Shown here: positions 1 through 64,000 of the stretch, one piece after another | How the letters are laid out: every line of letters begins with the position of its first letter | How positions within the stretch are numbered: the stretch's first letter is position 1 | Source: Sanguibacter antarcticus | Lineage (GTDB): Bacteria; Actinomycetota; Actinomycetes; Actinomycetales; Cellulomonadaceae | Length of the DNA: 64,000 nucleotides | Reading direction: 5' to 3' | Assembly (NCBI RefSeq): GCF_002564005.1 | Contig: NZ_PDJG01000001.1 | Location: 3,100,001-3,164,000, forward strand | The notes under the pieces: model-generated | The model's database searches: none | Told to the model about the DNA's origin: nothing | Seen by the model: only the letters and a program-made list of their open reading frames with translations | Made by a program: the position numbers and the translations under genes

Positions 1-1272
1 TTCGCGACAGACGCCTCGCACCTCATCCTCGCCCGGGCCCTCCTCGGGCTCTTCGGTGCCACGCTCATGCCCTCGACCCTCGCGCTGCTGCGCAACCTCT
101 TCCTCGACGGCAACCAGCGCCGGCTCGCGATCGCCGTCTGGGCGTCCGGGTTCTCGGCAGGCACCGCGCTCGGCCCGATCGTCGGCGGCTGGCTGCTCGA
201 GCACTTCTGGTGGGGCTCCATCTTCCTCATCAACGTCCCCGTGCTCCTCGTCCTGCTCGTCGCCGCGCCCGTCCTCCTCCCCGAGTCGCGCAACCCTCGT
301 GCCGTGCGGCTCGACGCGCTGAGCGTGGGGCTCTCCGTCGTCGCGATGCTGCCGTTCGTGCTCGGCATCAAGCGGCTCGCGAGCGAAGGTGCCGACACGC
401 TCGGCGTCGTCTCCCTCGCGGTCGGGATCGTGCTCGGCGTCGTGTTCGTCCGCCGCCAGATGCGCCTGAAAGACCCTCTGCTCGACGTCGGGCTGTTCCG
501 GAGCCGGACGTTCTCGGCATCGGTGCTCGCCAACTTCATGGCGGTGTTCTCGCTCGCCGGCCTCGTCTTCTTCGTCTCGCAGTACCTGCAGCTCGTCCTG
601 GAGATCTCCCCGCTCGACGCCGGCGCCTACCTCCTGCCGGGGGCGGTCGCCTCGGTGCTCATGGGGCTGCTGGCCGTCGCGCTCGCCCGGGTGGCGCCCA
701 TCTGGCTGCTCGTCCCGGCGGGCCTGCTCCTCGCGTCCGCGGGCTACGTCGTCGGCACGACGCTCAGCGGGACCTCGTCCGTCGGGGTCATCGTCGTCGT
801 CTTCGTGCTCGTCGGCAGCGGCGCGGGCCTGGCGGAGACTCTCACCAACGACGCGATCCTCTCCTCCGTGCCTCCTGAGCGTGCCGGGGCGGCGTCAGGG
901 ATCTCGGAGACCGCCTACGAGCTCGGTGCGTCCCTCGGGGTGGCGGTGCTCGGCAGCGTCCTCGCGGCGGTCTACCGCACGAGCCTCGTGCTCCCCGCTG
1001 GTCTGGACCCGGCGCTGGTCGAGCAGTCGCGAGCGACGCTCGGAGGAGCCGTCGACGCAGCGTCGTCCCTGCCATCGGCGGAGGGCGAGGTCCTCGTCGA
1101 GGCGGCCCGTGCGGCGTTCGCCGACGGGGTCGACGTCACGTCGACGATCGGGGCGGTGCTCGCCTTCTTCACCGCGGTCGGGGTCGGGCTGGCGCTGTGG
1201 TCGGCCCAGCGGGCCGACCACAGGCGTGCGGCACTGCAGCCCGAGACGGATCAGTCCGTGGTCTCGTCGTAG
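1..1272 (+). CDS. MFS drug/proton exporter, DHA2-like (5' truncated)
   Basis: The reading frame is open from the first base of the window, so the gene starts upstream; 423 residues are visible. The sequence is a chain of hydrophobic helices. It begins in the helix containing [20 protein letters not shown], followed by the [16 protein letters not shown] helix and an LPESR loop. This pattern is typical of QacA/EmrB-type (DHA2) exporters, usually with 14 transmembrane helices, that extrude cationic or lipophilic drugs using the proton gradient. The substrate cannot be read from the sequence. The 3' end overlaps the convergent nhaA gene by 22 bp. Family assignment is good; the specific function is unknown. 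Confidence 0.85.
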
Positions 1273-2558
1273 ACGTCGGGGACGCCGTCGCCGTCGGCGT
1301 CGCGCTCTTCCATGGCCTCGATGCGCCGGTAGGCGCGGTTGCGAGAACGCAGCAGGACTGCTGCGAGGACGCTCGCGATGACCGAGCCGGCGAGCACACC
1401 GACCTTGACGTGCTCGTCGCGCAGCTCGTCGCTGAACGCCAGGTCGCCGATGAGGAGCGACACCGTGAAGCCGATCCCACCGAGCACGGCGACCGCGAGG
1501 ACGTCGAGCCATCGGAGGTCTGAGTCGAGCTGGGCCTTGGTGAAGCGTGCGACGAGGTACGTGAACCCGAAGATCCCGACAGCCTTGCCGACGACGAGGC
1601 CGCTGACGATCCCGAGCGCGATCGGGTCGCTCAGCGCCTCGACGAAACCGTCCAGGCCACCGACGGTGACGCCCGCAGCGAAGAACGCGAAGACCGGGAC
1701 GGCGAAGCCTGCAGAGATCGGCCGGATGCGGTGCTCGAAGTGCTCGGCGAGACCAGGACCCGCTTCCGGGCCGCCCGCGGCGAGGCTCCGGACGACCGGG
1801 ACCGCGAAGCCGAGGAGCACACCGGCGACCGTCGCGTGGATGCCCGACGCGTGCACGAGGGCCCACGTCGTGACGGCGAGCGGCACGAGGATCCACCACG
1901 AGCTGATCCGTCGCTGGACAGCGACGGTGAACAGCGCGAAGGGGATCGCCGCGAGGAGCAGCGGGCCGACCTGGAGGTCAGCCGTGTAGAAGAGCGCGAT
2001 GATCGTCACCGCGAGGAGGTCGTCGACCACCGCGAGCGTGAGCAGGAACGTCCGCAGCGCGATCGGCAGGTGCGTGCTCACGACCGCGAGGACGGCGAGC
2101 GCGAACGCGATGTCGGTCGCGGTGGGGATCGCCCAGCCGTCGAGCGCGCCGTCGCCGGTGGTGAAGTTCACCGCGACGTAGACGAGCGCGGGGACGATCA
2201 TGCCGCCGACGGCGGCGAGGATCGGCAGGGCGGCGCGGCGTGGGTCGCGGAGGTCGCCGGCGACGAACTCGCGCTTGAGCTCGAGCCCGACGACGAAGAA
2301 GAAGATCGCGAGGAGCCCGTCGGCTGCCCAGGTGCCGAGCGTGAGGTGCAGGTGCAGCGCCTCCGGCCCGATCTCGACGTCGCGCAAGGCGTCGTAGGAG
2401 TCCGACCACGGTGAGTTGGCCCAGGTGAGAGCGAGGACCGTCGCGACGAGCAGAAGGATCCCGCCGACGGTCTCCTTGCGGAGGATCTCGGCGATGCGCG
2501 CAGTCTCGGGCCATGTGCCCCGGCTGAGCAGGGTCGTCGTTCGTCGTGCAGAGGTCAT
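1251..2558 (-). CDS. nhaA: Na+/H+ antiporter NhaA with a Ca-loop-like C-terminal tail
   Basis: Integral membrane antiporter exchanging Na+ or Li+ for protons, used in pH and sodium homeostasis. Family hallmarks are present: the [15 protein letters not shown] segment and the paired aspartates in [16 protein letters not shown], which correspond to the cation-binding aspartates of the E. coli protein. The chosen ATG at 2558 gives 435 residues beginning MTSARRTT; an in-frame ATG at 2630 would add 24 non-hydrophobic residues and has no better ribosome site. The last 16 residues read [16 protein letters not shown], which resembles a thrombospondin type 3 calcium loop and is not part of the core fold. 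The gene overlaps the upstream MFS gene tail to tail. Confidence 0.93.
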
Positions 2559-2807
2559 GTGGGTCCATTTTCGTCGAGGGTCGACAACATTGTTGCCGAC
2601 CAGACTTCCCGGCGCACCGGTGCCCATCATAGTGACGCGATGTGGGAGCTGCGCGCTAGCGTGGTCTGTCTGGGGATCACCACGAGGAGACCACGCTCAG
2701 ATCACGGGCACGCTACGAGCAGGGAGCCGAGAGATGTCGACGGTCGCTGGCCTTCCTGGCACGGTTCTCGGGCGGACCGTCCGACGGCCGCTCGTCGTGA
2801 GCGCTGC

Positions 2808-3371
2808 ATGAGCGTCGTCGGCCTCGTGCTCGCCGCGGGCGGCGGGCGGCGGATGGGGCGCCCGAAGGCGTTGCTCGACTCCGACGGCGAGAGCTGGCTC
2901 GGTCTCGCCGTCTCGCTGCTCGAGAGGGCCGGCTGCGGGCCGGTGCTCGTCACGCTCGGCGCCGAGGCGGACGCGGCGCGCCTGCTCGTGCCGCCTACGG
3001 CTCGCGTCGTGGAGGTGGCCGGGTGGGAGCGCGGGATGAGCGAGTCTTTGCGCCAGGGGCTCGACGCCGCAGAGCGGCTCGGCCCGGAGACCGACGCCGT
3101 GGTCATCACGCTCGTCGACCTGCCTGCGCTGCGCGACGGCGCGGTCGCGCGCGTCCTGGGCTCCGCCGAGGGCCGTCGCGATGCGCTGCGCCAGGCCTCC
3201 TACGACGGCAGGCCCGGACACCCTGTCCTCGTCGGCCGTGCGCACTGGGCGCGGCTGCGTGCCACCCTCGGCGGTGACACGGGCGCGCGCGACTACCTCC
3301 GGGCCCACGGTGCGGACGTGATCGACTGCACTGATCTCGGTGGGGGCGAAGACATCGACAGTCGTGAATAA
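2808..3371 (+). CDS. MobA/MocA-like nucleotidyltransferase
   Basis: Predicted 187-residue NTP-transferase of the MobA-like (NTP_transf_3) family. The N-terminal nucleotide-binding signature LAAGGGRRMGRPKALL is intact, and VVITLVDLPALR resembles the metal-binding D-x-P segment. Family members attach CMP or GMP to molybdopterin, or nucleotides to other small substrates. No other molybdenum-cofactor gene is adjacent, although the window carries a molybdopterin nitrate reductase at 40.3 kb, so its role in cofactor maturation is only inference. The start was placed at the ATG directly before the signature; the frame stays open upstream to 2559 but that part looks non-coding. Confidence 0.8.
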   Translation: MSVVGLVLAAGGGRRMGRPKALLDSDGESWLGLAVSLLERAGCGPVLVTLGAEADAARLLVPPTARVVEVAGWERGMSESLRQGLDAAERLGPETDAVVITLVDLPALRDGAVARVLGSAEGRRDALRQASYDGRPGHPVLVGRAHWARLRATLGGDTGARDYLRAHGADVIDCTDLGGGEDIDSRE

Positions 3372-3378
3372 TCCACGC

Positions 3379-3894
3379 ATGGCCTCCTCACGTTTTCCGT
3401 CCACGGTCGACGACATCACCGTCCGTCTCATCGCCGGTGTCGTCCTCGTCGTCGCGCTGGTGACCCTCGGCACCCAGCAGTGGTGGCTCTACGCCCTCCT
3501 CGCCGTCGACTTCACCCTCCGCGCGGTCCTCGGTCCACGGTGGAGCCCGGTCGCGCGCCTGGTCCAGCGCTGGGTCCGGCCACGGGTGCGGGCGCTGCCC
3601 GTCCCGACCGCAGGGGCGCCCAAGCGTTTCGCGGCGAGCATCGGCGCCGTCCTCACGGTGGCTGCGACGGCGCTGTGGGTCGTGTCCCTCGCGACCGGCT
3701 CGTCCGGGGCGCTCACGGCCGTGGTCGTCATCGGCGTCATCATGGTCGCGTTCCCGGCGCTCGAGTCGATCGTCGGGTACTGCGTCGGGTGCGCCCTGTT
3801 CTCGGTCCTCATGCGCGCCGGGCTCGTGCCCGAGGAGGTCTGCCTCGACTGCGCGGACATCTCGCGCCGGATCCCCAAGCCTGCACAGGTATGA
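3379..3894 (+). CDS. DUF4395 membrane protein
   Basis: A 171-residue membrane protein with about four hydrophobic segments. It matches the DUF4395 pattern: an N-terminal VDDITVRLIAGVVLV segment, a central LGPRWSPVARL loop, and C-terminal cysteines in GYCVGCALF followed by CLDC. These cysteine pairs suggest thiol redox or sulfur chemistry at the membrane, but the function is not known. The ATG at 3379 was chosen over the GTG at 3340 because the latter would overlap the preceding gene by 32 bp. Its stop overlaps the start of the next gene (ATGA), implying co-translation with the lactonase. Confidence 0.78.
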   Translation: MASSRFPSTVDDITVRLIAGVVLVVALVTLGTQQWWLYALLAVDFTLRAVLGPRWSPVARLVQRWVRPRVRALPVPTAGAPKRFAASIGAVLTVAATALWVVSLATGSSGALTAVVVIGVIMVAFPALESIVGYCVGCALFSVLMRAGLVPEEVCLDCADISRRIPKPAQV

Positions 3895-4748
3895 CCACCG
3901 TCGCGTCGTACCCGGTCGAGCAGGTCACGGACGCCGTCGCGTACCACGCCGAAGGACCGGTGTGGTCTGAGACGTGGGGCGGCCTGCGCTGGGTCGACAT
4001 GCTCGCCGGCGACCTCCTCACCCTCCGGGACGACGCGAGCATCGACCGCCTCCACGTCGGGGACGTGGCCGCGTTCGTGCGCCCACGCACACGCGGCGGG
4101 TACGTCGTCGGTGTCGAGCGCGGGATCGCCCTCGCGGACTCTGCGGACGCGGTCCCGGTGCCGTCGGCTCCGCTGTGGACGGACCCGGGCGTGCGCATGA
4201 ACGAGGGCGGGTGCGACCCGTCGGGCGTCCTGTATGCGGGCTCGATGGGCTACGAGAAGGTCGCCGGCGCCGCGTCGCTCTACCGGATAGACGCCGACGG
4301 CGCGGTGAGCGTCGTCCTGGACGACGTGACCGTCTCCAACGGCATCGACTTCTCCCCTGACGGGCGCCTCGCCTACTACAACGACACCCGCACGGGCGGC
4401 ACCGACGTGTTCGACGTCGTCGACGGCGTCCTCACCGGCCGTCGTCCGTTCCGTTCTGCGGACGGCGCCAACGCGGACGGGCTCACGGTGGACTCGGCCG
4501 GCAACGTCTGGGTCGCGCTCAACCACGGCGGGCGCGTCCGGTGCTGCTCGCCCGACGGGGTGGTCCTCGCTGAGGTCGAGCTGCCCGTCCGCCTCGTCAC
4601 CGCGTGCACGCTCGGCGGCCCGGACCTGCGCGACCTCTACATCACGACGTCGCGGGAGAACCTCGACGACCCCGAGCCTGAGGCCGGCGCCCTCTTCCGC
4701 GCGCGCGTCGAGGTCCCGGGCAAGCCGGTCCTGCCCTACGCGGGTTGA
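3891..4748 (+). CDS. SMP-30/gluconolactonase-like protein
   Basis: A 285-residue beta-propeller enzyme of the SMP-30/gluconolactonase/LRE family, which hydrolyses sugar lactones with one bound divalent metal. The metal ligands are recognisable: Glu in YHAEGPVW near residue 20, Asn in VSNGIDFSPDG, and Asp in ANADGLTVDSAGN. The ATG at 3891 overlaps the stop of the DUF4395 gene by four bases. There is no signal peptide, so it should be cytoplasmic. The natural substrate cannot be predicted; no sugar-acid pathway genes are adjacent. A convergent SulP gene ends 36 bp downstream. Confidence 0.85.
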   Translation: MTTVASYPVEQVTDAVAYHAEGPVWSETWGGLRWVDMLAGDLLTLRDDASIDRLHVGDVAAFVRPRTRGGYVVGVERGIALADSADAVPVPSAPLWTDPGVRMNEGGCDPSGVLYAGSMGYEKVAGAASLYRIDADGAVSVVLDDVTVSNGIDFSPDGRLAYYNDTRTGGTDVFDVVDGVLTGRRPFRSADGANADGLTVDSAGNVWVALNHGGRVRCCSPDGVVLAEVELPVRLVTACTLGGPDLRDLYITTSRENLDDPEPEAGALFRARVEVPGKPVLPYAG

Positions 4749-4784
4749 ACGGCCCGCGCGCCGCGCGGCTCGGTGCCGCGCAGG

Positions 4785-6305
4785 TCAGTGCCCGCCGCCG
4801 AGCTTTCCGGCGAGGCGGGTGTGCCGCTCGGCGCTCTGCTCGTTGAGCCCGATGATCCGCACGGTCTTGCCCTTGCGGGCGTACTTGGTCGTGATCGCGT
4901 CGAGGGTCGCGACGGTGGAGGCGTCCCAGATGTGTGCGCCCGACATGTCGATGACGACGTTCTCGGGGTCTCCCGTGTAGTCGAACTGGTAGACGAGGTC
5001 GTTGGACGACGCGAAGAACAGCGCCCCGGTCACGGCGTAGACGCGCTCGTTGTCGGAGTCGGACGAGTCCAGGCGGGTGACCTCGGTGAGGTGCGCGACG
5101 CGTCGGGCGAAGAGCAGCGTGGCGACGATGACGCCGACGACGACCCCGATGGCGAGGTTGTGCGTGATGACGACGACGGCGACCGTGCCGACCATGACGG
5201 TCGTCTCGCTCTTGGGCATGCGGCGCAGGGTATCGATGCGCACGGAGTGCCAGTCGAAGGTCGAGACGGCCACGATGATCATGACGGCCACGAGGGCGGC
5301 CATGGGGATGAGTGCGACGACGTCGCCGAGGCCGACCACGAGGGCGAGGAGGAATACCCCGGCGAGGAACGTCGAGATGCGGGTGCGGGCACCGGACGCC
5401 TTGACGTTGATCATCGTCTGGCCGATCATCGCGCAGCCACCCATGCCGCCGAAGAACCCGGTGATGATGTTCGCGGCGCCCTGTCCCCAGGCCTCACGGC
5501 TCTTGTTCGAGTGGGTGTCGGTGACGTCGTCGACGAGCTTGGCGGTCATGAGGGACTCGAGCAGCCCGACGAAGGCCATCGCGAGCGCGTAGGGCGCGAT
5601 GATCTGCAGCGTCTCGAGGGTGAGCGGGACGTCGGGGAAGAGGAGCGACGGCAGGGACTCGGGAAGCTCGCCCTCGTCGCCGACGGTCGGGACGTTGAGC
5701 GCGAAGGTCACCGTGACGATGGTGAGGAGCACGATCGCGACGAGCGGGGCAGGCACGACGCTCGTCAGCCGTGGCAGGTAGACCATGATCGCGAGGCCGA
5801 CGGCGATGAGCGGGTAGACGAGCATCGGGACGCCGGTCATGTGCGGGACCTGGGCGAGGAAGATGAGGATGGCGAGGGCGTTGACGAACCCGACCATGAC
5901 GGAGCGCGGGATGAACCGCATGAGCTTGGCGACGCCGATGACGCCGAGGACGACCTGGAAGAACCCGGCGAGGATGACGGTGGCGAGGAAGTACTCGATG
6001 CCGTAGTCGCGGGCCACGGGCGCGATGACGAGGGCGACCGCGCCGGTGGCGGCGGAGATCATGGCGGGGCGTCCGCCGAGGAAGGCGATGGAGACGGCCA
6101 TCGTGAAGGAGGCGAAGAGCCCCAGGCGGGGGTCGACGCCCGCGATGATCGAGAAGGAGATCGCCTCGGGGATGAGGGCGAGGGCGACGACGAGACCTGC
6201 GAGAACCTCGGTGCGCAGCCGTTTGGGGGAGCGCAGCGCGGCCATGACGGAGTTCACCTCGTCGGCTTCCGGCGGTGAGACGTGCACGGGCGGTGGGGTG
6301 GTCAT
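4785..6305 (-). CDS. SulP-family inorganic anion transporter with STAS domain
   Basis: A 506-residue SulP transporter: a multi-helix membrane domain (roughly residues 25-390) followed by a cytoplasmic STAS domain (from about [10 protein letters not shown] to the end). Family members carry sulfate, bicarbonate or other anions; the sequence does not settle which. The ATG at 6305 was chosen because GGAG lies about seven bases upstream; a GTG at 6359 in the same frame would add 18 residues rich in His, Pro and Thr without a good ribosome site. The gene diverges from a MerR regulator, and a perfect inverted repeat at 6381-6408 lies between them, so regulation by that protein is likely. Confidence 0.88.
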
Positions 6306-6380
6306 GGGGGCTCCATCTGTGGCGTGGTGCGAGTGAAGGGGGAGGGGCCGCGTGGTCACGCGCCGCGCTCGACTCCGACC

Positions 6381-6408
6381 AACCCTACCCTAACGTGAGG
6401 GTAGGGTT
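6381..6408. promoter_or_regulatory. Perfect inverted repeat, likely MerR operator
   Basis: AACCCTACCC at 6381-6390 is repeated as its exact reverse complement GGGTAGGGTT at 6399-6408, with the spacer TAACGTGA. The right arm ends seven bases before the merR start codon and about 75 bp upstream of the SulP start. MerR proteins bind such dyads inside promoters with long spacers. Autoregulation and control of the divergent transporter are inferred from position. Confidence 0.75.
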
Positions 6409-6414
6409 ACGGGC

Positions 6415-6807
6415 ATGTCTCAGTCACACCTGCACATCGGCGCGGTCGCGGAGGCCACCGGGCTCTCCTTGCGGACCTTGCGCCACTACGACGAGATCGG
6501 CCTCGTCTCCCCGTCGATGCGCTCCGAGGGCGGCTTCCGCCTCTACTCCGAGGCGGACCTGTCGCGGCTGCTCCTCGTGCGCCGGATGAAGCCGCTGGGC
6601 TTCGCCCTCGAGGAGATGGACGACCTGCTCGCCGTCATCGACGGCCTCGCAGCGACGGCCTCGCCGTCGCCGGAGCTGCACGCGAGGCTCGATGCGTACG
6701 TCACGAGCGCGCACGAGCGTCGCGCAGGACTGGCGCGCACGCTCGAGATGGCGGACGAGTTCATCACGCAGCTGCACGCGCGCCAGCAGGTGCCGAGCGT
6801 CTCGTAG
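6415..6807 (+). CDS. MerR-family transcriptional regulator
   Basis: A 130-residue regulator. The first 70 residues form the MerR winged helix: IGAVAEATGLSLRTLRHYDEIGLVSP followed by the GGFRLYSEADLSRL wing. A helical dimerisation stretch follows, and then the protein ends without a sensor domain. No cysteine cluster typical of metal- or redox-sensing MerR proteins is present, so the signal is unknown. Its start lies almost directly at the edge of a perfect inverted repeat, suggesting autoregulation and co-control of the divergent SulP transporter. It converges with hemC across a 29-bp gap. Confidence 0.88.
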   Translation: MSQSHLHIGAVAEATGLSLRTLRHYDEIGLVSPSMRSEGGFRLYSEADLSRLLLVRRMKPLGFALEEMDDLLAVIDGLAATASPSPELHARLDAYVTSAHERRAGLARTLEMADEFITQLHARQQVPSVS

Positions 6808-6836
6808 GCCGCACCGCCTGCTCGCGGCGCCCGGCG

Positions 6837-7799
6837 CTAGACGAAGTCGGCTGCGCCGAGCGTGAGGAGGTGGTCCGCGATGTCGGTGCCGAGCCGGCGG
6901 GCCTCGTCGCGAGAGTTGAGCGTGACCTCGGTCTCGGCAGAGTGGGTCAGCTGCTCCGAGCCGTCGGGACGCGCGACGATCACCTGGAGGGTGAGGACGT
7001 CGTCGACGACGCGCGCGTAGGTGCCGACCGGCGCGGCGCACCCGGCCTCGAGCCGGGCGAGCAGCGCACGTTCGGCGGCGACGGCGAGGTGGGTACCGGC
7101 GTCGTCCAGCTCGGTGAAGGCCGCGTGGAGGTTCGTCTCGGCGTCCTCCGGTGCGAGGTCGGCGGTACGGCACTCGACGGCGAGGGCGCCCTGCCCGGGA
7201 GCCGGTGCCATGACCGACATGTCGATGAGCTCGGTGATGGCGGCGGAGCGCCCCATCCGGTTGAGCCCTGCCGCGGCGAGCACGACGGCGTCGAGGTCGC
7301 CGGCGTCGGTCGTCGCCGACGCAGCGGCCACGCGGCCGAGGCGGGTGTCGACGTTCCCGCGGATGTCGACGATCTCGAGGTCGGGGCGGACGAGGCGCAG
7401 CTGTGCGGCACGGCGTGGCGACCCGGTGCCGACCTTGGCTCCGTGGGGCAGGTCCGCGAGCCGGTGACCGTCCCGGGAGCAGAGCGCGTCCCGGGGGTCC
7501 TCGCGGACGGGCGTGACGTACGTGAGCCCGTCGACGTCGGCTGTCGGGAGGTCCTTGAGCGAGTGGACGGCCACGTCGCAGCGACCGTCGAGGAGCGCGT
7601 CGCGCAGCGCGGTGACGAACACGCCGGTGCCGCCCATCTGGGACAAGGAACCGGTGAGGACGTCACCGTCCGTCTTGATGGGGACGATCTCGATGTCGCG
7701 ACCGGTCAGCTCTCGCAGCCTGTCGGCGACCATGCGGGTCTGGGTGAGCGCCAGGGGGCTGGATCGGGTGCCGATGCGCAGTGCGGGTGTGGTGGCCAC
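6837..7799 (-). CDS. hemC: Porphobilinogen deaminase (hydroxymethylbilane synthase)
   Basis: Polymerises four porphobilinogen molecules into hydroxymethylbilane in tetrapyrrole synthesis. The 320-residue protein has the family N-terminus LRIGTRSSPLALTQT, the VAVHSLKDLPT segment with the catalytic Asp region, and the ARLEAGCAAPVGTYA motif near residue 250, whose Cys anchors the dipyrromethane cofactor. The start is a GTG; GAGAGGA lies about 11 bases upstream. It is separated from the hemE-hemY pair by 131 bp, so it may have its own promoter. hemB, hemD, hemL, hemQ and the chelatase gene are not in the window. Confidence 0.95.
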   Translation of the reverse strand: MATTPALRIGTRSSPLALTQTRMVADRLRELTGRDIEIVPIKTDGDVLTGSLSQMGGTGVFVTALRDALLDGRCDVAVHSLKDLPTADVDGLTYVTPVREDPRDALCSRDGHRLADLPHGAKVGTGSPRRAAQLRLVRPDLEIVDIRGNVDTRLGRVAAASATTDAGDLDAVVLAAAGLNRMGRSAAITELIDMSVMAPAPGQGALAVECRTADLAPEDAETNLHAAFTELDDAGTHLAVAAERALLARLEAGCAAPVGTYARVVDDVLTLQVIVARPDGSEQLTHSAETEVTLNSRDEARRLGTDIADHLLTLGAADFV

Positions 7800-7930
7800 G
7801 ACGTCACGTGTCCTCTCAGGTCAGTTTCTCCGAAAGTAGCACGAAAGAAAGATGTCCGATCTTTTGACCTGACCATCGTTCTGACAGCCGGTCACCTAGG
7901 GCGCGGGAATGCATCCAGGCAATGTGTTTC

Positions 7931-9391
7931 TCATGCCACGTCGGTGCTTTCCCTGTGAATTCGAGTGACGCGCGTCGCACTTTCTTGCGCGTGGGGCACC
8001 ACCGCTGCCAGCCCTGTGCCCGCGACCCACGCGCCCGTGAGCGCGAGGCCGTCGAGCTGCTCCGTCTCGGCGAGCAGCGCCGCGACCTGCAGCCGGTGCT
8101 CCGGTGTCGGCGGCGGCAGCGCGTCGTCCCAGCGCGTGACGAGCGAGGACACGAGCCCTGAGTGCTCGAGCGCAACACCGTAGAGCGCCTGGACGTCCTG
8201 CAGCGCCTGCTCGACGAGGGCGTCGTCCGACGCGGGGACGGGGTCGCTCCCGCCGCGTCCGTAGCTGAGACGGACCACGTGGTGACCGTCACCGAACGCC
8301 TCGTCGACAGCGTCCTGCAGCCACGGCCACTTCGCCGTCGCGTGCGTCGAGGCCTTCGCGACCGCGGCCGAGCCCGGTGCCACGAGGATGCCCGTGCCGC
8401 GGGGAGCGCCGTCGAGCGCAGCCGTGCGCAGGAGCAGCGTGACGAGCCGGATGTCTGTGCCGCGCGGCAGTTCGACGGTGGCGCCGAGGCCGAGGATGCG
8501 CAGGGCGTCGTGCGCCGTCGTGGCGACGACGACCCGTCGCGTGCGCACGACGTCGCCGGACGAGGTCCGGACCACCCAGGTGCCAGCGTCTGCGCCGGTG
8601 CCTGCGGTGACGGACTCGACTCCGGTCCCCGTCCGCACCTCGCCGTGAGCTGCGACAGCGTCGTGGAGCGCGCCGACGAGCCGGTTCATGCCGCCGGTGA
8701 TCCCGCGCACGGCGGAGCCGGCCGGAGCCTGCGACCGCAGTGCCCGGACGGCTGCTGTGAGCGACCCGGTGCGCTCGAACGCTGCCCGGAGGCCCGGGGC
8801 GACCGCGTCGACCGAGAGCAGCGCGGGGTCGCTCGAGTGGACACCACCTGCGACCGGGGTGACGAGGCGGTCGAGCACCCGGCTGCCGAGGCGCGAGCGG
8901 ACGAACGTCGCAAGGTTCGTCGTGTCGGTCCAGCCGCGGGGGAGCAGGGCGTCGGCGCCAGCGCGCAGCGCGCCGACCAGCCCGATCGCACGCCTCGTGT
9001 CTGGCGCCCACGGGTGGCCCGGGATCCCCAGGACCCCGGTGGCCGGCAGCGGGAACACGCCCGCGGGTCCGCCGGCCCAGGCGCTCCGGCCGCTCGGCTC
9101 GGCCGTCTCGAGCCCGAGGTCCGCGACGAGGTCGATCACCGGACGGCTGCGCACGGCGAACGACTCGGCGCCGACGTCGACCGTCACCGAGGCGTCCCCG
9201 GACCGCAGCACCCCGGGGACGAGGTAGCCGCCGCACCGGTCGGACGCCTCCAGCACGAGGGGGTGCAGCCCGTGCTGGACGAGGGTGTGCGCCGCGGTGA
9301 GGCCGGCGACCCCGCCGCCCACGACGACAGCGTCACGGACCGCGGAGCCCGCATCCTCCCCGGGCACGGCGCCGGTCCGGACGTCGGTCAT
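7931..9391 (-). CDS. hemY: Coproporphyrinogen/protoporphyrinogen oxidase, HemY type
   Basis: An FAD-dependent oxidase of 486 residues that oxidises coproporphyrinogen III to coproporphyrin III in the monoderm coproporphyrin-dependent haem pathway (CgoX role in Actinobacteria, from family knowledge). The dinucleotide-binding motif VVVGGGVAGLTAAHTL lies near residue 22, followed by LEASDRCGGYL. The C-terminal FAD motif region (LALTGAWVAGTGLAAVV) is intact. Its ATG overlaps the hemE stop by one base (TGATG), so it is translated coupled to hemE. A chdC/hemQ gene often follows in such clusters but is absent here. Confidence 0.92.
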   Translation of the reverse strand: MTDVRTGAVPGEDAGSAVRDAVVVGGGVAGLTAAHTLVQHGLHPLVLEASDRCGGYLVPGVLRSGDASVTVDVGAESFAVRSRPVIDLVADLGLETAEPSGRSAWAGGPAGVFPLPATGVLGIPGHPWAPDTRRAIGLVGALRAGADALLPRGWTDTTNLATFVRSRLGSRVLDRLVTPVAGGVHSSDPALLSVDAVAPGLRAAFERTGSLTAAVRALRSQAPAGSAVRGITGGMNRLVGALHDAVAAHGEVRTGTGVESVTAGTGADAGTWVVRTSSGDVVRTRRVVVATTAHDALRILGLGATVELPRGTDIRLVTLLLRTAALDGAPRGTGILVAPGSAAVAKASTHATAKWPWLQDAVDEAFGDGHHVVRLSYGRGGSDPVPASDDALVEQALQDVQALYGVALEHSGLVSSLVTRWDDALPPPTPEHRLQVAALLAETEQLDGLALTGAWVAGTGLAAVVPHAQESATRVTRIHRESTDVA

Positions 9392-10455
9392 CAGGAGATG
9401 GAGTGCACGAGCTCGACGATGCGGGTGAGGACCGTCGGGTCCGTCTCCGGCGGGACGCCATGACCGAGGTTGACCACGTGGGCGGGCGCGCTGCGTCCGC
9501 GCTCGACCACGTCACGGACGTGGGCCTCGAGCACCGGCCACGGAGCGCCGAGGTAGGCAGGGTCGATGTTGCCCTGGAGCGGCGTGGTCCCGCCGAGGAG
9601 GGTGTTCGCCTCGTCGAGGGGCGTCCGGTAGTCGACGCCGATGACGTCCGCTCCGACACTGCGCATCGCCGGCAGGAGGTGGACGGTGCCGGTGCCGAAG
9701 TGGACGACAGACACGGGCAGGCCGTGCACGTGGGAGAGCGCGCGCGCAGACGACGGTCCGACGTGCGTCTCGTAGTCCGCGAGGCTCAGGCTCCCTGCCC
9801 AGGAGTCGAAGAGCTGGGTCGCGCTCGCGCCGGCGAGGACCTGACCGCGTAGGAACCGGCCGGTGACGTCGGCGGCCCAGCCCGTCAGGCGCGACCACGA
9901 CTCGGGGTCTGCGTGCATCATCGTGCGAGCGGCGAGGTGGTCGCGGGACGGACGCCCTTCGACCATGTAGGCCGCGAGCGTGAACGGTGCACCGGCGAAG
10001 CCGATGAGCGGCGTGGTCCCGAGCTGGTCCACCGTGAGCGCGACGGCCTCGCGGACGGGCGCCATCGCTTCGTCCGTGAGCTCCTTCTCGAGGAGTCTGT
10101 CAACGTCCTGCGACGTGCGGACCGCAGCACCGAGGACGGGGCCCACGCCAGGCGCGATGTCGACGTCGACACCGGCGAGCCGGAGCGGCACGACGATGTC
10201 GGAGAAGAAGATCCCGGCGTCGACGCCGTGCCTGCGCACCGGCTGGAGTGTGATCTCGCTCGCAAGATCAGGCCTCAGGCAGGACTCCAGCATGCCGACG
10301 CCCTGGCGCAGGTCGCGGTACTCCGGGAGCGACCGGCCGGCCTGGCGCATAAACCAGATCGGCGTGATCCCGGGGCGTTCGCCTCGAAAAGCCTGGATCA
10401 ACGGAGCATTTGTGGTGCGGCCGTCGACGAGCGGGTGGGTGTCGGGGAGATTCAC
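9391..10455 (-). CDS. hemE: Uroporphyrinogen decarboxylase
   Basis: Decarboxylates the four acetate side chains of uroporphyrinogen III to give coproporphyrinogen III. The 354-residue length is normal. Both family signatures are visible: PIWFMRQAGRSLPEYR near residue 32, containing the substrate-binding Arg residues, and the GFAGAPFTLAAYMVEG segment. It is the first gene of the minus-strand hemE-hemY unit. The hemA gene starts only 47 bp away in the opposite direction, so the two haem units probably share a compact divergent promoter region at 10456-10502. Confidence 0.96.
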   Translation of the reverse strand: MNLPDTHPLVDGRTTNAPLIQAFRGERPGITPIWFMRQAGRSLPEYRDLRQGVGMLESCLRPDLASEITLQPVRRHGVDAGIFFSDIVVPLRLAGVDVDIAPGVGPVLGAAVRTSQDVDRLLEKELTDEAMAPVREAVALTVDQLGTTPLIGFAGAPFTLAAYMVEGRPSRDHLAARTMMHADPESWSRLTGWAADVTGRFLRGQVLAGASATQLFDSWAGSLSLADYETHVGPSSARALSHVHGLPVSVVHFGTGTVHLLPAMRSVGADVIGVDYRTPLDEANTLLGGTTPLQGNIDPAYLGAPWPVLEAHVRDVVERGRSAPAHVVNLGHGVPPETDPTVLTRIVELVHSIS

Positions 10456-10502
10456 CCCTCGATTCTGCCTTTCGAACCCGGAAATGATTAAATCGAACCG
10501 CT

Positions 10503-11900
10503 GTGGTTCTCATGTCGATGACCGCCAGCCACCATGAGCTTGACCTCGAGGCGCTTGAGCAGCTGTCAACCGGCGCGCACTCGATGGGTCGGTCGGCCGT
10601 GCAGGCTTGCGAGATGATCACCGGTGCCGTCGTGCTCGCGACGTGCAACCGGTTCGAGGTGTACCTGGATGTTGCTGACCCGCCGAACAGCATCCCGCCG
10701 GTGACCGAGCGCGACCTCCAGCACGCTGCCCTCGAGATCGCCAACCTCATCGCGGAGCGTTCCGGTGCCAACCAAGAGGCAGCGCGGTCGGCCTTCACGG
10801 TCCGCAGCGGCGCTGACGTCGCCACGCACCTGTTCTCTGTTGCAGCGGGCCTCGACTCGATGGTCGTGGGCGAGCGCGAGATCGCCGGCCAGGTGCGCAG
10901 GGCCCTCGACGCGGCCCACGCCGAGCACACCACCAGCGCGCGGCTCGAGCGACTCTTCCAGCGGGCGTCGCGCACGTCGAAGCGGACCAGCCACGAGACG
11001 CAGCTCGGTGCCGACGGCCGGTCTGTCGTGTCGGTAGGGCTGGACCTCGCAGAACCGAGCATCCCGCCGTGGCGCCAGACGAGCGCCGTCATCGTCGGCA
11101 CCGGTGCGTACGCCGGCGCGAGCATCGCTGCCTTGCGAGCGCGCGGCTGCACCGACGTCTCCGTCTACTCCGCATCCGGGCGCGCACCCCAGTTCGCCAC
11201 CGATCGCGGCGTCGCTGCCGTTACCGACCTCGTCGAGGCGCTGGGCGCGGCCGATCTCGTGGTCTCGTGCAGCGGCGCCGGCGGCCGTCGGGCGGGGCAG
11301 GCCGGCGCGGGGCCGCACGCCGTCACGCACTCAGGTGACGCAGCCGACCCGCACGCGAGCGCCTCGACCGACTCGTCCGCGATCGACTACGTCTTGCAGA
11401 GCGTCGCCGTGGTCACCGCCCGCGAACAGGCGAGCGAGAGGGCCGGAGAAGAAGGCGCGCAGCGTCCCCTGGTCGTGCTCGACCTCGCTCTCCACCACGA
11501 CGTGGACCCGCGTGTCGGCGACATCGACAACGTCCTGCTCATGGACCTCGCCACGATCCGTGCGCACGCGCCATCGACCTCCTCGGAGCCCGTGCAGAAG
11601 GCGCGCGAGATCGTCCGTGACGCTGTCGTGGACTACATGGACCGCGAGGCGATGCGCTCGGCGGACGCGGTCGTCGTGGCGCTGCGGACGCGGATCGAGT
11701 CGGAGCTGGAGCTGGAGCTGGAACGCTCGGCCAAGGAGTTCTCCACGCCGGCGGACCTCGCTGCGCACGCACGCTCTCTGCGACGGCTGGCCGGGGCCCT
11801 CTTGCACCGAGGTATCGTCCGGATCCGTGAGGCGGCACGCAGCGGGGAGTCGCTCGACGAGGTCGTCACCGACCTGTCGGAGCTCTCCCGCGCCGGCTGA
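10503..11900 (+). CDS. hemA: Glutamyl-tRNA reductase
   Basis: Reduces glutamyl-tRNA to glutamate-1-semialdehyde, the committed step of the C5 haem pathway. The catalytic cysteine is Cys48 in VLATCNRFEVYLD, and AAGLDSMVVGEREIAGQVR is the conserved substrate/tRNA segment. A Rossmann NADPH domain (AVIVGTGAYAGASIAALRARG) and the C-terminal helical dimerisation domain follow. The GTG start is kept because the short strand VLMSMTASHHELDLE is the expected N-terminus. One oddity is LDLALHHDVDP where the family usually has a Pro-Arg pair before the aspartate. It is divergent from hemE. Confidence 0.95.
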   Translation: MVLMSMTASHHELDLEALEQLSTGAHSMGRSAVQACEMITGAVVLATCNRFEVYLDVADPPNSIPPVTERDLQHAALEIANLIAERSGANQEAARSAFTVRSGADVATHLFSVAAGLDSMVVGEREIAGQVRRALDAAHAEHTTSARLERLFQRASRTSKRTSHETQLGADGRSVVSVGLDLAEPSIPPWRQTSAVIVGTGAYAGASIAALRARGCTDVSVYSASGRAPQFATDRGVAAVTDLVEALGAADLVVSCSGAGGRRAGQAGAGPHAVTHSGDAADPHASASTDSSAIDYVLQSVAVVTAREQASERAGEEGAQRPLVVLDLALHHDVDPRVGDIDNVLLMDLATIRAHAPSTSSEPVQKAREIVRDAVVDYMDREAMRSADAVVVALRTRIESELELELERSAKEFSTPADLAAHARSLRRLAGALLHRGIVRIREAARSGESLDEVVTDLSELSRAG

Positions 11901-11936
11901 CGTCGCTCCAGACGGCGACGTCGTTCCAGACAGCAC

Positions 11937-11970
11937 AGCGGGCCGCACACGTCGTCGTGTGCGGCCCGCT
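11937..11970. terminator. Bidirectional hairpin terminator between hemA and the PTS gene
   Basis: A perfect 14-bp stem: AGCGGGCCGCACAC at 11937-11950 pairs with GTGTGCGGCCCGCT at 11957-11970 around the loop GTCGTC. It sits between the convergent 3' ends of hemA and the PTS gene. No U-tract is seen, which is common for actinobacterial terminators. Confidence 0.8.
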
Positions 11971-11999
11971 GCGGGCGTGCTGGTGCGTGCTGTGCTCGG

Positions 12000-14003
12000 T
12001 CAGTCCTGGCTGACGCTGGCGTCGACGCCCTCGAGCAGGTGCTGCACCTCCTCCGGGGTGCTTGCTGCCCGCAGCTGTTCGACCTGCGCCGGGTCGACGA
12101 AGATCTGGGCCAGCCGTGAGAGCACCTCGAGGTGGTCGTTGCCCTTCCCGGCGATCCCGACCACGAACTCGGTGGGCTTGCCGTTCCAGCTCACGCCGTC
12201 GGGGTAGCGGATGAACGAGATCGCGGTCCGGCGGACGAGGTCCTTCGCCTCGTTGGTGCCGTGCGGGATCGCGAGGCCGCTGCCGATGTGGGTGGAGACG
12301 GACAGCTCGCGCTCGTGCATGAAGTCCACGTAGGACCGGGGGACCGCACCAGAGGAGACGAGGAGCTGTCCGGCCTGGGAGATCGCCTCGTCCCGTGACG
12401 ACGCACGCCCGGAGAGCACGATGGACCCGATGTCGAGGATCGAACCGGTGTGGGCCTGAGCCGTTTCGCTCGGGGCTGCAGTCCCTCCGGCACCCGGGGT
12501 GTTCGACTGCTGGAGCATCTCGACGACCTCGTCATAGCGCGGGCTGGCCATGAAGTTGTCCACCGAGACGTGCACGGCGCCGGGCGTCTTCTGCTTGGCG
12601 CGCTCGGTGAGGTCCTGGTGCGTGACGACGACGTCGTACGTGTCCGTGAGGCTGGAGATGGCCTTGTTCACGACGGTGACGTCGGCGAACCCGGCTGCCC
12701 GGACCTTCTTGCGCAGGACGGACGCGCCCATGGCGGACGATCCCATGCCGGCGTCGCAGGCGAACACGATGCTGGTGATCGGACCGGCCTGGCGACGGTC
12801 GCCGGCGAGTGCGGATGAGGCGAGCGAGCGCTTGCCCTTCATCTTCTCCATGTCCGAGGTGGCACCGGCGAGGTCGCCGGTGTCGGACTTGTCGAACCGG
12901 AGCAGGACCGCTGCCACGACGAACGTCACCGCAGCAGAGAAGACGACCGAGAGGATGACGCCGACGAGGCTCGAGATCGGAGCCTGGATGAGGACCGCGA
13001 TGATCGATCCGGGTGCGGCCGGGGCGCGCAGACCGGAGTCGAAGACGAGGTTCGTGGCGACGCCGGTCATGCCTCCGAGGATGACCGCGAGGATCATCTT
13101 CGGCTTCATGAGCACGTACGGGAAGTAGATCTCGTGGATACCGCCGACGAACTGGATGAGGATGGCACCGGGTGCGGAGGCCCGGGCGATGCCGACTCCG
13201 AAGACGGCGAACGCGAGGAGCAGCCCGAGGCCGGGGCCAGGGTTGGCCTCGATGAGGAAGAGGATCGACTTCCCGTTGGTCGTGGCCTCTGCGGCGCCGA
13301 GCGGCGTGAAGACGCCGTGGTTGATCGCGTTGTTGAGGAAGAGGATCTTCGCCGGCTCGACGAAGATCGAGGTGAGGGGAAGGAGGCTGTTCGAGACGAG
13401 GAAGTCGACGACCTTCTCGGCGGTCGCGGAGAACGCGGTCACGAACGGACCGGCGACCACGAAGCCGACGATGGCGAGGATCATTCCCCAGATCCCGGCG
13501 GAGAAGTTGTTGACGAGCATCTCGAACCCGGGGCGGATCTTGTGCTCCCACAGGGCGTCGAGGCGCTTCATCGACCAGCCGCCGAGCGGGCCCATGACCA
13601 TGGCGCCGAGGAACATCGGCACGGAGGCGCCGGTGATGGCACCGATCGTGGCGATCGCTCCGACGACGCCGCCGCGGACGGTGTCGTCGTACATCATCCG
13701 ACCGCCGGTGTAGCCGATGAGGATCGGCAGGAGGTAGGTGATCATCGGTCCGACGATGCCGGTGCCGTCTGCTCCTGCTCCCCAGGCGCCGAACTGCTCG
13801 ACCATGCCGTAGCTGCCCTCGTACCCGAACCAGCCGCCGACGAGCGTGATCCATCCAGCCTCGATGAAGAGGGCGGTGATCAGACCCCAGGCGATGAATG
13901 CGCCGATGTTGGGCAGCACCATGTTCGACAGCGCGGTTCCGAGCTTCTGCACAGCGACGCGCAGGCCCCCCCGAGCCGGGCGCGCATCGGTGGCTTCTGA
14001 CAT
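12000..14003 (-). CDS. mtlA: PTS EIICBA, mannitol family
   Basis: A 667-residue membrane permease of the fructose-mannitol PTS family that imports and phosphorylates a hexitol. Domain order is IIC (about residues 15-350, with NIGAFIAWGLITALFI), IIB (about 408-495, phospho-Cys in FACDAGMGSSAMG near 416) and IIA (about 520-660, phospho-His in SGLAIPHGT near 579). The ATG at 14003 has a strong AAGGAGGAG ribosome site, so an in-frame ATG at 14066 is rejected. It diverges from a zinc dehydrogenase followed by a DeoR regulator. Mannitol is the family default, but no mtlD is nearby, so another polyol is possible. Confidence 0.87.
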   Translation of the reverse strand: MSEATDARPARGGLRVAVQKLGTALSNMVLPNIGAFIAWGLITALFIEAGWITLVGGWFGYEGSYGMVEQFGAWGAGADGTGIVGPMITYLLPILIGYTGGRMMYDDTVRGGVVGAIATIGAITGASVPMFLGAMVMGPLGGWSMKRLDALWEHKIRPGFEMLVNNFSAGIWGMILAIVGFVVAGPFVTAFSATAEKVVDFLVSNSLLPLTSIFVEPAKILFLNNAINHGVFTPLGAAEATTNGKSILFLIEANPGPGLGLLLAFAVFGVGIARASAPGAILIQFVGGIHEIYFPYVLMKPKMILAVILGGMTGVATNLVFDSGLRAPAAPGSIIAVLIQAPISSLVGVILSVVFSAAVTFVVAAVLLRFDKSDTGDLAGATSDMEKMKGKRSLASSALAGDRRQAGPITSIVFACDAGMGSSAMGASVLRKKVRAAGFADVTVVNKAISSLTDTYDVVVTHQDLTERAKQKTPGAVHVSVDNFMASPRYDEVVEMLQQSNTPGAGGTAAPSETAQAHTGSILDIGSIVLSGRASSRDEAISQAGQLLVSSGAVPRSYVDFMHERELSVSTHIGSGLAIPHGTNEAKDLVRRTAISFIRYPDGVSWNGKPTEFVVGIAGKGNDHLEVLSRLAQIFVDPAQVEQLRAASTPEEVQHLLEGVDASVSQD

Positions 14004-14085
14004 ATCTCCTCCTTGAGATGGGTGACCGGCCCTGCTCTCACCTGTGAGCTCAGTGACCGACATCACGACTGGCTCTAGTAAACCT

Positions 14086-14127
14086 CAGATACGGGTCGGT
14101 TGCCAACTACTTCCAACTTCGTATCTG
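14086..14127. promoter_or_regulatory. Inverted repeat between the polyol PTS and dehydrogenase genes
   Basis: CAGATACG (14086-14093) recurs as its exact reverse complement CGTATCTG (14120-14127), 26 bases apart, in the 193-bp divergent spacer. A weak -10-like TATGAT lies at 14142-14147 with TTCGTA 18 bases upstream. It is a candidate operator for the DeoR-type regulator encoded at 15323; the link is positional only. Confidence 0.45.
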
Positions 14128-14196
14128 CCCGATGATGTGGTTATGATGCAAGAGTCGACGGCGACGCACGTCGTGACACCTACACGAGGAGGACCA

Positions 14197-15255
14197 ATGA
14201 AGGTTCTGCGTTTCTATGCGCCCGAGGACGTCCGTCTAGAAGACCGACCGGAGCCCGAGTGTGGCCCGAACGAGGTCAAGCTGCGCGTCCGCAACTGCTC
14301 CACCTGCGGTACCGACGTGAAGATCTTCCACAACGGCCACCAGAACCTCAGCCCTCCTCGCACCATCGGCCACGAGATCGCCGGCGAGGTCGTCGAGGTC
14401 GGTGCCGACGTCTCCAGCACGTACAACCAGGAGTGGTCCGTCGGCGACCGCGTCCAGGTCATCGCCGCCGTGCCGTGCGGAGAGTGCTACGAGTGCCGCA
14501 AGGGCTGGATGGCCGTCTGCGAGAACCAGACCTCGGTCGGCTACCAGTACGAGGGCGGGTTCGCCGAGTACATGATCGTCCCGAGCCAGGTGCTCAAGGT
14601 CGACGGCCTCAACCGCGTCCCCGACAACGTCGGCTTCGACGAGGCCTCCGCCGCTGAGCCGCTCGCCTGCGCGATCAACGCCCAGGAGCAGCTCGGGATC
14701 GAGGAGGGCGACGTCGTCGTCGTCTTCGGCGCCGGCCCCATCGGGTGCATGCACATCCGCGTCGCCCGCGGCGTCCACAAGGTCGGCGCCGTCTACCTCG
14801 TCGACGTCAACGCCGACCGCCTGAAGATGTCCGCTGACGTCGCCAAGCCCGACGCCGTCATCGACGGCTCCAAGGAAGACGTGGTCGCCCGCGTCATGGA
14901 GCTCACCGGCGGCCGCGGAGCGGACGTCATCATCACGGCCACCGCAGCCAAGGTCGCTCAGGAGCAGGCGATCGCCATGGCCGCCCGCAACGGTCGCATC
15001 TCGTTCTTCGGCGGACTGCCCAAGACCGACCCGGTCATCGCGTGCGACTCCAACGTCGTGCACTACCGCCAGCTCCACATCCACGGTGCCAACGGCTCAG
15101 CACCGGAGCACAACAAGCGCGCTCTCCAGTACATCTCGACAGGACAGGTGCCGGTCAAGGACCTCATCACGCACCACATCCCGCTCAGCGACGTGCTCAG
15201 CGCCTTCGACCTCGTCCGCAGCGGCGAGGCCATCAAGGTGACTGTCGAACCCTGA
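14197..15255 (+). CDS. Zinc-dependent polyol(-phosphate) dehydrogenase, MDR superfamily
   Basis: A 352-residue medium-chain dehydrogenase. Catalytic-zinc ligands are suggested by CSTCGTDVK and GHEIAGEVVEVG; the structural-zinc lobe carries four cysteines in VPCGECYECRKGWMAVC; the NAD(P) fold shows VVFGAGPIGCMHI. Close families include sorbitol, threonine and galactitol-1-phosphate dehydrogenases. Because it diverges from a hexitol PTS and precedes a DeoR regulator, it probably oxidises the imported sugar-alcohol phosphate, taking the place of the usual MtlD. The ATG at 14197 has a GAGGAGGA ribosome site. Exact substrate is unknown. Confidence 0.85.
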   Translation: MKVLRFYAPEDVRLEDRPEPECGPNEVKLRVRNCSTCGTDVKIFHNGHQNLSPPRTIGHEIAGEVVEVGADVSSTYNQEWSVGDRVQVIAAVPCGECYECRKGWMAVCENQTSVGYQYEGGFAEYMIVPSQVLKVDGLNRVPDNVGFDEASAAEPLACAINAQEQLGIEEGDVVVVFGAGPIGCMHIRVARGVHKVGAVYLVDVNADRLKMSADVAKPDAVIDGSKEDVVARVMELTGGRGADVIITATAAKVAQEQAIAMAARNGRISFFGGLPKTDPVIACDSNVVHYRQLHIHGANGSAPEHNKRALQYISTGQVPVKDLITHHIPLSDVLSAFDLVRSGEAIKVTVEP

Positions 15256-15322
15256 CCAGCAGCGACGCGTAGCATCGCTTGTCGACAGCAGAACAGCGTG
15301 GGGGAGCGAGCGAGGGAACAGG

Positions 15323-16090
15323 GTGTACGCAGAAGAGCGCCAGCAGGCGATCGCGGAGCTCGTGCAAGCACGAGGCCGAGCGTCCGTCAACGAGCTGGCG
15401 AAGGACTTCGCCGTCACGACGGAGACCGTTCGACGGGACCTCAGCGTCCTCGAGGTGGCACGGATCGTGCGCCGTGTGCACGGTGGCGCGGTCCGAGCCG
15501 CCTCGGTGGTCGTCACGGAGCGCGGTCTGGACGAGCGTGACGCCACGCAGGCCCGGGAGAAGGAACGCATCGCGCGTGCCGCCCTGGGCCTGCTGCCGGC
15601 CGACGGGGGCAGCGTCCTCATCGACGCCGGCAGCAGCACAGGGCGGTTCGCCGACCTGCTGCCCCTCGACACGCGGCTGGCCGCGTTCACGCACGGTGTC
15701 CCGATCGCGTCCCGCCTCGCGGCCCTCCCCGGGGTCGAGCTCCACCTGCTGCCGGGGCGGGTCCGCACTACCACGCAGGCCGCCGTCGGCTCCGAGACCG
15801 TCCAGGCGGTCGAGAACCTCCGGGTCGACGTCGCCTTCCTCGGCGCCAACGGCATCAGCGTCGAGCACGGGTTCTCGACCCCGGACCCCGAAGAGGCGGC
15901 CGTGAAGCGCGCGATCGTGCGCGCTGCACGGCGCGTCGTGGTGCTCGCGGACTCGACGAAGTTCGGCCTCGACGCGACGGTGAGCTTCGCCCTGCTCGAG
16001 GACGTCGACGTCGTGGTGACCGACGCCGTGACGGCGGACCTGCCCCTCAACGTCCTCCGGGACGCAGGTATCGAGGTCGTCATCGTCTGA
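15323..16090 (+). CDS. DeoR/GlpR-family transcriptional regulator
   Basis: A 255-residue repressor. The N-terminal 55 residues form the DeoR helix-turn-helix (RQQAIAELVQARGRASVNEL, then TTETVRRDLSVLE), followed by the diagnostic RVHGGAV. The C-terminal domain is the sugar-phosphate isomerase-like sensor (ADGGSVLIDAGSST, VLADSTKFG), which normally binds a phosphorylated sugar. It starts with GTG 67 bp behind the dehydrogenase and is likely co-transcribed with it. It is the natural candidate to bind the inverted repeat at 14086-14127 and control both the dehydrogenase and the divergent PTS gene. Confidence 0.9.
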   Translation: MYAEERQQAIAELVQARGRASVNELAKDFAVTTETVRRDLSVLEVARIVRRVHGGAVRAASVVVTERGLDERDATQAREKERIARAALGLLPADGGSVLIDAGSSTGRFADLLPLDTRLAAFTHGVPIASRLAALPGVELHLLPGRVRTTTQAAVGSETVQAVENLRVDVAFLGANGISVEHGFSTPDPEEAAVKRAIVRAARRVVVLADSTKFGLDATVSFALLEDVDVVVTDAVTADLPLNVLRDAGIEVVIV

Positions 16091-16119
16091 CGTCGACGTT
16101 CCGCGCTAGTCTTCGGACC

Positions 16120-17043
16120 GTGCGTCTGGGCGTCATCGACATCGGTTCCAACACCATCCACCTCGCGGTCGTGGATGCGGTCCGTGGCGCCCGCCCGGTG
16201 CCGGCCGCCTCGCAGCGCACTGTCGTGCGCCTCATGCGCTATCTCGACGACGACGGAGCGATCAGCCCCGAGGGCGTCGAGGCGCTCACCGACGCCGTGG
16301 CGACCGCGGTCGAGGCCGCCCGGTCCCACGCTGTCGACGAGGTACTCGCGATCGCGACCTCAGCCGTGCGCGACGCCACGAACGGGCCCGAAGTGCTCGC
16401 GGTCCTCGAGCAGACCATCGGGTCGCCCCTGCGGGTCCTGTCCGGAGAGTCCGAGGCCCGGCTGACGTTCCTCGCCGTGCGCCGCTGGTACGGCTGGGGC
16501 GCGGGTCGGCTCCTCGTCCTCGACATCGGTGGTGGCTCGCTCGAGGTCGCTGCGGGGTCGGACGAGGAACCCGAGGTCGCGATGTCCCTGCCCCTCGGCG
16601 CTGGTCGGCTGACCCGTGCCCACCTGCGCCACGACCCGCCGCTGGCGACCGAGATGAGCACGTTGCGCGAGGTGGTCCAGCACGAGCTCGAGAGCGTCCG
16701 TGACGCGTTCGCCGACCAGCCGGCGCCCGACCACGTGGTCGTGACCTCGAAGACGTTCCGGTCGCTCGCGCGCCTTGCCGGCGCCGAGGTCGACGCTGTG
16801 GGCCCGGCCGACACGTGGCGCATGCGGCGCGCCGACCTCAAGGGCTGGGTCGGTCGACTGGCAGCGATCCCTGCGGAGCAGCGCGAGTCGTTGCCCGGGA
16901 TCACAGCCGAGCGGACCCACCAGATCGTCGCCGGAGCGCTCGTCGCTCACCAGACCATGAAGGCGCTCGGCGTCGACGAGGTCGAGGTGTGCCCGTGGGC
17001 GCTGCGCGAGGGCGTGCTCCTGCGCAGGCTCGACCAGCTCTAG
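16120..17043 (+). CDS. ppx: Ppx/GppA family exopolyphosphatase
   Basis: A 307-residue Ppx/GppA phosphatase, an ASKHA-fold enzyme that removes terminal phosphate from polyphosphate and/or converts pppGpp to ppGpp. The phosphate-1 motif LGVIDIGSNTIHL is at the N-terminus, IATSAVRDATN and LSGESEARLTFLAV follow, and the phosphate-2 motif is LVLDIGGGSLEVA near residue 135. It is the short actinobacterial form without the C-terminal HD-like domain of E. coli Ppx. The start is GTG. It ends three bases before the convergent DUF4333 gene. Substrate preference cannot be assigned. Confidence 0.9.
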   Translation: MRLGVIDIGSNTIHLAVVDAVRGARPVPAASQRTVVRLMRYLDDDGAISPEGVEALTDAVATAVEAARSHAVDEVLAIATSAVRDATNGPEVLAVLEQTIGSPLRVLSGESEARLTFLAVRRWYGWGAGRLLVLDIGGGSLEVAAGSDEEPEVAMSLPLGAGRLTRAHLRHDPPLATEMSTLREVVQHELESVRDAFADQPAPDHVVVTSKTFRSLARLAGAEVDAVGPADTWRMRRADLKGWVGRLAAIPAEQRESLPGITAERTHQIVAGALVAHQTMKALGVDEVEVCPWALREGVLLRRLDQL

Positions 17044-17046
17044 GGA

Positions 17047-17814
17047 TCAGTCCTCTCCCGTGAGCGGCCCGCCGACCCGGTACTGGCCTTGGTCGTTGAG
17101 GACCTCGACCGGCACGGACAACGCCTCGCCGCCCGACGTGAACGTGCACTCGAACCGTTCGCCCGCCTGCGCCGAGATCTCGTCCGGGCACTCGACGGCG
17201 GCGACGTCCGTCAGCTCGAAGTCGTCCGTGAGGACCTCGCGGACACCCGAGTCGAGAGCCCCCTCGGCGAACAGCGGCGCGGCCGTGAAGGTCCCCGTCG
17301 CGGCGAGGGTCGCAGGCACCGACACCGCGACCGTCATGAGTGCCGTCACCGCGATCGTCGTCCCGAGGCCGGCGCGTGCGTCTCCACCCGAGCGTGCGTC
17401 CCGACCCGAGCGCGCGGACCTGCCGGGGCGTCGTTTCTTCGGCGAGGCGGGCGCCGGGGCGAAGCTGGCCGGCATGACGTGCGGCGGCGCTGACGGAGCA
17501 GGCACGCCGTAGGCCTCTGCGGAGGTGGACGCCCACACAGCGCGGCGCTGCGGCGGCACCTGCTGGGGTGGCGCAGACCGCGGTGGCGGCGGGGGCTGAG
17601 GTGCGGGAAGGCGTACCGCCGGTCCAGCAGGAGGCTTCATGAGAGGAGGTTGCGGCACCCAGGACGTCCGGGCGGGGGCCGCGTAGTGCGGTTCCACAGG
17701 CGGCGGCGGAGGATAGACCGGCTCGGGGTAGGCCGTCTCCGGGTAGTCCGGCTCGGGATAGCCGTACGCCGGGGAGTCCTCGGGGACCTGACCGTACGGC
17801 GTGGGCGTGCTCAT
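17047..17814 (-). CDS. Proline-rich membrane-anchored DUF4333 protein
   Basis: A 255-residue protein with three parts: a Pro/Tyr-rich cytoplasmic N-terminus (about residues 1-125, with YPEPDYPETAYPEPVYPPPP), a basic stretch before one membrane helix (IAVTALMTVAVSVPATLAA), and an extracellular DUF4333 domain. The latter keeps the paired cysteines in VECPDEISAQAGERFECTF. DUF4333 domains are common in actinobacterial surface proteins and have no known activity. It is the last gene of a three-gene unit; its ATG overlaps the upstream lipoprotein stop by four bases (ATGA), so the two are translationally coupled. Confidence 0.82.
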   Translation of the reverse strand: MSTPTPYGQVPEDSPAYGYPEPDYPETAYPEPVYPPPPPVEPHYAAPARTSWVPQPPLMKPPAGPAVRLPAPQPPPPPRSAPPQQVPPQRRAVWASTSAEAYGVPAPSAPPHVMPASFAPAPASPKKRRPGRSARSGRDARSGGDARAGLGTTIAVTALMTVAVSVPATLAATGTFTAAPLFAEGALDSGVREVLTDDFELTDVAAVECPDEISAQAGERFECTFTSGGEALSVPVEVLNDQGQYRVGGPLTGED

Positions 17815-18758
17815 GTCAGGTTTCCCATCTCGATGTAGAACGCGTCGACCTCGTCCGCCGGGACGACGGTGACGTCGGCGGATGCGGGTGCTGTCGGAAA
17901 GTCCTTGCGGGTGGCCTTGCCGGTGATCTCGAAGCCCGACTGGATGACGAGGTCGTGAGCCCCGGCGGTCCCCCGGACCGTGCCGTTGAGCTCCATCTTG
18001 AGGAGCTGTCCGTCGGCGTCCTGCCAGAGGCTGACCGGGATGAAGGACTCGAGCATCTCGGCGCTCATCTCGGCGACGGTCTCGGGCGGCAGGTTGAGGA
18101 TCCTGGCGTCCTCCAGCACGGCGGCCAGCGTCACCTCCGTCTCGGAGAACACGCTCCCGTCGTCCTCGGTGTGCACGGACCGGCGCATCTCGGCGCCTCG
18201 CTCCGAGTCCGCGGTGCTCGTGATCGCGTCGCGGACCTCGCAGACGGTCTGGAAGCCGTCGACGAAGCACATGGTGCGCAGGCCGGCGGTCAGGTCGCCT
18301 TCGCCCGGGTCTCCGTAGACGGTCGGGACCTCGACCCACGGGGTCGGTGCGAGCCCGGCGTAGCCGTCGCCGAGCAGGAGATAGTCGACCGCCTCTCCGC
18401 CGATGTGGAGCGTGTCGACGGTGTAGCCGTCGTCGGCGTCGGTCTGCTGGATGAAGACGGACGCCGGGTTGCCGCGGATCGCGACGACCGACTGCGACCC
18501 CGTGCTCTCCTCCCCGTAGGTGGCGTGGAGGTAGGAGATCCCGGTGCTGTCCGTCGAGGAGTCAGACCGGAACGGGCTCGACCCTTCGATCGCGGAGTCG
18601 AGCAGGGCCAGCTGGGCGTCGAAGCGTTCTGCGGCGCGGGCGTCGACCACGTCCCAGTCCGGGAACGCGTCGCCGTCCACGGGTTCGCTCGCGCACCCAC
18701 CGAGCACGGCGACCAAGCATGTCGCGAGCAGCGCCCGGGCGACGGACCGGCCGCGCAT
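17811..18758 (-). CDS. Lipoprotein of unknown function
   Basis: A 315-residue exported lipoprotein. The N-terminus MRGRSVARALLATCLVAVLGGCAS has a lipobox ending in Cys. The rest is a soluble acidic domain in which residues 65-310 resemble LppX/LolA-type lipid-binding folds in length and strand pattern, but I see no decisive motif and this is only a guess. It overlaps the upstream protease gene by one base (TGATG) and the downstream DUF4333 gene by four (ATGA), indicating that the three products are made together at the cell surface. Confidence 0.75.
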   Translation of the reverse strand: MRGRSVARALLATCLVAVLGGCASEPVDGDAFPDWDVVDARAAERFDAQLALLDSAIEGSSPFRSDSSTDSTGISYLHATYGEESTGSQSVVAIRGNPASVFIQQTDADDGYTVDTLHIGGEAVDYLLLGDGYAGLAPTPWVEVPTVYGDPGEGDLTAGLRTMCFVDGFQTVCEVRDAITSTADSERGAEMRRSVHTEDDGSVFSETEVTLAAVLEDARILNLPPETVAEMSAEMLESFIPVSLWQDADGQLLKMELNGTVRGTAGAHDLVIQSGFEITGKATRKDFPTAPASADVTVVPADEVDAFYIEMGNLT

Positions 18759-19870
18759 CACAGCCCGCCTGCCGCGGTGAAGATGTCGAGGGCGCTGGCG
18801 CCGAGCGGCATCCCGCCGAGGTCGTGCTCGCCGCGGAAGGAGGTCGTGGCGACGAGGTATCCAGAGCCTGTCGCGGGGTCGTAGTTGGTCAACCACGCTC
18901 CACCGGAGGCGCCTTGCGTCATGTCGCACTCGATCCCGTACGCGCCGCGCACGGAGGTGAACCAGTCCTCGCTCGCGCAGTACCTCTCGGAGGTGCCGTC
19001 GAACGGCTCGGCCGACGGGTAGCCGACGACCACGATCTCCTCGGCGGGCGTCCCGAACGAGATGCCCTGTCCGCCGGTGACGTCCTGGATGTCGAGGCCC
19101 GAGTCCTCGTCGGGCGCCATGGTGAGGAACGCGAAGTCGTACGCCCAGCCGGCGCCGCTGATCGCCCCGTCCGCGTCGACCGAAGCGGTGTCGGCGAACT
19201 CTTGCGGGCCGTGGGCGGAGAGCGCGAACCAGCGGCCGTAGGGAGCCACCGCGCTGTCGTCGGAGTCGTGGGGCACGAACATGACGTTGGTGCCCCACCC
19301 CGTGTCGCCGGCGAAGTCCCAGAGGCAGTGGGCGGCGGTGATCACGGTGTTCTTGGACGCGGAGGACACGACCGTCGCCGAGCAGACGTAGTCGCCGTCG
19401 TCGAAGGTGATGTACAGGCGCCCGAGCGTCGACTCGGCAAGGCCGGTGGCCGCGAACTCGTCCCCTGCGGTCGTGTTCGGCAGCTGTGCACCGACAGGGT
19501 TCACGGGGCCGGTGCTCGGGTCCACGAGGACGCCCGTCGCGGCGTCGGGAGCGGTGCCGACGCCGGTGTCGTCGGTGTCCGACGGTGTGGTCTCTTTCGG
19601 TTTCGCGTCCTTACGACGATCGTCGGTCCAGTAGTCGTTGATGTCCTGTGACGAGTCGTCGTAGTCGTGGCGCAACGAGACGGTGTCCGACTCGATGGGT
19701 GGGCCGATCTGGGAGTTCTTGACCCCGGCGACCGGCTCGCCCTCGATGGGGTCAGCGCACCCTGCTACGACAGCGAGCACGAGCAGCAGCGCTGCGGTGT
19801 GCGTCCTCGTGCGGCGGGCCGGTCCGGTACGCGATGTCGCCACGGGGCGCGAGCGGAGGGGAAAACGCAT
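18758..19870 (-). CDS. Trypsin-like serine protease lipoprotein
   Basis: A 370-residue chymotrypsin-fold protease anchored as a lipoprotein (signal region LLLVLAVVAGC). The catalytic triad is visible: His in NTVITAAHCLWDF, Asp in WAYDFAFL and Ser in DMTQGASGGAWLTNY. Two further cysteines (YVCSATVV paired with AAHC; RYCASEDW with IECDM) probably form disulfides. An Asp/Thr-rich linker of about 100 residues separates the anchor from the protease. It is the first gene of the protease-lipoprotein-DUF4333 unit. A LacI-operator-like site lies about 80 bp upstream of its start. Confidence 0.88.
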   Translation of the reverse strand: MRFPLRSRPVATSRTGPARRTRTHTAALLLVLAVVAGCADPIEGEPVAGVKNSQIGPPIESDTVSLRHDYDDSSQDINDYWTDDRRKDAKPKETTPSDTDDTGVGTAPDAATGVLVDPSTGPVNPVGAQLPNTTAGDEFAATGLAESTLGRLYITFDDGDYVCSATVVSSASKNTVITAAHCLWDFAGDTGWGTNVMFVPHDSDDSAVAPYGRWFALSAHGPQEFADTASVDADGAISGAGWAYDFAFLTMAPDEDSGLDIQDVTGGQGISFGTPAEEIVVVGYPSAEPFDGTSERYCASEDWFTSVRGAYGIECDMTQGASGGAWLTNYDPATGSGYLVATTSFRGEHDLGGMPLGASALDIFTAAGGL

Positions 19871-19950
19871 AGCGTGAGGATCCCACGGAATGAGAACACC
19901 GACGTGGGCCGTCCGGACGGTGCTGTTGCCGTGAGGTCACGGCTGTGCAT

Positions 19951-19964
19951 GTGAATCGTTTAAC
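19951..19964. promoter_or_regulatory. LacI-type operator-like site
   Basis: GTGAATCGTTTAAC, an imperfect dyad centred on CG, lies in the divergent spacer between the protease lipoprotein gene (minus strand) and the 57-residue ORF (plus strand). It shares TGAATCGTTT exactly with the perfect dyad at 21588-21605. LacI-family regulators bind such CG-centred palindromes; no LacI gene is in the window. Confidence 0.45.
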
Positions 19965-20000
19965 TATCGTCTCGTCTTCATGCATCGTGGGTATCTTGAC

Positions 20001-20030
20001 CACCGGATGGAGATCTCCCTCCATCCGGTG
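20001..20030. other. Perfect 12-bp stem hairpin
   Basis: CACCGGATGGAG at 20001-20012 pairs exactly with CTCCATCCGGTG at 20019-20030 around a six-base loop. It lies 43 bp upstream of the 57-residue ORF, on the same transcript if the promoter is near the LacI-like site. It could be an attenuator or an mRNA stabiliser; there is no U-tract. Confidence 0.6.
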
Positions 20031-20073
20031 CAGGGCGGCTGGCTAGGGGCTGGCTGTCGGGAACTGGGGTGGC

Positions 20074-20247
20074 ATGAGCGAGTCAGACGATCAACAGGTC
20101 GACCAGGTGGAGTCCGTGACGCGCAGGGTGCAGAGCGCGGACCGGTCTCGGGCGCGGTACGACGCGTTCTTCGGCGATTCTTCGGCTTTCTCCGACCCCA
20201 ACCATGTCTGGGACGAGATGAACGGCGGTCCGCTCGACGAGCCGTGA
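20074..20247 (+). CDS. Small acidic protein, 57 residues, unknown
   Basis: A short open frame, ATG to TGA, encoding MSESDDQQVDQVESVTRRVQ followed by SADRSRARYDAFFGDSSAFS and a tail ending NGGPLDEP. Codon use is GC-rich at third positions like its neighbours, and it fills a 400-bp gap between the protease and the FAD oxidoreductase. It is acidic, helical at the start, and aromatic in the middle (RYDAFFGD). No family is recognised. It could be a translated leader of the oxidoreductase operon, which starts 45 bp downstream. A ribosome site (GGGGTGG) is weak. Confidence 0.5.
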   Translation: MSESDDQQVDQVESVTRRVQSADRSRARYDAFFGDSSAFSDPNHVWDEMNGGPLDEP

Positions 20248-20291
20248 CCTTCTCGCCGGGCACAGGACGCCGTCGTCCCTACGATGGATCC

Positions 20292-21593
20292 ATGGACTGC
20301 GACGTCGTGGTGGTGGGGGCCGGCATCGCCGGTCTGGAGTGCGCGAGGAGCCTGCACGAGCACGGTGCCGCGGTGCGCGTGGTCGAGTCTGGGGACGCGG
20401 TCGGCGGCCGGGTGCGCTCGGATGCCGTCGACGGTTTCACGGTCGACCGGGGCTTCCAGCTGCTCAATCCTGCCTACCCGGCGGTCCGTGCGCGCGTCGA
20501 CGTCGGTGCGCTCGACCTGCGCCCGCTCCTCCCTGGGGTCGCGGTGCGGCGCGACGACCGGCTCGCGCTCCTCTCCGACCCACGCCGCGCGCCACGCCTC
20601 CTCGGCCAGACGCTGCGCAGCGGCTACGTGCGCCCGCTCGAGCTCGCGGCGCTCGCCCGCTGGGCCGCGCCCGCGCTCGGCCGGGCGAGCCGTCTCGTCG
20701 ACGGAGCCGACGAGACGCTCGCGAGCTCGCTCGACCGCGCGGGCGTCGACGGGCGGATCCGCCACGAGGTTCTCGCGCCGTTCCTCGCCGGTGTCCTCGC
20801 TGAGGACGACGGCACGACGTCGGCCGCGTTCGTGCGTCTTCTCGTGCGGATGTTCCTGCTCGGTACGCCGGGCGTCCCAGCAGGTGGGATGTGCGAGCTC
20901 CCTGCCCAGCTGGCCCGCGACCTGCCCGACGTAGTGCTCGGCACCCGGGTCTTGTCGGTCGAGCGGACCGGGAGCGGCACGGGGCGAGGGGGCGTGCGGG
21001 TGCGGACCGTCGGTGGTGAGATCACGGCGCGCGCCGCCGTCGTCGCGACGGACCCGGCGACGGCCGAGGCTCTCGTCGGTGTGCGCGCGCCGGCGACGAA
21101 GGGCCTCGTGACGCACTGGTATGTCACGGACGAGGCTCCGCGCACAGATGCGGCCATCGTCGTGGACGGGCGTCGGCGCGGCGGGTCCCGGCCTGGCCCT
21201 GTCGTCAACGCCGCCGTCATGAGCAACGCCGCACCCACGTATGCGCCGCCCGGGCAGCACCTCGTCCAGGTCACGTGCCTGCTTGGTGCGGAGCCGCCCG
21301 CGGAGAGTGAGGTGCGGCGCCAGGCCGGCGAGATGTTCGGGGCGAGCACGTCGAGGTGGCACGAGATCGCGCGCCACGTCGTCCCCGGGGCTCTGCCGGT
21401 CCAGCCGTCGCCGCTCGTCGCGCGCCAGGAGGTCGACCTCGGTGGTGGGGTGTACGTCTGCGGCGACCACCGGGACACCGCGTCGCTGCAGGGAGCCCTC
21501 GTGTCCGGCGCTCGGACTGCCGACGCGGTCCGACGCCGGCTCGGCGGAGGCTCTGCCGAGGACCTCGGGCTCGAATCCAGGGTCCGCTGGTGA
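20292..21593 (+). CDS. FAD-dependent oxidoreductase, amine-oxidase/phytoene-desaturase-like
   Basis: A 433-residue flavoprotein. It opens directly with the Rossmann FAD motif VVVVGAGIAGLECARSL and the GG doublet downstream (VGGRVRSDAVDGF, FQLLNPAYPAV). A C-terminal VYVCGDHRDTASLQGALVSG segment matches the second FAD-binding motif of amine oxidase, protoporphyrinogen oxidase and desaturase families. The substrate is unknown; the absence of crt genes nearby argues against a carotenoid role. The ATG at 20292 is immediately before the motif; an overlapping ATG at 20284 is in another frame. Its stop codon lies within the palindrome at 21588-21605. Confidence 0.82.
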   Translation: MDCDVVVVGAGIAGLECARSLHEHGAAVRVVESGDAVGGRVRSDAVDGFTVDRGFQLLNPAYPAVRARVDVGALDLRPLLPGVAVRRDDRLALLSDPRRAPRLLGQTLRSGYVRPLELAALARWAAPALGRASRLVDGADETLASSLDRAGVDGRIRHEVLAPFLAGVLAEDDGTTSAAFVRLLVRMFLLGTPGVPAGGMCELPAQLARDLPDVVLGTRVLSVERTGSGTGRGGVRVRTVGGEITARAAVVATDPATAEALVGVRAPATKGLVTHWYVTDEAPRTDAAIVVDGRRRGGSRPGPVVNAAVMSNAAPTYAPPGQHLVQVTCLLGAEPPAESEVRRQAGEMFGASTSRWHEIARHVVPGALPVQPSPLVARQEVDLGGGVYVCGDHRDTASLQGALVSGARTADAVRRRLGGGSAEDLGLESRVRW

Positions 21594-21605
21594 ATCGTTT
21601 CACCA
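21588..21605. promoter_or_regulatory. Perfect LacI-type operator
   Basis: TGGTGAATCGTTTCACCA: seven-base arms TGGTGAA and TTCACCA around TCGT. The site overlaps the stop codon of the FAD oxidoreductase and lies about 90 bp upstream of the secreted CBM6 protein, where a carbohydrate-responsive repressor would act. The half-site matches the one at 19951-19964. Confidence 0.65.
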
Positions 21606-21694
21606 CCCTATCGATATGTCCGGTTGACGCCTAGACTCTCGACGGCACAGGCCTCCCGCACGATTGCGGGAGCACACCTACCGAGAGGACCATC

Positions 21695-22990
21695 GTGGTA
21701 TATCGGATCAATCGGCGCACAGGCGCCGTCCTCACCGCAGCAGCGGCTCTGGGCTTCGTCGGCCCCGCGCCGGCGACCGCCGCCGTCCTCCCGACCGCCG
21801 ACGCCGTCGCTGTAGCCACGCAGGTCGAGGCAGAAGACTTCACCGACTACGAAGACAGCTCGAGCTGGCACTCGGGAGACTGCGGCTCTGGCCCGGTCGA
21901 CATGCAGGTCACCTCGGACACGGGCGGCGGCTGCAACGTCGGGTGGACGAAGGCCGGAGAGTGGCTCGAGTACGACATCACGACGGCGAACGCCGGGACC
22001 GTGGACCTCGCGCTCCGCGTGGCAGCCAAGAATGATGGCAAGCGCGCGCAGGTCTCCATCGACGGGACCGTCGCAGGCGTCGTCACCGCGAGCGGCGAGG
22101 GCTGGCAGTCGTGGACCACCGAGACCATCTCCGGGGTCGAGACGAGCTCCGGGAGCCACGTCGTCCGGGTGACGTTCCTGGACGGCGACATGAACCTGAA
22201 CTGGCTCTCCTCTGCGGAGCTCGAGACGGTCGACCCTGCGGAACAGGACTTCACTGACGGGTTCCTCCTCTCGCACGACTTCGACGACGACGACATGGGC
22301 CCGTTCGTCAGCTGCACGACGAAGAGCCCGAACTACGCGAAGGCTGTCGACGGGCGCTTGGAGACCCACTGGTACGAGACGTCCTACGACGGCAGCAGGA
22401 TGACGAAGGGAGCTGAGGCCTGCGGTGACCCGGAGGTCGTCGGGAACGACGTCGGCTACCTGACGTACAAGCACGCGTGGATGGGCTTCACCCTGAACCT
22501 CGACGAGGGTTTCGTGGCTGAGAACCCCTACACGCAGGCCGGGCTCGCGCAGGTCTTCGGGTTCGACGACAGCCTGGGCATGTCGAGCTGGACTGCGCTG
22601 CTGGAGTACACCGACGGTGACCTGACCTGGGTCGACAGGATCGACATGGGCATGAACCGGCAGAACGCCGTCATCATGGAGGACGTCCCCCGGGACCAGG
22701 ACCTGCAGATCATCATCCACGTCGAGCTGTCGAAGGCCGACAAGGGCACGGTCGAGGTGTACGTCGACGGAGACCTGAAGTACAGCCGGTACGACGCCAA
22801 CGTCGGTATGGGGACCTTCACGGACGACGACGAGCAGGCCGATGTCTCGTACACCGAGTTCAAGATCGGACAGTACGACCACACGGACTCTGAGTACGTG
22901 AGCGGCGAGGAGCGGATCGTCTACTACGACAACGTCTCCTGGTTCAACGGAGAAGACGGCTACGACGTCGTCGATCCCTCGAAGGGCTGA
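21695..22990 (+). CDS. Secreted CBM6 protein with polysaccharide-lyase-like domain
   Basis: A 431-residue secreted protein with a signal peptide (basic start MVYRINRRTG, hydrophobic core, cleavage near PATAA). Residues about 45-180 match a CBM6 carbohydrate-binding module (VEAEDFTDYEDSS, VGWTKAGEWLEYDI, SSGSHVVRVTFLDGDMNLNW). The C-terminal 240 residues resemble beta-jelly-roll polysaccharide lyases or LamG-type domains (DGRLETHWYETSYDG, GYLTYKHAWMGFTLN, VEVYVDGDLKYSRYD), probably PF14099-like; that part is inference. The GTG start has GAGAGG upstream. A perfect LacI-type operator precedes it. A role in degrading plant or algal uronan is plausible but unproven. Confidence 0.68.
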   Translation: MVYRINRRTGAVLTAAAALGFVGPAPATAAVLPTADAVAVATQVEAEDFTDYEDSSSWHSGDCGSGPVDMQVTSDTGGGCNVGWTKAGEWLEYDITTANAGTVDLALRVAAKNDGKRAQVSIDGTVAGVVTASGEGWQSWTTETISGVETSSGSHVVRVTFLDGDMNLNWLSSAELETVDPAEQDFTDGFLLSHDFDDDDMGPFVSCTTKSPNYAKAVDGRLETHWYETSYDGSRMTKGAEACGDPEVVGNDVGYLTYKHAWMGFTLNLDEGFVAENPYTQAGLAQVFGFDDSLGMSSWTALLEYTDGDLTWVDRIDMGMNRQNAVIMEDVPRDQDLQIIIHVELSKADKGTVEVYVDGDLKYSRYDANVGMGTFTDDDEQADVSYTEFKIGQYDHTDSEYVSGEERIVYYDNVSWFNGEDGYDVVDPSKG

Positions 22991-23013
22991 CGCGACAGCG
23001 TCGCACCCGTGAA

Positions 23014-23051
23014 CGACGAAGGGCCCCCGGTCTGCTGGGGGCCCTTCGTCG
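23014..23051. terminator. Bidirectional hairpin terminator
   Basis: CGACGAAGGGCCCCC (23014-23028) pairs perfectly over 15 bp with GGGGGCCCTTCGTCG (23037-23051) around an eight-base loop. It sits between the convergent CBM6 gene and purB and can serve both. Confidence 0.85.
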
Positions 23052-23059
23052 CGTGCGGG

Positions 23060-24526
23060 CTAGAGGTAGTCGGCCACCAGCTGCTCGGCGAGGCCCACGT
23101 AGGACCCGGGCGACATTGCGGCGAGGCGTGCGGCGAGGTCGTCGGGCAGGCTGAGGCCCGCGATGAACGTCCGGAGGTCGTCGCCGTCGATGCGGTGACC
23201 GCGGGTGAGGTCCTTGAGGCGCTCGTACGGGTTCTCCATGCCGGTGACGCCGGCGACGGACGCAGCGCGCATAGCCGACTGGATCGCCTCCCCCAGGACC
23301 TCCCAGTTGCCGTCGAGGTCGACCGCGAGCAGCTCGTGGTTGACGGCGAGCGCGGTGAGACCGCGGCGCACGTTGTCGATCGCGAGGAGCGAGTGGCCGA
23401 ACGCCGGACCGATGTTGCGCTGCGTCGTGGAGTCCGTGAGGTCGCGCTGCATCCTGCTCGTGACGAGCGTCGCGGAGAGCGTGTCGAGCAGCGCGCAGGA
23501 GATCTCGAGGTTGGCCTCGGCGTTCTCGAAGCGGATGGGGTTGACCTTGTGCGGCATCGTCGAGGAGCCGGTCGCGCCCGGGACGGGGATCTGCTGGAAG
23601 AACCCGAGCGAGATGTACGTCCACACGTCGGTCGCGAGGTTGTGGAGGATCCGGTTGAACCGGGCGACGTCCGCGTAGAGCTCGGACTGCCAGTCGTGGC
23701 TCTCGATCTGGGTGGTGAGCGGGTTCCACGTGAGGCCGAGGCCTTCGACGAACGCCTTCGAGACCGCGGGCCAGTCCGTCCCGGGGACGGCGACGACGTG
23801 CGCGCCGTAGGTGCCGGTCGCTCCGTTGAGCTTGCCGAGGTACTCGGCGCCCTCGACGCGGCGGACCTGACGGCCGAGGCGGTGCGCGAGGACCGCGAGC
23901 TCCTTGCCGACCGTGGTCGGGGTCGCGGGCTGGCCGTGGGTGCGGCTGAGCATCGGGACGCCCGCGTGCTCGTGCGCCATCGCCGAGATCTGCTCGACGA
24001 GGTTGCGCGCGGCCGGGAGCCACACGTCCTGGACCGCGCCCTGCACCATGAGGGCATAGGAGAGGTTGTTGACATCTTCGCTCGTGCACGCGAAGTGGAC
24101 GAGCTCGCCGACACCGGGCAGCACCGTGTCGGCTCCGACCATCCCCGGCGCCGCGGCCAGGCGTCGCTTGAGGAAGTACTCGACGGCCTTGACGTCGTGG
24201 ACGGTCTCGCGCTCGATCTCGGCCATCTCCGCGATCCCGACCGCGCCGAAGTCGTCGACGACCGTGCGCAGGTACGTCTTGTCCGCGTCGCTCAGGCGCG
24301 GCGCACCGGGCACGACGGGGCCCTCGGGCGTGCCGTCCGTGAGCGCGATGAGCCACTCGACCTCGACGTGCAGGCGTTCCCTGTTGAGCGCCGCCTCCGA
24401 CAGGTGGTCCACGAGCGGTGCGACGGTCGAACGGTAGCGACCGTCGAGCGGCCCGAGGGCGATGTGGGGCGTGACGTCCGCAAGGCTGGCGCGCGTCGAG
24501 ACGGGGTGCTGGGAGCTGTTCGGCAT
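23060..24526 (-). CDS. purB: Adenylosuccinate lyase
   Basis: Catalyses two beta-eliminations in purine synthesis: SAICAR to AICAR and adenylosuccinate to AMP. The 488-residue protein carries the fumarase/aspartase signature in GSSTMPHKVNPIRFENAEAN, and the other active-site histidine regions (ACTSEDVNNLSYA, RTHGQPATPTTVGKEL). It is of the longer E. coli-like type (LGPLDGRYRSTVAPL). The ATG at 24526 has GGAGG nine bases upstream; an in-frame ATG at 24535 abuts that GGAGG and is less likely. It is monocistronic here. Confidence 0.96.
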   Translation of the reverse strand: MPNSSQHPVSTRASLADVTPHIALGPLDGRYRSTVAPLVDHLSEAALNRERLHVEVEWLIALTDGTPEGPVVPGAPRLSDADKTYLRTVVDDFGAVGIAEMAEIERETVHDVKAVEYFLKRRLAAAPGMVGADTVLPGVGELVHFACTSEDVNNLSYALMVQGAVQDVWLPAARNLVEQISAMAHEHAGVPMLSRTHGQPATPTTVGKELAVLAHRLGRQVRRVEGAEYLGKLNGATGTYGAHVVAVPGTDWPAVSKAFVEGLGLTWNPLTTQIESHDWQSELYADVARFNRILHNLATDVWTYISLGFFQQIPVPGATGSSTMPHKVNPIRFENAEANLEISCALLDTLSATLVTSRMQRDLTDSTTQRNIGPAFGHSLLAIDNVRRGLTALAVNHELLAVDLDGNWEVLGEAIQSAMRAASVAGVTGMENPYERLKDLTRGHRIDGDDLRTFIAGLSLPDDLAARLAAMSPGSYVGLAEQLVADYL

Positions 24527-24668
24527 GGGCGTCATCCTCCCACGGGAGGCCGCCACGATGCCGGAACGTCCGGAAGGTGCTGTGCACAGGGCAGGGTGCG
24601 TCTGTGCTGCTCCCCAGCGGAAGGTCGGTCGGCTCCCCAGCCTGCTCGGAGGCCCCTACCGTCGCGGC

Positions 24669-24905
24669 ATGCCCCTGACCCACGACATCAGCAGCCTCAC
24701 GGCCACCCTGACCCTCGTCGAGCTGGACGTGGCCGACGCGGCGGCCGCGCTGAGCAGCGCGAGCCTCGTCGACTGGGTCTCGACGTCCGCGAGCCTCTAT
24801 CAGGAGGTCCTGGCCGCAGCGGCCCTCCAGCTGACGAGCCTCGACACCGTGCTCGACAACGCTCGGACGTCGCTCACGAGCGCCGCCGCGAGCGCCACCG
24901 CATGA
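24669..24905 (+). CDS. Small helical protein paired with alpha/beta hydrolase
   Basis: A 78-residue Ala/Ser/Leu-rich protein predicted to be two helices around a turn at LVDWVSTSAS. Size and layout recall WXG100-like ESX secretion partners, though the exact WxG is not present (WVS instead). Its stop overlaps the ATG of the hydrolase gene (ATGA), so the two are made together. The start ATG follows purB divergently. I do not recognise a named family; the WXG-like idea is inference from size, composition and partner. Confidence 0.6.
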   Translation: MPLTHDISSLTATLTLVELDVADAAAALSSASLVDWVSTSASLYQEVLAAAALQLTSLDTVLDNARTSLTSAAASATA

Positions 24906-26539
24906 GCAGCGACGGCTCCGACACCGGGCACGCGACGAGCGACATCACCCGGATCACCGTGACCGGTGGCGTCTCCCCGATGAGCGCCGACACCACCGAC
25001 ATGGCGCAGGCCGCCCTCCTCGTGTCGACCGCTGCGAGCCGGCTCGCGTCCGCGCGGCTGCACTGTCTCCAGCTGGCTGCGCGCATCGCGGACATCGAGG
25101 CGCTGCGCTGGTTCGGGTGGGGAAGCATGGGCGACGAGGCGCCCGGATCTGCTGCCATGGTCCACCTCGACCTGGCGCAGTCGAGCGCGAACCTCGCCGC
25201 AGCGGCCCTCGCGCTCCAGATCGCGGACCTCGACGAGCTCGCGGCGAGCACTCTCGGTGCCGCCGACCTCTACAGCGAGGCGGAGGCGTCCGCGGGGGAG
25301 CAGATGCTCGACGTCGCCGGGGGACTGGCGAGCTGGTTCGTGCTCGCACCCGTGGGCCTCGTCGCGACGCTCGCGATCGGCACGGCACAGTCGGCGGGCA
25401 CCTCCTGGTGGGATCGTGCGGCAGGGGGCGCGAGCGCCGTCCTGGGTTCCGCACGGCTGCTCCGGGACCCGTTCTCGACGCCCGGGGTCGACGACGCCTC
25501 CGCCGTCCTCGGTGCGGGGTACGGCCTGCTCGCGCAGAACACCGGACTGGCGTCGCTGCGGCTCAAGAATCTCCGCGGGCTCCCGCTGACGCCACAACCC
25601 AGGCTCGACTACCGCCCGGGCCACCTCGTCGAGACGACGACGACGGTCGCACCGATCACCTCGGTCCTCGACGCAGCCGACGCGGTCGCCGACCTCCCCG
25701 AGCGCAGCGTGAGCGTGCTGCGCACGACCCATCTCGACGGCACCGAGACGTGGGCTGTGTTCGTCCGTGGGACAGACGACTGGGCACCCGGCTCCACCAG
25801 CCCCTTCTCAGGGGCAGCGAACCTCGACCTCTTGTCGGGCGCACCGAGCGACGGCATGGCGCTCGTCGAGTCGGCGCTCCAGCAGGCGGGCGCACCCGTA
25901 GGCGCCGCGGTCGGGCTGTACGGGCACAGCCAGGGCGGGATCGTCGCCATGCGCCTGTCCGACGACCCGGCGTTCCGGCGCCGCTACGACCTGCGGTCCG
26001 TCACGACCTTCGGGAGCCCCGTCGCGACGCTCACGCAGTCCACGCCTGTCCCCACGCTCCACGTCGAGAACAACCAGGAGCTCGTCTCGAGCGCCGACGC
26101 CTCCGTCTCGCCGGGAAGCACCCAGCGCGTCACGGTGAGCGCAGACCTGCCGGACGGCCACGACGGCTCGGCCCACAGCATGGGCACCCACCGGCAGGTC
26201 CTCGACGCAGCGATCCGGAGCGGAGACCCCGCGGTGGCCGTCGCGGTCGAGCAGCAGCAAGCCGTGCTCGGCGGGCCGGCCTACGCAGGCTCGACGACCC
26301 TCCCTCTGCCCGATGTTGAGATCACTGTCTTCAGCCCCGGAGCAGCACCAGGCCCGATCGCGACCCCGCCCGCGCTCGTCGCTCCCACCGATGGGCCCAG
26401 TGTTCTGACCGACCTCTGGGCAGCACCCGAACCGCTCCGGACCCCGGAGCTGCCACGGACCGCATCAGGCGAGATCGACTGGGCGGAGGCCACCCGTCGT
26501 TCCCTGCCGGGGAACGCCCCAGCGCAGGCCAGCAGGTGA
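24902..26539 (+). CDS. Large alpha/beta hydrolase with N-terminal helical region
   Basis: A 545-residue protein. Residues about 1-130 are Ala-rich amphipathic helices like those of WXG100/PPE-type proteins; a hydrophobic stretch WFVLAPVGLVATLAIGT (about 140-157) could enter a membrane. The second half is an alpha/beta hydrolase: nucleophile in YGHSQGGIVAMRLS near residue 342, TFGSPVATL after it, and a candidate catalytic His in GSAHSMGTH. A Pro-rich tail ends it. It is coupled to the 78-residue gene upstream. Esterase or lipase activity is likely; export by a type VII route is only speculation because no ESX genes are in the window. Confidence 0.72.
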   Translation: MSSDGSDTGHATSDITRITVTGGVSPMSADTTDMAQAALLVSTAASRLASARLHCLQLAARIADIEALRWFGWGSMGDEAPGSAAMVHLDLAQSSANLAAAALALQIADLDELAASTLGAADLYSEAEASAGEQMLDVAGGLASWFVLAPVGLVATLAIGTAQSAGTSWWDRAAGGASAVLGSARLLRDPFSTPGVDDASAVLGAGYGLLAQNTGLASLRLKNLRGLPLTPQPRLDYRPGHLVETTTTVAPITSVLDAADAVADLPERSVSVLRTTHLDGTETWAVFVRGTDDWAPGSTSPFSGAANLDLLSGAPSDGMALVESALQQAGAPVGAAVGLYGHSQGGIVAMRLSDDPAFRRRYDLRSVTTFGSPVATLTQSTPVPTLHVENNQELVSSADASVSPGSTQRVTVSADLPDGHDGSAHSMGTHRQVLDAAIRSGDPAVAVAVEQQQAVLGGPAYAGSTTLPLPDVEITVFSPGAAPGPIATPPALVAPTDGPSVLTDLWAAPEPLRTPELPRTASGEIDWAEATRRSLPGNAPAQASR

Positions 26540-26619
26540 GCCGCTTGTCGCACGCCGACGCCGAGCGCTACGTTGGCCTCGCTCAGAGCCGAGCAGACGG
26601 ACACAGAGGAGTGGTCGCG

Positions 26620-27390
26620 ATGACCGAGCACGTGCTCGTCGACCGGGAGGCGGGCGTCCTCACGCTCCGCCTCGACCGGCCGGACAAGAAGAACGCCCTG
26701 ACGCCGGCCATGTACTCGGCGCTCGCGGACGCGCTCGTGCACGCAGGCACAGACCCGCAGGTCCGGGTCGTCGTCATCACCGGAGGACCCGACTGCTTCA
26801 CGAGCGGCAACGACATCGACGACTTCCTCCATACCCCGCCCGTCGATCAGAGCAGCCCGGTCTTCCTGTTCATGTGGGCGCTCTTCGACTGTCGCAAGCC
26901 CGTCGTTGCAGCCGTCGCGGGCCCGGCTGTCGGCATCGGGACCACCCTGCTGCTGCACTGCGACCTCGTGTACGTGGCACAGGACGCGACCCTGCGCATG
27001 CCGTTCGTCAACCTCGGGCTCTGCCCCGAGTACGGCGCGAGCCTCATCGTCCCGCGGCTCGTCGGGCACGCCCGCGCCTCGCGGCTGCTCCTGCTGAGCG
27101 AGGCGTTCACCGGCCAGCAGGCCGCGGACTGGGGGATCGCGAGCGAAGCGCTCCCGAACGGGCCCACAGCCCTGGCCCGCGCCCAGGAGGCAGCCCGGGC
27201 GCTGGCGGCGCTCGCCCCGGGCGCCGTCACCGACAGCAAGCGGCTCGCGCGCTCGCCCGGCCGCGAGGAGCTGCGTCAGGTCATCGTCGACGAAGGTGCG
27301 GTCTTCGCGGAGCGCCTGCGCTCACCAGAGGCCGTCGAGGCGCTCTCCGCCTTCGTCGAACGGCGTGCCCCGGACTTCTCCGGCTTCTGA
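26620..27390 (+). CDS. Enoyl-CoA hydratase/isomerase family protein
   Basis: A 256-residue crotonase-fold enzyme acting on acyl-CoA. Visible are the N-terminal RLDRPDKKNALTPAMY motif, the oxyanion-hole segments FTSGNDIDDF and AVAGPAVGIGTTLLLHCDLVY, and MPFVNLGLCPEYGASLIVPRLVG with the Glu expected near the active site. The isomerase type and the hydratase type share this pattern, so the exact reaction is open. ATG at 26620 is preceded by AGAGGAG; an in-frame GTG at 26611 is an alternative. It converges with the holin-like gene. Confidence 0.88.
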   Translation: MTEHVLVDREAGVLTLRLDRPDKKNALTPAMYSALADALVHAGTDPQVRVVVITGGPDCFTSGNDIDDFLHTPPVDQSSPVFLFMWALFDCRKPVVAAVAGPAVGIGTTLLLHCDLVYVAQDATLRMPFVNLGLCPEYGASLIVPRLVGHARASRLLLLSEAFTGQQAADWGIASEALPNGPTALARAQEAARALAALAPGAVTDSKRLARSPGREELRQVIVDEGAVFAERLRSPEAVEALSAFVERRAPDFSGF

Positions 27391-27452
27391 CCAGGCGTGC
27401 GCCCGCGGTACGACGCGGTACGACTCGCGGGCCGCCCGCCGGCGGGGCAAGG

Positions 27453-27842
27453 TCAGCGTCGCTCGGAGCGTTCGGGCACCACGAGCGAGATGATCATGCT
27501 CAGGACCGACACGACGAGCGCCCCGACGAGAGCCCACCCGAACCCGTCCACCCGCAGGCCCCAGTCGGTCTGCTCGGTGATCCACGCGGTGAGCAAGACC
27601 ATCAGGGCGTTGACGACGAGCGTGAACAGCCCGAGCGTGAGGATGTAGAGCGGGAAGGAGAAGAACTTCAGAACAGGTTTGACGACAGCGTTGACCAGCC
27701 CGAAGACGAGAGCGACCGCGAGGAAGACGACCACCCTGCCGCCCGTGGTGCTCTCGCTGACCACCTCGAAGTGATCGCCCAGCAAGAGTGTGGTCAACCA
27801 GATGGCCACGGCATTGACGAGGATGCGCACGAAGAAGCTCAT
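27453..27842 (-). CDS. Phage-holin-like four-helix membrane protein
   Basis: A 129-residue membrane protein with four hydrophobic helices (FVRILVNAVAIWLTTLLLG, VVFLAVALVFGLVNAVVKP, FPLYILTLGLFTLVVNALMVLLTAWI, and the last ALVGALVVSVLSMIISLVV). This is the phage holin family 4 / DUF360 pattern found chromosomally in most Actinobacteria. The name does not imply a prophage; no phage genes are nearby, and function is unknown. ATG at 27842 has GGGAGG upstream. It is divergent from the aminotransferase gene. Confidence 0.83.
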   Translation of the reverse strand: MSFFVRILVNAVAIWLTTLLLGDHFEVVSESTTGGRVVVFLAVALVFGLVNAVVKPVLKFFSFPLYILTLGLFTLVVNALMVLLTAWITEQTDWGLRVDGFGWALVGALVVSVLSMIISLVVPERSERR

Positions 27843-27951
27843 CGCTGAATCCTCCCACCGCGCCCGTGCTCCTGTCCTCTTTCTCGGGACCGAGGTCCGT
27901 GACGGCCCAAGGTCTCGTCGCCGTGCGCGCGGGAGGTGGGAGACTGTCCGC

Positions 27952-29058
27952 GTGAGCTCGCGACGCGTCCCCCTCCGCCCTGCCATCAGCGCCCTCCCGG
28001 TCTACGTACCAGGAGCCCGACCCAAGGTGGGAGCAGCTGCCTACAAGCTCTCGTCGAACGAGAACCCGTACCCGCCCCTGCCGTCCGTGCTGGCTGCGAT
28101 CATCGACGCCGCCTCGGACGTCAACCGCTACCCGGACATGTTCGCCACCGAGCTCACCGAGACGATCGGGGCCGAGCTGACCCAGACTCTCAGCCCCGAG
28201 GCGCACGACGCCAAGGGCGACATCACTGCGGCCCAGGTCGTCGTCGGCAACGGGTCGGTCGCCGTCCTCTCGCACGTCCTCGAGGCCGTCGTCGACGCCG
28301 GTGACGAGGTCGTCTACCCGTGGCGCTCGTTCGAGGCCTATCCCATCGTCGTGAGCGTCGCCGGCGGGATCTCCGTGCAGGTGCCGCTCGCTGAGCACGG
28401 GCGCCTCGACCTCGACGCCATGGCTGCGGCGGTCACCGAGCGGACCCGGGTCGTCATGGTCTGCACCCCGAACAACCCCACCGGCACGTCCGTCACGCAG
28501 ACCGACCTCCTCGCGTTCCTCGCGAAGGTGCCCTCAGACGTCCTCGTCATCGTCGACGAGGCCTACCTCGAGTTCGTCCGGTCCGACGACGCGGTCGACG
28601 GCCTGGCAGCGCTCGCCGCGCACTCGAACGTCGTGGTGCTGCGGACGTTCTCCAAGGCCTACGGGCTCGCCGGCCTGCGGGTCGGCTACGCGGTCGCCCG
28701 TCCCCGGCTGGCTGCAGGCATCCGCGCAGCGTCCACACCCTTCGGCGTCTCCCACGTCGCTCAGCAGGCCGCGCTCGCCTCGATCCGCGCCAAGGACGAG
28801 CTCCTGCGCCGGGTCGACTCCCTCGTGGAGGAGCGGGCCCGGATGCTCGACGGACTGCGTGCCCAGGGCTGGGACCTGGTCGACACCGAGGCCAACTTCG
28901 TGTGGCTGCCGCTCGGCGAGCGGACCGCAGCCTGTGCGGTGGAGGCGTCGGACGCCGGTGTCATCGTGCGGCCTTTCGCCGGCGAGGGGATCCGTGTGAG
29001 CGTGGGCGAGACCGAGGCGACCGACATCTTCCTCGCCGTCGCTGCCGGGTGGCGCTGA
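27952..29058 (+). CDS. hisC: HisC-type histidinol-phosphate/aromatic aminotransferase
   Basis: A 368-residue PLP-dependent class II-type aminotransferase. The KLSSNENPYPPLPSV start, CTPNNPTGT, VDEAYLEFV and the PLP lysine in TFSKAYGLAGLRVGYAVA are diagnostic of HisC and of the closely related aromatic (phenylalanine) aminotransferases. There is no his operon here, so this copy is more likely a second HisC or an aromatic aminotransferase (Pat). The GTG start at 27952 follows a GGGAGGTGGGAG stretch and lies 109 bp from the divergent holin-like gene. Confidence 0.87.
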   Translation: MSSRRVPLRPAISALPVYVPGARPKVGAAAYKLSSNENPYPPLPSVLAAIIDAASDVNRYPDMFATELTETIGAELTQTLSPEAHDAKGDITAAQVVVGNGSVAVLSHVLEAVVDAGDEVVYPWRSFEAYPIVVSVAGGISVQVPLAEHGRLDLDAMAAAVTERTRVVMVCTPNNPTGTSVTQTDLLAFLAKVPSDVLVIVDEAYLEFVRSDDAVDGLAALAAHSNVVVLRTFSKAYGLAGLRVGYAVARPRLAAGIRAASTPFGVSHVAQQAALASIRAKDELLRRVDSLVEERARMLDGLRAQGWDLVDTEANFVWLPLGERTAACAVEASDAGVIVRPFAGEGIRVSVGETEATDIFLAVAAGWR

Positions 29059-29187
29059 ACCTCACCACTGCGTCAGCGGGTGAACCCGGGCGGAGTTCGG
29101 CCCTTTCTCGTCGTGGATGCTGGCTTGTGTCCTGTGCCTCTCGGTAGCGTGCAGTGACACTCTTATCCGTTCGACGATCGAGGCCTC

Positions 29188-29697
29188 ATGGACTTCTTGA
29201 CCGCTGCGACCCAGGCCGACGATCTCCCCGTCGGGCTTGCGGTGTTCTTCATCGCTCTGTACCTGGCGATCATCGTCGCCACGTTCTGGGTGTACTCCCG
29301 GATCCCGGCCAAGGCGGGGTACCCGTGGCCGTGGGTCTTCATCCTGCTCGTGCCCATCGCGAACATCGTGTTCGTCTGCCTCTTCGCCTTCAAGCCGTGG
29401 CCCATCGAGCGCGAGCTCGCTGCGACGCGCGCCGCGCTCCAGGCCGCGACCGGCAGCGGATACCCCCGAGGCCAGTTCGGCGGGCAGTCTGCAGGGCAGT
29501 TCGGCGGGTCGTCTACCGGCCAGTTCGGCGGGTCGTACACCGGCCAGCCGGGCGGCTCTGAACCGGGCGGATACGTGGGCGGCTACGACCAGGGCGGGTC
29601 CGTGAGCGGCTACGGCCAGGGGACGACCGGCGGGTACGGCCAGGGCGGGTACACACCGCAGCCGCCGTCGGACAACCCGTACAGCCCGAAGTCGTGA
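29188..29697 (+). CDS. Two-helix membrane protein with Gly/Gln/Tyr-rich repeat tail
   Basis: A 169-residue protein. Two membrane helices (LAVFFIALYLAIIVATFWVYS; PWVFILLVPIANIVFVCLFAF) are followed by a cytoplasmic or surface tail of about 80 residues. The tail is built from short repeats such as GQFGGSSTGQFGGSYTGQ and GYGQGTTGGYGQGGY. No named family is recognised. Such Gly/Gln/Tyr-rich tails are low-complexity and may self-associate. It ends 201 bp before the dehydrogenase operon, with three operator palindromes in between. Confidence 0.7.
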   Translation: MDFLTAATQADDLPVGLAVFFIALYLAIIVATFWVYSRIPAKAGYPWPWVFILLVPIANIVFVCLFAFKPWPIERELAATRAALQAATGSGYPRGQFGGQSAGQFGGSSTGQFGGSYTGQPGGSEPGGYVGGYDQGGSVSGYGQGTTGGYGQGGYTPQPPSDNPYSPKS

Positions 29698-29772
29698 CCC
29701 TCGTCTGACAGAGCTCTTTGGAGGATTCCTCTGAATCGTCCGGTGCGATCTGCCGTCTTCGGTGGTGGGCAA

Positions 29773-29818
29773 CCTACGGTTCCGTAGCCTACGCTGGCGT
29801 AGCCTACGGGAACGTAGG
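29773..29818. promoter_or_regulatory. Three tandem TetR-type operator palindromes
   Basis: Three palindromes lie at exact 15-bp centre spacing: CTACGGTTCCGTAG (29774-29787), CTACGCTGGCGTAG (29789-29802) and CCTACGGGAACGTAGG (29803-29818). Each has CTACG/CGTAG arms, and AACCTACG...CGTAGGTT frames the whole block. It lies 81 bp before the E1alpha start codon. TetR-family repressors typically bind such short CTACG-armed dyads. The only TetR gene in the window has a different dyad at its own promoter. Confidence 0.72.
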
Positions 29819-29898
29819 TTAGTGGTGCTGGGAGCCCCGGCGTCACAGGTACCGTCGCAGGGTGCCCCCACCTGGGTGCCGAGACCGGAGGAGAGCGA

Positions 29899-31056
29899 GT
29901 GACCGATCTGATGCAGTCGACGCAGGCACCAGAGACCACCGACGACACCCCCATGCAGATCGTCGCACCAGACGGTCGTCGGGTCACGTCTGAGCGCAAC
30001 GCTCCGTACCGGGCGCGCCTCGCCGGGCTCGACGACGACGACCTGCGCGGCTTTTACCGCGACATGATGCTCGTCCGCCGCTTCGACACCGAAGCCACAG
30101 CGCTCCAGCGGCAAGGAGAGCTCGCTCTCTACGCGCCCCTCCTCGGCCAGGAGGCCGCCCAGATCGGGTCAGGCCGCGCGCTGTCACCCCAGGACATGGC
30201 GTTCCCGTCGTACCGCGAGCACGGCGTGGCGTACACGCGCGGCGTCGAGCTCCCGCACCTCCTCCAGCTCTTCCGCGGCGTCGACCACGGCGGGTGGGAC
30301 TCCGAGGCACACCGCTTCCACCTCTACACGCTCGTCATCGGCTCACACACCCTCCACGCGACCGGCTACGCCATGGGCGTGCAGCGCGACGGGCTCGTCG
30401 GCACCGGCGACACCACCCAGGACACCGCCGTCATCGCATACTTCGGCGACGGAGCCACCTCGCAGGGCGACGTGAGCGAAGCCCTCGGATTTGCCGCTGT
30501 GAACAACGCACCCGTGGTGCTGTTCTGCCAGAACAACCAGTGGGCCATCTCCGTACCGACCTCGAAGCAGTCCCGCGTCCCGCTCTACCGACGCGGCCAC
30601 GGCTTCGGCGTGCCGAGCGTCCGCGTCGACGGCAACGACGTGCTCGCCTGCTACGCCGCGACGACCGAAGCGCTCGAGCGCGCCCGCACCGGCGGCGGCC
30701 CCACCTTCATCGAGGCCGTCACCTACCGGATGGGCGCACACACCACGTCCGACGACCCCACCCGCTACCGCACCTCCGCCGAAGAGGACTACTGGCGCGA
30801 CCGCGACCCCATCGACCGCCTCCGCATCCTCCTGCGCACCGAAGGCCTCTGGGACGACGAGGCCGAAGCAGCGCTCGCCGTCGAGGCCGACGCGCTCGGC
30901 GAACGCGTCCGCACCTACGTCCGAGGCCTCGGACGCCCGGCGGCCTCGTCGATGTTCGACCACGTCTACGCGACCGAGAACTCGCTCGTCACGGAGGACC
31001 GCACCTGGTTCGCCGACTACGAGGCGTCCTTCACCGACCAGGGAGGCGCTCGATGA
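29899..31056 (+). CDS. bkdA: 2-oxoacid dehydrogenase E1 component, alpha subunit
   Basis: A 385-residue TPP-dependent E1alpha subunit of the branched-chain 2-oxoacid or pyruvate dehydrogenase complex. The TPP-binding motif begins GDGATSQGDVSEALGFAA near residue 183 and ends at CQNNQWAISVP. The phosphorylation-loop analogue YRMGAHTTSDDPTRYR is present. Branched-chain type is favoured by the separate alpha and beta chains in an E1a-E1b-E2 operon, but the substrate is not certain. The GTG start at 29899 has GGAGGAG upstream. Its stop overlaps the E1beta start. The three palindromes at 29773-29818 probably control it. Confidence 0.88.
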   Translation: MTDLMQSTQAPETTDDTPMQIVAPDGRRVTSERNAPYRARLAGLDDDDLRGFYRDMMLVRRFDTEATALQRQGELALYAPLLGQEAAQIGSGRALSPQDMAFPSYREHGVAYTRGVELPHLLQLFRGVDHGGWDSEAHRFHLYTLVIGSHTLHATGYAMGVQRDGLVGTGDTTQDTAVIAYFGDGATSQGDVSEALGFAAVNNAPVVLFCQNNQWAISVPTSKQSRVPLYRRGHGFGVPSVRVDGNDVLACYAATTEALERARTGGGPTFIEAVTYRMGAHTTSDDPTRYRTSAEEDYWRDRDPIDRLRILLRTEGLWDDEAEAALAVEADALGERVRTYVRGLGRPAASSMFDHVYATENSLVTEDRTWFADYEASFTDQGGAR

Positions 31057-32111
31057 CCGCCCAGACCACCACGCCCGCGTCGACGGCCACGCAGCTGCCG
31101 TTCGCGAAGGCCATCAACGCGGGGCTCGACGCCGCGCTCGCGGGAGACCCGAAGGTCCTCCTCATGGGCGAGGACATCGGTCCCCTCGGTGGTGTCTTCC
31201 GTGTGACGGACGGCCTGCAGGCCACGTACGGCGAGGACCGTGTCGTCGACACCCCGCTCGCGGAGTCCGGCATAATCGGCACGGCGATCGGCCTCGCGCT
31301 GCGCGGCTACCGACCGGTGTGCGAGATCCAGTTCGACGGGTTCATCTTCCCCGGCTTCGACCAGATCACCACGCAGCTCGCAAAGATGCACTACCGCTCC
31401 AGCGGCCGCCTCACGGTGCCTGTCGTCATCCGTGTCCCGTACGGCGGCGGCATCGGTGCCGTCGAGCACCACAGCGAGAGCCCCGAGGTGCTCTTCGCGC
31501 ACACACCCGGGCTCCGTGTCGTGTCTCCGGGCTCGCCCCAGGACGCGTTCGTCATGATCCAGGAGGCGATCGCCTCGCCGGACCCGGTGCTCTTCTTCGA
31601 GCCGAAGGGGCGCTACTGGGAGAAGGGCGCGGTGGACCTGTCCACCGGGCCGTACGCCTCAGGCGGGACGAGCGCGCAGGCGCCCGCGGAGGCGGACGCC
31701 TTCGACACGCTCAACAAGGCCGTCGTCGCGCGGCCGGGCACGGACCTCACCCTCGTCGCGTACGGCGCGACGGTCGCCACCGCGCTCAAGGTCGCAGCCT
31801 CTGCAGCGTCCGAGGGGACGAGCATCGAGGTCATCGACCTCCGGTCCATCTCGCCGCTGGACACCACCACCGTCGTGGAGTCCGTGCGCCGGACTCACCG
31901 CTGCGTCGTCGTCCACGAGGCCCCGACCTTTCTCGGGTCCGGCGCGGAGATCGCGGCGCGCGTCACCGAGCAGTGCTTCTACGAGCTCGAGGCGCCCGTC
32001 CTGCGCGTCGGCGGATTCCACACGCCGTACCCGGTCGCGAAGATCGAGCACGAGTACCTCCCCGGCCTGGACAGGGTGCTCGACGCCGTCGATCGAGCAC
32101 TAGCGTTCTGA
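31053..32111 (+). CDS. bkdB: 2-oxoacid dehydrogenase E1 component, beta subunit
   Basis: A 352-residue E1beta subunit that pairs with E1alpha to decarboxylate the 2-oxoacid and reductively acetylate the E2 lipoyl group. Family segments are GEDIGPLGGVFRVTDGL, DTPLAESGIIGTAIGLAL, GGGIGAVEHHSESPEVLF (the His expected at the active site) and the C-terminal VHEAPTFLGSGAEIAAR. The ATG overlaps the upstream stop by four bases. E2 follows 54 bp downstream. The E3 lipoamide dehydrogenase gene is not in the window and must be elsewhere. Confidence 0.92.
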   Translation: MTAQTTTPASTATQLPFAKAINAGLDAALAGDPKVLLMGEDIGPLGGVFRVTDGLQATYGEDRVVDTPLAESGIIGTAIGLALRGYRPVCEIQFDGFIFPGFDQITTQLAKMHYRSSGRLTVPVVIRVPYGGGIGAVEHHSESPEVLFAHTPGLRVVSPGSPQDAFVMIQEAIASPDPVLFFEPKGRYWEKGAVDLSTGPYASGGTSAQAPAEADAFDTLNKAVVARPGTDLTLVAYGATVATALKVAASAASEGTSIEVIDLRSISPLDTTTVVESVRRTHRCVVVHEAPTFLGSGAEIAARVTEQCFYELEAPVLRVGGFHTPYPVAKIEHEYLPGLDRVLDAVDRALAF

Positions 32112-32165
32112 CGAGCACCGCCCCGCACCCGACCTCACGACGACCCGCTTTGCCGAAGGAGCACC

Positions 32166-33725
32166 ATGCCGACCTTTGAGCGCTTCAACCTGCCGGATGC
32201 CGGCGAGGGCCTCACGGAGGCCGAGATCGTCACGTGGCACGTCGGCGTGGGGGACACCGTGACGGTGAACCAGGCGATCGTCGAGATCGAGACCGCCAAG
32301 TCGCTCGTCGAGCTGCCCTCTCCGTACGCGGGGGTCGTCACCGAGATCCTCCAGCCGATCGGCACGATGGTCGAGGTCGGTGTCGCCATCATCGTCATCG
32401 ACACCGACCCGACGGGGGCCGCCACGGCGCCGAGCGCACCGGACGGAGCCGAGGCCGGGAGCACGTCTGAGAGCACGGCTGAGAACGTCGTCGCGAACGC
32501 CGGGACCACCGGTAGCACGGACAGCGCCGAGAGCGGCGCTGTGCTCGTCGGGTACGGGATCGCCGCGGGCAGCACCACGCGCCGTGCGCGTCGCGCCCAG
32601 GAACCTGCGGCGCCCGCCACGCCTGCGCCTGCGCCGGCCACACCGGCGCGGTCCGTCGCGCCCGGCCGATCGCCCGTGCAGGTCGCTGCCGAGACAGAGC
32701 CGACGCCGGTGAAGACGCCTGCGCCCGCGCTCGCACCCGTCGCGACCGTCGGTGCCCCGAGCGCCGCGAAGATCCCCGTGGTCCAGTCGGTCACGCAGGT
32801 CGCACCGCGGCCCGGCACGCTCGCCGTCCGCGCGAAGCCGCCGGTCCGCAAGCTGGCACGGGACATGGGCGTCGACCTCTCGAGCGTCCACGCGACCGGG
32901 CCGGGCGGGATCGTCACCCGCGAGGACGTCCTCGCCTACAGTGCGCAGGCCCAGCCGCGCACGCTGGCGACGTACATCGACGACGACACCCCGTGGCTCG
33001 CCTCCGGTCAGGTGTCCTCCGACGGTCGTCAGACGCGGGTCCCGGTGAAGAGCGTCCGCAAGCGCACGGCCGAGGCGATGGTCTCGAGCGCGTTCACCGC
33101 CCCGCACGTGACCGTGTTCCAGACCGTCGACGTGACGAAGACGATGCGCCTCGTGGCCCGGCTGCGCGAGGACCGCGAGTTCGCCGACGTGCGCGTCACG
33201 CCGCTCCTCATCACGGCCAAGGCGCTCCTCGTCGCGGTGAACCGCCACCCCGAGGTCAACGCGAGCTGGGACGACACGACTCAGGAGATCGTCTACAAGC
33301 ACTACATCAACCTCGGCATCGCGGCATCGACCCCCCGTGGGCTCGTGGTCCCGAACATCAAGGACGCTCACCGCCTCGGGCTCAAGGGCCTCGCGCAGGG
33401 GATCGCGGCGCTCACCGCCACGGCCCGTGCCGGCAAGACGAGCCCGTCCGACATGTCCGACGGCACCATCACGATCACCAACGTCGGTGTCTTCGGGATC
33501 GACACCGGGACACCGATCCTCAACCCTGGCGAAGCGGCGATCCTCGCGTTCGGTGCCATCCGTGAGCAGCCGTGGGTGCACAAGGGCAAGATCAAGAAGC
33601 GCTGGGTCACGCAGCTCGCGCTGAGCGTCGACCACCGTCTCGTCGACGGAGCCCTCGGCGCCCGCCTGCTCTCCGACGTCGCCGCAGTCCTCCAGGACCC
33701 GGCCCACGGACTCGTCTGGGGCTGA
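32166..33725 (+). CDS. bkdC: Dihydrolipoamide acyltransferase E2
   Basis: A 519-residue E2 core enzyme with one N-terminal lipoyl domain (lipoylated Lys45 in VEIETAKSLVELPS), a long Ala/Pro-rich flexible linker (about 90-215), a peripheral-subunit-binding domain (KPPVRKLARDMGVDLSSVHATG, GIVTREDVLAY) and a C-terminal catalytic acyltransferase domain ending SVDHRLVDGALGARLL, where the His and Asp of the HxxxDG motif reside. One lipoyl domain is typical of bacterial branched-chain or actinobacterial complexes. A GAAGGAG ribosome site precedes the ATG. No terminator hairpin directly follows; a palindromic repeat lies 158 bp downstream. Confidence 0.93.
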   Translation: MPTFERFNLPDAGEGLTEAEIVTWHVGVGDTVTVNQAIVEIETAKSLVELPSPYAGVVTEILQPIGTMVEVGVAIIVIDTDPTGAATAPSAPDGAEAGSTSESTAENVVANAGTTGSTDSAESGAVLVGYGIAAGSTTRRARRAQEPAAPATPAPAPATPARSVAPGRSPVQVAAETEPTPVKTPAPALAPVATVGAPSAAKIPVVQSVTQVAPRPGTLAVRAKPPVRKLARDMGVDLSSVHATGPGGIVTREDVLAYSAQAQPRTLATYIDDDTPWLASGQVSSDGRQTRVPVKSVRKRTAEAMVSSAFTAPHVTVFQTVDVTKTMRLVARLREDREFADVRVTPLLITAKALLVAVNRHPEVNASWDDTTQEIVYKHYINLGIAASTPRGLVVPNIKDAHRLGLKGLAQGIAALTATARAGKTSPSDMSDGTITITNVGVFGIDTGTPILNPGEAAILAFGAIREQPWVHKGKIKKRWVTQLALSVDHRLVDGALGARLLSDVAAVLQDPAHGLVWG

Positions 33726-33791
33726 GCCCAGCCCACCGTCGGCCCCGTCACCGGACCAGACCTCCAGACCAGACGCTCCCGCCCCCTACCA

Positions 33792-33866
33792 GGTGCGCGT
33801 ACCGGCACGCCTGCAAGGTGCGCCTGCCGGCACGCCTGCCGGGTGCGCCTGCCGGGTGCGCCTGCC
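33792..33866. repeat. Tandem GGTGCGCCTGCC repeat
   Basis: Two 25-bp units (33792-33816 and 33817-33841), each containing GGTGCGC and CACGCCTGC, are followed by two short copies of GGTGCGCCTGCC (33842-33853 and 33855-33866). The degenerate, shrinking unit suggests slippage. Confidence 0.75.
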
Positions 33867-33882
33867 CGCTCGTTTGTCCAGC

Positions 33883-33940
33883 TCGGGCGCTTGTTGCGAT
33901 CTCGGGCATTCAAAGGCCCGAGATCGCGACAAGTGCCCGA
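33883..33940. repeat. Dispersed palindromic repeat, copy 1
   Basis: A 25-bp left arm (33883-33907, starting TCGGGCGCTTGTTGCG) and right arm (33916-33940, ending GACAAGTGCCCGA) surround the loop ATTCAAAG. Only two positions differ and both would be G-U pairs in RNA. Copy 2 lies inside the nitrate reductase gene at 42062-42131 and shares the core CTCGGGC, eight bases, GCCCGAGATCG. Confidence 0.75.
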
Positions 33941-34126
33941 AGTCAGCGCTCGCGGAGCGAAAAGGTCAGTGCTCTCGGAGCCACAGACTTGAGGCTCTGT
34001 CGCCTGGAGGTCAGGGCTCTGTGCTTGGCGTGGACTCAGGGATCACGAGGCAGACAGGTGCCGAGAGGCACAGACGGTCGCGGGAGGTCGCGGACGGTCC
34101 CCGACGGTCCCCGACGGGCGCCGAGC

Positions 34127-35086
34127 TCAGGAGGTCAGCGCAGGAGCGCTGATCGGGGACCCGTCGTCGGTCGGGCGGTCTGCGTCGAGCTTCGCGTAGG
34201 CGGCCAGGTCCGTGTAGAGCTCGTCGGTGAGCGGGTTCTTCTTGCGCGTGACGATCCGGTGCACCTGGTACGCGGCCACGGCGACGTTCGCGAGGAGGGC
34301 GACGAGGCTCACGAGGAACAGCGCGGTCGTGTTGTGCGAGGACTGCACCGCGAAGGTCGAGTCGGTGACGAACGCCGGGAAGGCCATCGTGAACATCATC
34401 CAGAACGCGAGGGTCTGCGCGCGGTGCTGGAGCCAGGCCCCCTTGCGGAGGAAGAACGCCGGGATGGTGCACGAGACGAGGAGCGCGGCGCCGGCATAGA
34501 ACGAGTGGTCGCCGACGCAGTTGTACACGTACGCGAAGTTCCACAGGTCGTACGCGATGATCCAGAACCAGAGCATGTCGGGCCAGATCATGTCCTTGGT
34601 CCGGCCTCGCGTGATGTAGATCCCGGCCCATCCGCAGATCGTCAGGAGGTTGAGCAGCCCGGCGATGCCGTTCATGATGTTCCACGAGCCGCCGACCATC
34701 ATGACGCCGTCGATGAGCCCGTTCATCGAGTACACCTGGAAGTCACGGATGACGGCCTCGAAGATGTTCAGCGCGAGGATCGCGGCCGGGAACATCAGCG
34801 CGTACTTGTTCTTCGCGATGCGCGGGACGTAGCGCAGCGCCATGAAGCCGAGGCACCCGGCGAGCGCCGAGTACACCTTGACCCAGTGGAACCATGTGCC
34901 GGTGCTCGATCCTGCCCCGGCGGTGGTGGGCCACACGAAGATGGTGAGCATGAGCGGCAGCGCCACGAACAGGCACAGCCCGGCCCACTTGCTCTGGCGG
35001 GCGATCTCGTTGGCGAGCATGAGCGCGGCGACGACCGCGACCCACATGAGCGCGGAGTACCACGGGACGGATTCGAACAGGAACAT
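34127..35086 (-). CDS. DUF5692 multi-spanning membrane protein
   Basis: A 319-residue membrane protein with about nine or ten hydrophobic helices, rich in Trp and Tyr. I assign it to the DUF5692 family from its overall pattern (FESVPWYSALMWVAVVAALM, GTWFHWVKVYSALAGCLGFM, WPDMLWFWIIAYDLWNFAYV); that is from memory, and its function is unknown. The ATG at 35086 has a GAGGAG ribosome site. It lies 69 bp downstream of a TetR gene on the same strand, so the regulator and membrane protein are likely one unit, possibly an efflux- or stress-related pair. Confidence 0.72.
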   Translation of the reverse strand: MFLFESVPWYSALMWVAVVAALMLANEIARQSKWAGLCLFVALPLMLTIFVWPTTAGAGSSTGTWFHWVKVYSALAGCLGFMALRYVPRIAKNKYALMFPAAILALNIFEAVIRDFQVYSMNGLIDGVMMVGGSWNIMNGIAGLLNLLTICGWAGIYITRGRTKDMIWPDMLWFWIIAYDLWNFAYVYNCVGDHSFYAGAALLVSCTIPAFFLRKGAWLQHRAQTLAFWMMFTMAFPAFVTDSTFAVQSSHNTTALFLVSLVALLANVAVAAYQVHRIVTRKKNPLTDELYTDLAAYAKLDADRPTDDGSPISAPALTS

Positions 35087-35155
35087 CGGTTGTCTCCTCA
35101 GACGTGGACGAGCGGTAGCGCAGACCCCCTGCTGGTGTGTCCCCGAGGCGGGGCA

Positions 35156-35809
35156 TCAGGAAGGGATGCTGTCGCTGCCTCCCTGCTCGAGGCGCAGCGT
35201 CTGGCGCACGAGGTCTTTGAGGCGGTCGTCGGAGATGGTCGGGTGCGACCTCGTGAGGCCGATGAGCCCGTAGATGAGGACGTAGAACGTCTCGTAGACG
35301 TTCTCGATCTGGATCTTGTGGTGCCGTGCGTACGCCTCGACGGTCGTCGTGCGGAAGCAGTCGACCATCGCGCCGACGGCTCGGTCGATGAAGCGGTTGT
35401 AGAGCCGGGCGTCCTCGATCCGGGGGAGGCCGCCCACGGGGTTGGTCGCCGAGCGGACGTGCCGGCGGAACATCGCGATGCAGTCGGTCAGCGCCTGCTC
35501 GATGTTGCCGACCTCGCGCTGGGCGTCCCACTCGCGGATGCTCGCGACGAACTCGTCGATGTGCTGCTCGAGCACCACGTCGACGAGCGTGTCCTTGTCG
35601 GTGAAGTAGTGGTAGACGAGGCCGCGCGTGATGCTCACGCGTTCGGCGACGTCGGAGATCGACGTGCGGGCGATGCCCTTCTCGGCGAAGAGTGCGCGGG
35701 CGGCGACGAGGATCTCGTCTTTGCGTTCGTCGGGATGCTTCGACGTGCGCGGGGCCGGTGGGGGGAGCGCCTCGTCCGGGCTGTCGGTGCGGCCGTCGTG
35801 GTTCGCCAT
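35156..35809 (-). CDS. TetR/AcrR-family transcriptional regulator
   Basis: A 217-residue TetR repressor. The N-terminal DNA-binding domain is clear at about residues 27-75: DEILVAARALFAEKGIARTS, ISDVAERVSITRGLVYHYF, TDKDTLVDVVL. The C-terminal ligand domain is divergent and its inducer is unknown. It precedes the DUF5692 gene on the same strand. Its own promoter region carries a perfect 11-bp inverted repeat at 35894-35916 that overlaps a consensus -35 hexamer, so autorepression is very likely and co-control of DUF5692 likely. Confidence 0.88.
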   Translation of the reverse strand: MANHDGRTDSPDEALPPPAPRTSKHPDERKDEILVAARALFAEKGIARTSISDVAERVSITRGLVYHYFTDKDTLVDVVLEQHIDEFVASIREWDAQREVGNIEQALTDCIAMFRRHVRSATNPVGGLPRIEDARLYNRFIDRAVGAMVDCFRTTTVEAYARHHKIQIENVYETFYVLIYGLIGLTRSHPTISDDRLKDLVRQTLRLEQGGSDSIPS

Positions 35810-35883
35810 CGTGTCCCTGCGCTCGTCCTCGGGGCTGCGTGCCCCGGTGGTGCTGCTGTGGGTGTGACCAGCATCGATACCTG

Positions 35884-35916
35884 ACCGTAGACTCCCGTTG
35901 ACACTGTGTCAACGGG
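35884..35916 (-). promoter_or_regulatory. TetR gene promoter with overlapping operator
   Basis: CCCGTTGACAC (35894-35904) and its exact complement GTGTCAACGGG (35906-35916) flank a single T. On the minus strand the right arm contains a consensus -35 TTGACA (35912-35907), followed after 17 bp by TACGGT (35889-35884) as -10. A repressor bound here would block the promoter. Confidence 0.75.
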
Positions 35917-35964
35917 GCTGTGGTCGGGGTCGGGAACCTCACCGGGATGCTCAGGACGAACCCG

Positions 35965-35970
35965 ACTAGG
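35965..35970. repeat. IS target-site duplication, left
   Basis: ACTAGG directly before the left IS end, repeated at 37090-37095 after the right end. It fits the NCTAGN target preference known for IS481. Confidence 0.9.
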
Positions 35971-37089
35971 TGTTGTGGGTCATGACGTTGGTGACACGCC
36001 GGGGGGTGGGCGTGAGGAAGGGGTAGGTCCCGGTCTTGCAGGATGGAAGTACTCCTACATCCGCCTGCTTGAAGGACCTACCCCTCATGACCCACGCTAA
36101 TGCCCCGTTGACCCCTGCCGGAAGACTGCGCCTGGTGCAGCGCTGCGAGTACCGTCCGATCGCTCACGTCGCGGCCGAGGCGGGCGTCGCCCGCCAGACG
36201 GTGACGAAGTGGTTGCGCCGCTACGAAGCCGTCGGGGAGGTCGGTCTGGTCGACCGGTCCAGCGCCCCGCACTCGTCCCCGACCCAGACCCCGCCCGAGG
36301 TGGTCGTACGGATCGAGGAACTGCGCCGCACCCACAAGTGGACGGCCCGACAGATTCATCTCGAGCTGGTCCGTGAGGGTCATCAGATCGCGCCGGTGAC
36401 GGTCGCCCGCTGGTTGCGCCGGTTGGGCATCTCCAGGCGCCGGGACATCGACCCCACCGGCGCCTCCAACCGCGTGATCCGGCGGATCGTGGCACGCTAT
36501 CCCGGTCACATGGTCCACCTAGACGTCAAGAAGGTGGGGCGCATCCCCGACGGTGGCGGCTGGCGAGCCCACGGGCGCGGATCCGAAGCCGCGAAGGCGG
36601 TGGACCGGGCCAAGACGAAAGGCGCCCGCGCCGGCTACGTCTATCTGCACTCGGCGGTCGATGGGTTCTCCCGCCTGGCCTACACCGAGGCCCTGCCCGA
36701 CGAGAAGGCCGCCACGACGATCGGGTTCTGGGCCCGGGCGAGGATCTTCTTCGCCGCCCATGGCATCGACCGGATCACCCGGGTCGTGACGGACAACGGG
36801 TCGAACTACCGCGCGAAGGACTTCACGCGCTCGATCCTGGCTTCTGCGGCCAGGCACCAGCGCATCCGGCCCCACACCCCCAAACACAACGGCAAGGTCG
36901 AGCGCTACAACCGGACCCTGGCCGAAGAGCTTCTCTACGCCCGCGAATGGACCTCAGAAGCTCAACGCGCCGCCGCACTCGACGTCTGGAACATCCACTA
37001 CAACTACCATCGACCCCACACTGCAACCGGAAACCAACCCCCAGCCTCACGCCTCCGAGCAGGTGTCACCAACGTCATGACACAGAACA
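35971..37089 (+). mobile_element. Intact IS481-family insertion sequence
   Basis: A 1119-bp element bounded by terminal inverted repeats. The left end TGTTGTGGGTCATGACGTTG and the right end, read inward, TGTTCTGTGTCATGACGTTG differ at two positions and continue matching into GTGACAC. A 6-bp ACTAGG duplication flanks it. It encodes one full-length DDE transposase. Perfect duplication and intact gene suggest a recent insertion, between the TetR promoter region and the metallo-hydrolase-like gene. Confidence 0.93.
36019..36085 (+). promoter_or_regulatory. Inverted repeat that may sequester the transposase start
   Basis: AGGGGTAGGTCC (36019-36030) pairs perfectly with GGACCTACCCCT (36074-36085), whose last base is one nucleotide before the transposase ATG at 36087. 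In a read-through transcript from outside, this pairing would bury the ribosome site. Confidence 0.55.
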
Positions 37090-37094
37090 ACTAG
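36087..37094 (+). CDS. IS481-family transposase
   Basis: A 335-residue transposase that cuts and joins the IS ends. The N-terminal helix-turn-helix (RPIAHVAAEAGVARQTVTKWLRRYEAVGEVGL) and a second HTH region (TARQIHLELVREGHQIAPVTVARWLRRLGIS) precede an rve/DDE integrase core: HLDVKKVGRI (first Asp), VVTDNGSNYRA (second Asp) and HTPKHNGKVERYNRTLAEE (Glu). All catalytic residues are intact. The ATG at 36087 is chosen over one at 36036. The stop codon TAG at 37092-37094 lies outside the element, in the duplicated target ACTAGG. Confidence 0.93.
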   Translation: MTHANAPLTPAGRLRLVQRCEYRPIAHVAAEAGVARQTVTKWLRRYEAVGEVGLVDRSSAPHSSPTQTPPEVVVRIEELRRTHKWTARQIHLELVREGHQIAPVTVARWLRRLGISRRRDIDPTGASNRVIRRIVARYPGHMVHLDVKKVGRIPDGGGWRAHGRGSEAAKAVDRAKTKGARAGYVYLHSAVDGFSRLAYTEALPDEKAATTIGFWARARIFFAAHGIDRITRVVTDNGSNYRAKDFTRSILASAARHQRIRPHTPKHNGKVERYNRTLAEELLYAREWTSEAQRAAALDVWNIHYNYHRPHTATGNQPPASRLRAGVTNVMTQNN

Positions 37095-37095
37095 G
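37090..37095. repeat. IS target-site duplication, right
   Basis: ACTAGG, the second copy of the 6-bp target duplication. Its TAG provides the transposase stop codon. Confidence 0.9.
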
Positions 37096-37147
37096 CTCGA
37101 TGAGGGGTGCTGCACGGAGCGCACCCGTCTCCCGTGAGGAGCCGACG

Positions 37148-37960
37148 ATGACCATCTGGACCTGCAGCACGTGCGCGATCGAGCACCCGGACACCCCAGA
37201 GCCACCACCCGTCTGCGAGATCTGCCTCGACGAGCGCCAGTGGGTTCCCCCCACAGGGCAGCAGTGGACCACCCGCGAAGAGCTGGCGCGGACAGGACAT
37301 CGCATCCATGTTCACGAGCTGGAGCCCGACCTCTACGCCGTCGAGTGCGGGCCCTCGATCGGCATCGGGCACCGCGGCCTCCTGCTGCGGACCCCTGCTG
37401 GCAACGTCCTCTGGGAGCCTCCAGGCTTCATCGACCCAGAAGGCGTCGCGGCCGTCGCCGCGCTCGGTGGCGTCCACGCCATCACCGCGAGCCATCCGCA
37501 CCTCACCGGATCGTCCATCCAGTGGAGCCACGCCTTCGACGACGCACCCGTCTACGTGGCCGCCGCGGACGAACGGTGGATCCGGCGCCCCAGCCCCGTC
37601 GTCCAGCTCTGGGAAGGTCAGGTCGACCTCGTGCCCGGGGTGCAGATGCACCAGACCGGCGGCCACTTTGCCGGCAGCAGCGTCCTCCACTGGCCGGCAG
37701 GCTCCGACGGACAGGGGGCATTGCTCACCGGTGACACCATCGGTGTCGGCGCGGACGGCTCAGCCCACGTCATGCGCAGCTTCCCCAACTTCATCCCGCT
37801 GCCCGAACGCATGGTGCGACGCATCCTCGACGTCACGCTCCCGCTCGCGTTCGAGCGCGTCTACGGTGCGTTCCGGGTGATCGAGACCGACGGTCACACC
37901 GTCGTAGAGCAGTCGCTGCGCCGCTACATCAGGTGGTTGCGCGGGGAAGATCCCGAGTGA
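37148..37960 (+). CDS. Zinc-ribbon / metallo-beta-lactamase-fold-like protein
   Basis: A 270-residue protein. It opens with a four-cysteine zinc-ribbon-like segment (TCSTCAIEHPD, then PVCEICLDERQWVPP). The rest has a metallo-beta-lactamase-like order: LLRTPAGNVLWEPPGFID, ALGGVHAITASHPHLTGSS where the family HxHxDH motif would be, HQTGGHFAGSSVLHW, LLTGDTIGV. Only part of the metal-binding motif remains (SHPH), so the enzyme may be altered or inactive. A GAGGAG ribosome site precedes the ATG. It starts just after the IS and overlaps the next gene tail to tail by 32 bp. Confidence 0.72.
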   Translation: MTIWTCSTCAIEHPDTPEPPPVCEICLDERQWVPPTGQQWTTREELARTGHRIHVHELEPDLYAVECGPSIGIGHRGLLLRTPAGNVLWEPPGFIDPEGVAAVAALGGVHAITASHPHLTGSSIQWSHAFDDAPVYVAAADERWIRRPSPVVQLWEGQVDLVPGVQMHQTGGHFAGSSVLHWPAGSDGQGALLTGDTIGVGADGSAHVMRSFPNFIPLPERMVRRILDVTLPLAFERVYGAFRVIETDGHTVVEQSLRRYIRWLRGEDPE

Positions 37961-38582
37961 GCGCGAGCTCGAACACGTCCCCCATCGCGGTGAAACCGAT
38001 CTTCTCGTAGTACGGCGCCGACACCCCGCGCCGGGTCACGACCGACGTGTACCCGTGCTCAGCGAGCAGCCGCGACCGGCGGAACACGAACTCGCCCGGC
38101 GTGAAGTCGCGGAACCGCTCGGTCACGTAGTCGAGATCGATCTGCGCGACCCCAGCCCCCAGGTCGTGCAAGAAGACGTACCCGACCGTCTCGTCGCCGT
38201 GCAGCACGAGAAAGGCCTCGCCGGACCCCGACCGTTCCGCGACGAGCTTCTCCACCTCGAGCCCCGGGTTGAAGCGCACGATGTCCGCGCCGTGCTCAGC
38301 GAGCAGATGACGCAGGTAGGGGTCGTCGGGCCGGATCTCCACCACCGAGTACGACGTCGCAGAATGACGCGACCTCAGCATCCGCTGCAGATACACGAGA
38401 TTGATGACGCACAGGACAGCGTTGAGGCCCACCATGGGCCACACGCCGATGATCGCGTTGAACGCCAGCAAGATCGCCGAGCCCAGGAGGTTGAAGAGCC
38501 GCAGGCGCAAGATGCGCGACTGCAGCAACGACCACACGAGAATGGCAGAGCCGACCCAGCCGACGAGGTCGATGAGGGACAT
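37929..38582 (-). CDS. YgjV-like membrane domain fused to GNAT-like domain
   Basis: A 217-residue protein. The first 85 residues hold three hydrophobic helices (LIDLVGWVGSAILVWSLL; LFNLLGSAILLAFNAIIG; PMVGLNAVLCVINLVYL), matching the YgjV/Imp membrane family. The remainder resembles an acetyltransferase-type fold (SYSVVEIRPDDPYLRHLL, LHGDETVGYVFLHDLG, VVTRRGVSAPYYEKIGF), where PYYEKIGF is typical of GNAT proteins. Activity is unknown. The ATG at 38582 has an AAGGA site and begins the first helix; an in-frame GTG at 38711 is an alternative. Confidence 0.68.
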   Translation of the reverse strand: MSLIDLVGWVGSAILVWSLLQSRILRLRLFNLLGSAILLAFNAIIGVWPMVGLNAVLCVINLVYLQRMLRSRHSATSYSVVEIRPDDPYLRHLLAEHGADIVRFNPGLEVEKLVAERSGSGEAFLVLHGDETVGYVFLHDLGAGVAQIDLDYVTERFRDFTPGEFVFRRSRLLAEHGYTSVVTRRGVSAPYYEKIGFTAMGDVFELALTRDLPRATT

Positions 38583-38757
38583 GTACCGGTCCTTCAGATC
38601 ACGGCCGAGAGCCGGGCTCGGCACCGATGCCGAGAGCCATGACGATACCAACTCAGCGCCGTCCTGGACCAGGACCAGCACCCAGACGACGCCGCCGACG
38701 CGCGCTGGCACGTGCGTCCCGTTCTCACAGACGCCGCCGACGGCGTGTGCGGAGACG

Positions 38758-38796
38758 GTTACGGTCGATTAACTCCCGGACGCATCCGGGCGAAAC
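38758..38796 (+). promoter_or_regulatory. Possible degenerate GlnR box upstream of the nitrate transporter
   Basis: GTTACGGTCGATTAAC (38758-38773) fits GTnAC-n6-GaAAC in its first half and poorly in the second. A GAAAC at 38792-38796 is one base off the spacing seen at the nirB box. CCCGGA/TCCGGG (38775-38790) forms a small dyad between them. Weak alone, but it sits at the head of a nitrogen cluster with a good GlnR box further on. Confidence 0.35.
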
Positions 38797-38858
38797 ACGC
38801 GATACCTAGCCTTCTCGATAGCGCCCGACCGTCCGGGCCGGCTACCGAGGAGGCCGCA

Positions 38859-40250
38859 ATGACCGTTCCGCCGACGACAGTCACCCCGAGCACGACCACC
38901 GACACCGAGGCGCTCAGCCCCTCTGCACCCGCCGCACCACCGGCGCGCTCGCCGCGCACCGGACGCTGGATCGACCACTGGGACCCAGAAGACCCGACCT
39001 TCTGGCACGACGGCGGCCAGCGCATCGCCAAGCGCAACCTGTGGATCTCCGTGTTCGCCGAGTTCCTCGGCTTCGCGGTCTGGGCGACCTGGAGCATCGT
39101 CGTCCCGCAGCTCGGCAACGCCGGGTTCGTGCTCTCCATCGACCAGCAGTTCTGGCTCATCGCGGTACCGAGCCTCGTCGGTGCGACCCTGCGCATCCCC
39201 TACACGTTCGCCGTCCCGATGTTCGGCGGCCGCAACTGGACGATCGTCTCCGCACTCCTGCTCCTGCTGCCCACCGGGGCGCTCGCGTGGGCCGTGCAGC
39301 GGCCCGAGACCTCCTTCGGCGTGCTGCTCGTCATCGCGATGCTCGCAGGCGTCGGCGGCGGCAACTTCGCGTCCTCGATGGCGAACATCTCGTTCTTCTA
39401 CCCGGAGAAGGAGAAGGGGCGGGCGCTCGGCTTCAACGCCGCCGGCGGAAACCTCGGGACGGCCGCGGTGCAGTTCGCGGTGCCGCTCGTCATCGTCGCC
39501 GGCGCAGGCATCGCCCTCGAGCGCGCCGGCCTCATGATGATCCCGTTCATCCTGCTCGCGGCCTTCCTCGCGTGGCGCTACATGGACAACCTCACCTCCG
39601 CCCGTGCCGACTACCGCACCTTCGCCGCCGCGACGCGCAACCGCCACACGTGGATCATCTCCTTCCTCTACATCGGCACGTTCGGCTCGTTCATCGGCTA
39701 CGCCGGTGCGTTCCCGACGCTCCTCAAGAACCAGTTCCCCGAGGTCACGCTCTCCATCGCGTTCCTCGGTGCGCTCGTCGGGTCGCTCGCCCGGCCCTAC
39801 GGCGGGATCCTCGCCGACAAGATCGGCGGTGCACGGGTCACCATCGCGTCGTTCGGCGTCATGGCCGTCGGGGCGTTCGGTGCCGTGCAGGCGCTCGGCA
39901 GCCACAGCTTCCCCGTCTTCCTCGGCTCGTTCCTCCTGCTCTTCATCGCGTCAGGCGTCGGGAACGGCGCGACGTACCGCATGATCCCAGCCGTCTTCCA
40001 AGCAGGCGTCGTCGACCCGGAGGCCAAGGCCAAGGCGCGCAAGTCCGCCGCCGGGTGCATCGGGATCGCCGGATCGATCGGCGCCTTCGGCGGGTTCCTC
40101 ATCCCGCGCGGCTTCGCGCTCTCCACCGAGCTCGCAGGCAGCCTCGTCCCCGCCCTGTGGGCGTTCATCGGCGTGTACGTCGTCATGGCGCTCACGGTCT
40201 GGGCCGTGTACCAGCGACGCGGCTCGGCGATGGCCGCAGAGAGCATCTGA
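38859..40250 (+). CDS. narK: NarK-type nitrate/nitrite MFS transporter
   Basis: A 463-residue, 12-helix nitrate/nitrite transporter. A 50-residue cytoplasmic Pro/Thr/Ala-rich start (ending RWIDHWDPEDPTFW) precedes the first helix NLWISVFAEFLGFAVWATWS. The family glycine-rich signatures appear as GVGGGNFASSMANISFFYP with GRALGFNAAGGNLGTAAVQF, and again as SGVGNGATYRMIPAVF. It is the first gene of the assimilatory cluster and lies eight bases upstream of the nitrate reductase gene. A GAGGAGG ribosome site supports the ATG. A possible GlnR box lies about 100 bp upstream. Confidence 0.92.
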   Translation: MTVPPTTVTPSTTTDTEALSPSAPAAPPARSPRTGRWIDHWDPEDPTFWHDGGQRIAKRNLWISVFAEFLGFAVWATWSIVVPQLGNAGFVLSIDQQFWLIAVPSLVGATLRIPYTFAVPMFGGRNWTIVSALLLLLPTGALAWAVQRPETSFGVLLVIAMLAGVGGGNFASSMANISFFYPEKEKGRALGFNAAGGNLGTAAVQFAVPLVIVAGAGIALERAGLMMIPFILLAAFLAWRYMDNLTSARADYRTFAAATRNRHTWIISFLYIGTFGSFIGYAGAFPTLLKNQFPEVTLSIAFLGALVGSLARPYGGILADKIGGARVTIASFGVMAVGAFGAVQALGSHSFPVFLGSFLLLFIASGVGNGATYRMIPAVFQAGVVDPEAKAKARKSAAGCIGIAGSIGAFGGFLIPRGFALSTELAGSLVPALWAFIGVYVVMALTVWAVYQRRGSAMAAESI

Positions 40251-40258
40251 GCGAGCCC

Positions 40259-42754
40259 GTGCCAGCCACCCCTGCCACGCCCGTCCCGGCCGTCGCGCCC
40301 GGACCGACGTCGACCCACTGCCCCTACTGCGCCCTGCAGTGCGCGATGACGCTCGAGCCCGCCGCCGTGACGGGGGCAAGGCAGGACGCGGGTGGGCAGG
40401 CAGCCGCCGGTCCGGTGGCGCTCGGACTGCCGAGCGTCGTCGTGCAGGGCCGAGAGTTCCCGACGAACCGGGGCGGGCTGTGCCAGAAAGGCTGGACCAG
40501 CGCGAGCGTCCTCACCGCGCCGGACCGCCTCACCACCCCGCTCGTGCGGGGCGCGGACGGCGAGCTGCACGCAACGACGTGGGACGACGCGCTCGACCTC
40601 GTCGCAGCCCACGCCCGGCAGACCGCCGCCGACCACGGGCCCGACGCGGTCGCCGTGTTCGGCGGCGGCGGCCTGACGAACGAGAAGGCCTACGCGCTGG
40701 GCAAGTTCGCGCGCACCGTCCTGCGGACCGCGAACATCGACTACAACGGACGCTTCTGCATGGCGAGCGCCGCCGCCGGCGCCAACCGGGCATTCGGCAT
40801 CGACCGGGGTCTGCCGTTCCCGCTCGCCGACGTCGGAGGGGCCGAGGCCGTCCTCCTGCTCGGCTCCAACCTCGCCGAGACCATGCCACCGGCCGTCCAG
40901 CACCTCGCCGGAGCACGTGACCGCGGCGGGCTCGTCGTCGTCGACCCGCGGCGCAGCGCCACCGCCACCCTCACCGAGAACGGCGCAGGTGCCCACCTCC
41001 AGGTGGTGCCCGGCACCGACCTCGTCGTGCTCCTCGCGCTCCTCCACGTCGTCTGGGCGGAAGGCCTCGCCGACAGCGCGTACCTCGCCGACCGCACGAC
41101 CGGGTCCGACGCCGTCCGCCGGTCGGTCGCCGCCTGGTGGCCCGAGCGCGCAGAGCAGGTGTGCGGCGTCGCCGCCGACGAGCTCCGTCGCGTCGCCCGG
41201 CTGCTCGCTGGCGCGAGCCCCCTCCACGGCGGTGCAGGGGCGTACGTCCTCACCGGCCGCGGCGTCGAGCAGTCCACCCAAGGGACCGCGACCGTCACCG
41301 CAGCCATCAACCTGTCGCTCGCGCTCGGCCTCCCCGGCCGACCAGGCAGCGGCTACGGCACCATCACCGGCCAGGGCAACGGGCAGGGCGGGCGCGAGCA
41401 CGGGCAGAAGGCCGACCAGCTCCCCGGCTACCGCAAGATCGACGACCCGGCCGCGCGAGCGCACGTCGCCGCCGTCTGGGGAGTCGACCCCGACTCGCTG
41501 CCCGGACCGGGCCTGCCCGCCGTCGAGCTGCTCAGGCGCCTCGGCCAGCCCGCGCAGCCTGCGTCGCCCGGCCACCCCGGCACGCCTGCCGGTCCCCGGA
41601 TGCTCATGGTCCACGGCTCGAATATCGTCGTCAGCGCACCGAACTCTCAGACCGTCACCGCCAACCTCGACGACCTCGACCTCCTCGTCGTGTGCGATGT
41701 CGTCCCGTCCGAGACCGCCCGGCTCGCCGACGTGGTCCTCCCCGTCACGCAGTGGGCCGAAGAAGAAGGGACCCTCACGTCCCTCGAAGGCAGGATCATC
41801 CGACGACGCCGCGCCGTCGCCGCTCCCGACGGTGTGCGCTCGGAGCTCGAGATCTTCGCCGCGCTCGCGGACCGCCTCGGGTCCTCGGTCCACTTCAGCA
41901 CGGACCCGGCCGAGGTGTTCGACGAGCTCGCCCGCGCCAGCGCAGGCGGGACCGCCGACTACTCGGGCCTCAGCCACGCCCGTCTCGACAAGGACCCGAA
42001 CCTCTTCTGGCCGGTCCCGGCGAGCGCCCCCACGGTGCTGGGAAGGAGCTCCGCCGTGTCCTCGAGTTCGGGCATTCGTCCCGACCTCGGGCCTACGAAC
42101 GCCCGAGATCGAGCCGAATGCCCGAGCTCGACGGGCAGCTCGAGGTCGATGCTCAGGGCGTCGGGGGGCTCGGGAGTCGGAGCTGGGCGTTCCGGAGGTG
42201 CGGCCGAGCACGGGGCGGTCGAGGCGCTGCACCCGGGGTCGCCTCGGCTCTTTCTTGACAGGTTTCCTACGCCCGACGGGCGGGCCCGGATGGTTGCCGT
42301 CGACCACGCGGGGCCGAGCGACGACGTGCGCGCCGACGCCCCGATCTACCTCGTCACGGGGCGGGTGCTCCAGCACTACCAGTCCGGGGCGCAGACCCGG
42401 CGGGTCGCAGAGCTCGTCAAGGCAGCGCCGGAGCCTTTCGTCGAGATCCATCCCGTCCTCGCACAGTGCCTCGGGATCGAGGACGGTGCGTCCGTGCGGG
42501 TCGCATCGAGCAGAGGAGCTGTCGTCGCGCCGGCGCGCCTCACGACCACGGCCCGCCTCGACACCGTCTTCATGCCGTTCCACTGGGCAGGCACCGGCAG
42601 CGTCAACCGCGTCACGACAGACGCGACAGACCCGATCTCGGGGATGCCCGAGTTCAAGGTCTGCGCGGTCGACGTCAGCCTCGCGGGCACCGTCGTCCCG
42701 CCGCCCGACAGCGTCGCGCGCGCCCCCCACCACCTCGCGGAGGTCCGCACATGA
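40259..42754 (+). CDS. nasA: Assimilatory nitrate reductase, molybdopterin subunit, with insertion
   Basis: An 831-residue molybdopterin oxidoreductase reducing nitrate to nitrite. The [4Fe-4S] ligands are in HCPYCALQCAM with the fourth Cys in NRGGLCQKGWT. Molybdopterin-domain features follow (FCMASAAAGANRAFGIDRGL, GSGYGTITGQGNGQGGREHGQKADQLPGY), and a C-terminal MopB dinucleotide domain (LVTGRVLQHYQSGAQTRRV). Between NLFWPVP and HPGSPRLFLDRF, normally near-contiguous, lie about 70 extra residues (codons near 42018-42231) rich in Ser, Gly and Arg; half are encoded by the palindromic repeat at 42062-42131. The GTG start is eight bases after narK. Confidence 0.9.
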   Translation: MPATPATPVPAVAPGPTSTHCPYCALQCAMTLEPAAVTGARQDAGGQAAAGPVALGLPSVVVQGREFPTNRGGLCQKGWTSASVLTAPDRLTTPLVRGADGELHATTWDDALDLVAAHARQTAADHGPDAVAVFGGGGLTNEKAYALGKFARTVLRTANIDYNGRFCMASAAAGANRAFGIDRGLPFPLADVGGAEAVLLLGSNLAETMPPAVQHLAGARDRGGLVVVDPRRSATATLTENGAGAHLQVVPGTDLVVLLALLHVVWAEGLADSAYLADRTTGSDAVRRSVAAWWPERAEQVCGVAADELRRVARLLAGASPLHGGAGAYVLTGRGVEQSTQGTATVTAAINLSLALGLPGRPGSGYGTITGQGNGQGGREHGQKADQLPGYRKIDDPAARAHVAAVWGVDPDSLPGPGLPAVELLRRLGQPAQPASPGHPGTPAGPRMLMVHGSNIVVSAPNSQTVTANLDDLDLLVVCDVVPSETARLADVVLPVTQWAEEEGTLTSLEGRIIRRRRAVAAPDGVRSELEIFAALADRLGSSVHFSTDPAEVFDELARASAGGTADYSGLSHARLDKDPNLFWPVPASAPTVLGRSSAVSSSSGIRPDLGPTNARDRAECPSSTGSSRSMLRASGGSGVGAGRSGGAAEHGAVEALHPGSPRLFLDRFPTPDGRARMVAVDHAGPSDDVRADAPIYLVTGRVLQHYQSGAQTRRVAELVKAAPEPFVEIHPVLAQCLGIEDGASVRVASSRGAVVAPARLTTTARLDTVFMPFHWAGTGSVNRVTTDATDPISGMPEFKVCAVDVSLAGTVVPPPDSVARAPHHLAEVRT
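42062..42131. repeat. Dispersed palindromic repeat, copy 2, inside nasA
   Basis: A 31-bp left arm (42062-42092) and right arm (42101-42131) surround CTACGAAC; 27 of 31 positions pair. The arms share TCGGGCATTC, CTCGGGC and GCCCGAGATCG with copy 1 at 33883-33940. It is read in frame within the nitrate reductase as about 23 residues (GIRPDLGPTNARDRAECPSS) and creates no stop. Confidence 0.75.
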
Positions 42755-44559
42755 GCAACGACCACCCCACCGGCCGGGCTGAGCACACCGACCCCACCGA
42801 CCGCACCGACCGGGCCACGCCTCGGACCCGGGTCGTCGTCGTCGGCAACGGGATGGTGGGCTCGCGGTTCGTCGACGACCTGCTCTCCCGCGACGGCGAC
42901 GCGCGCTTCGAGGTCACCGTGCTCGGCGCGGAGGGCTACGAGCCGTACAACAGGGTGCTCCTCAGCGAGGTCGTCGCGGGCAAGGTCGACGTCGCGTCCC
43001 TCGCGCTTCCGGCGCTCACGCACGAGCGGTCTACCGTCCGGCGCGGTGCACAGGTGCTGCACATCGACCGCCGCACGCAGCAGGTCCTCGCGGACGACGG
43101 CACCGCGCACCGGTACGACGTGCTCGTCCTCGCCACCGGCTCGGCAGCGCGCATCCCGGCCGTCCGCGGGCTCGGCGACGGACTGCCCGCCGGGGTCCAC
43201 GCCCTGCGGACGCTCGACGACGCGCGGGAGATCGTCGCCGCGTCCGTCAACGCGCGGCGTGCCGTGGTCGTCGGCGCCGGGGTCCTCGGCCTCGAGGCCG
43301 CGTGCGGCCTCGCGCGGCGCGGCCTCGCCGTGACTGTCGTGCACAGCGGCGCGAGCCTCATGGACCGTCAGCTCGGCGTCGACGCGGCGCTCGTCGCCGC
43401 CAGCACGCTCGCGCAGCTCGGTGTCGACCACCGGGTCGACGCGCGCACCGACGAGGTCCTCACGTCCGTCGGCCGGGTCACCGGCATCCGCGTCGGGGCC
43501 ACGAGCAGACCGGACGACCCGGTGAGCGAGACCCTCCCCGCAGACCTCGTGGTCCTCGCGTGCGGGACTGTCCCCGAGACCGGCATCGCCACGGCTGCAG
43601 GCCTCCCGGTGGACCGCGGCATCGTCGTCACCGATGCCCTGAGCAGCCCGGCCGACCCGCGGATCTTCGCCATCGGTGACTGCGCCCAACCTCCTGAGGG
43701 CGCGAGCGGGCTCATCGCGCAGGGCTGGGACCAGTCGCGCCAGCTCGCGAGCCACCTCGCCGCGCGGGTCGTCGACGAGAGCCGGTTCGGCCGCGTGCGC
43801 CTCGGTGGCGCACGGCTCGCGCCGCACCGGCCGAGCCTCGCGCTGCGGCTCAGCCTCGACCCCGGCCGCACCGACGGCCCGAGCGTCCTCTCCCGCCGGG
43901 TCGACGCTGTTCCCGGCGGCGGTGCCGGGGACATGACACGCGGCACGGACGTCGTCCGCCTCAAGGCCGCCGGGCTCGACGTCGTGAGCATGGGCGTCTG
44001 CGGCGCACGGCGCAGGCCGTCGCCGGGGGAGCGGACCGTCCGGCTCTCCGACCCGGATGCGGGCCGGCACGTCGAGGTCACTGTCGCGGGCGGGGTCGTC
44101 GTCGGCGCGACATGCGTCGGCGCACCCCAGATCGGCGCTGATCTCACAGTCGCGTACACGCGGCGGACCCCCGTCCCCGCCGACCCGGCCTACCTGCTGC
44201 TCCAGCCCGTCGCGTCCGCAGCCTCGGCCGCGACCGACCCCACGCACATGCCTGACCGCACGACCGTCTGCCGCTGCAACGGCGTGAGCAAGGGCGACAT
44301 CGTCGAGTGCTTCCACGGCGGCGCCGCCACGGTGGCTGACGTCGCGAAGGCCACGCGTGCCACCACCGGGTGCGGCGGGTGCACCCAGGTGGTCTGCGGC
44401 ATCGTCGACTGGCTCTCGGCGAGCACACCGGGAGCCGAGGAACAGGGTGCCGACGATCAGAGCGTCGACGAGCTCCCTGCTGACGAGGCCGGAGCCGACC
44501 TGTCTTCCACGCGCGAGCGAGAGTCCGGACGCCTCAGCGGGGCCGCGGCGACCGCCTGA
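42751..44559 (+). CDS. nasB: FAD/[2Fe-2S] electron-transfer subunit of nitrate reductase
   Basis: A 602-residue NAD(P)H-dependent flavoprotein similar to the N-terminal part of NirB, expected to pass electrons to the molybdopterin subunit. The first FAD motif is VVVVGNGMVGSRFVDDLL, the NAD motif AVVVGAGVLGLEAACGL, and the second FAD motif IFAIGDCAQPP. A BFD-like [2Fe-2S] domain near residues 505-550 has CRCNGVSKGDIVECF and TTGCGGCTQVVCG. Residues 350-440 form an extra beta-rich segment. Its ATG overlaps the nasA stop by four bases. Codon use and orientation match the cluster. Confidence 0.87.
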   Translation: MSNDHPTGRAEHTDPTDRTDRATPRTRVVVVGNGMVGSRFVDDLLSRDGDARFEVTVLGAEGYEPYNRVLLSEVVAGKVDVASLALPALTHERSTVRRGAQVLHIDRRTQQVLADDGTAHRYDVLVLATGSAARIPAVRGLGDGLPAGVHALRTLDDAREIVAASVNARRAVVVGAGVLGLEAACGLARRGLAVTVVHSGASLMDRQLGVDAALVAASTLAQLGVDHRVDARTDEVLTSVGRVTGIRVGATSRPDDPVSETLPADLVVLACGTVPETGIATAAGLPVDRGIVVTDALSSPADPRIFAIGDCAQPPEGASGLIAQGWDQSRQLASHLAARVVDESRFGRVRLGGARLAPHRPSLALRLSLDPGRTDGPSVLSRRVDAVPGGGAGDMTRGTDVVRLKAAGLDVVSMGVCGARRRPSPGERTVRLSDPDAGRHVEVTVAGGVVVGATCVGAPQIGADLTVAYTRRTPVPADPAYLLLQPVASAASAATDPTHMPDRTTVCRCNGVSKGDIVECFHGGAATVADVAKATRATTGCGGCTQVVCGIVDWLSASTPGAEEQGADDQSVDELPADEAGADLSSTRERESGRLSGAAATA

Positions 44560-44713
44560 GCGTCGCCGCGGTTACCACCAGGCAAACAGTGCGTTTCGCC
44601 CCTGGACGGGAGCGTCTGCGACCGGAAAGGTGGTCGCAGGGCCGGACAGCGGTCAGGCCCCCGAGGAGCGCCGTCGCCTGTGCGTGCCGGTCCCACGACA
44701 GACCGGAGCACCG

Positions 44714-45919
44714 ATGATCGTGCCGACCCGCCAGCGACGCCACCGCGCGCTTCTCCTCCCGCTCACCCTTCTCGTCGCGCTCCTCACCGTCGCGCTGCCC
44801 TCGACCCCGCTCGGCGCGGCGATCGGCGGACCGACCGCAGCCCAGGCTGCCACCCCCATCACCGTCGCGACAGCGCGCACGACCCAGAACGGCTCGACAG
44901 CGACCGTCCGTGGCTACGTCGTCGGCCAGCCCACGGCCTCGGCGACGGTCGTGCGCAGCGGCTTCCCGTCCGACTACGCGCTGGCGCTCGCGGACACGCC
45001 GACGCAGACGGACACGACGACGATGATCTACGTCCAGGTCCCGAGCGCGTCGCGCGCAGCCTGGGGCCTCCGGACCAACCCGGGCCTCCTCGGCACCCAG
45101 ATCGACGTCACCGGGTCGCTCTCCGCCTACTTCGCCCGCCCCGGCGTGACGAGTGCGAGCGCGTTCGCGCTCGTCGGGACCGGTGACGGTGGCGGCACGC
45201 CGGGCGGCGGGACGGGTGGTTCGACCGAGCACGACGCGATGTACTACGCGTCGGCACTGGGCCTGTCCGGCCCGCAGCTCGAGGCCGAGCTCCACGAGAT
45301 CATCTCGACGGGCACACGGACGGTCTCGTACGCCACCGTGTGGACCGCGCTGCAGGTGACCGACCAGGACCCGGCCAGCTCGGCGAACGTCCTCACCCTC
45401 TACGGCGGGTTCTCCATGAGCAAGACGAACAACGGTGGCGGTGTGGACCAGTGGAACCGGGAGCATGTGTGGCCACAGTCCCACGGTGGCTTCGGCACGG
45501 CCGCGGGGCCGGGCACGGACCTGCACCACCTGCGGCCGACCGACGTCACTGTGAACTCGGCTCGAGGCAACCTCGACTTCGACGAGGGCGGTACGCAGAA
45601 CACCGAGGCTCCTGGCAACTTCGCCGACTCGAACTCGTGGGAGCCGCGGGACGCGGTCAAGGGCGACGTCGCACGGATGATCCTCTACATGTCCGTGCGC
45701 TACGAGGGCGGGGACGGCTGGCCGGACCTCGAGGTCAACGACGCCGTGTCCAACGGTTCGGCGCCGAACGTCGGGCGGCTCTCCGTGCTCCTCGACTGGA
45801 ATGCGCAGGACCCGCCGGATGCGTTCGAGAAGCGCCGCAACGACATCATCTTCGAGACCTACCAGGGCAACCGGAACCCGTTCGTCGACCACCCGGAGTG
45901 GGCGGATGCCATCTGGTGA
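44714..45919 (+). CDS. Secreted endonuclease I family nuclease
   Basis: A 401-residue exported nuclease. It has a signal peptide (LLLPLTLLVALLTVALPSTPLGAA, cleavage near TAAQAAT), an N-terminal OB-fold-like region about residues 45-140 (PITVATARTTQNGSTATVRGYVVG), a Gly-rich linker, and an endonuclease I domain with the catalytic segment WNREHVWPQSHGGF followed by DLHHLRPTDVTVNSARGN. Metal-dependent non-specific cleavage of DNA and RNA is known for the family. It sits between the nitrate reductase and nitrite reductase genes, a hint that it scavenges extracellular nucleic acid as a nitrogen or phosphate source. Confidence 0.87.
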   Translation: MIVPTRQRRHRALLLPLTLLVALLTVALPSTPLGAAIGGPTAAQAATPITVATARTTQNGSTATVRGYVVGQPTASATVVRSGFPSDYALALADTPTQTDTTTMIYVQVPSASRAAWGLRTNPGLLGTQIDVTGSLSAYFARPGVTSASAFALVGTGDGGGTPGGGTGGSTEHDAMYYASALGLSGPQLEAELHEIISTGTRTVSYATVWTALQVTDQDPASSANVLTLYGGFSMSKTNNGGGVDQWNREHVWPQSHGGFGTAAGPGTDLHHLRPTDVTVNSARGNLDFDEGGTQNTEAPGNFADSNSWEPRDAVKGDVARMILYMSVRYEGGDGWPDLEVNDAVSNGSAPNVGRLSVLLDWNAQDPPDAFEKRRNDIIFETYQGNRNPFVDHPEWADAIW

Positions 45920-46015
45920 GCGCGCTCAGCTGGTGAGCGCGGCCGCGGACGACCGACCGGTGCGCGGCGTGCCGCTCACACCTCACGGGGGCCCGGTGCG
46001 ACGAGTGAGAAGAGT

Positions 46016-46053
46016 GTTACGGCAGAGAAACTCCGCGCGCGCTCGGGGGAAAC
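46016..46053 (+). promoter_or_regulatory. GlnR operator upstream of nirB
   Basis: GTTAC-n6-GAAAC at 46016-46031 matches the actinobacterial GlnR consensus GTnAC-n6-GaAAC exactly, and a second GAAAC lies at 46049-46053, 22 bases on, the spacing expected for a second b-site. TAGCGT at 46064-46069 could be the -10, placing the transcript start almost at the ATG (46077). GlnR activates nitrate and nitrite assimilation genes under nitrogen limitation. Confidence 0.75.
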
Positions 46054-46076
46054 TCCCGTTTCGTAGCGTTCTCGCC

Positions 46077-48668
46077 ATGGCAGAGAACCTCGCACCCAGC
46101 AAGCACGTGGTGGTCGTCGGCGGCGGCATGGTCGCGCAGCGCCTCGTCGAGGCGCTGCGCGCCCGTGACGAGGCGGGCGCGTGGCGCGTGACCGTCTTCG
46201 CCGAGGAGCCGCGCTACCCGTACGACCGGGTGGCGCTCACGTCGTACTTCTCTGCCCGGGACGCGGACGAGCTCAACCTCGGCGACCCGGAGCTGTGGAC
46301 GGACGAGCGGGTGACGCTCGTCCGGGACTGCCGCATCGACACGATCGACCGCGAGGCCCAGCAGGTGACCGACCGTCTCGGTCGCACGTGGGACTACGAC
46401 GAGCTCGTGCTGGCGACCGGGTCGGACGCGGCCATGCCGCCCATCCCGGGCAACGACCTCCCGGGCGTCTTCGTCTACCGCACGATCGACGACGTGGCTG
46501 CGCTGCGCGGCTGGGTCGAGGAGCGGCGCACGCGGCTCGCCCGCCCGGTGCGCGGCGCGGTGATCGGCGGCGGGCTCCTCGGGCTCGAGGCGGCCGGTGC
46601 GCTCCGGGCGCTGGAGGCCCAGGCGACCGTCATCCAGTTCGGGACGCACCTCATGAACGCGCAGATCGACCTCGGTGGTGGCGAGGCGCTCAAGCGCCTC
46701 ATCAACGGCATGGGGATCGCGGTCCGTGTGAGCACCGCGACGAAGCAGATGAAGGCGGCGCGCAGCACGGGGGACGTCGGGCGTCTCGACTTCGTCGACG
46801 GAGGCAGGCTCGACGTCGACGTGGTCGTCGTCGCGACGGGTGTGCGGCCGCGCGACGACCTAGCCCGCGACGCTGGTCTCGAGATCGGTCCGCGCGGCGG
46901 GGCCGTCGTCGACCTCTCCTGCCACACGGCGGACCCGCACATCTGGGCGGTCGGTGAGGTCGCGTGCATCGAGGGGCAGTGCATCGGTCTCGTCGCGCCG
47001 GGCTATGCGATGGCCGAGGTCGTCGTGGACCGTCTCCTCGGCGGCGCGGCGACGTTCCCTGGCGCAGACACTGCGACGAAGCTCAAGCTCCAGGGGGTCG
47101 ACGTCGCGAGCTTCGGCGATGCGTTCGCCCGGACCGAGGGCGCGATGGAGCTCGTCTACGCCGACCCGGTCGCCGGCGTCTACAAGAAGCTCGTCCTGTC
47201 CGACGACGCCCGCACGCTCCTCGGTGGCGTCTTCGTCGGCGACGCCTCCGCCTTCGCCGGTCTGCGACCGCTCGTGGGACGCGAGCTGTCCGGCGACCCG
47301 GGTGCCTACCTCCTCCCCGAGGGCTCGGCACCGGCGCCCGGCGGTGACCTTCCCGACGACGCCAACGTCTGCTCCTGCAACAACGTCTCGGCAGGCACGG
47401 TCCGCGGCGCCGTCACCGAGCACGGCTGCACCGACCTGGCGGCCGTCAAGGCGTGCACCAAGGCGGGCACGAGCTGCGGGTCCTGTCTCCCGCTCGTGAA
47501 GAAGATCGTCACGACCGAGCTCGAGAAGTCGGGCGTCGAGGTGAGCAAGGCGCTCTGCGAGCACTTCGACCTCTCCCGCGCCCAGCTCTTCGACGCCGTC
47601 CGGGTCACCGGGCTGCGGACCTTCAGCGAGATCATCGCCCGCCACGGGCGGGGTGGGCGCGGGTGCGACATCTGCAAGCCGGTCATCGCGAACATCCTCG
47701 GCTCGACCGGTCCGGAGCACGTCCTCGCCGGCGAGATGGCCACGCTGCAGGACACGAACGACCACGTCATGGCGAACATGCAGAAGGACGGCTCGTACTC
47801 GGTCGTGCCGCGCATCGCTGGTGGCGAGATCACTCCCGAGGGGCTCATCGCCATCGGTGCGGTCGCCAAGGAGTTCGGTCTGTACACGAAGATCACCGGT
47901 GGCCAGCGCATCGACATGTTCGGGGCGCGGATGGACCAGCTCCCGGCCATCTGGACCCGGCTCGTCGACGCGGGCTTCGAGTCCGGCCAGGCGTACGGCA
48001 AGTCGTTGCGCACCGTGAAGTCCTGCGTCGGGTCCACGTGGTGCCGCTTCGGCGTCCAGGACTCCGTGGGCCTCGCGATCGAGCTCGAGAACCGGTACCG
48101 CGGGCTCCGGTCGCCGCACAAGTTCAAGCTCGGTGTCTCGGGGTGCGCGCGCGAGTGTGCGGAGGCTCGCGGCAAGGACGTCGGCGTCATCGCGACGGAC
48201 AAGGGCTGGAACGTCTATGTCGGTGGCAACGGCGGCTTCACCCCGCGCCACGCCCAGCTCCTCGCGGAGGACCTCGACACCGAGACCCTCGTGCAGACGA
48301 TCGACCGCTACCTCATGTACTACATCCGCACAGCCGACAGGCTGCAGCGTACGGCGCCGTGGATGGAGGAGGTCGAGGGCGGCCTCGAGGGTGTCCGCCA
48401 GGTGATCGTCGAGGACTCTCTCGGCATCTGCGCCGATCTCGACGCGGCCATGGCTGCGCACGTGGGCACCTACCAGGACGAGTGGAAGGCGACGCTCGAC
48501 GACCCGGAGAAGCTCCGTCGCTTCGGCTCCTTCATCAACGCCCCCGAGACGCCCGACCCGTCGTTCGCCTACGTGGCCGAACGCGGCCAGCGCCGCCCGG
48601 CGACCGCCGCGGAGCGCGAGGACGGCTCCGTGCTCATCGCAGGAACGACCCTGGAGGTCCGGTCATGA
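46077..48668 (+). CDS. nirB: Nitrite reductase (NADH) large subunit
   Basis: An 863-residue assimilatory nitrite reductase using NADH, FAD, [2Fe-2S], [4Fe-4S] and sirohaem to make ammonium. FAD motif VVVVGGGMVAQRLVEAL and NAD motif AVIGGGLLGLEAAGALRAL are in the first 320 residues. Two BFD-like clusters follow (CSCNNVSAGTVRGAV with GTSCGSCLPLV). The sirohaem/[4Fe-4S] half carries VKSCVGSTWCRFGVQDS and GVSGCARECAEARGKDVGV. Length is normal. The stop overlaps nirD (ATGA). A GlnR operator lies directly upstream. Confidence 0.96.
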   Translation: MAENLAPSKHVVVVGGGMVAQRLVEALRARDEAGAWRVTVFAEEPRYPYDRVALTSYFSARDADELNLGDPELWTDERVTLVRDCRIDTIDREAQQVTDRLGRTWDYDELVLATGSDAAMPPIPGNDLPGVFVYRTIDDVAALRGWVEERRTRLARPVRGAVIGGGLLGLEAAGALRALEAQATVIQFGTHLMNAQIDLGGGEALKRLINGMGIAVRVSTATKQMKAARSTGDVGRLDFVDGGRLDVDVVVVATGVRPRDDLARDAGLEIGPRGGAVVDLSCHTADPHIWAVGEVACIEGQCIGLVAPGYAMAEVVVDRLLGGAATFPGADTATKLKLQGVDVASFGDAFARTEGAMELVYADPVAGVYKKLVLSDDARTLLGGVFVGDASAFAGLRPLVGRELSGDPGAYLLPEGSAPAPGGDLPDDANVCSCNNVSAGTVRGAVTEHGCTDLAAVKACTKAGTSCGSCLPLVKKIVTTELEKSGVEVSKALCEHFDLSRAQLFDAVRVTGLRTFSEIIARHGRGGRGCDICKPVIANILGSTGPEHVLAGEMATLQDTNDHVMANMQKDGSYSVVPRIAGGEITPEGLIAIGAVAKEFGLYTKITGGQRIDMFGARMDQLPAIWTRLVDAGFESGQAYGKSLRTVKSCVGSTWCRFGVQDSVGLAIELENRYRGLRSPHKFKLGVSGCARECAEARGKDVGVIATDKGWNVYVGGNGGFTPRHAQLLAEDLDTETLVQTIDRYLMYYIRTADRLQRTAPWMEEVEGGLEGVRQVIVEDSLGICADLDAAMAAHVGTYQDEWKATLDDPEKLRRFGSFINAPETPDPSFAYVAERGQRRPATAAEREDGSVLIAGTTLEVRS

Positions 48669-49042
48669 CGCTCGACACCCCGATCGTGCCCCGTCCCGTC
48701 GACGCGCAGCGGTGGCTGGCGGTGTGCCGGCTCGACGACCTGGTCCGCGAGCGTGGTGTGGCCGCCCTCGTCGACGGTGAGCAGGTCGCCGTCTTCCGTC
48801 TCGCCGACGACGTCGTCCACGCCGTCCAGCAGCTCGACCCCTTCTCTGGGGCGTACGTCATGGCGCGGGGTCTCGTCGGCACCCGGGGCGACGCCCCGAC
48901 CGTCGCGTCGCCGATGTACAAGCAGATCTTCGACCTGCGCGACGGCCGCTGCCTCGAGGCGGTCGGTGCGCAGCCGCAGGACCTGCGGACGTGGCCGGTG
49001 CTCGTCGAGGACGGTGTCGTCCACCTCGGGCGCTCCGTCTGA
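48665..49042 (+). CDS. nirD: Nitrite reductase (NADH) small subunit
   Basis: A 125-residue NirD small subunit (Rieske_2-like fold). It keeps the family blocks VFRLADDVVHAVQQLDPFSG and VASPMYKQIFDLRDGRCLEA but has no Cys/His cluster ligands; that is normal for NirD, so no iron-sulfur cluster is expected. The ATG overlaps the nirB stop by four bases, so it is translationally coupled. The gene ends 13 bp before the convergent TPR gene of the MoxR operon. Confidence 0.93.
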   Translation: MTLDTPIVPRPVDAQRWLAVCRLDDLVRERGVAALVDGEQVAVFRLADDVVHAVQQLDPFSGAYVMARGLVGTRGDAPTVASPMYKQIFDLRDGRCLEAVGAQPQDLRTWPVLVEDGVVHLGRSV

Positions 49043-49055
49043 GGAGCGGCGCCCG

Positions 49056-50147
49056 TCACCAGCTCTTCGTGGTGCCGCCGCCCTGGTCGTTCAACCAGCC
49101 CTCGGTGTCCCGGCGCTCGTCCTCACCTTGCTGGTTGCGCTGCTCGAGGTCTTCGCGACGCTGCTCTTCGGGGGTCAACGGTTCGCCCGTCTCGGGGGTC
49201 GACGGCTCGCCCGTCTGCGGGTCCTGCGGATCGGTGCTCGGAGCGTCTTGGGGGTCCTGCGGGTCCTGCGGATCCTCCGGCTCCTGAGGGTCTCCCTCGC
49301 CGCTGTTCTCGTCCTCGGGTGGGGGCGGGTTCTCGAGCGCTTCGCGTTTCTCGCGCGCGGACGTCTCCTTCTCGACGACGCGTTCGCGCGCCTCGTCGTC
49401 GTCCGGGCACTCGTTCCAGATCCGGATCTCGTCGGCGTCCTGGTAGAGCCCCTCGGCCTCGAGGTAGGACTCGATCGCCAGGTCCTTGTAGAGGTCGGGG
49501 TCCGGCGCCGTCCCGTCGGTGGGGACGTCGGTCCCGAGAGCGTCGAGCGCTCCCTGCTCACGCTTCATGCGCTCGACGTGGCCGTCGGCGACGGCCTGCG
49601 CGACGTCGCCCTGGAGCTCGTGGCCGACTGCGAGGTTCGTCTGGATCGCGCACACCGGCACGAACGTGCCCGCCGGGAGGTCGGCGAGGTCGGCTGGCGG
49701 CTCGGGGGCGAGGTCGTGAGCACGGAAGAGGGCGTCGATACCGCCCTGGAGGTTGTCGTCGCGCATCAGCGACGTCCCCTCGTCGAAGTGTCCCTTCCAC
49801 TGCTCGGCCACGTCGAGGGTCTGCAACCAGTGGTACCGCGACGATGCTCCGGCGAAGTCCTCGTCACCGTAGAGCTCGTCGGCCGCGTTGGCGATCAGGG
49901 GGACGGACAGCGCCTTGGCTGCGCCGAGGAGCGCAAGGAGCACGAGCGGGAACGTCCACCAGAACAGGCGCTTGCGCTTGCGCAGCCGTGCCGTGCGGAT
50001 GCGTGCGACCCGGTCGTGCTCGAGCACCCGGCGGCGTTCTTCTGCCTGGTGCTCGAGCTCGACGCGGCGGGTCGCCGGGCGGCCTGGACGGGCGCCGGGG
50101 CCGGTCCGGACCTTGGTCGGGAGCGGGGGGACGGGCTGGTCAGGCAT
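49056..50147 (-). CDS. Membrane-anchored repeat protein of the MoxR/VWA operon
   Basis: A 363-residue protein, last in the MoxR-DUF58-VWA operon. The N-terminal 65 residues are basic and cytoplasmic with one membrane helix (LFWWTFPLVLLALLGAAKAL). The middle region (WLQTLDVAEQWKGHFDEGT, GIDALFRAHDLAPEPP) is helical and may be TPR-like, as in BatC/BatE proteins. The C-terminus is a low-complexity acidic Pro/Gln region with PQEPEDPQDPQDPQ and related repeats. It likely assembles with the VWA proteins at the membrane. Its ATG overlaps the upstream VWA stop by eight bases. Confidence 0.75.
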   Translation of the reverse strand: MPDQPVPPLPTKVRTGPGARPGRPATRRVELEHQAEERRRVLEHDRVARIRTARLRKRKRLFWWTFPLVLLALLGAAKALSVPLIANAADELYGDEDFAGASSRYHWLQTLDVAEQWKGHFDEGTSLMRDDNLQGGIDALFRAHDLAPEPPADLADLPAGTFVPVCAIQTNLAVGHELQGDVAQAVADGHVERMKREQGALDALGTDVPTDGTAPDPDLYKDLAIESYLEAEGLYQDADEIRIWNECPDDDEARERVVEKETSAREKREALENPPPPEDENSGEGDPQEPEDPQDPQDPQDAPSTDPQDPQTGEPSTPETGEPLTPEEQRREDLEQRNQQGEDERRDTEGWLNDQGGGTTKSW

Positions 50148-51168
50148 GGTGGACCCCCACGGTTCGGCCGAGCCGGCGCCCGGCGTCCCAGGCTTCGAGC
50201 GTGAGCAGGAGCGCGAGGACGAGCGCGAACGGCCACACGACCATCTGGTACGACGTGAGCGTGCGCCGCCCGTCGGCAGCGATCTGCCGGGGGTCGACGT
50301 CCGCGACGAGGTCGGCGGTCTCGGTGGGCTCGGTGCGCTGGACGTAGGGGATGCCCATCTCGTCGGCGACGGCCTGGAGCTGGACGGGGTCGAGGACCGA
50401 GAGGGCGTCGGGGGAGCCGTCCTTCGTCGTGTCCTTGATGTAGTCGCCCTCGGCGTCTGTGCCGTTGTTGAAGATGGGGTCGTACTCCTTCATGCGCCCG
50501 CCCTGCGTGGTGCCGTAGCCCAGGACGGCGCCACCGTCGACGAGAGGTGCGAGGTCGGCGTAGGACCGGCGCGCGCCGTCGGCCGTGTTCTCGCCGTCGC
50601 TCATGAAGAACACGAGGCGCACATTCGTGGGGTCCTGCTCGGACGCGCCGGTGAGCGCCCGGGTGAGCTCGGTCAGCGGGCGGTCGACGAGGGACCCCTG
50701 GGAGTAGATCGTCACCTCCCGCTCGAGGGTCTGGGCCCAGGCGGTGACGGAGCGGGCGTCTGTCGTCAGCGGCAGCTGCCGGCTCGCCTGGGAGTCGAAC
50801 GAGATGATCGAGTACCGCGCGCCGGGGATGTCGGCGGTGATGCTCTGCATGTCGGCCCGCACGCCGTCCAGGCGTTTCTCGGTGCCGTCGTAGTCCTCCG
50901 CGGCCATGGAGCCGGTGCGGTCGACGACGAAGAACACGTCGACCGCGGTGATCGTCGTGTCGGTCCCGGTCCGCGGCACGCTGGGGGCGAGGCCGACGAC
51001 CGCGACGGCGAGGACGATGCCGGAGCGCCGGAACCAGGCCCACGCCTCGCGGCGACCGGTCCCGGACGGGCGGCGGGCTGCGCGGACCGCGAGGACGGCC
51101 GTGAACCCCAGCAAGGGCACGAAGATCGCGGCGAGGACGACGACGGGCAGGAGCGGTTGGAGGATCAC
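50140..51168 (-). CDS. VWA-domain membrane protein, BatB-like
   Basis: A 342-residue protein with helices near its start (LLPVVVLAAIFVPLLGFTAVL) and end (VVWPFALVLALLLTL) and a von Willebrand A domain between them. The MIDAS region reads VDRTGSM rather than the usual DxSxS, with Thr replacing the first Ser; the later FMSDGENTADGARR segment is normal. The GTG start at 51168 overlaps the stop of the upstream VWA gene (GTGA), and the stop overlaps the downstream gene by eight bases. Such paired VWA proteins act with MoxR ATPases; exact function is unknown. Confidence 0.82.
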   Translation of the reverse strand: MILQPLLPVVVLAAIFVPLLGFTAVLAVRAARRPSGTGRREAWAWFRRSGIVLAVAVVGLAPSVPRTGTDTTITAVDVFFVVDRTGSMAAEDYDGTEKRLDGVRADMQSITADIPGARYSIISFDSQASRQLPLTTDARSVTAWAQTLEREVTIYSQGSLVDRPLTELTRALTGASEQDPTNVRLVFFMSDGENTADGARRSYADLAPLVDGGAVLGYGTTQGGRMKEYDPIFNNGTDAEGDYIKDTTKDGSPDALSVLDPVQLQAVADEMGIPYVQRTEPTETADLVADVDPRQIAADGRRTLTSYQMVVWPFALVLALLLTLEAWDAGRRLGRTVGVHHA

Positions 51169-52217
51169 TCGCGCAACCTCCACTGCACGACGACGAGCAG
51201 CGTCACGCCGAGGACCGCCCAGAGGAACCACGGACCGGCCTTGTCGGCTGACGTGACCTCGGGCGAGGCGTCGAGGTCGACCGCCTGCTGTGCCTGGACG
51301 TCACGGACCATCGTCTCGACCGCCTCGGCGTCGTCGCTGTAGAAGTACATGCCGCCCGCGCCTTCGATGGCCTCGCGGTACTCCCGCTCGAGGTTCTCGC
51401 TGCCGCCCCAGTCGGACGCGCCGTAGAGACCGTTGAGGGAGATGCCGCGCGAGGCGGCCAGGTCCACCGACTCCTGCAGCGAGTAGATGGGGGCTCCCAT
51501 GAGGTCGTTGTCGGTGGCGAGGATGATCGAGCGCGACCGCTCGGTCTCGGCCTCGTCGAACTGCAGCACGCAGCTCGCGAGCCCGTCGCCGATGAGGGAC
51601 GAGCCGTCCGTCGTGCCGGTGGTGCCCGCGGTGAAGAGCATGTACCGGTCGAGCGCCTCGGCGTCGTCGGTGTACGTGACCACGGGGTCGAGCGCCGCGG
51701 TCGCCTCGACGAGCTGGTCCTGGACGAGCGTGTAGTCGTCGGTGAGCGGGAACACGGTCCGGGAGGTGGAGTTGAAGATCGACAGGGCGATGCGTTCGCC
51801 CTCGAAGCTCTCGACGAGGCCGGAGAACACCTCGACCATCTCCTTGTCGTACTCGAGCATGGACCCCGAGACGTCGAGGCACAGGACGATGTCTCGCGTG
51901 CCGAGCTTCTGGTTGACGACCGAGACGTCGGCGGGGCGCGCGGCGATGACGGCGGTGCCGACCGTCGCGACGAGGAGCCCGGTAACACCGAGCCACTGCA
52001 GCGCGCGGTAGCGCCGGACCCACGCCCGGAGCTCCGGGATCTGCTGGAGGTACTCGGAGTTCGCGACCCAGACGGCTTCCTCGGACCGGGCGGACCGCGG
52101 GTGCCGGGCGGTGTACCAGGCGACGAGCGCGGCCGCCGCGACGACGACGAGCACGACGGCGACGAGCCACGGCCACCGGATGGACGACGTGACCTCCCCT
52201 GCTGCGAGGATCACCAT
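51165..52217 (-). CDS. VWA-domain membrane protein, BatA-like
   Basis: A 350-residue protein with two N-terminal membrane helices (WLVAVVLVVVAAAALVAWY and a second near residue 75), a VWA domain with a complete MIDAS (LCLDVSGSMLEYD, TTDGSSLIGDGLA) and a C-terminal helix (GPWFLWAVLGVTLLVVVQW). This is the BatA-type arrangement. It is coupled at both ends by short overlaps: seven bases with the DUF4381-like gene and four with the BatB-like gene. It probably forms a heteromer with the neighbouring VWA protein, using Mg2+ at the MIDAS to grip substrates or partners. Confidence 0.85.
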   Translation of the reverse strand: MVILAAGEVTSSIRWPWLVAVVLVVVAAAALVAWYTARHPRSARSEEAVWVANSEYLQQIPELRAWVRRYRALQWLGVTGLLVATVGTAVIAARPADVSVVNQKLGTRDIVLCLDVSGSMLEYDKEMVEVFSGLVESFEGERIALSIFNSTSRTVFPLTDDYTLVQDQLVEATAALDPVVTYTDDAEALDRYMLFTAGTTGTTDGSSLIGDGLASCVLQFDEAETERSRSIILATDNDLMGAPIYSLQESVDLAASRGISLNGLYGASDWGGSENLEREYREAIEGAGGMYFYSDDAEAVETMVRDVQAQQAVDLDASPEVTSADKAGPWFLWAVLGVTLLVVVQWRLRE

Positions 52218-52699
52218 GACGAGACCACCGTCCGTGCGCCGTCGAGGCCTTCGACCCCGGTCTCCTGGGTGGTGCGCGCGAACGCCGGCTGGTAGTACCG
52301 GGCGATGAGGTTGGCGAGACGCCCGGCCCCGGTGAGGTGCTCGAGATCCGTGAGCGTCATGACGGACGTGTCGATCCCGCGGCGTCTGCCGGCGAACTCG
52401 CGGACGATCGTGCTGAGGCGCAGGTGCAGCTCACGGACGTCGATCTCCTCGGCGTAGAAGGCACGTTCCACCTCGTCGATCTTCGTGAGGCAGAGGACCC
52501 GGACGTCGACGAAGGGGTCGCTCCCGGCCGCGTACGTCGCAGGCGGCAGCGGCTCGCGCACCTGGTCCTCGTCGCTGCGCCGGCGGGTGACGACGAACAA
52601 GACGACGAGCCAGACGGTGACGGCCACGAGGAGCGCGACTCCCGTCCAGGCCCACCACGCGCTGAACGCGACAGGGTCGACGATGTCATCGATGGGCAC
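52211..52699 (-). CDS. Small membrane protein, DUF4381-like position
   Basis: A 162-residue protein with one N-terminal membrane helix (WWAWTGVALLVAVTVWLVVLFVV) followed by a basic stretch and a helical cytoplasmic domain (VRVLCLTKIDEVERAFYAEE, LTDLEHLTGAGRLANLIARY). Place, size and layout match the DUF4381-type proteins of MoxR-DUF58-VWA operons, though no exact motif identifies it. It overlaps the DUF58 gene by 14 bases and the BatA-like gene by seven. Confidence 0.72.
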   Translation of the reverse strand: MPIDDIVDPVAFSAWWAWTGVALLVAVTVWLVVLFVVTRRRSDEDQVREPLPPATYAAGSDPFVDVRVLCLTKIDEVERAFYAEEIDVRELHLRLSTIVREFAGRRRGIDTSVMTLTDLEHLTGAGRLANLIARYYQPAFARTTQETGVEGLDGARTVVSSW

Positions 52700-53585
52700 G
52701 TCGCTGCCTCCCCAGGAGCTCGACGAACCGGTCGACGACGTCGTCGCTGCTGTCCACGACCATCCCGTGGACCTGCTGACGTCGGAGCAGGTCGGCGACG
52801 AGCGCGCGGCGCGCGTGGACCACCTTGTCGGCTGAACGCTGGAGCCCGCGACGCTGCTGGAGGTAGGCCGGCAGGTGGAGGTCGTCGTCGACGTCGCGCA
52901 CCGGGCTCTTCGTCGGCCCGCCGGTGATCGTCAGCGCCGAGGCGTCGGCGACAGCGAGGACCATGACCTCGTGGCGCACGCGCAGCTGGCGCAGGAGGCG
53001 CTCGTGCTGGGGCTCGGGGCGTGCCTCGTCGGTGATGAGGATCATGAGCGATCGGCGCTGGAAGGCGTTCATCGCCCGCTCGAGCGGGCGGTCGAGATCG
53101 CTCGCCGGTGCGTCGACGTCGAACATGCCCGCCAGGTGGTGGAGCATGACCTCGAGATCGCGCGTGCTCGCGCGCGGCGGGCGCTGGACGAGCCGTTCGG
53201 CGTCGCCAGCGACGAGCGCGACGCGGTCACCCCGGTCGCGCGCCAGGTACGCGACGAGCGACGCCATGAAGACGGCGACCGTCGACTTCTCTTCCCCGCC
53301 GGCGGAGACCGCTGCCATGTTGCGCCCGGTGTCGACGACGAGCACGAGGTTGAGGTTCGACTGCCGCACGAACCTGCGGATGATGGGGATGCCGGCGCGC
53401 GCGCTGGACTTCCAGTCGACGTCGCCGACGTCGTCACCGGGGGAGTAGAGGGAGAGGTCGTCGAAGTCTTGGCCGTGGCCTTTGAAGATCGACCGGTGCC
53501 GGCCCTCGAGCAGGCCGGCCGCACGGCGTGCCACGGGGAGCTCGAGCCGAGCCCTGACCTGGGCGAGCCGTGAGATCTCTGTCAT
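52686..53585 (-). CDS. DUF58 domain protein
   Basis: A 299-residue DUF58 protein, a VWA-related fold found next to MoxR ATPases. The diagnostic segment is HRSIFKGHGQDFDDLSLYSPGDDVGDVDWKSSARAG near residues 30-65, followed by VVDTGRNMAAVSAG in the MIDAS-like position. No membrane helix is visible, so it is cytosolic and may link the ATPase to the membrane VWA proteins. It starts 13 bp after moxR and overlaps the next gene by 14 bases. Confidence 0.9.
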   Translation of the reverse strand: MTEISRLAQVRARLELPVARRAAGLLEGRHRSIFKGHGQDFDDLSLYSPGDDVGDVDWKSSARAGIPIIRRFVRQSNLNLVLVVDTGRNMAAVSAGGEEKSTVAVFMASLVAYLARDRGDRVALVAGDAERLVQRPPRASTRDLEVMLHHLAGMFDVDAPASDLDRPLERAMNAFQRRSLMILITDEARPEPQHERLLRQLRVRHEVMVLAVADASALTITGGPTKSPVRDVDDDLHLPAYLQQRRGLQRSADKVVHARRALVADLLRRQQVHGMVVDSSDDVVDRFVELLGRQRRAHR

Positions 53586-53598
53586 CGTCGGGCAGCCC

Positions 53599-54597
53599 CT
53601 ACGGCGTGGGGACGGCGTCGAAGATCGCGTCGATGAGCTGCTCGGGCTGCACGTTGTTGGCGAGCGCGTCGAACGTCCGGACGATGCGGTGCCGGAGCAC
53701 GGCGTAGCGGATCGCCTTGATGTCGTCGGGGATGACGAAGCCGCGACCAGCCTGGATCGCGAGGGACTGCGCCACGCGCATGAGCGCGATCGACCCGCGG
53801 GGGCTCGCGCCCACGCGCACGTGGTTGGAGAGTCCCTGGACGGGGCGAGGGCCGGAGAAGCGGCTCGTGTTGATGACGTCGACGATGTACCGCTTGATCG
53901 AGGTGTCCACGTACACGTCGTCGACGAGCCCTTGGAGGAACCGGACGTCGTCCAGGGAGATCGGCGGGACCGTGAGAGGAGCCGACTGGCGACCGGACGA
54001 GACCCGCTCGAGGATCTCGACCTCGTGGACCGCGCCCGGGTACGTGAGGACCTCTTTCATGAGGAACCGGTCCATCTGCGCCTCGGGCAGCACGTACGTG
54101 CCCTCCTCCTCGATGGGGTTCTGCGTCGCGAGGACCATGAACGGGTCGGGGAGCGGGTACTCGACGCCACCGATGGACGTCTGGCGCTCTTGCATCGCCT
54201 CGAGCATGGCCGACTGGGTCTTCGCGCTCGACCGGTTCACCTCGTCGAGCAGGACGAGGTTCGCGTGCACGGGGCCGAGCTGCGTGGTGAACGAGCCGGT
54301 CCCGTAGTTGTAGATCTGCGTGCCGACGATGTCGTTCGGCATGAGGTCGGGCGTGCACTGGATGCGGTGGAACGTCCCGCTGACGGACGCGGCGAGCGTC
54401 TCGGCAGCCGTCGTCTTCGCGAGGCCTGGGACGCTCTCGAGCAGGATGTGCCCGCCGGCGAGGAGGGAGCTCACGAGCGCGGTCCGCAGCGCCTCTTGCC
54501 CGACGACCCGCTGCTCGAAGACCTGGGTGACCGTACCGAGGAGCTCTTTGGCCTTCTGGAGGTCTTCGGGAGTGATGCCGCCGTGGCCTGCGCTCAT
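53599..54597 (-). CDS. moxR: MoxR-family AAA+ ATPase
   Basis: A 332-residue AAA+ ATPase. The Walker A region is the atypical MoxR version LLAGGHILLESVPGLAKTTAA, Walker B is VLLDEVNRSSAKTQSAML, and sensor 1 is MVLATQNPIEEEGTYVLPEAQMDRF. MoxR proteins act as chaperones that insert cofactors or mature complexes together with VWA proteins. It is the first gene of the six-gene minus-strand operon running to 49056, with very short or overlapping junctions throughout. Its start lies 122 bp from the divergent CopD/CtaG gene. Confidence 0.94.
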   Translation of the reverse strand: MSAGHGGITPEDLQKAKELLGTVTQVFEQRVVGQEALRTALVSSLLAGGHILLESVPGLAKTTAAETLAASVSGTFHRIQCTPDLMPNDIVGTQIYNYGTGSFTTQLGPVHANLVLLDEVNRSSAKTQSAMLEAMQERQTSIGGVEYPLPDPFMVLATQNPIEEEGTYVLPEAQMDRFLMKEVLTYPGAVHEVEILERVSSGRQSAPLTVPPISLDDVRFLQGLVDDVYVDTSIKRYIVDVINTSRFSGPRPVQGLSNHVRVGASPRGSIALMRVAQSLAIQAGRGFVIPDDIKAIRYAVLRHRIVRTFDALANNVQPEQLIDAIFDAVPTP

Positions 54598-54719
54598 GGT
54601 GGGACGTGCCTTTCGTCGCGGGGTCGGGCTTCAGTATGCCAGCGCCCCAGGTCTTCCGGCCCTTGCGCCCGATGGTTCCGGGTACCCGTGCACAACTCCC
54701 CTCCACGTACCCTGGTGGC

Positions 54720-56762
54720 GTGAAGACACGCCAGCAGGACGGGGGCGCGGTGGCCTCTCGCAGGCCTGCGCAGGCGCCGCCCGACGCACCACGCTCTTGG
54801 GTCGGGGTCCCCGTCGGGGTCGTCCTCCTCGCTCTTCTTGCCGTCGTCGTGGGCGGCGCGTTCTCGGACGCGTTCACGACGCAGCTGCTCCTCGACCCGG
54901 GCGCCGTCGTGCGGTGGGGGCTGCCTGTCGCGACCGTCGTGAGCGAGCTCGCGGTCGCTGTGACGCTCGGGGGGCTCGTCCTCGCGGCGTTCGTCGTCCC
55001 GCCGGGCGTCGCTCTCGACCGGACCCTGAGCACCGTGGCGCTCGGTGCGGGCACGTGGACGGTCGCGTCTCTCGTGCGGATGGTCCTCGCCGCCTCCAAC
55101 GCTGTCGGTGTCCCGCTCGACGCGCCCACCTTCGGTGAGCAGCTCGGCGTCTACCTCACGCAGATCTCGGCCGGGCGCGCCTACCTGGCCATCACGGTGA
55201 CGGCTGCGGTCGTCTGCCTGATGGCCATGCTCACGCGGACCGCGACGGGCGCTCTGTGGTCGGCGGCCCTGACGTTCCTCCCGCTCGTGCTCCAGTCGCT
55301 CATGGGCCATGCGGCGGGCTCAACGAGCCACGAGATCGCGGTCTCGTCCCTCTTCATGCACCTCGTCGGTGCTGCCGTGTGGATCGGCGGCCTGCTCGTG
55401 ATAGCGGTTCTGCGGACGCGTCGCGCGCTCACGGACGAGGCGCTCGCTGTCGTCGTCGCCCGCTTCTCGCCGGTCGCGGCCTGGTGCTTCGTTGTCGTCG
55501 CGCTCTCCGGCGTGGTCAACGCGCTCGTCCGTCTCGGCGGGGTCGCAGGGCTCTCGACGGACTACGGGGTGCTCATCCTCGCCAAGGCGGGGCTGTTCGT
55601 GGTGCTCGGTGGGTTCGGCTGGGCGCACCGGTCCTGGGTGGTCGGACGGCTCGGTGCGTCTGCGGCTCGCGGCTCGACCGCGCTCTTCTGGCGCCTGGCG
55701 GGTGCCGAGCTGCTCGTCATGGGTGCCGTGTCGGGGGTCGCCGTCGCTCTCGGTGGCAGCCCGCCGCCCGACGACAACGCGCCGCCCCCTGACCCCACGC
55801 CCGCGTTCATCATCACGGGCAGGGCTCTCCCGCCGGAGCTGACCTTCTCCCGCTGGTTCACCGAGTGGAACTGGGACGTGCTCCTCGGCTTCGCGTGCGT
55901 CGCCGCCCTCGTCGTCTACCTCCGGTGGGTGCGGCGCCTGCACCGGCGCGGCGACGCCTGGTCGCCGGTGCGCACCGTCTCCTGGGTGACCGGGACGGTC
56001 ATCATGTTCTGGGTGACGAACGGTGGACCGGCGGTCTACGGGTCCGTGCTCTTCAGCGCTCACATGCTCCAGCACATGGTCCTGGCGATGGTCATCCCGA
56101 TCTTCCTCGTCTCGGGTGCACCGATCACTCTCGCGCTGCGCGGCCTGACCATCCGCAAGGACGGGACGCGCGGGCCGCGCGAGTGGCTGCTCGTCATCGT
56201 CCACTCCCACCTGGGGCGGTTCTTCGCGCACCCGATCGTCGCAGCGATCAACTTTGCCGGCTCGCTGATCGTCTTCTACTACACCCCGGCGTTCGAGTAC
56301 GCCCTCTCGACCCACACGGGTCACATCCTGATGACCGTGCACTTCACGCTCGCGGGCTACTTCTTCGCCAACGCGCTCATCGGCATCGACCCTGGTCCGT
56401 CGCGTCCGCCGTACGCGCAGCGGCTCCTGCTGCTCCTCGCGACGATGGCGTTCCACGCCTTCTTCGGTGTGACGCTCATGTCCGGCGAGATCCTCCTCGT
56501 CCCCGAGTGGTTCGGCCTCATGGGCCGCGAGTGGGGGCTGTCGGCTCTCGCGGACCAGCAGGAGGGTGGTGGCATCGCCTGGGGCGTCGGCGAGCTGCCG
56601 ACGATCAGCCTGGCGGTCATCGTGGCCGTCTCGTGGTCGAGAGCCGACGAGCGCCTCGCGAAGCGTCGTGACCGCAAGGTCGACCGCGACGGGGACGTCG
56701 AGATGGACGACTACAACGACATGCTCCAGAAGCTCTCCGACGCGGACGACCGGGCGCTCTGA
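54720..56762 (+). CDS. CopD-CtaG fusion: copper uptake/cytochrome oxidase assembly protein
   Basis: A 680-residue polytopic membrane protein. The first half (about 1-350) resembles CopD-like copper transport proteins (SLMGHAAGSTSHEIAVSSLF with MHLVGAAVWIGGLLVIAVL). The second half (about 370-650) is the caa3-type CtaG family (ELTFSRWFTEWNWDVLLGFA, FSAHMLQHMVLAMVIPIFLV, MTVHFTLAGYFFANALIGID), with several histidines that may bind copper. Such fusions are widespread in Actinobacteria and are linked to CuA-site copper delivery. The GTG at 54720 is chosen; open frame extends to 54606 but lacks a ribosome site. Confidence 0.85.
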   Translation: MKTRQQDGGAVASRRPAQAPPDAPRSWVGVPVGVVLLALLAVVVGGAFSDAFTTQLLLDPGAVVRWGLPVATVVSELAVAVTLGGLVLAAFVVPPGVALDRTLSTVALGAGTWTVASLVRMVLAASNAVGVPLDAPTFGEQLGVYLTQISAGRAYLAITVTAAVVCLMAMLTRTATGALWSAALTFLPLVLQSLMGHAAGSTSHEIAVSSLFMHLVGAAVWIGGLLVIAVLRTRRALTDEALAVVVARFSPVAAWCFVVVALSGVVNALVRLGGVAGLSTDYGVLILAKAGLFVVLGGFGWAHRSWVVGRLGASAARGSTALFWRLAGAELLVMGAVSGVAVALGGSPPPDDNAPPPDPTPAFIITGRALPPELTFSRWFTEWNWDVLLGFACVAALVVYLRWVRRLHRRGDAWSPVRTVSWVTGTVIMFWVTNGGPAVYGSVLFSAHMLQHMVLAMVIPIFLVSGAPITLALRGLTIRKDGTRGPREWLLVIVHSHLGRFFAHPIVAAINFAGSLIVFYYTPAFEYALSTHTGHILMTVHFTLAGYFFANALIGIDPGPSRPPYAQRLLLLLATMAFHAFFGVTLMSGEILLVPEWFGLMGREWGLSALADQQEGGGIAWGVGELPTISLAVIVAVSWSRADERLAKRRDRKVDRDGDVEMDDYNDMLQKLSDADDRAL

Positions 56763-56768
56763 TCGTTC

Positions 56769-56813
56769 GGTGCTACCGGTGCTACCGGTGCTACCGGTGC
56801 TACCGGTGCTACC
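56769..56813. repeat. Five perfect tandem 9-bp repeats
   Basis: GGTGCTACC is repeated exactly five times, then GGTGC, seven bases after the CopD/CtaG stop codon. The array is identical in every unit, which suggests recent slippage. It is non-coding at its present position. Confidence 0.92.
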
Positions 56814-56862
56814 GGTGCGGCCCGCGTGCTCGTCGTGCAGGAACCGGTCGTGGTGCAGAACG

Positions 56863-56902
56863 GCAGCGGCGCCCCAGCCCGACCGGGCTGAGGCGCCGCT
56901 GC
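56863..56902. terminator. Bidirectional hairpin terminator
   Basis: GCAGCGGCGCC (56863-56873) pairs with GGCGCCGCTGC (56892-56902); after a C/A mismatch, CAGCCC pairs with GGGCTG around GACC. It lies between the CopD/CtaG gene and the convergent LPMO gene. Confidence 0.85.
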
Positions 56903-56909
56903 TGCTAGG

Positions 56910-58259
56910 TCAGACGGTCGTGCACTCTGTTCCCCCGAGGGAGAAGATCGGCGCAGCGCCCGGCGACCCGGAACCGATGAACCCGAACGAGACCGCGCCG
57001 TGGTGGCCGATCGTCGAGTTCCAAGCCGCTCCTGTGGCCGAGACGGTGCTCCCGGTCTGGGTGAGCGTCGCGTTCCATGCCTGCGAGACGGTCTCTCCGT
57101 TGGCGAAGTCCCACGTGAGGTCCCAGTCGTTGATCATGGTCATCGACTCGTTGGAGATCGTCACGTTGCCCTGGAAGCCGGCGCCCCAGGAGTTCGTGGC
57201 GTCGTACTCGACCGAGCAGGTCGCTGCGGCTGCGGCCCCGGAGGAGAACATCAGGGTCGGTGACTGCGGGGAGGAGTTGCCTGCCGCGTCGTGGCCCACG
57301 ACATAGACGGAGTAGTCCGTGTCGGGTGCGAGGCCCGTGAGCGCGGCGCTCCCGGTGCCGGTCCCCGAGTAGGGGACGGTCGCGAGGACGTCGTCCGTCG
57401 TGGCGTCGTGCACCGTGTGGTTGGTGACGGCGACGTCGTCGGTCGACGCGGCGAAGGAGATCCCGGCGCTGGACCCGGACGCGGTGACGAGCGTCGGTGC
57501 GCCGGGTGCGGTCGGTGCCGTGGTGTCGGTGGGTGTGTCGGTCGGCGGGTCGGTCGGCTCGCTCGTGCTGCCACCGAACACGACGTCCGAGCAGTTGTAG
57601 AACGCTTCGGGGCTGTCCGAGCGCTCCCAGATGGAGTAGATGATGTGCTGGCCGCTCTTCTCCGGGAGGGTCGCGTCCCAGTAGTACTCCGGGCCTGTTG
57701 CACCGCCGGAACGCACCGGTGGGTCGACGGCCTTGTCGAACTCCTCGATGTCGTCCCACCCGATCGGCTGTGTCGGGTCCCACCCGTCTTTGGTGATGTA
57801 CTGCGTCCACGATCCAGGGTGTTGCACTGTCGCGGCGTACTGGAAGGTGATGTTGGCGCCGGACGTCAGAGCTGTCGTCGGCCACTCGGTGCTCGCCGCG
57901 TTGAAGGCCTTGAACTCGGCGCCCGGACCGCAGAGCTCGCCGTCCGGGATGGTCTCTTCGTGCTTGCCGTCGACAAAGGAGAGCAGGTTCCCGTACCAGG
58001 TGTAGAACGGGTAGGAGCTGACCGCGAGAGCGTCTTTGCACATCTCGTTGGTCGGGAGCATGTTGCCGCCCTGCCCGGCAGCCTGCCCGCCGGCGAGGCC
58101 GTCGAGGTAGCACTGGTACGTGCGGGTGGCGGGGAAGGTGAGTCCGCCGTGAGCGTCGGCGCTCTCCGGCGTGCCGGCGACCACCGAGCCTGCTCCGACG
58201 AGGCCGACTGCGGCGAGGCTGATGAGGAAGCGTCTCGTGCGGGAACGTGGGGTGGTCAT
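56910..58259 (-). CDS. Secreted AA10 lytic polysaccharide monooxygenase, FN3 and CBM2
   Basis: A 449-residue copper enzyme that oxidatively cleaves chitin or cellulose. The signal peptide ends at SADA, leaving His37 as the new N-terminus (HGGLTFPATRTYQCYL), the first ligand of the copper histidine brace; the second is in YAATVQHPGSWTQYIT. The catalytic domain runs to about residue 225, then a Thr/Pro linker (PTDPPTDTPTDTTAP), an FN3 domain (VYVVGHDAAGNSS) and a C-terminal CBM2 (TCSVEYDATNSWGAGFQGNV, ending GGTECTTV). CBM2 points to cellulose or chitin. The ATG at 58259 has AGGAG upstream. Confidence 0.93.
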   Translation of the reverse strand: MTTPRSRTRRFLISLAAVGLVGAGSVVAGTPESADAHGGLTFPATRTYQCYLDGLAGGQAAGQGGNMLPTNEMCKDALAVSSYPFYTWYGNLLSFVDGKHEETIPDGELCGPGAEFKAFNAASTEWPTTALTSGANITFQYAATVQHPGSWTQYITKDGWDPTQPIGWDDIEEFDKAVDPPVRSGGATGPEYYWDATLPEKSGQHIIYSIWERSDSPEAFYNCSDVVFGGSTSEPTDPPTDTPTDTTAPTAPGAPTLVTASGSSAGISFAASTDDVAVTNHTVHDATTDDVLATVPYSGTGTGSAALTGLAPDTDYSVYVVGHDAAGNSSPQSPTLMFSSGAAAAATCSVEYDATNSWGAGFQGNVTISNESMTMINDWDLTWDFANGETVSQAWNATLTQTGSTVSATGAAWNSTIGHHGAVSFGFIGSGSPGAAPIFSLGGTECTTV

Positions 58260-58350
58260 GGTCGTCGGTCTCCTGCCGTCGTGGATGGACGCCCGTTTCG
58301 GGCGAGATGTCATATCCATGGCTCCCCAGCGTCCGTCGAGATCACGGACG

Positions 58351-58372
58351 GGTCAACGACCTAAACGTTTCT
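58351..58372 (-). promoter_or_regulatory. LPMO promoter region with LacI-like dyad
   Basis: CTAAACGTTTCT (58361-58372) contains the palindrome AAACGTTT and, read on the minus strand, resembles the GTGAAACGATTCAC half of the site at 21588-21605. TTGACC (58356-58351 on the minus strand) is a possible -35. It lies about 95 bp upstream of the LPMO start. Confidence 0.35.
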
Positions 58373-58526
58373 CATCCGACACCGGGACGAGCACGCGACG
58401 AGTACCGGACGAGCTCGGGACGAGATCACCTGCCGATCGGGAGCGGGGGTCGGGGTGGGTGTCGGGGGTGGCGACCATACTCGGACCGTCATGAGCACGA
58501 GATACACAGGATGCCGGTGACGGCAG

Positions 58527-59537
58527 ATGCGGGGGCGTCGGATGGACCACGAGGAAGCGCGAGAGATCAAGCGGCAGCTGGCGGACTACGTCGCGGAGAT
58601 GTACGGGAATGACGTCACCGCGAGCGGCGCAGGTCTCGTCGGCGCCGGGGTGGCGCTGGGCCTGTCCCCCGTGCGCGACGGCGGCTACGGTCTCGCGGTC
58701 CGGTACCGGCTCGGCGTGCCGAAAGCACGGATGGTCGCCCGCAAGGTCGCCGAGCAGGTAGGCCCGATGGCCGACGTGCGGCGCACGGGTCGGATCTACG
58801 CCGGGCCGCGGCGGGCTGTCGGGCTCAGGACACCGGTCGCGACCGCGCTGGCCGTCGGCGAGACGGGGCGCACCCGGCCGCTGCGCCCGGGGGTGTCGAT
58901 CGCGCACCGTGACGTCACCGCCGGGACGCTCGGGGCGTTCGTCCACGTCGACGGTGCGCTCCACGTGCTGTCGAACTATCACGTGCTCGTCGGGTCGCCG
59001 TCGGCGTCGGTGGGCGACCCGGTCCTCCAGCCCGGGCCCGCGGACGGCGGGCAGGACCCGCAGGACCGGGTCGGCGCGCTCGCAGGGTTCGTCGCGCTGC
59101 GGCGCGGCGCCGTCGCCAGGGTCGACGCCGCGGTCGCGCTCCTCGAGGACCCGTCGGTCGAGCTCGACTACCCCGAGGTGGGCCCGATCACGACGACGGC
59201 CGAGGCTCTCGGCGACGAGGAGGTCCTCAAGGTGGGACGCACCACGGGCCTGACGCGCGGCCGCGTCACCGCGATCGAGCTCGACGACGTCGTCGTCGGC
59301 TACGGCGAAGAGCTCGGCGAGCTGCGCTTCGACGACCAGATCGAGGTCGAGAGCACAGGCACCGGTTCCTTCTCTCGCGGGGGAGACAGCGGGTCTCTCG
59401 TGTACCGGACGGACGGGACTGCTCTCGGTCTGCTCTTTGCAGGGAGCGAGACCGGGGGCGACAATGGGACCGGGCTGACGTACATCAACCCGATCGACAC
59501 CGTCCTGCGCGAGCTGAGGGCGACGTTGGCGGGCTGA
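58527..59537 (+). CDS. Trypsin-fold peptidase, cytoplasmic
   Basis: A 336-residue protein with no signal peptide. Residues about 1-95 form a helix plus small beta domain (GAGVALGLSPVRDGGYGLAV). The rest is a trypsin-like fold with a recognisable triad: His in VLSNYHVLVGS, Asp in ARVDAAVALLED and Ser in FSRGGDSGSLVYRT. It resembles the Nal1-type and trypsin-co-occurring families, which are cytosolic proteases of unknown targets. An internal ATG at 58542 (MDHEEAREIK) is an equally possible start. A small gene 50 bp downstream encodes a domain like its N-terminus. Confidence 0.78.
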   Translation: MRGRRMDHEEAREIKRQLADYVAEMYGNDVTASGAGLVGAGVALGLSPVRDGGYGLAVRYRLGVPKARMVARKVAEQVGPMADVRRTGRIYAGPRRAVGLRTPVATALAVGETGRTRPLRPGVSIAHRDVTAGTLGAFVHVDGALHVLSNYHVLVGSPSASVGDPVLQPGPADGGQDPQDRVGALAGFVALRRGAVARVDAAVALLEDPSVELDYPEVGPITTTAEALGDEEVLKVGRTTGLTRGRVTAIELDDVVVGYGEELGELRFDDQIEVESTGTGSFSRGGDSGSLVYRTDGTALGLLFAGSETGGDNGTGLTYINPIDTVLRELRATLAG

Positions 59538-59587
59538 GGCGGCCTCCCGGCCGAGATCCGGCCGGGAGCTCCTGACGCGAGGTGCAC

Positions 59588-59806
59588 ATGGCTGACCTGG
59601 ACAAGGCGCGGCACGCGAAGCTGCGCCTGCGATCTGAGCTTGCGGACCGTGACGGCATCCGTGGCGTGGGCATCTCTCGGGGCGACGACGGCTACCGCGT
59701 GCAGGTGAACGTCCTCAGCGCGTCCGACAACCGGGACCTCCCGGCGACCGTCGAGGGCGTTCCCGTCCTCGTGCGCGTGTGCGGACGGATCCACGCAGGA
59801 GGCTGA
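59588..59806 (+). CDS. Small protein resembling the peptidase N-terminal domain
   Basis: A 72-residue protein. It consists of a helix (LDKARHAKLRLRSELADRDG) followed by GIRGVGISRGDDGYRVQVNV and a short beta region. This matches the layout of residues about 10-60 of the peptidase just upstream (GAGVALGLSPVRDGGYGLAV), and such GVGI...GY.V.V units also occur fused to trypsin-like proteases elsewhere. A ribosome site GAGGTG sits before the ATG at 59588. Co-transcription with the peptidase is likely; a role as its partner or inhibitor is only inferred. Confidence 0.68.
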   Translation: MADLDKARHAKLRLRSELADRDGIRGVGISRGDDGYRVQVNVLSASDNRDLPATVEGVPVLVRVCGRIHAGG

Positions 59807-59866
59807 ACCTCTCGTGCTCGCCCGGTGCGCGCCCACAGATCGTCCTCGATCGTGTTCACTAGTCCT

Positions 59867-61924
59867 GTGACCTCGAACAATCCTCGTCTGCCCCGTGTCC
59901 GCGCCTCCGAGCTCGTCGGCCGCGGCTGGCTCAACACCGGGGGCAAGGACGTCAGCCTCGCGGACCTGCAGGGCAAGATCGTCGTCCTCGACTTCTGGAC
60001 GTTCTGCTGCGTCAACTGCCTGCACGTCCTCGACGAGCTCCGCGAGCTCGAGGCGGCCCACCGGGACGAGCTCGTCATCATCGGTGTGCACTCGCCCAAG
60101 TTCGTCCACGAAGCCGACCCGGTCGCGCTCGCCGCAGCGGTCGAGCGGTACGAGGTGCACCACCCGGTCCTCGACGACCCGGAGCTCGTCACGTGGTCGG
60201 CGTACACCGCCCGGGCGTGGCCGACGCTCGTCGTCATCGACCCCGAGGGCTACATCGTGGCGCAGATGGCCGGGGAGGGGCACGCGCACAACCTCGAGAT
60301 CCTCGTCCGCGACCTCGTCGTCGAGCACGAGGCCAAGGGCACGCTGCACCGGGGCGACGGCCCGTACGTCCCGCCCGAGCCCACGTCGGGCACCCTGCGC
60401 TTTCCTGCCAAGGCCATCACGCTGGCGAACGGCAACCTTCTCGTCGCCGATGCCGGGCACCACTCGCTCGCGGAGCTGCTCCCCGACGGCGAGACGCTCG
60501 TGCGCCGCATCGGCTCTGGCGAGCGCGGCCTCGTCGACGGCCCCGCCGAGGTGGCTCGGTTCAGCGAGCCGAACGGCCTGTGCCTCGTGCCGGACGCGCT
60601 GCGGTCGCTCGTCGGCTACGACGTGCTGGTCGCGGACACGGTCAACCACGCGCTGCGCGGGGTCGACCTCGAGGACGGGACGGTCGTGACCGTCGCCGGC
60701 AACGGCGCACAGCTCATGGTGGGCGCGAGCGACAACGTCCTGCCGTCTCCCGAGCTGGACCGCGCGCCCGAGAGCGAGCCCGAGACCGCCGCACAGGCTC
60801 TGCCCGACGCGCTGCAGGGGGAGACCGCGGACGCAGCGTTCGAGGCTGCGCACACCCTGACCTTCGAGCTCCCGGACCTCGCCGCGACGGGTGCGTCCCT
60901 GTGCGTCGGTGGCGTGCCCTTCAACGGCTCGGCACAGCTGCACAAGCTCTCGTCTCCGTGGGACGTCGTGTGGGTCGAGCCGCTCGGTGCATTCCTCGTC
61001 GCGATGGCGGGCAACCACTCGCTCTGGGCGTTCGACGCCGAGGACAGCTCGATCGCCCAGGTCGGCGGCACCATGAACGAGGGCTTGCTCGACGGCCCGC
61101 TCGCGGAGGCATGGTTCGCGCAGACGTCCGGCCTCGCTGCAGGGTCGGACGGCGCCGTGTGGCTCGCGGACTCCGAGACCTCTGCGCTGCGACGGGTCGA
61201 GATCGAGCCGGGCATCTCGACGGGAACCGTCACGACGGCGATCGGCGAGGGCCTCTTCGACTTCGGCCACCGCGACGGACCGGCCGCGCAGGCGCTCCTG
61301 CAGCACCCGCTCGGTGTCGCGACGCTCCCCGACGGCTCGGTGGTCGTCGCGGACACGTACAACGGTGCGATCCGGCGTCTCGACCCGGCGACCGACGAGG
61401 TGACGACCCTGGCGACCGGGCTCGCCGAGCCGAGCGGCGTCCTCGTCCACGTAGACGGCGACGCGATCACGCTCACCGTCGTCGAGTCCGCCGCGCACCG
61501 GCTCACGCGCGTCGCGCTCCCCGCCCGCCTCGCGGGGCAGGTGCTCGACACGGGCGCGCACCGCACGCAGCGACCGGTCACGGAGGTGTCGTCGGGCGAG
61601 CTGTCTCTCGAGGTGGTCTTCACCCCCGCGGCAGGCCAGAAGTACGACGACCGCTACGGCCCCTCGACCCGGCTCCAGGTCTCGTCCACCCCGCCCGAGC
61701 TGCTGCTCGACGGGACGGGCGACGCCGTCGAGCTGACCCGGACCCTGCGGATCAGTCCGGACGTCCACGAGGGGGTCTTGCACGTGACGGCTCAGGCAGC
61801 CTCCTGCGACGACGACCCGGAGAACGAGTACCCGGCCTGTCACCTGGCTCAGCAGGACTGGGGCGTACCGGTCCGGGTCCTTGCGGGTGCGCCGTCGACC
61901 CTCGTGCTGCCGCTCCACGGCTGA
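59867..61924 (+). CDS. Thioredoxin-like NHL-repeat protein, NHLRC2-like
   Basis: A 685-residue cytosolic protein. The N-terminal 150 residues are a thioredoxin/TlpA-like domain with VVLDFWTFCCVNCLHVLDEL, so the active-site CVNC is intact. The remaining part is an NHL-repeat beta-propeller with repeated NGLC/GLAxxSDGxVWLADSETSALRR-type blades (for example QHPLGVATLPDGSVVVADTY), followed by a C-terminal beta-sandwich. This three-part order is that of NHLRC2 proteins. Function in bacteria is unknown. The GTG at 59867 is chosen as the start of the first conserved segment; it converges with the anti-sigma gene. Confidence 0.85.
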   Translation: MTSNNPRLPRVRASELVGRGWLNTGGKDVSLADLQGKIVVLDFWTFCCVNCLHVLDELRELEAAHRDELVIIGVHSPKFVHEADPVALAAAVERYEVHHPVLDDPELVTWSAYTARAWPTLVVIDPEGYIVAQMAGEGHAHNLEILVRDLVVEHEAKGTLHRGDGPYVPPEPTSGTLRFPAKAITLANGNLLVADAGHHSLAELLPDGETLVRRIGSGERGLVDGPAEVARFSEPNGLCLVPDALRSLVGYDVLVADTVNHALRGVDLEDGTVVTVAGNGAQLMVGASDNVLPSPELDRAPESEPETAAQALPDALQGETADAAFEAAHTLTFELPDLAATGASLCVGGVPFNGSAQLHKLSSPWDVVWVEPLGAFLVAMAGNHSLWAFDAEDSSIAQVGGTMNEGLLDGPLAEAWFAQTSGLAAGSDGAVWLADSETSALRRVEIEPGISTGTVTTAIGEGLFDFGHRDGPAAQALLQHPLGVATLPDGSVVVADTYNGAIRRLDPATDEVTTLATGLAEPSGVLVHVDGDAITLTVVESAAHRLTRVALPARLAGQVLDTGAHRTQRPVTEVSSGELSLEVVFTPAAGQKYDDRYGPSTRLQVSSTPPELLLDGTGDAVELTRTLRISPDVHEGVLHVTAQAASCDDDPENEYPACHLAQQDWGVPVRVLAGAPSTLVLPLHG

Positions 61925-61992
61925 CGCTCGATGGCAGCCGGTCCACGTCCGCCGGTCTCGCGACCTCGAGGGCTTCGCGCACGCGGGGCGCG

Positions 61993-62766
61993 CTAGGCGG
62001 GGAGGTCCTCCAGCGCGCCGCGCACGATCGAGTCGCCGGAGTGCGACGGGTCGCCGTCGAAGTGCTCTTCGGAGACGTCGACGAGCGAGAACTCCGTGAG
62101 GTCGAGCCCTGCCGGGATGTCGAAGCGTCCTTGCGCGCCGTCGAGGATCCCGAGGCTCACGAGCCCGCTGAGGTCGTCGGCGATGAGCCACACCTCGCGG
62201 TACCCGTCCTCGGTCGTGGGCGCTGCGAGGTCTACGACGATCTGACGGACGCCCGCCGAGCTCTCCTCGAGGCGCGCCTCGCCGCTCGCGGTGGTCCAGT
62301 CCGGCAGGGCGTCGAGCTGCGCGCTGGCGAGAGGCGTCTCGTCGGCGGAGGGGACGCGTCGCTCCCACAGTACCCCGACGCTCACGCCCAGGACGAGCGC
62401 GACGCACGCCGCCACGAGCATCTGCGCGATCCCGCCGCGGCGGCGCTCTCGCCGCTCCGACAGGCTCGTCACGGTCGCTGGAGCGACAGGTTCAGGTGCG
62501 GCCGTCGACGCGAACGGGCGCGCGGCGTCCGCGCCGAGCCCGAGCTCGGCGCTGATGCGGTCCCAGACGGCGGGCGCCGGGGGCACCAGCGCGTCGTCGG
62601 GCGTGAGGGCGCGGCCGGTCTGCGCGACGACGGCAAGCTCTGCCATCTCTTCCGTGCACCGTGGGCAGGCGGAGAGGTGGTCGCGCTCGTCGGCGCTCGT
62701 CGTGCTCTCGACGTCTTCGCCGAGCGCGAGGAGCGCCAAGACATCAGGATCGATGTGCTGCACCAT
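61993..62766 (-). CDS. Anti-sigma factor, RskA-like
   Basis: A 257-residue single-pass membrane anti-sigma factor. The cytosolic N-terminus has the zinc anti-sigma motif in [16 protein letters not shown] (His-x3-Cys-x2-Cys). One membrane helix ([22 protein letters not shown]) lies near residue 115, and the extracellular part has an RskA-type domain ([40 protein letters not shown]). It overlaps the sigma gene by 23 bp, the classic translationally coupled sigma/anti-sigma arrangement. Release probably needs regulated proteolysis, as for RskA. Confidence 0.92.
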
Positions 62767-63325
62767 CCACCTCCAATCGTGTTCGCAGACGGGTCAGGCT
62801 GCGCCTGACGTGGCTCTTCACCGTGCCGAGCGGGAGCGACAGCTCGTCGGCGATCTGGACGTGCGTCAGGTCGCGGAAGAACGCCAGCCGCAGGATCGTC
62901 CCGCCGGGGTCACCGAGCCGGTCGAGCTCGTCCGCGATGAGGACGCGGTTCGCGACGGTGTCGGCGTCCGACTCGTGGGCTCCGACGATGTCCGGGGCGA
63001 GGATCGCGGCGGCCGCCTCGGACTTGCGTGCGCGGGTCCGCGCCTCGTGGGTGTCGGCGATCTTGTTCCGGCAGATCCCCATGATCCATGTGGAGAGCTT
63101 GGCCTTCTGCGGGTCGAAACCGCCTCGGCCTCGCCATGCCGCGACGAAGACCTGCTGGGTGACGTCCTCCGCGTCCGTCGTGCTCCCGAGCGAGCGCAGC
63201 GCCACCGTGTGGACCAGCGTGGACCACCGGCGGTACGCCTCGCCGAGCGCGCTCTCGTCGCCGCTGGCGAAGGCCGCGCCGAGCTCGCGCTGGGTGTCGA
63301 CGTCGACCCCCGGGGGGACGGTCAC
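62744..63325 (-). CDS. ECF RNA polymerase sigma factor, SigK-like
   Basis: A 193-residue ECF sigma factor with region 2 ([58 protein letters not shown]) and region 4 ([40 protein letters not shown]), joined by a short acidic linker. It pairs with the RskA-like anti-sigma factor encoded by the overlapping downstream gene. The start is GTG with AAGGAG upstream. A sortase lipoprotein gene ends 42 bp upstream on the same strand. The target promoters are unknown. Confidence 0.93.
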
Positions 63326-63367
63326 ATGCTCTCCTTCGGGTGCCGGGCGATGTCGTGTGCCTCATCG

Positions 63368-64000
63368 TCATGCCGTCGGGAGCGCTGTGACGATGACGTT
63401 GTCCACATAGTGTCCTGTCTCGCGGTCGAAGTTACCACCACAGGTCACGAGCACGAGCCGTCGTTCGCCGGCCCTGTCGAAGACCTGGTCGAGCGGCACG
63501 TCGACCTTGGCGATGCGTTCTGTCGTGCTGACCGTGTAGCTGAACTCTGAGCCGGTGGAGTCGGTGACGACGATCGTCGCGCCGGGCTGGATGTCGACGA
63601 GCTTGGCGAACTCGCCGAGCCCGGTCGCCCGGGTGTCGACGTGCGCAGCCACGACGACGGCGCCGCTCTCCCCGGCAGGCGCCGGGCCGTACTGGTACCA
63701 GCCGGCTCGTTCCCCGGTCTCGGGCAGGGACATGCTGCCGTCGGCCTCGACGCCCACGGGGTCGACCGGCATCGCGATGGAGAGGTCGGCGATCTCGAGG
63801 GACACAGGAGGCGGGGACGGCGCGGCGGGTTGTTCGTTCGCGGGCCGGACGGTCACGGCCGGGACGGCGCCCACGGCTGCGGGCGCCGCGGGAGGGGTGG
63901 CCGTCGTGTCGGGCTGCGGGGCGACGGTGGCTGCGTCGGTCCGCGTCGGGTCGGAGGCGCCGCACGCCGTCAGGGTGAGGACGGCGACGACACCGGTGAG
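63368..64000 (-). CDS. Class F sortase-like lipoprotein (5' truncated)
   Basis: At least 210 residues; the start lies beyond the right edge because the frame is open to base 64000. The visible beginning LTGVVAVLTLTACGAS is a lipoprotein signal ending with a lipobox Cys. A Pro/Thr/Ala linker follows, then a sortase domain with the catalytic His in GAVVVAAHVDTRA, the Cys in LVLVTCGGNFDRETGHYVDN and the Arg in FDRETGHY. Class F sortases are common in Actinobacteria and often act as small transpeptidases or proteases; a lipoprotein-anchored form is unusual. It precedes the sigma/anti-sigma pair. Confidence 0.85.
   Translation of the reverse strand, partial: LTGVVAVLTLTACGASDPTRTDAATVAPQPDTTATPPAAPAAVGAVPAVTVRPANEQPAAPSPPPVSLEIADLSIAMPVDPVGVEADGSMSLPETGERAGWYQYGPAPAGESGAVVVAAHVDTRATGLGEFAKLVDIQPGATIVVTDSTGSEFSYTVSTTERIAKVDVPLDQVFDRAGERRLVLVTCGGNFDRETGHYVDNVIVTALPTA

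Follow-up and report, generated by a model that had tools for sequence, protein, structure and literature searches.

An in-frame palindrome in the NasA linker

The window analysed here is a stretch of 64,000 nucleotides from the genome of Sanguibacter antarcticus (NZ_PDJG01000001.1, positions 3,100,001 to 3,164,000). It carries an open reading frame for an assimilatory nitrate reductase, nasA (40253..42754, plus strand), with matches to the Pfam families Molybdopterin, Molydop_binding and Molybdop_Fe4S4. Its start codon is not fixed, and 40253 is a chosen translation start. An alignment with nine relatives reveals an extended interdomain linker (42005..42229, plus strand) in which FWP and HPG are about 72 residues apart. 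Inside this linker lies a copy of a palindromic repeat (42061..42132, contig positions 3142061-3142132; 82 bits with R1, a covariance model made from nine aligned copies of the same genome). The copy is 72 nt long, with 31-nt arms that are 87% complementary and an 8-nt loop, and its translation in the nasA frame is free of stops. A palindromic repeat in frame within nasA was the central claim of an earlier, sequence-only reading of this DNA, and it is confirmed.

The repeat follows the layout M-8-M-8(loop)-M'-8-M'. Read against the nine-copy alignment, motif M occurs twice on the plus strand, at 42063..42073 (CGAGTTCGGGC) and 42082..42092 (CGACCTCGGGC). The loop (42093..42100) differs among copies, and behind it come two inverted M copies on the minus strand, at 42101..42111 and 42120..42130 (GCCCGAGATCG and GCCCGAGCTCG as written on the plus strand). 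The window's second copy is intergenic (33876..33947, 78 bits with R1), so that the likeness claimed earlier between the nasA palindrome and one in an intergenic spacer holds. Folded as DNA, the nasA palindrome is more stable than 200 of 200 shuffles (z -4.15), and the intergenic copy has a z of -8.42. The core CTCGGGC-N{4,14}-GCCCGAG is present twice in the window versus 0.05 times expected; a search of the window against Rfam gave no gathering-level match.

Counted by hand on the alignment, the FWP-HPG linker or the corresponding stretch is 72 residues long here; in the nine relatives it measures 5, 6, 11, 13, 21, 22, 26, 31 and 38 (5-13 in the three from other families, 11-38 in the six from the same family). 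The sequence-only reading took the FWP and HPG sides to be normally nearly contiguous, which is right for the order of the parts but overlooks how much the linker varies within the family. Of the extra linker, more than half is not palindrome: the repeat accounts for about 24 of the ~70 residues and the remainder is low-complexity linker. The insert does lie outside the conserved parts, between the Pfam domains Molybdopterin (residues 92-541) and Molydop_binding (698-805). Nor is it common to all close relatives, as the NasA linkers of the congeners with nasA (G002, G003 and G005) contain no palindrome at a score of at least 12. In the rest of the linker R1 finds weak matches only (12.5 bits at 42203-42243), and a second, decayed copy is not claimed. 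The idea that the palindrome is ‘built to be translated’ was rejected: on average, own copies leave 4.8 of 6 frames open versus 4.6 in flanking 72-nt windows.

A dispersed repeat family and its partner gene

Searching the whole genome for the exact core gives 13 places; in 11 the loop is 8 nt long. Nine own copies align gap-free over 30-bp arms and a variable 8-nt loop, and arm changes are compensated in the opposite arm (6 pairs, 14 cells; none of 500 shuffles attains the covariation score). The layout M-8-M-8-M'-8-M' is built on an 11-nt motif M close to CGAGnTCGnnn. On the whole genome R1 gives 16 matches, 14 of them distinct; two were removed because the contig ends overlap and repeat the same copies. 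The genome-wide search thus uncovers a recurring family of 14 distinct copies, and the core is repeated outside the window’s nasA gene. What does not carry over is in-frame residence in genes, which is the exception: by a rough GC-by-frame test, 13 of the 14 own copies are in no predicted gene and one is in nasA. All 14 are within 0.64 Mb of dnaA (2885543) in a genome of ~3.49 Mb (KS p 5e-6; 3e-5 when collapsed to 12 sites). Elsewhere this bias is weaker or absent (p 0.43 in G014 alone; p 0.037 for three other genomes pooled, with 17 sites among the matches listed).

Among the matches listed, R1 copies occur in 11 of 39 genomes, own included, all from one family, and in 0 of the 14 other-family genomes. 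The layout is kept in examples from related genera, which have their own M ending. One weak model match (L049, G010:C81) consists of tandem CGACGTCGAGC-type units, coding by the rough test, and is probably no member.

Two own copies (30080-30151 and 31575-31646) bracket a single gene for a 340-aa protein. Only this nuclease-type gene lies between both palindromes, and one neighbour encodes a cold-shock protein. The protein matches Pfam AbiEi weakly and several AbiEi profiles of PADLOC (best E 1.7e-12), with no match in NCBIfam. In a model of a homologue, an AbiEi-type module is fused to a domain with a predicted Vsr/EDxHD homing-endonuclease-like fold. Across 74 members the frequent Pfam hits are AbiEi and REase families only, and sequence comparison shows residues of the PD-(D/E)XK catalytic type to be invariant among homologues. 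The partner is predicted to be a single-gene nuclease-type protein combining an AbiEi-like DNA-binding module with a Vsr/EDxHD-like PD-(D/E)XK domain. Homologues are present in 32 of the 39 genomes, and several per genome occur.

As to the assembly, the first ~32 kb (an estimate) of contig 1 recurs at the contig end as an unresolved circular overlap, with 99.8% identity over the 2.2 kb compared. Small differences in the end copy break the nuclease frame.

Coupling of nuclease genes and palindromes

That the nuclease-type gene and the palindrome are coupled is well supported by the loci of relatives. The 40 closest and 20 weaker homologues (60 of those listed) were retrieved with their flanks and scored de novo with our own palindrome score, for which the thresholds 15 and 17 were chosen (shuffled DNA has none above 12 in 24 kb). 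A palindrome scoring at least 17 adjoins 27 of the 40 closest and 9 of the 20 weaker homologues, counting up to 700 bp on the upstream and 400 bp on the downstream side; as a control, 20 random stretches mostly from the same genomes hold 12 such palindromes in 389,888 bases. Two-sided pairs also occur outside the family (L111, L148 and L155). A scan of named genomes, with 80 of 406 relatives listed, covers Sanguibacter, Cellulomonas, Cellulosimicrobium, Actinotalea, Flavimobilis, Promicromonospora, Isoptericola, Oerskovia and others. Among these 80 listed loci, 45 have an adjoining palindrome scoring at least 17, and 26 have one scoring at least 15 on both sides. Palindromes scoring at least 17 lie close to the gene, with 31 of 34 upstream ones at most 400 bp from the start and 32 of 40 downstream ones at most 200 bp from the stop.

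Altogether 132 loci were examined (140 minus 8 duplicates, with L227 dropped wrongly over a frameshift tag in common with L226). At a score of at least 15 nearby, 44 are two-sided, 46 one-sided and 42 without a palindrome. The 90 loci with a long adjoining palindrome compare with about 12 expected at most, a figure obtained from the control density at a score of at least 14 (30 in 389,888 bases), ~1.2 kb per locus and 132 loci.

Palindromes are paired at each locus and track the protein. In 43 of the 44 two-sided loci the upstream palindrome has its own downstream partner as best or equal-best match, and left and right agree at 18 or more of 20 positions in 38 of the 44, versus 0.6% of different-locus pairs. 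Across 83 loci (excluding five whose palindromes looked unlike by eye, and proteins longer than 400 aa or interrupted by stops or frameshifts), palindromes are shared at this level by 11 of 12 pairs with nuclease identity of at least 70%, 2 of 12 at 60-70%, 3 of 116 at 50-60% and 0 of 3263 below 50%. The 140 loci, duplicates included, fall into 65 flank clusters, many loci being at one chromosomal site across species and genera. The gene itself therefore does not move freely. The largest such site counts 23 loci, duplicates included, and its palindromes vary by species, with left resembling right in two-sided loci. S. suarezii and S. gelidistatuariae have nuclease genes at a common chromosomal site with different palindromes. 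Such same-site differences, together with the left/right likeness, indicate a joint turnover of protein and palindromes in place.

A conserved nuclease site in Isoptericola (L215, L216, L228 and L232) departs from the M layout: its hairpins on the downstream side, short and nearly perfect, are perhaps ordinary terminators.

Copies away from the gene, or solos, can be compared with the flanks of the cognate nuclease. In the own genome (G000), G004, G011 and G024, one nuclease-flank palindrome matches own-genome solos at 22-24 of 24 positions and foreign solos at 21 or fewer, whereas in G007, G008, G014 and G018 the tested flanks were not the best match to the example solos, or only tied. This comparison used one or two example solos per relative, and its position filter lost the L090 palindrome. 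Over all 39 genomes, two core types are above background only where the cognate nuclease is present. Exact copies of the core GTCGTCTAT-N{2,8}-ATAGACGAC number 7 in G005, two of them adjoining its nuclease, and 2 in G003 (one adjoining its nuclease), with none in the 37 other genomes. For the own core there are 11 hits (9 distinct) in S. antarcticus and 16 in total in the other 38 genomes, versus 15 for a reversed control. Copies in G001 resemble the G004 type, yet this draft (110 contigs) has no nuclease homologue at E <= 1e-3.

Comparisons of individual sites add some detail. At the solo pair L251 of S. gelidistatuariae (G005), a search for an empty site in congeners gave no readable border or target duplication. 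The outer genes of the region align with congeners. In S. suarezii the equivalent spacers carry a palindrome of a different type (L265, reverse strand, 986-1044 and 2969-3027), which resembles the flank of that species’ nuclease locus L102; S. suaedae has a palindrome (L268, 2832-2887) that may be an ordinary terminator, and S. antarcticus has one short hairpin on one side only. For solo L249 the alignment stops at the relative’s contig end, with no clean empty site. Nuclease locus L202 of Flavimobilis has the same right-hand gene as the own solo L037, and loci L213 and L230 have the same left-hand gene as solo L046 of G004. Because only one flank aligned in each case, an alternation of solo and nuclease at one site is suggestive only.

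NasA linkers of two other genera carry palindromes too. In G007 the linker holds a different palindrome in frame (GAGAACAACACTG type / CGAGAACAACACTG type; L062:3164), with a second copy elsewhere in the genome (L242) and no matching nuclease flank among the G007 flanks examined. In G012 it holds a third type, TGTCAGC...GCTGACA, in frame and under the scoring threshold; these hairpins lie at L063:929 and 1448, one in the NasA linker and the other about 0.5 kb off. With each of the three genomes (G000, G007 and G012) having its own type, 3 of the 10 NasA linkers compared hold three unlike, repeated, in-frame palindromes. Whether NasA linkers in three genera have been hit by unrelated palindrome families is, as part of the joint reading on spread and rewriting, a question on which we are evenly divided.

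Proposed spread and rewriting of palindromes, and other readings

We lean towards the following explanation of the NasA insert: a solo of the dispersed repeat lies within it, the repeat being partnered with an AbiEi-Vsr-like nuclease; the nuclease spreads or rewrites the palindrome, and a tolerant linker received one copy. The N-terminal AbiEi-like module would bind motif M and the protein would cut DNA. This activity could copy or re-seed the palindrome at new, mostly intergenic sites, as RAYTs do with REPs, and perfect arms might be maintained by hairpin selection or by copying arm to arm. The copy that entered the NasA linker would have persisted because the frame was kept. Spreading or rewriting by the nuclease would be the simplest account of the left/right likeness, the private families and the in-place turnover, and dispersed hairpins matched species by species to a fast-evolving nuclease-type protein point to an actinobacterial repeat-spreading system. 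Against this stand the 42 palindrome-free loci among 132, the G001 copies for which no nuclease was found, the four genomes without a solo preference, nuclease genes that often keep their chromosomal site, and the lack of a readable clean empty site or target duplication at the solos compared. The sequence-only reading of the insert as a small mobile palindromic element is thereby partly supported: the repeat is dispersed and missing from three congeners’ linkers, but movement itself was not observed. In its general form, the proposal assigns the spreading and rewriting of long palindromes to AbiEi-Vsr fusion nucleases of this actinobacterial order. Every such lineage would keep a private palindrome at its gene ends and at dispersed sites, rewritten when the nuclease diverges or is exchanged and able to ride in frame in enzymes like NasA. 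For this wider claim the balance could tip either way.

The same pairing might reflect regulation, with the palindromes as immobile binding sites of an AbiEi-like regulator, co-evolving with it at its own and other genes. AbiEi antitoxins autoregulate via promoter inverted repeats, according to the accessible part of PMC7319586; one palindrome is usually 50-400 bp upstream of the nuclease-type gene, and M is present as spaced direct and inverted copies. Operators would hardly explain, however, a second, matching palindrome at the gene’s 3' end, a solo inside nasA, or solos that lie between convergent genes by the rough test (own L032, L033, L037 and L039; also L043, L044, L046 and L055), and a regulator has no need of invariant PD-(D/E)XK-type residues. 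We regard this reading as unlikely. A guard or addiction system, in which only palindromes that titrate or mark it keep the nuclease from attacking DNA and the palindromes persist uncopied by protective selection, would suit the Vsr/REase-like domain, the closeness of the pairing and the speed at which both partners turn over. It is harder to square with homologous loci whose flanks are palindrome-free (42 of 132), and seems to us quite unlikely. Slightly less probable again are terminator-like hairpins or recombination hot spots that need no dedicated enzyme and resemble each other within a genome via gene conversion. Most own copies are intergenic, their stems are GC-rich and strong, and plain short downstream hairpins do exist at the four Isoptericola loci, but neither private upstream/downstream matching at one nuclease-type gene, nor palindromes that track the nuclease sequence, nor the nasA copy is predicted, so that this reading is already strained. 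A chance palindrome in a variable, low-complexity linker can be set aside, being refuted by the 13 further distinct genome copies beside the 82-bit R1 match.

The proposed spread by a resident nuclease also invites comparison with known systems. REP-RAYT is, in our judgement, the best-known resident bacterial enzyme coupled to dispersed palindromes; RAYTs are tyrosine (HUH-type) transposases, and REPs are GTAG-tagged and 20-40 bp long. Dispersed palindromes and a resident gene that has these repeats on its flanks are features of REP/REPIN-RAYT systems, or REPtrons, in the available text of PMC3733652. Flanking by genome-dispersed palindromes is found here too, two-sided in 44 of the 132 loci. 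The portion of PMC8049555 at hand describes RAYTs as single-copy and vertically inherited; a gene mostly inherited in place may be a further likeness, with many loci at the same site across species, yet several homologues per genome occur here. The enzyme differs, being an AbiEi-Vsr-like fusion with no HUH/Y1 transposase (model, and Pfam over 74 members), and so do the repeats, which are palindromes of 56-86 nt in the M-8-M-loop-M'-8-M' layout, with several paralogues per genome and no GTAG tag at the ends of nine aligned own copies. Since the enzyme is not a RAYT, we do not file the system under REP-RAYT, though it seemingly works like one.

RPEs and the Wolbachia WPE are alike in that a palindromic repeat is translated in frame within a protein gene, of which there is one own case here. 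The RPE comparison drawn earlier is therefore fair for a palindrome tolerated inside a protein but did not foresee a repeat tied to a specific nuclease-type gene; unlike RPE, the family has such a cognate gene and rarely resides in genes. CGTC repeats, including RPE-4 and RPE-6, are without a dedicated transposase, and the phyla listed for them exclude actinobacteria, in the sections of PMC3733652 available. The CGTC end is absent from nine aligned own copies. With AbiE type IV toxin-antitoxins the protein shares an AbiEi antitoxin fold with a DNA-binding N-terminus, as profiles and model suggest; unlike AbiEi antitoxins, it carries a nuclease-like domain fused C-terminally, and its gene is alone between palindromes. 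Vsr/EDxHD homing endonucleases (I-Bth0305I) resemble it in a predicted Vsr-like catalytic fold and invariant residues, but no intron or intein is seen here. REase_MTES_1575 differs in that its protein, MTES_1575, is a large fusion with HEPN, and no palindromes are described in the accessible source text. No description of the nuclease-palindrome pairing was found in open-access literature, including the available parts of PMC3733652, PMC8049555, PMC3710099 and PMC7319586.

If spread by the nuclease is true, a second, unrelated enzyme class would imply that the repeat-coupled lifestyle arose more than once. The private hairpin families of actinobacterial genomes would be explained, dozens of nuclease-palindrome pairs would form a natural panel for reading the protein’s DNA recognition, and NasA would be a test case for how an enzyme takes up a repeat in its polypeptide.

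A second repeat family (GTTGAGTGCATGAAG...) lies in S. gelidistatuariae at L251:1001-1140, with more than 12 matches in G005 and G003 among those listed, and it resembles the flanks of another nuclease group (L146, L153 and L154).
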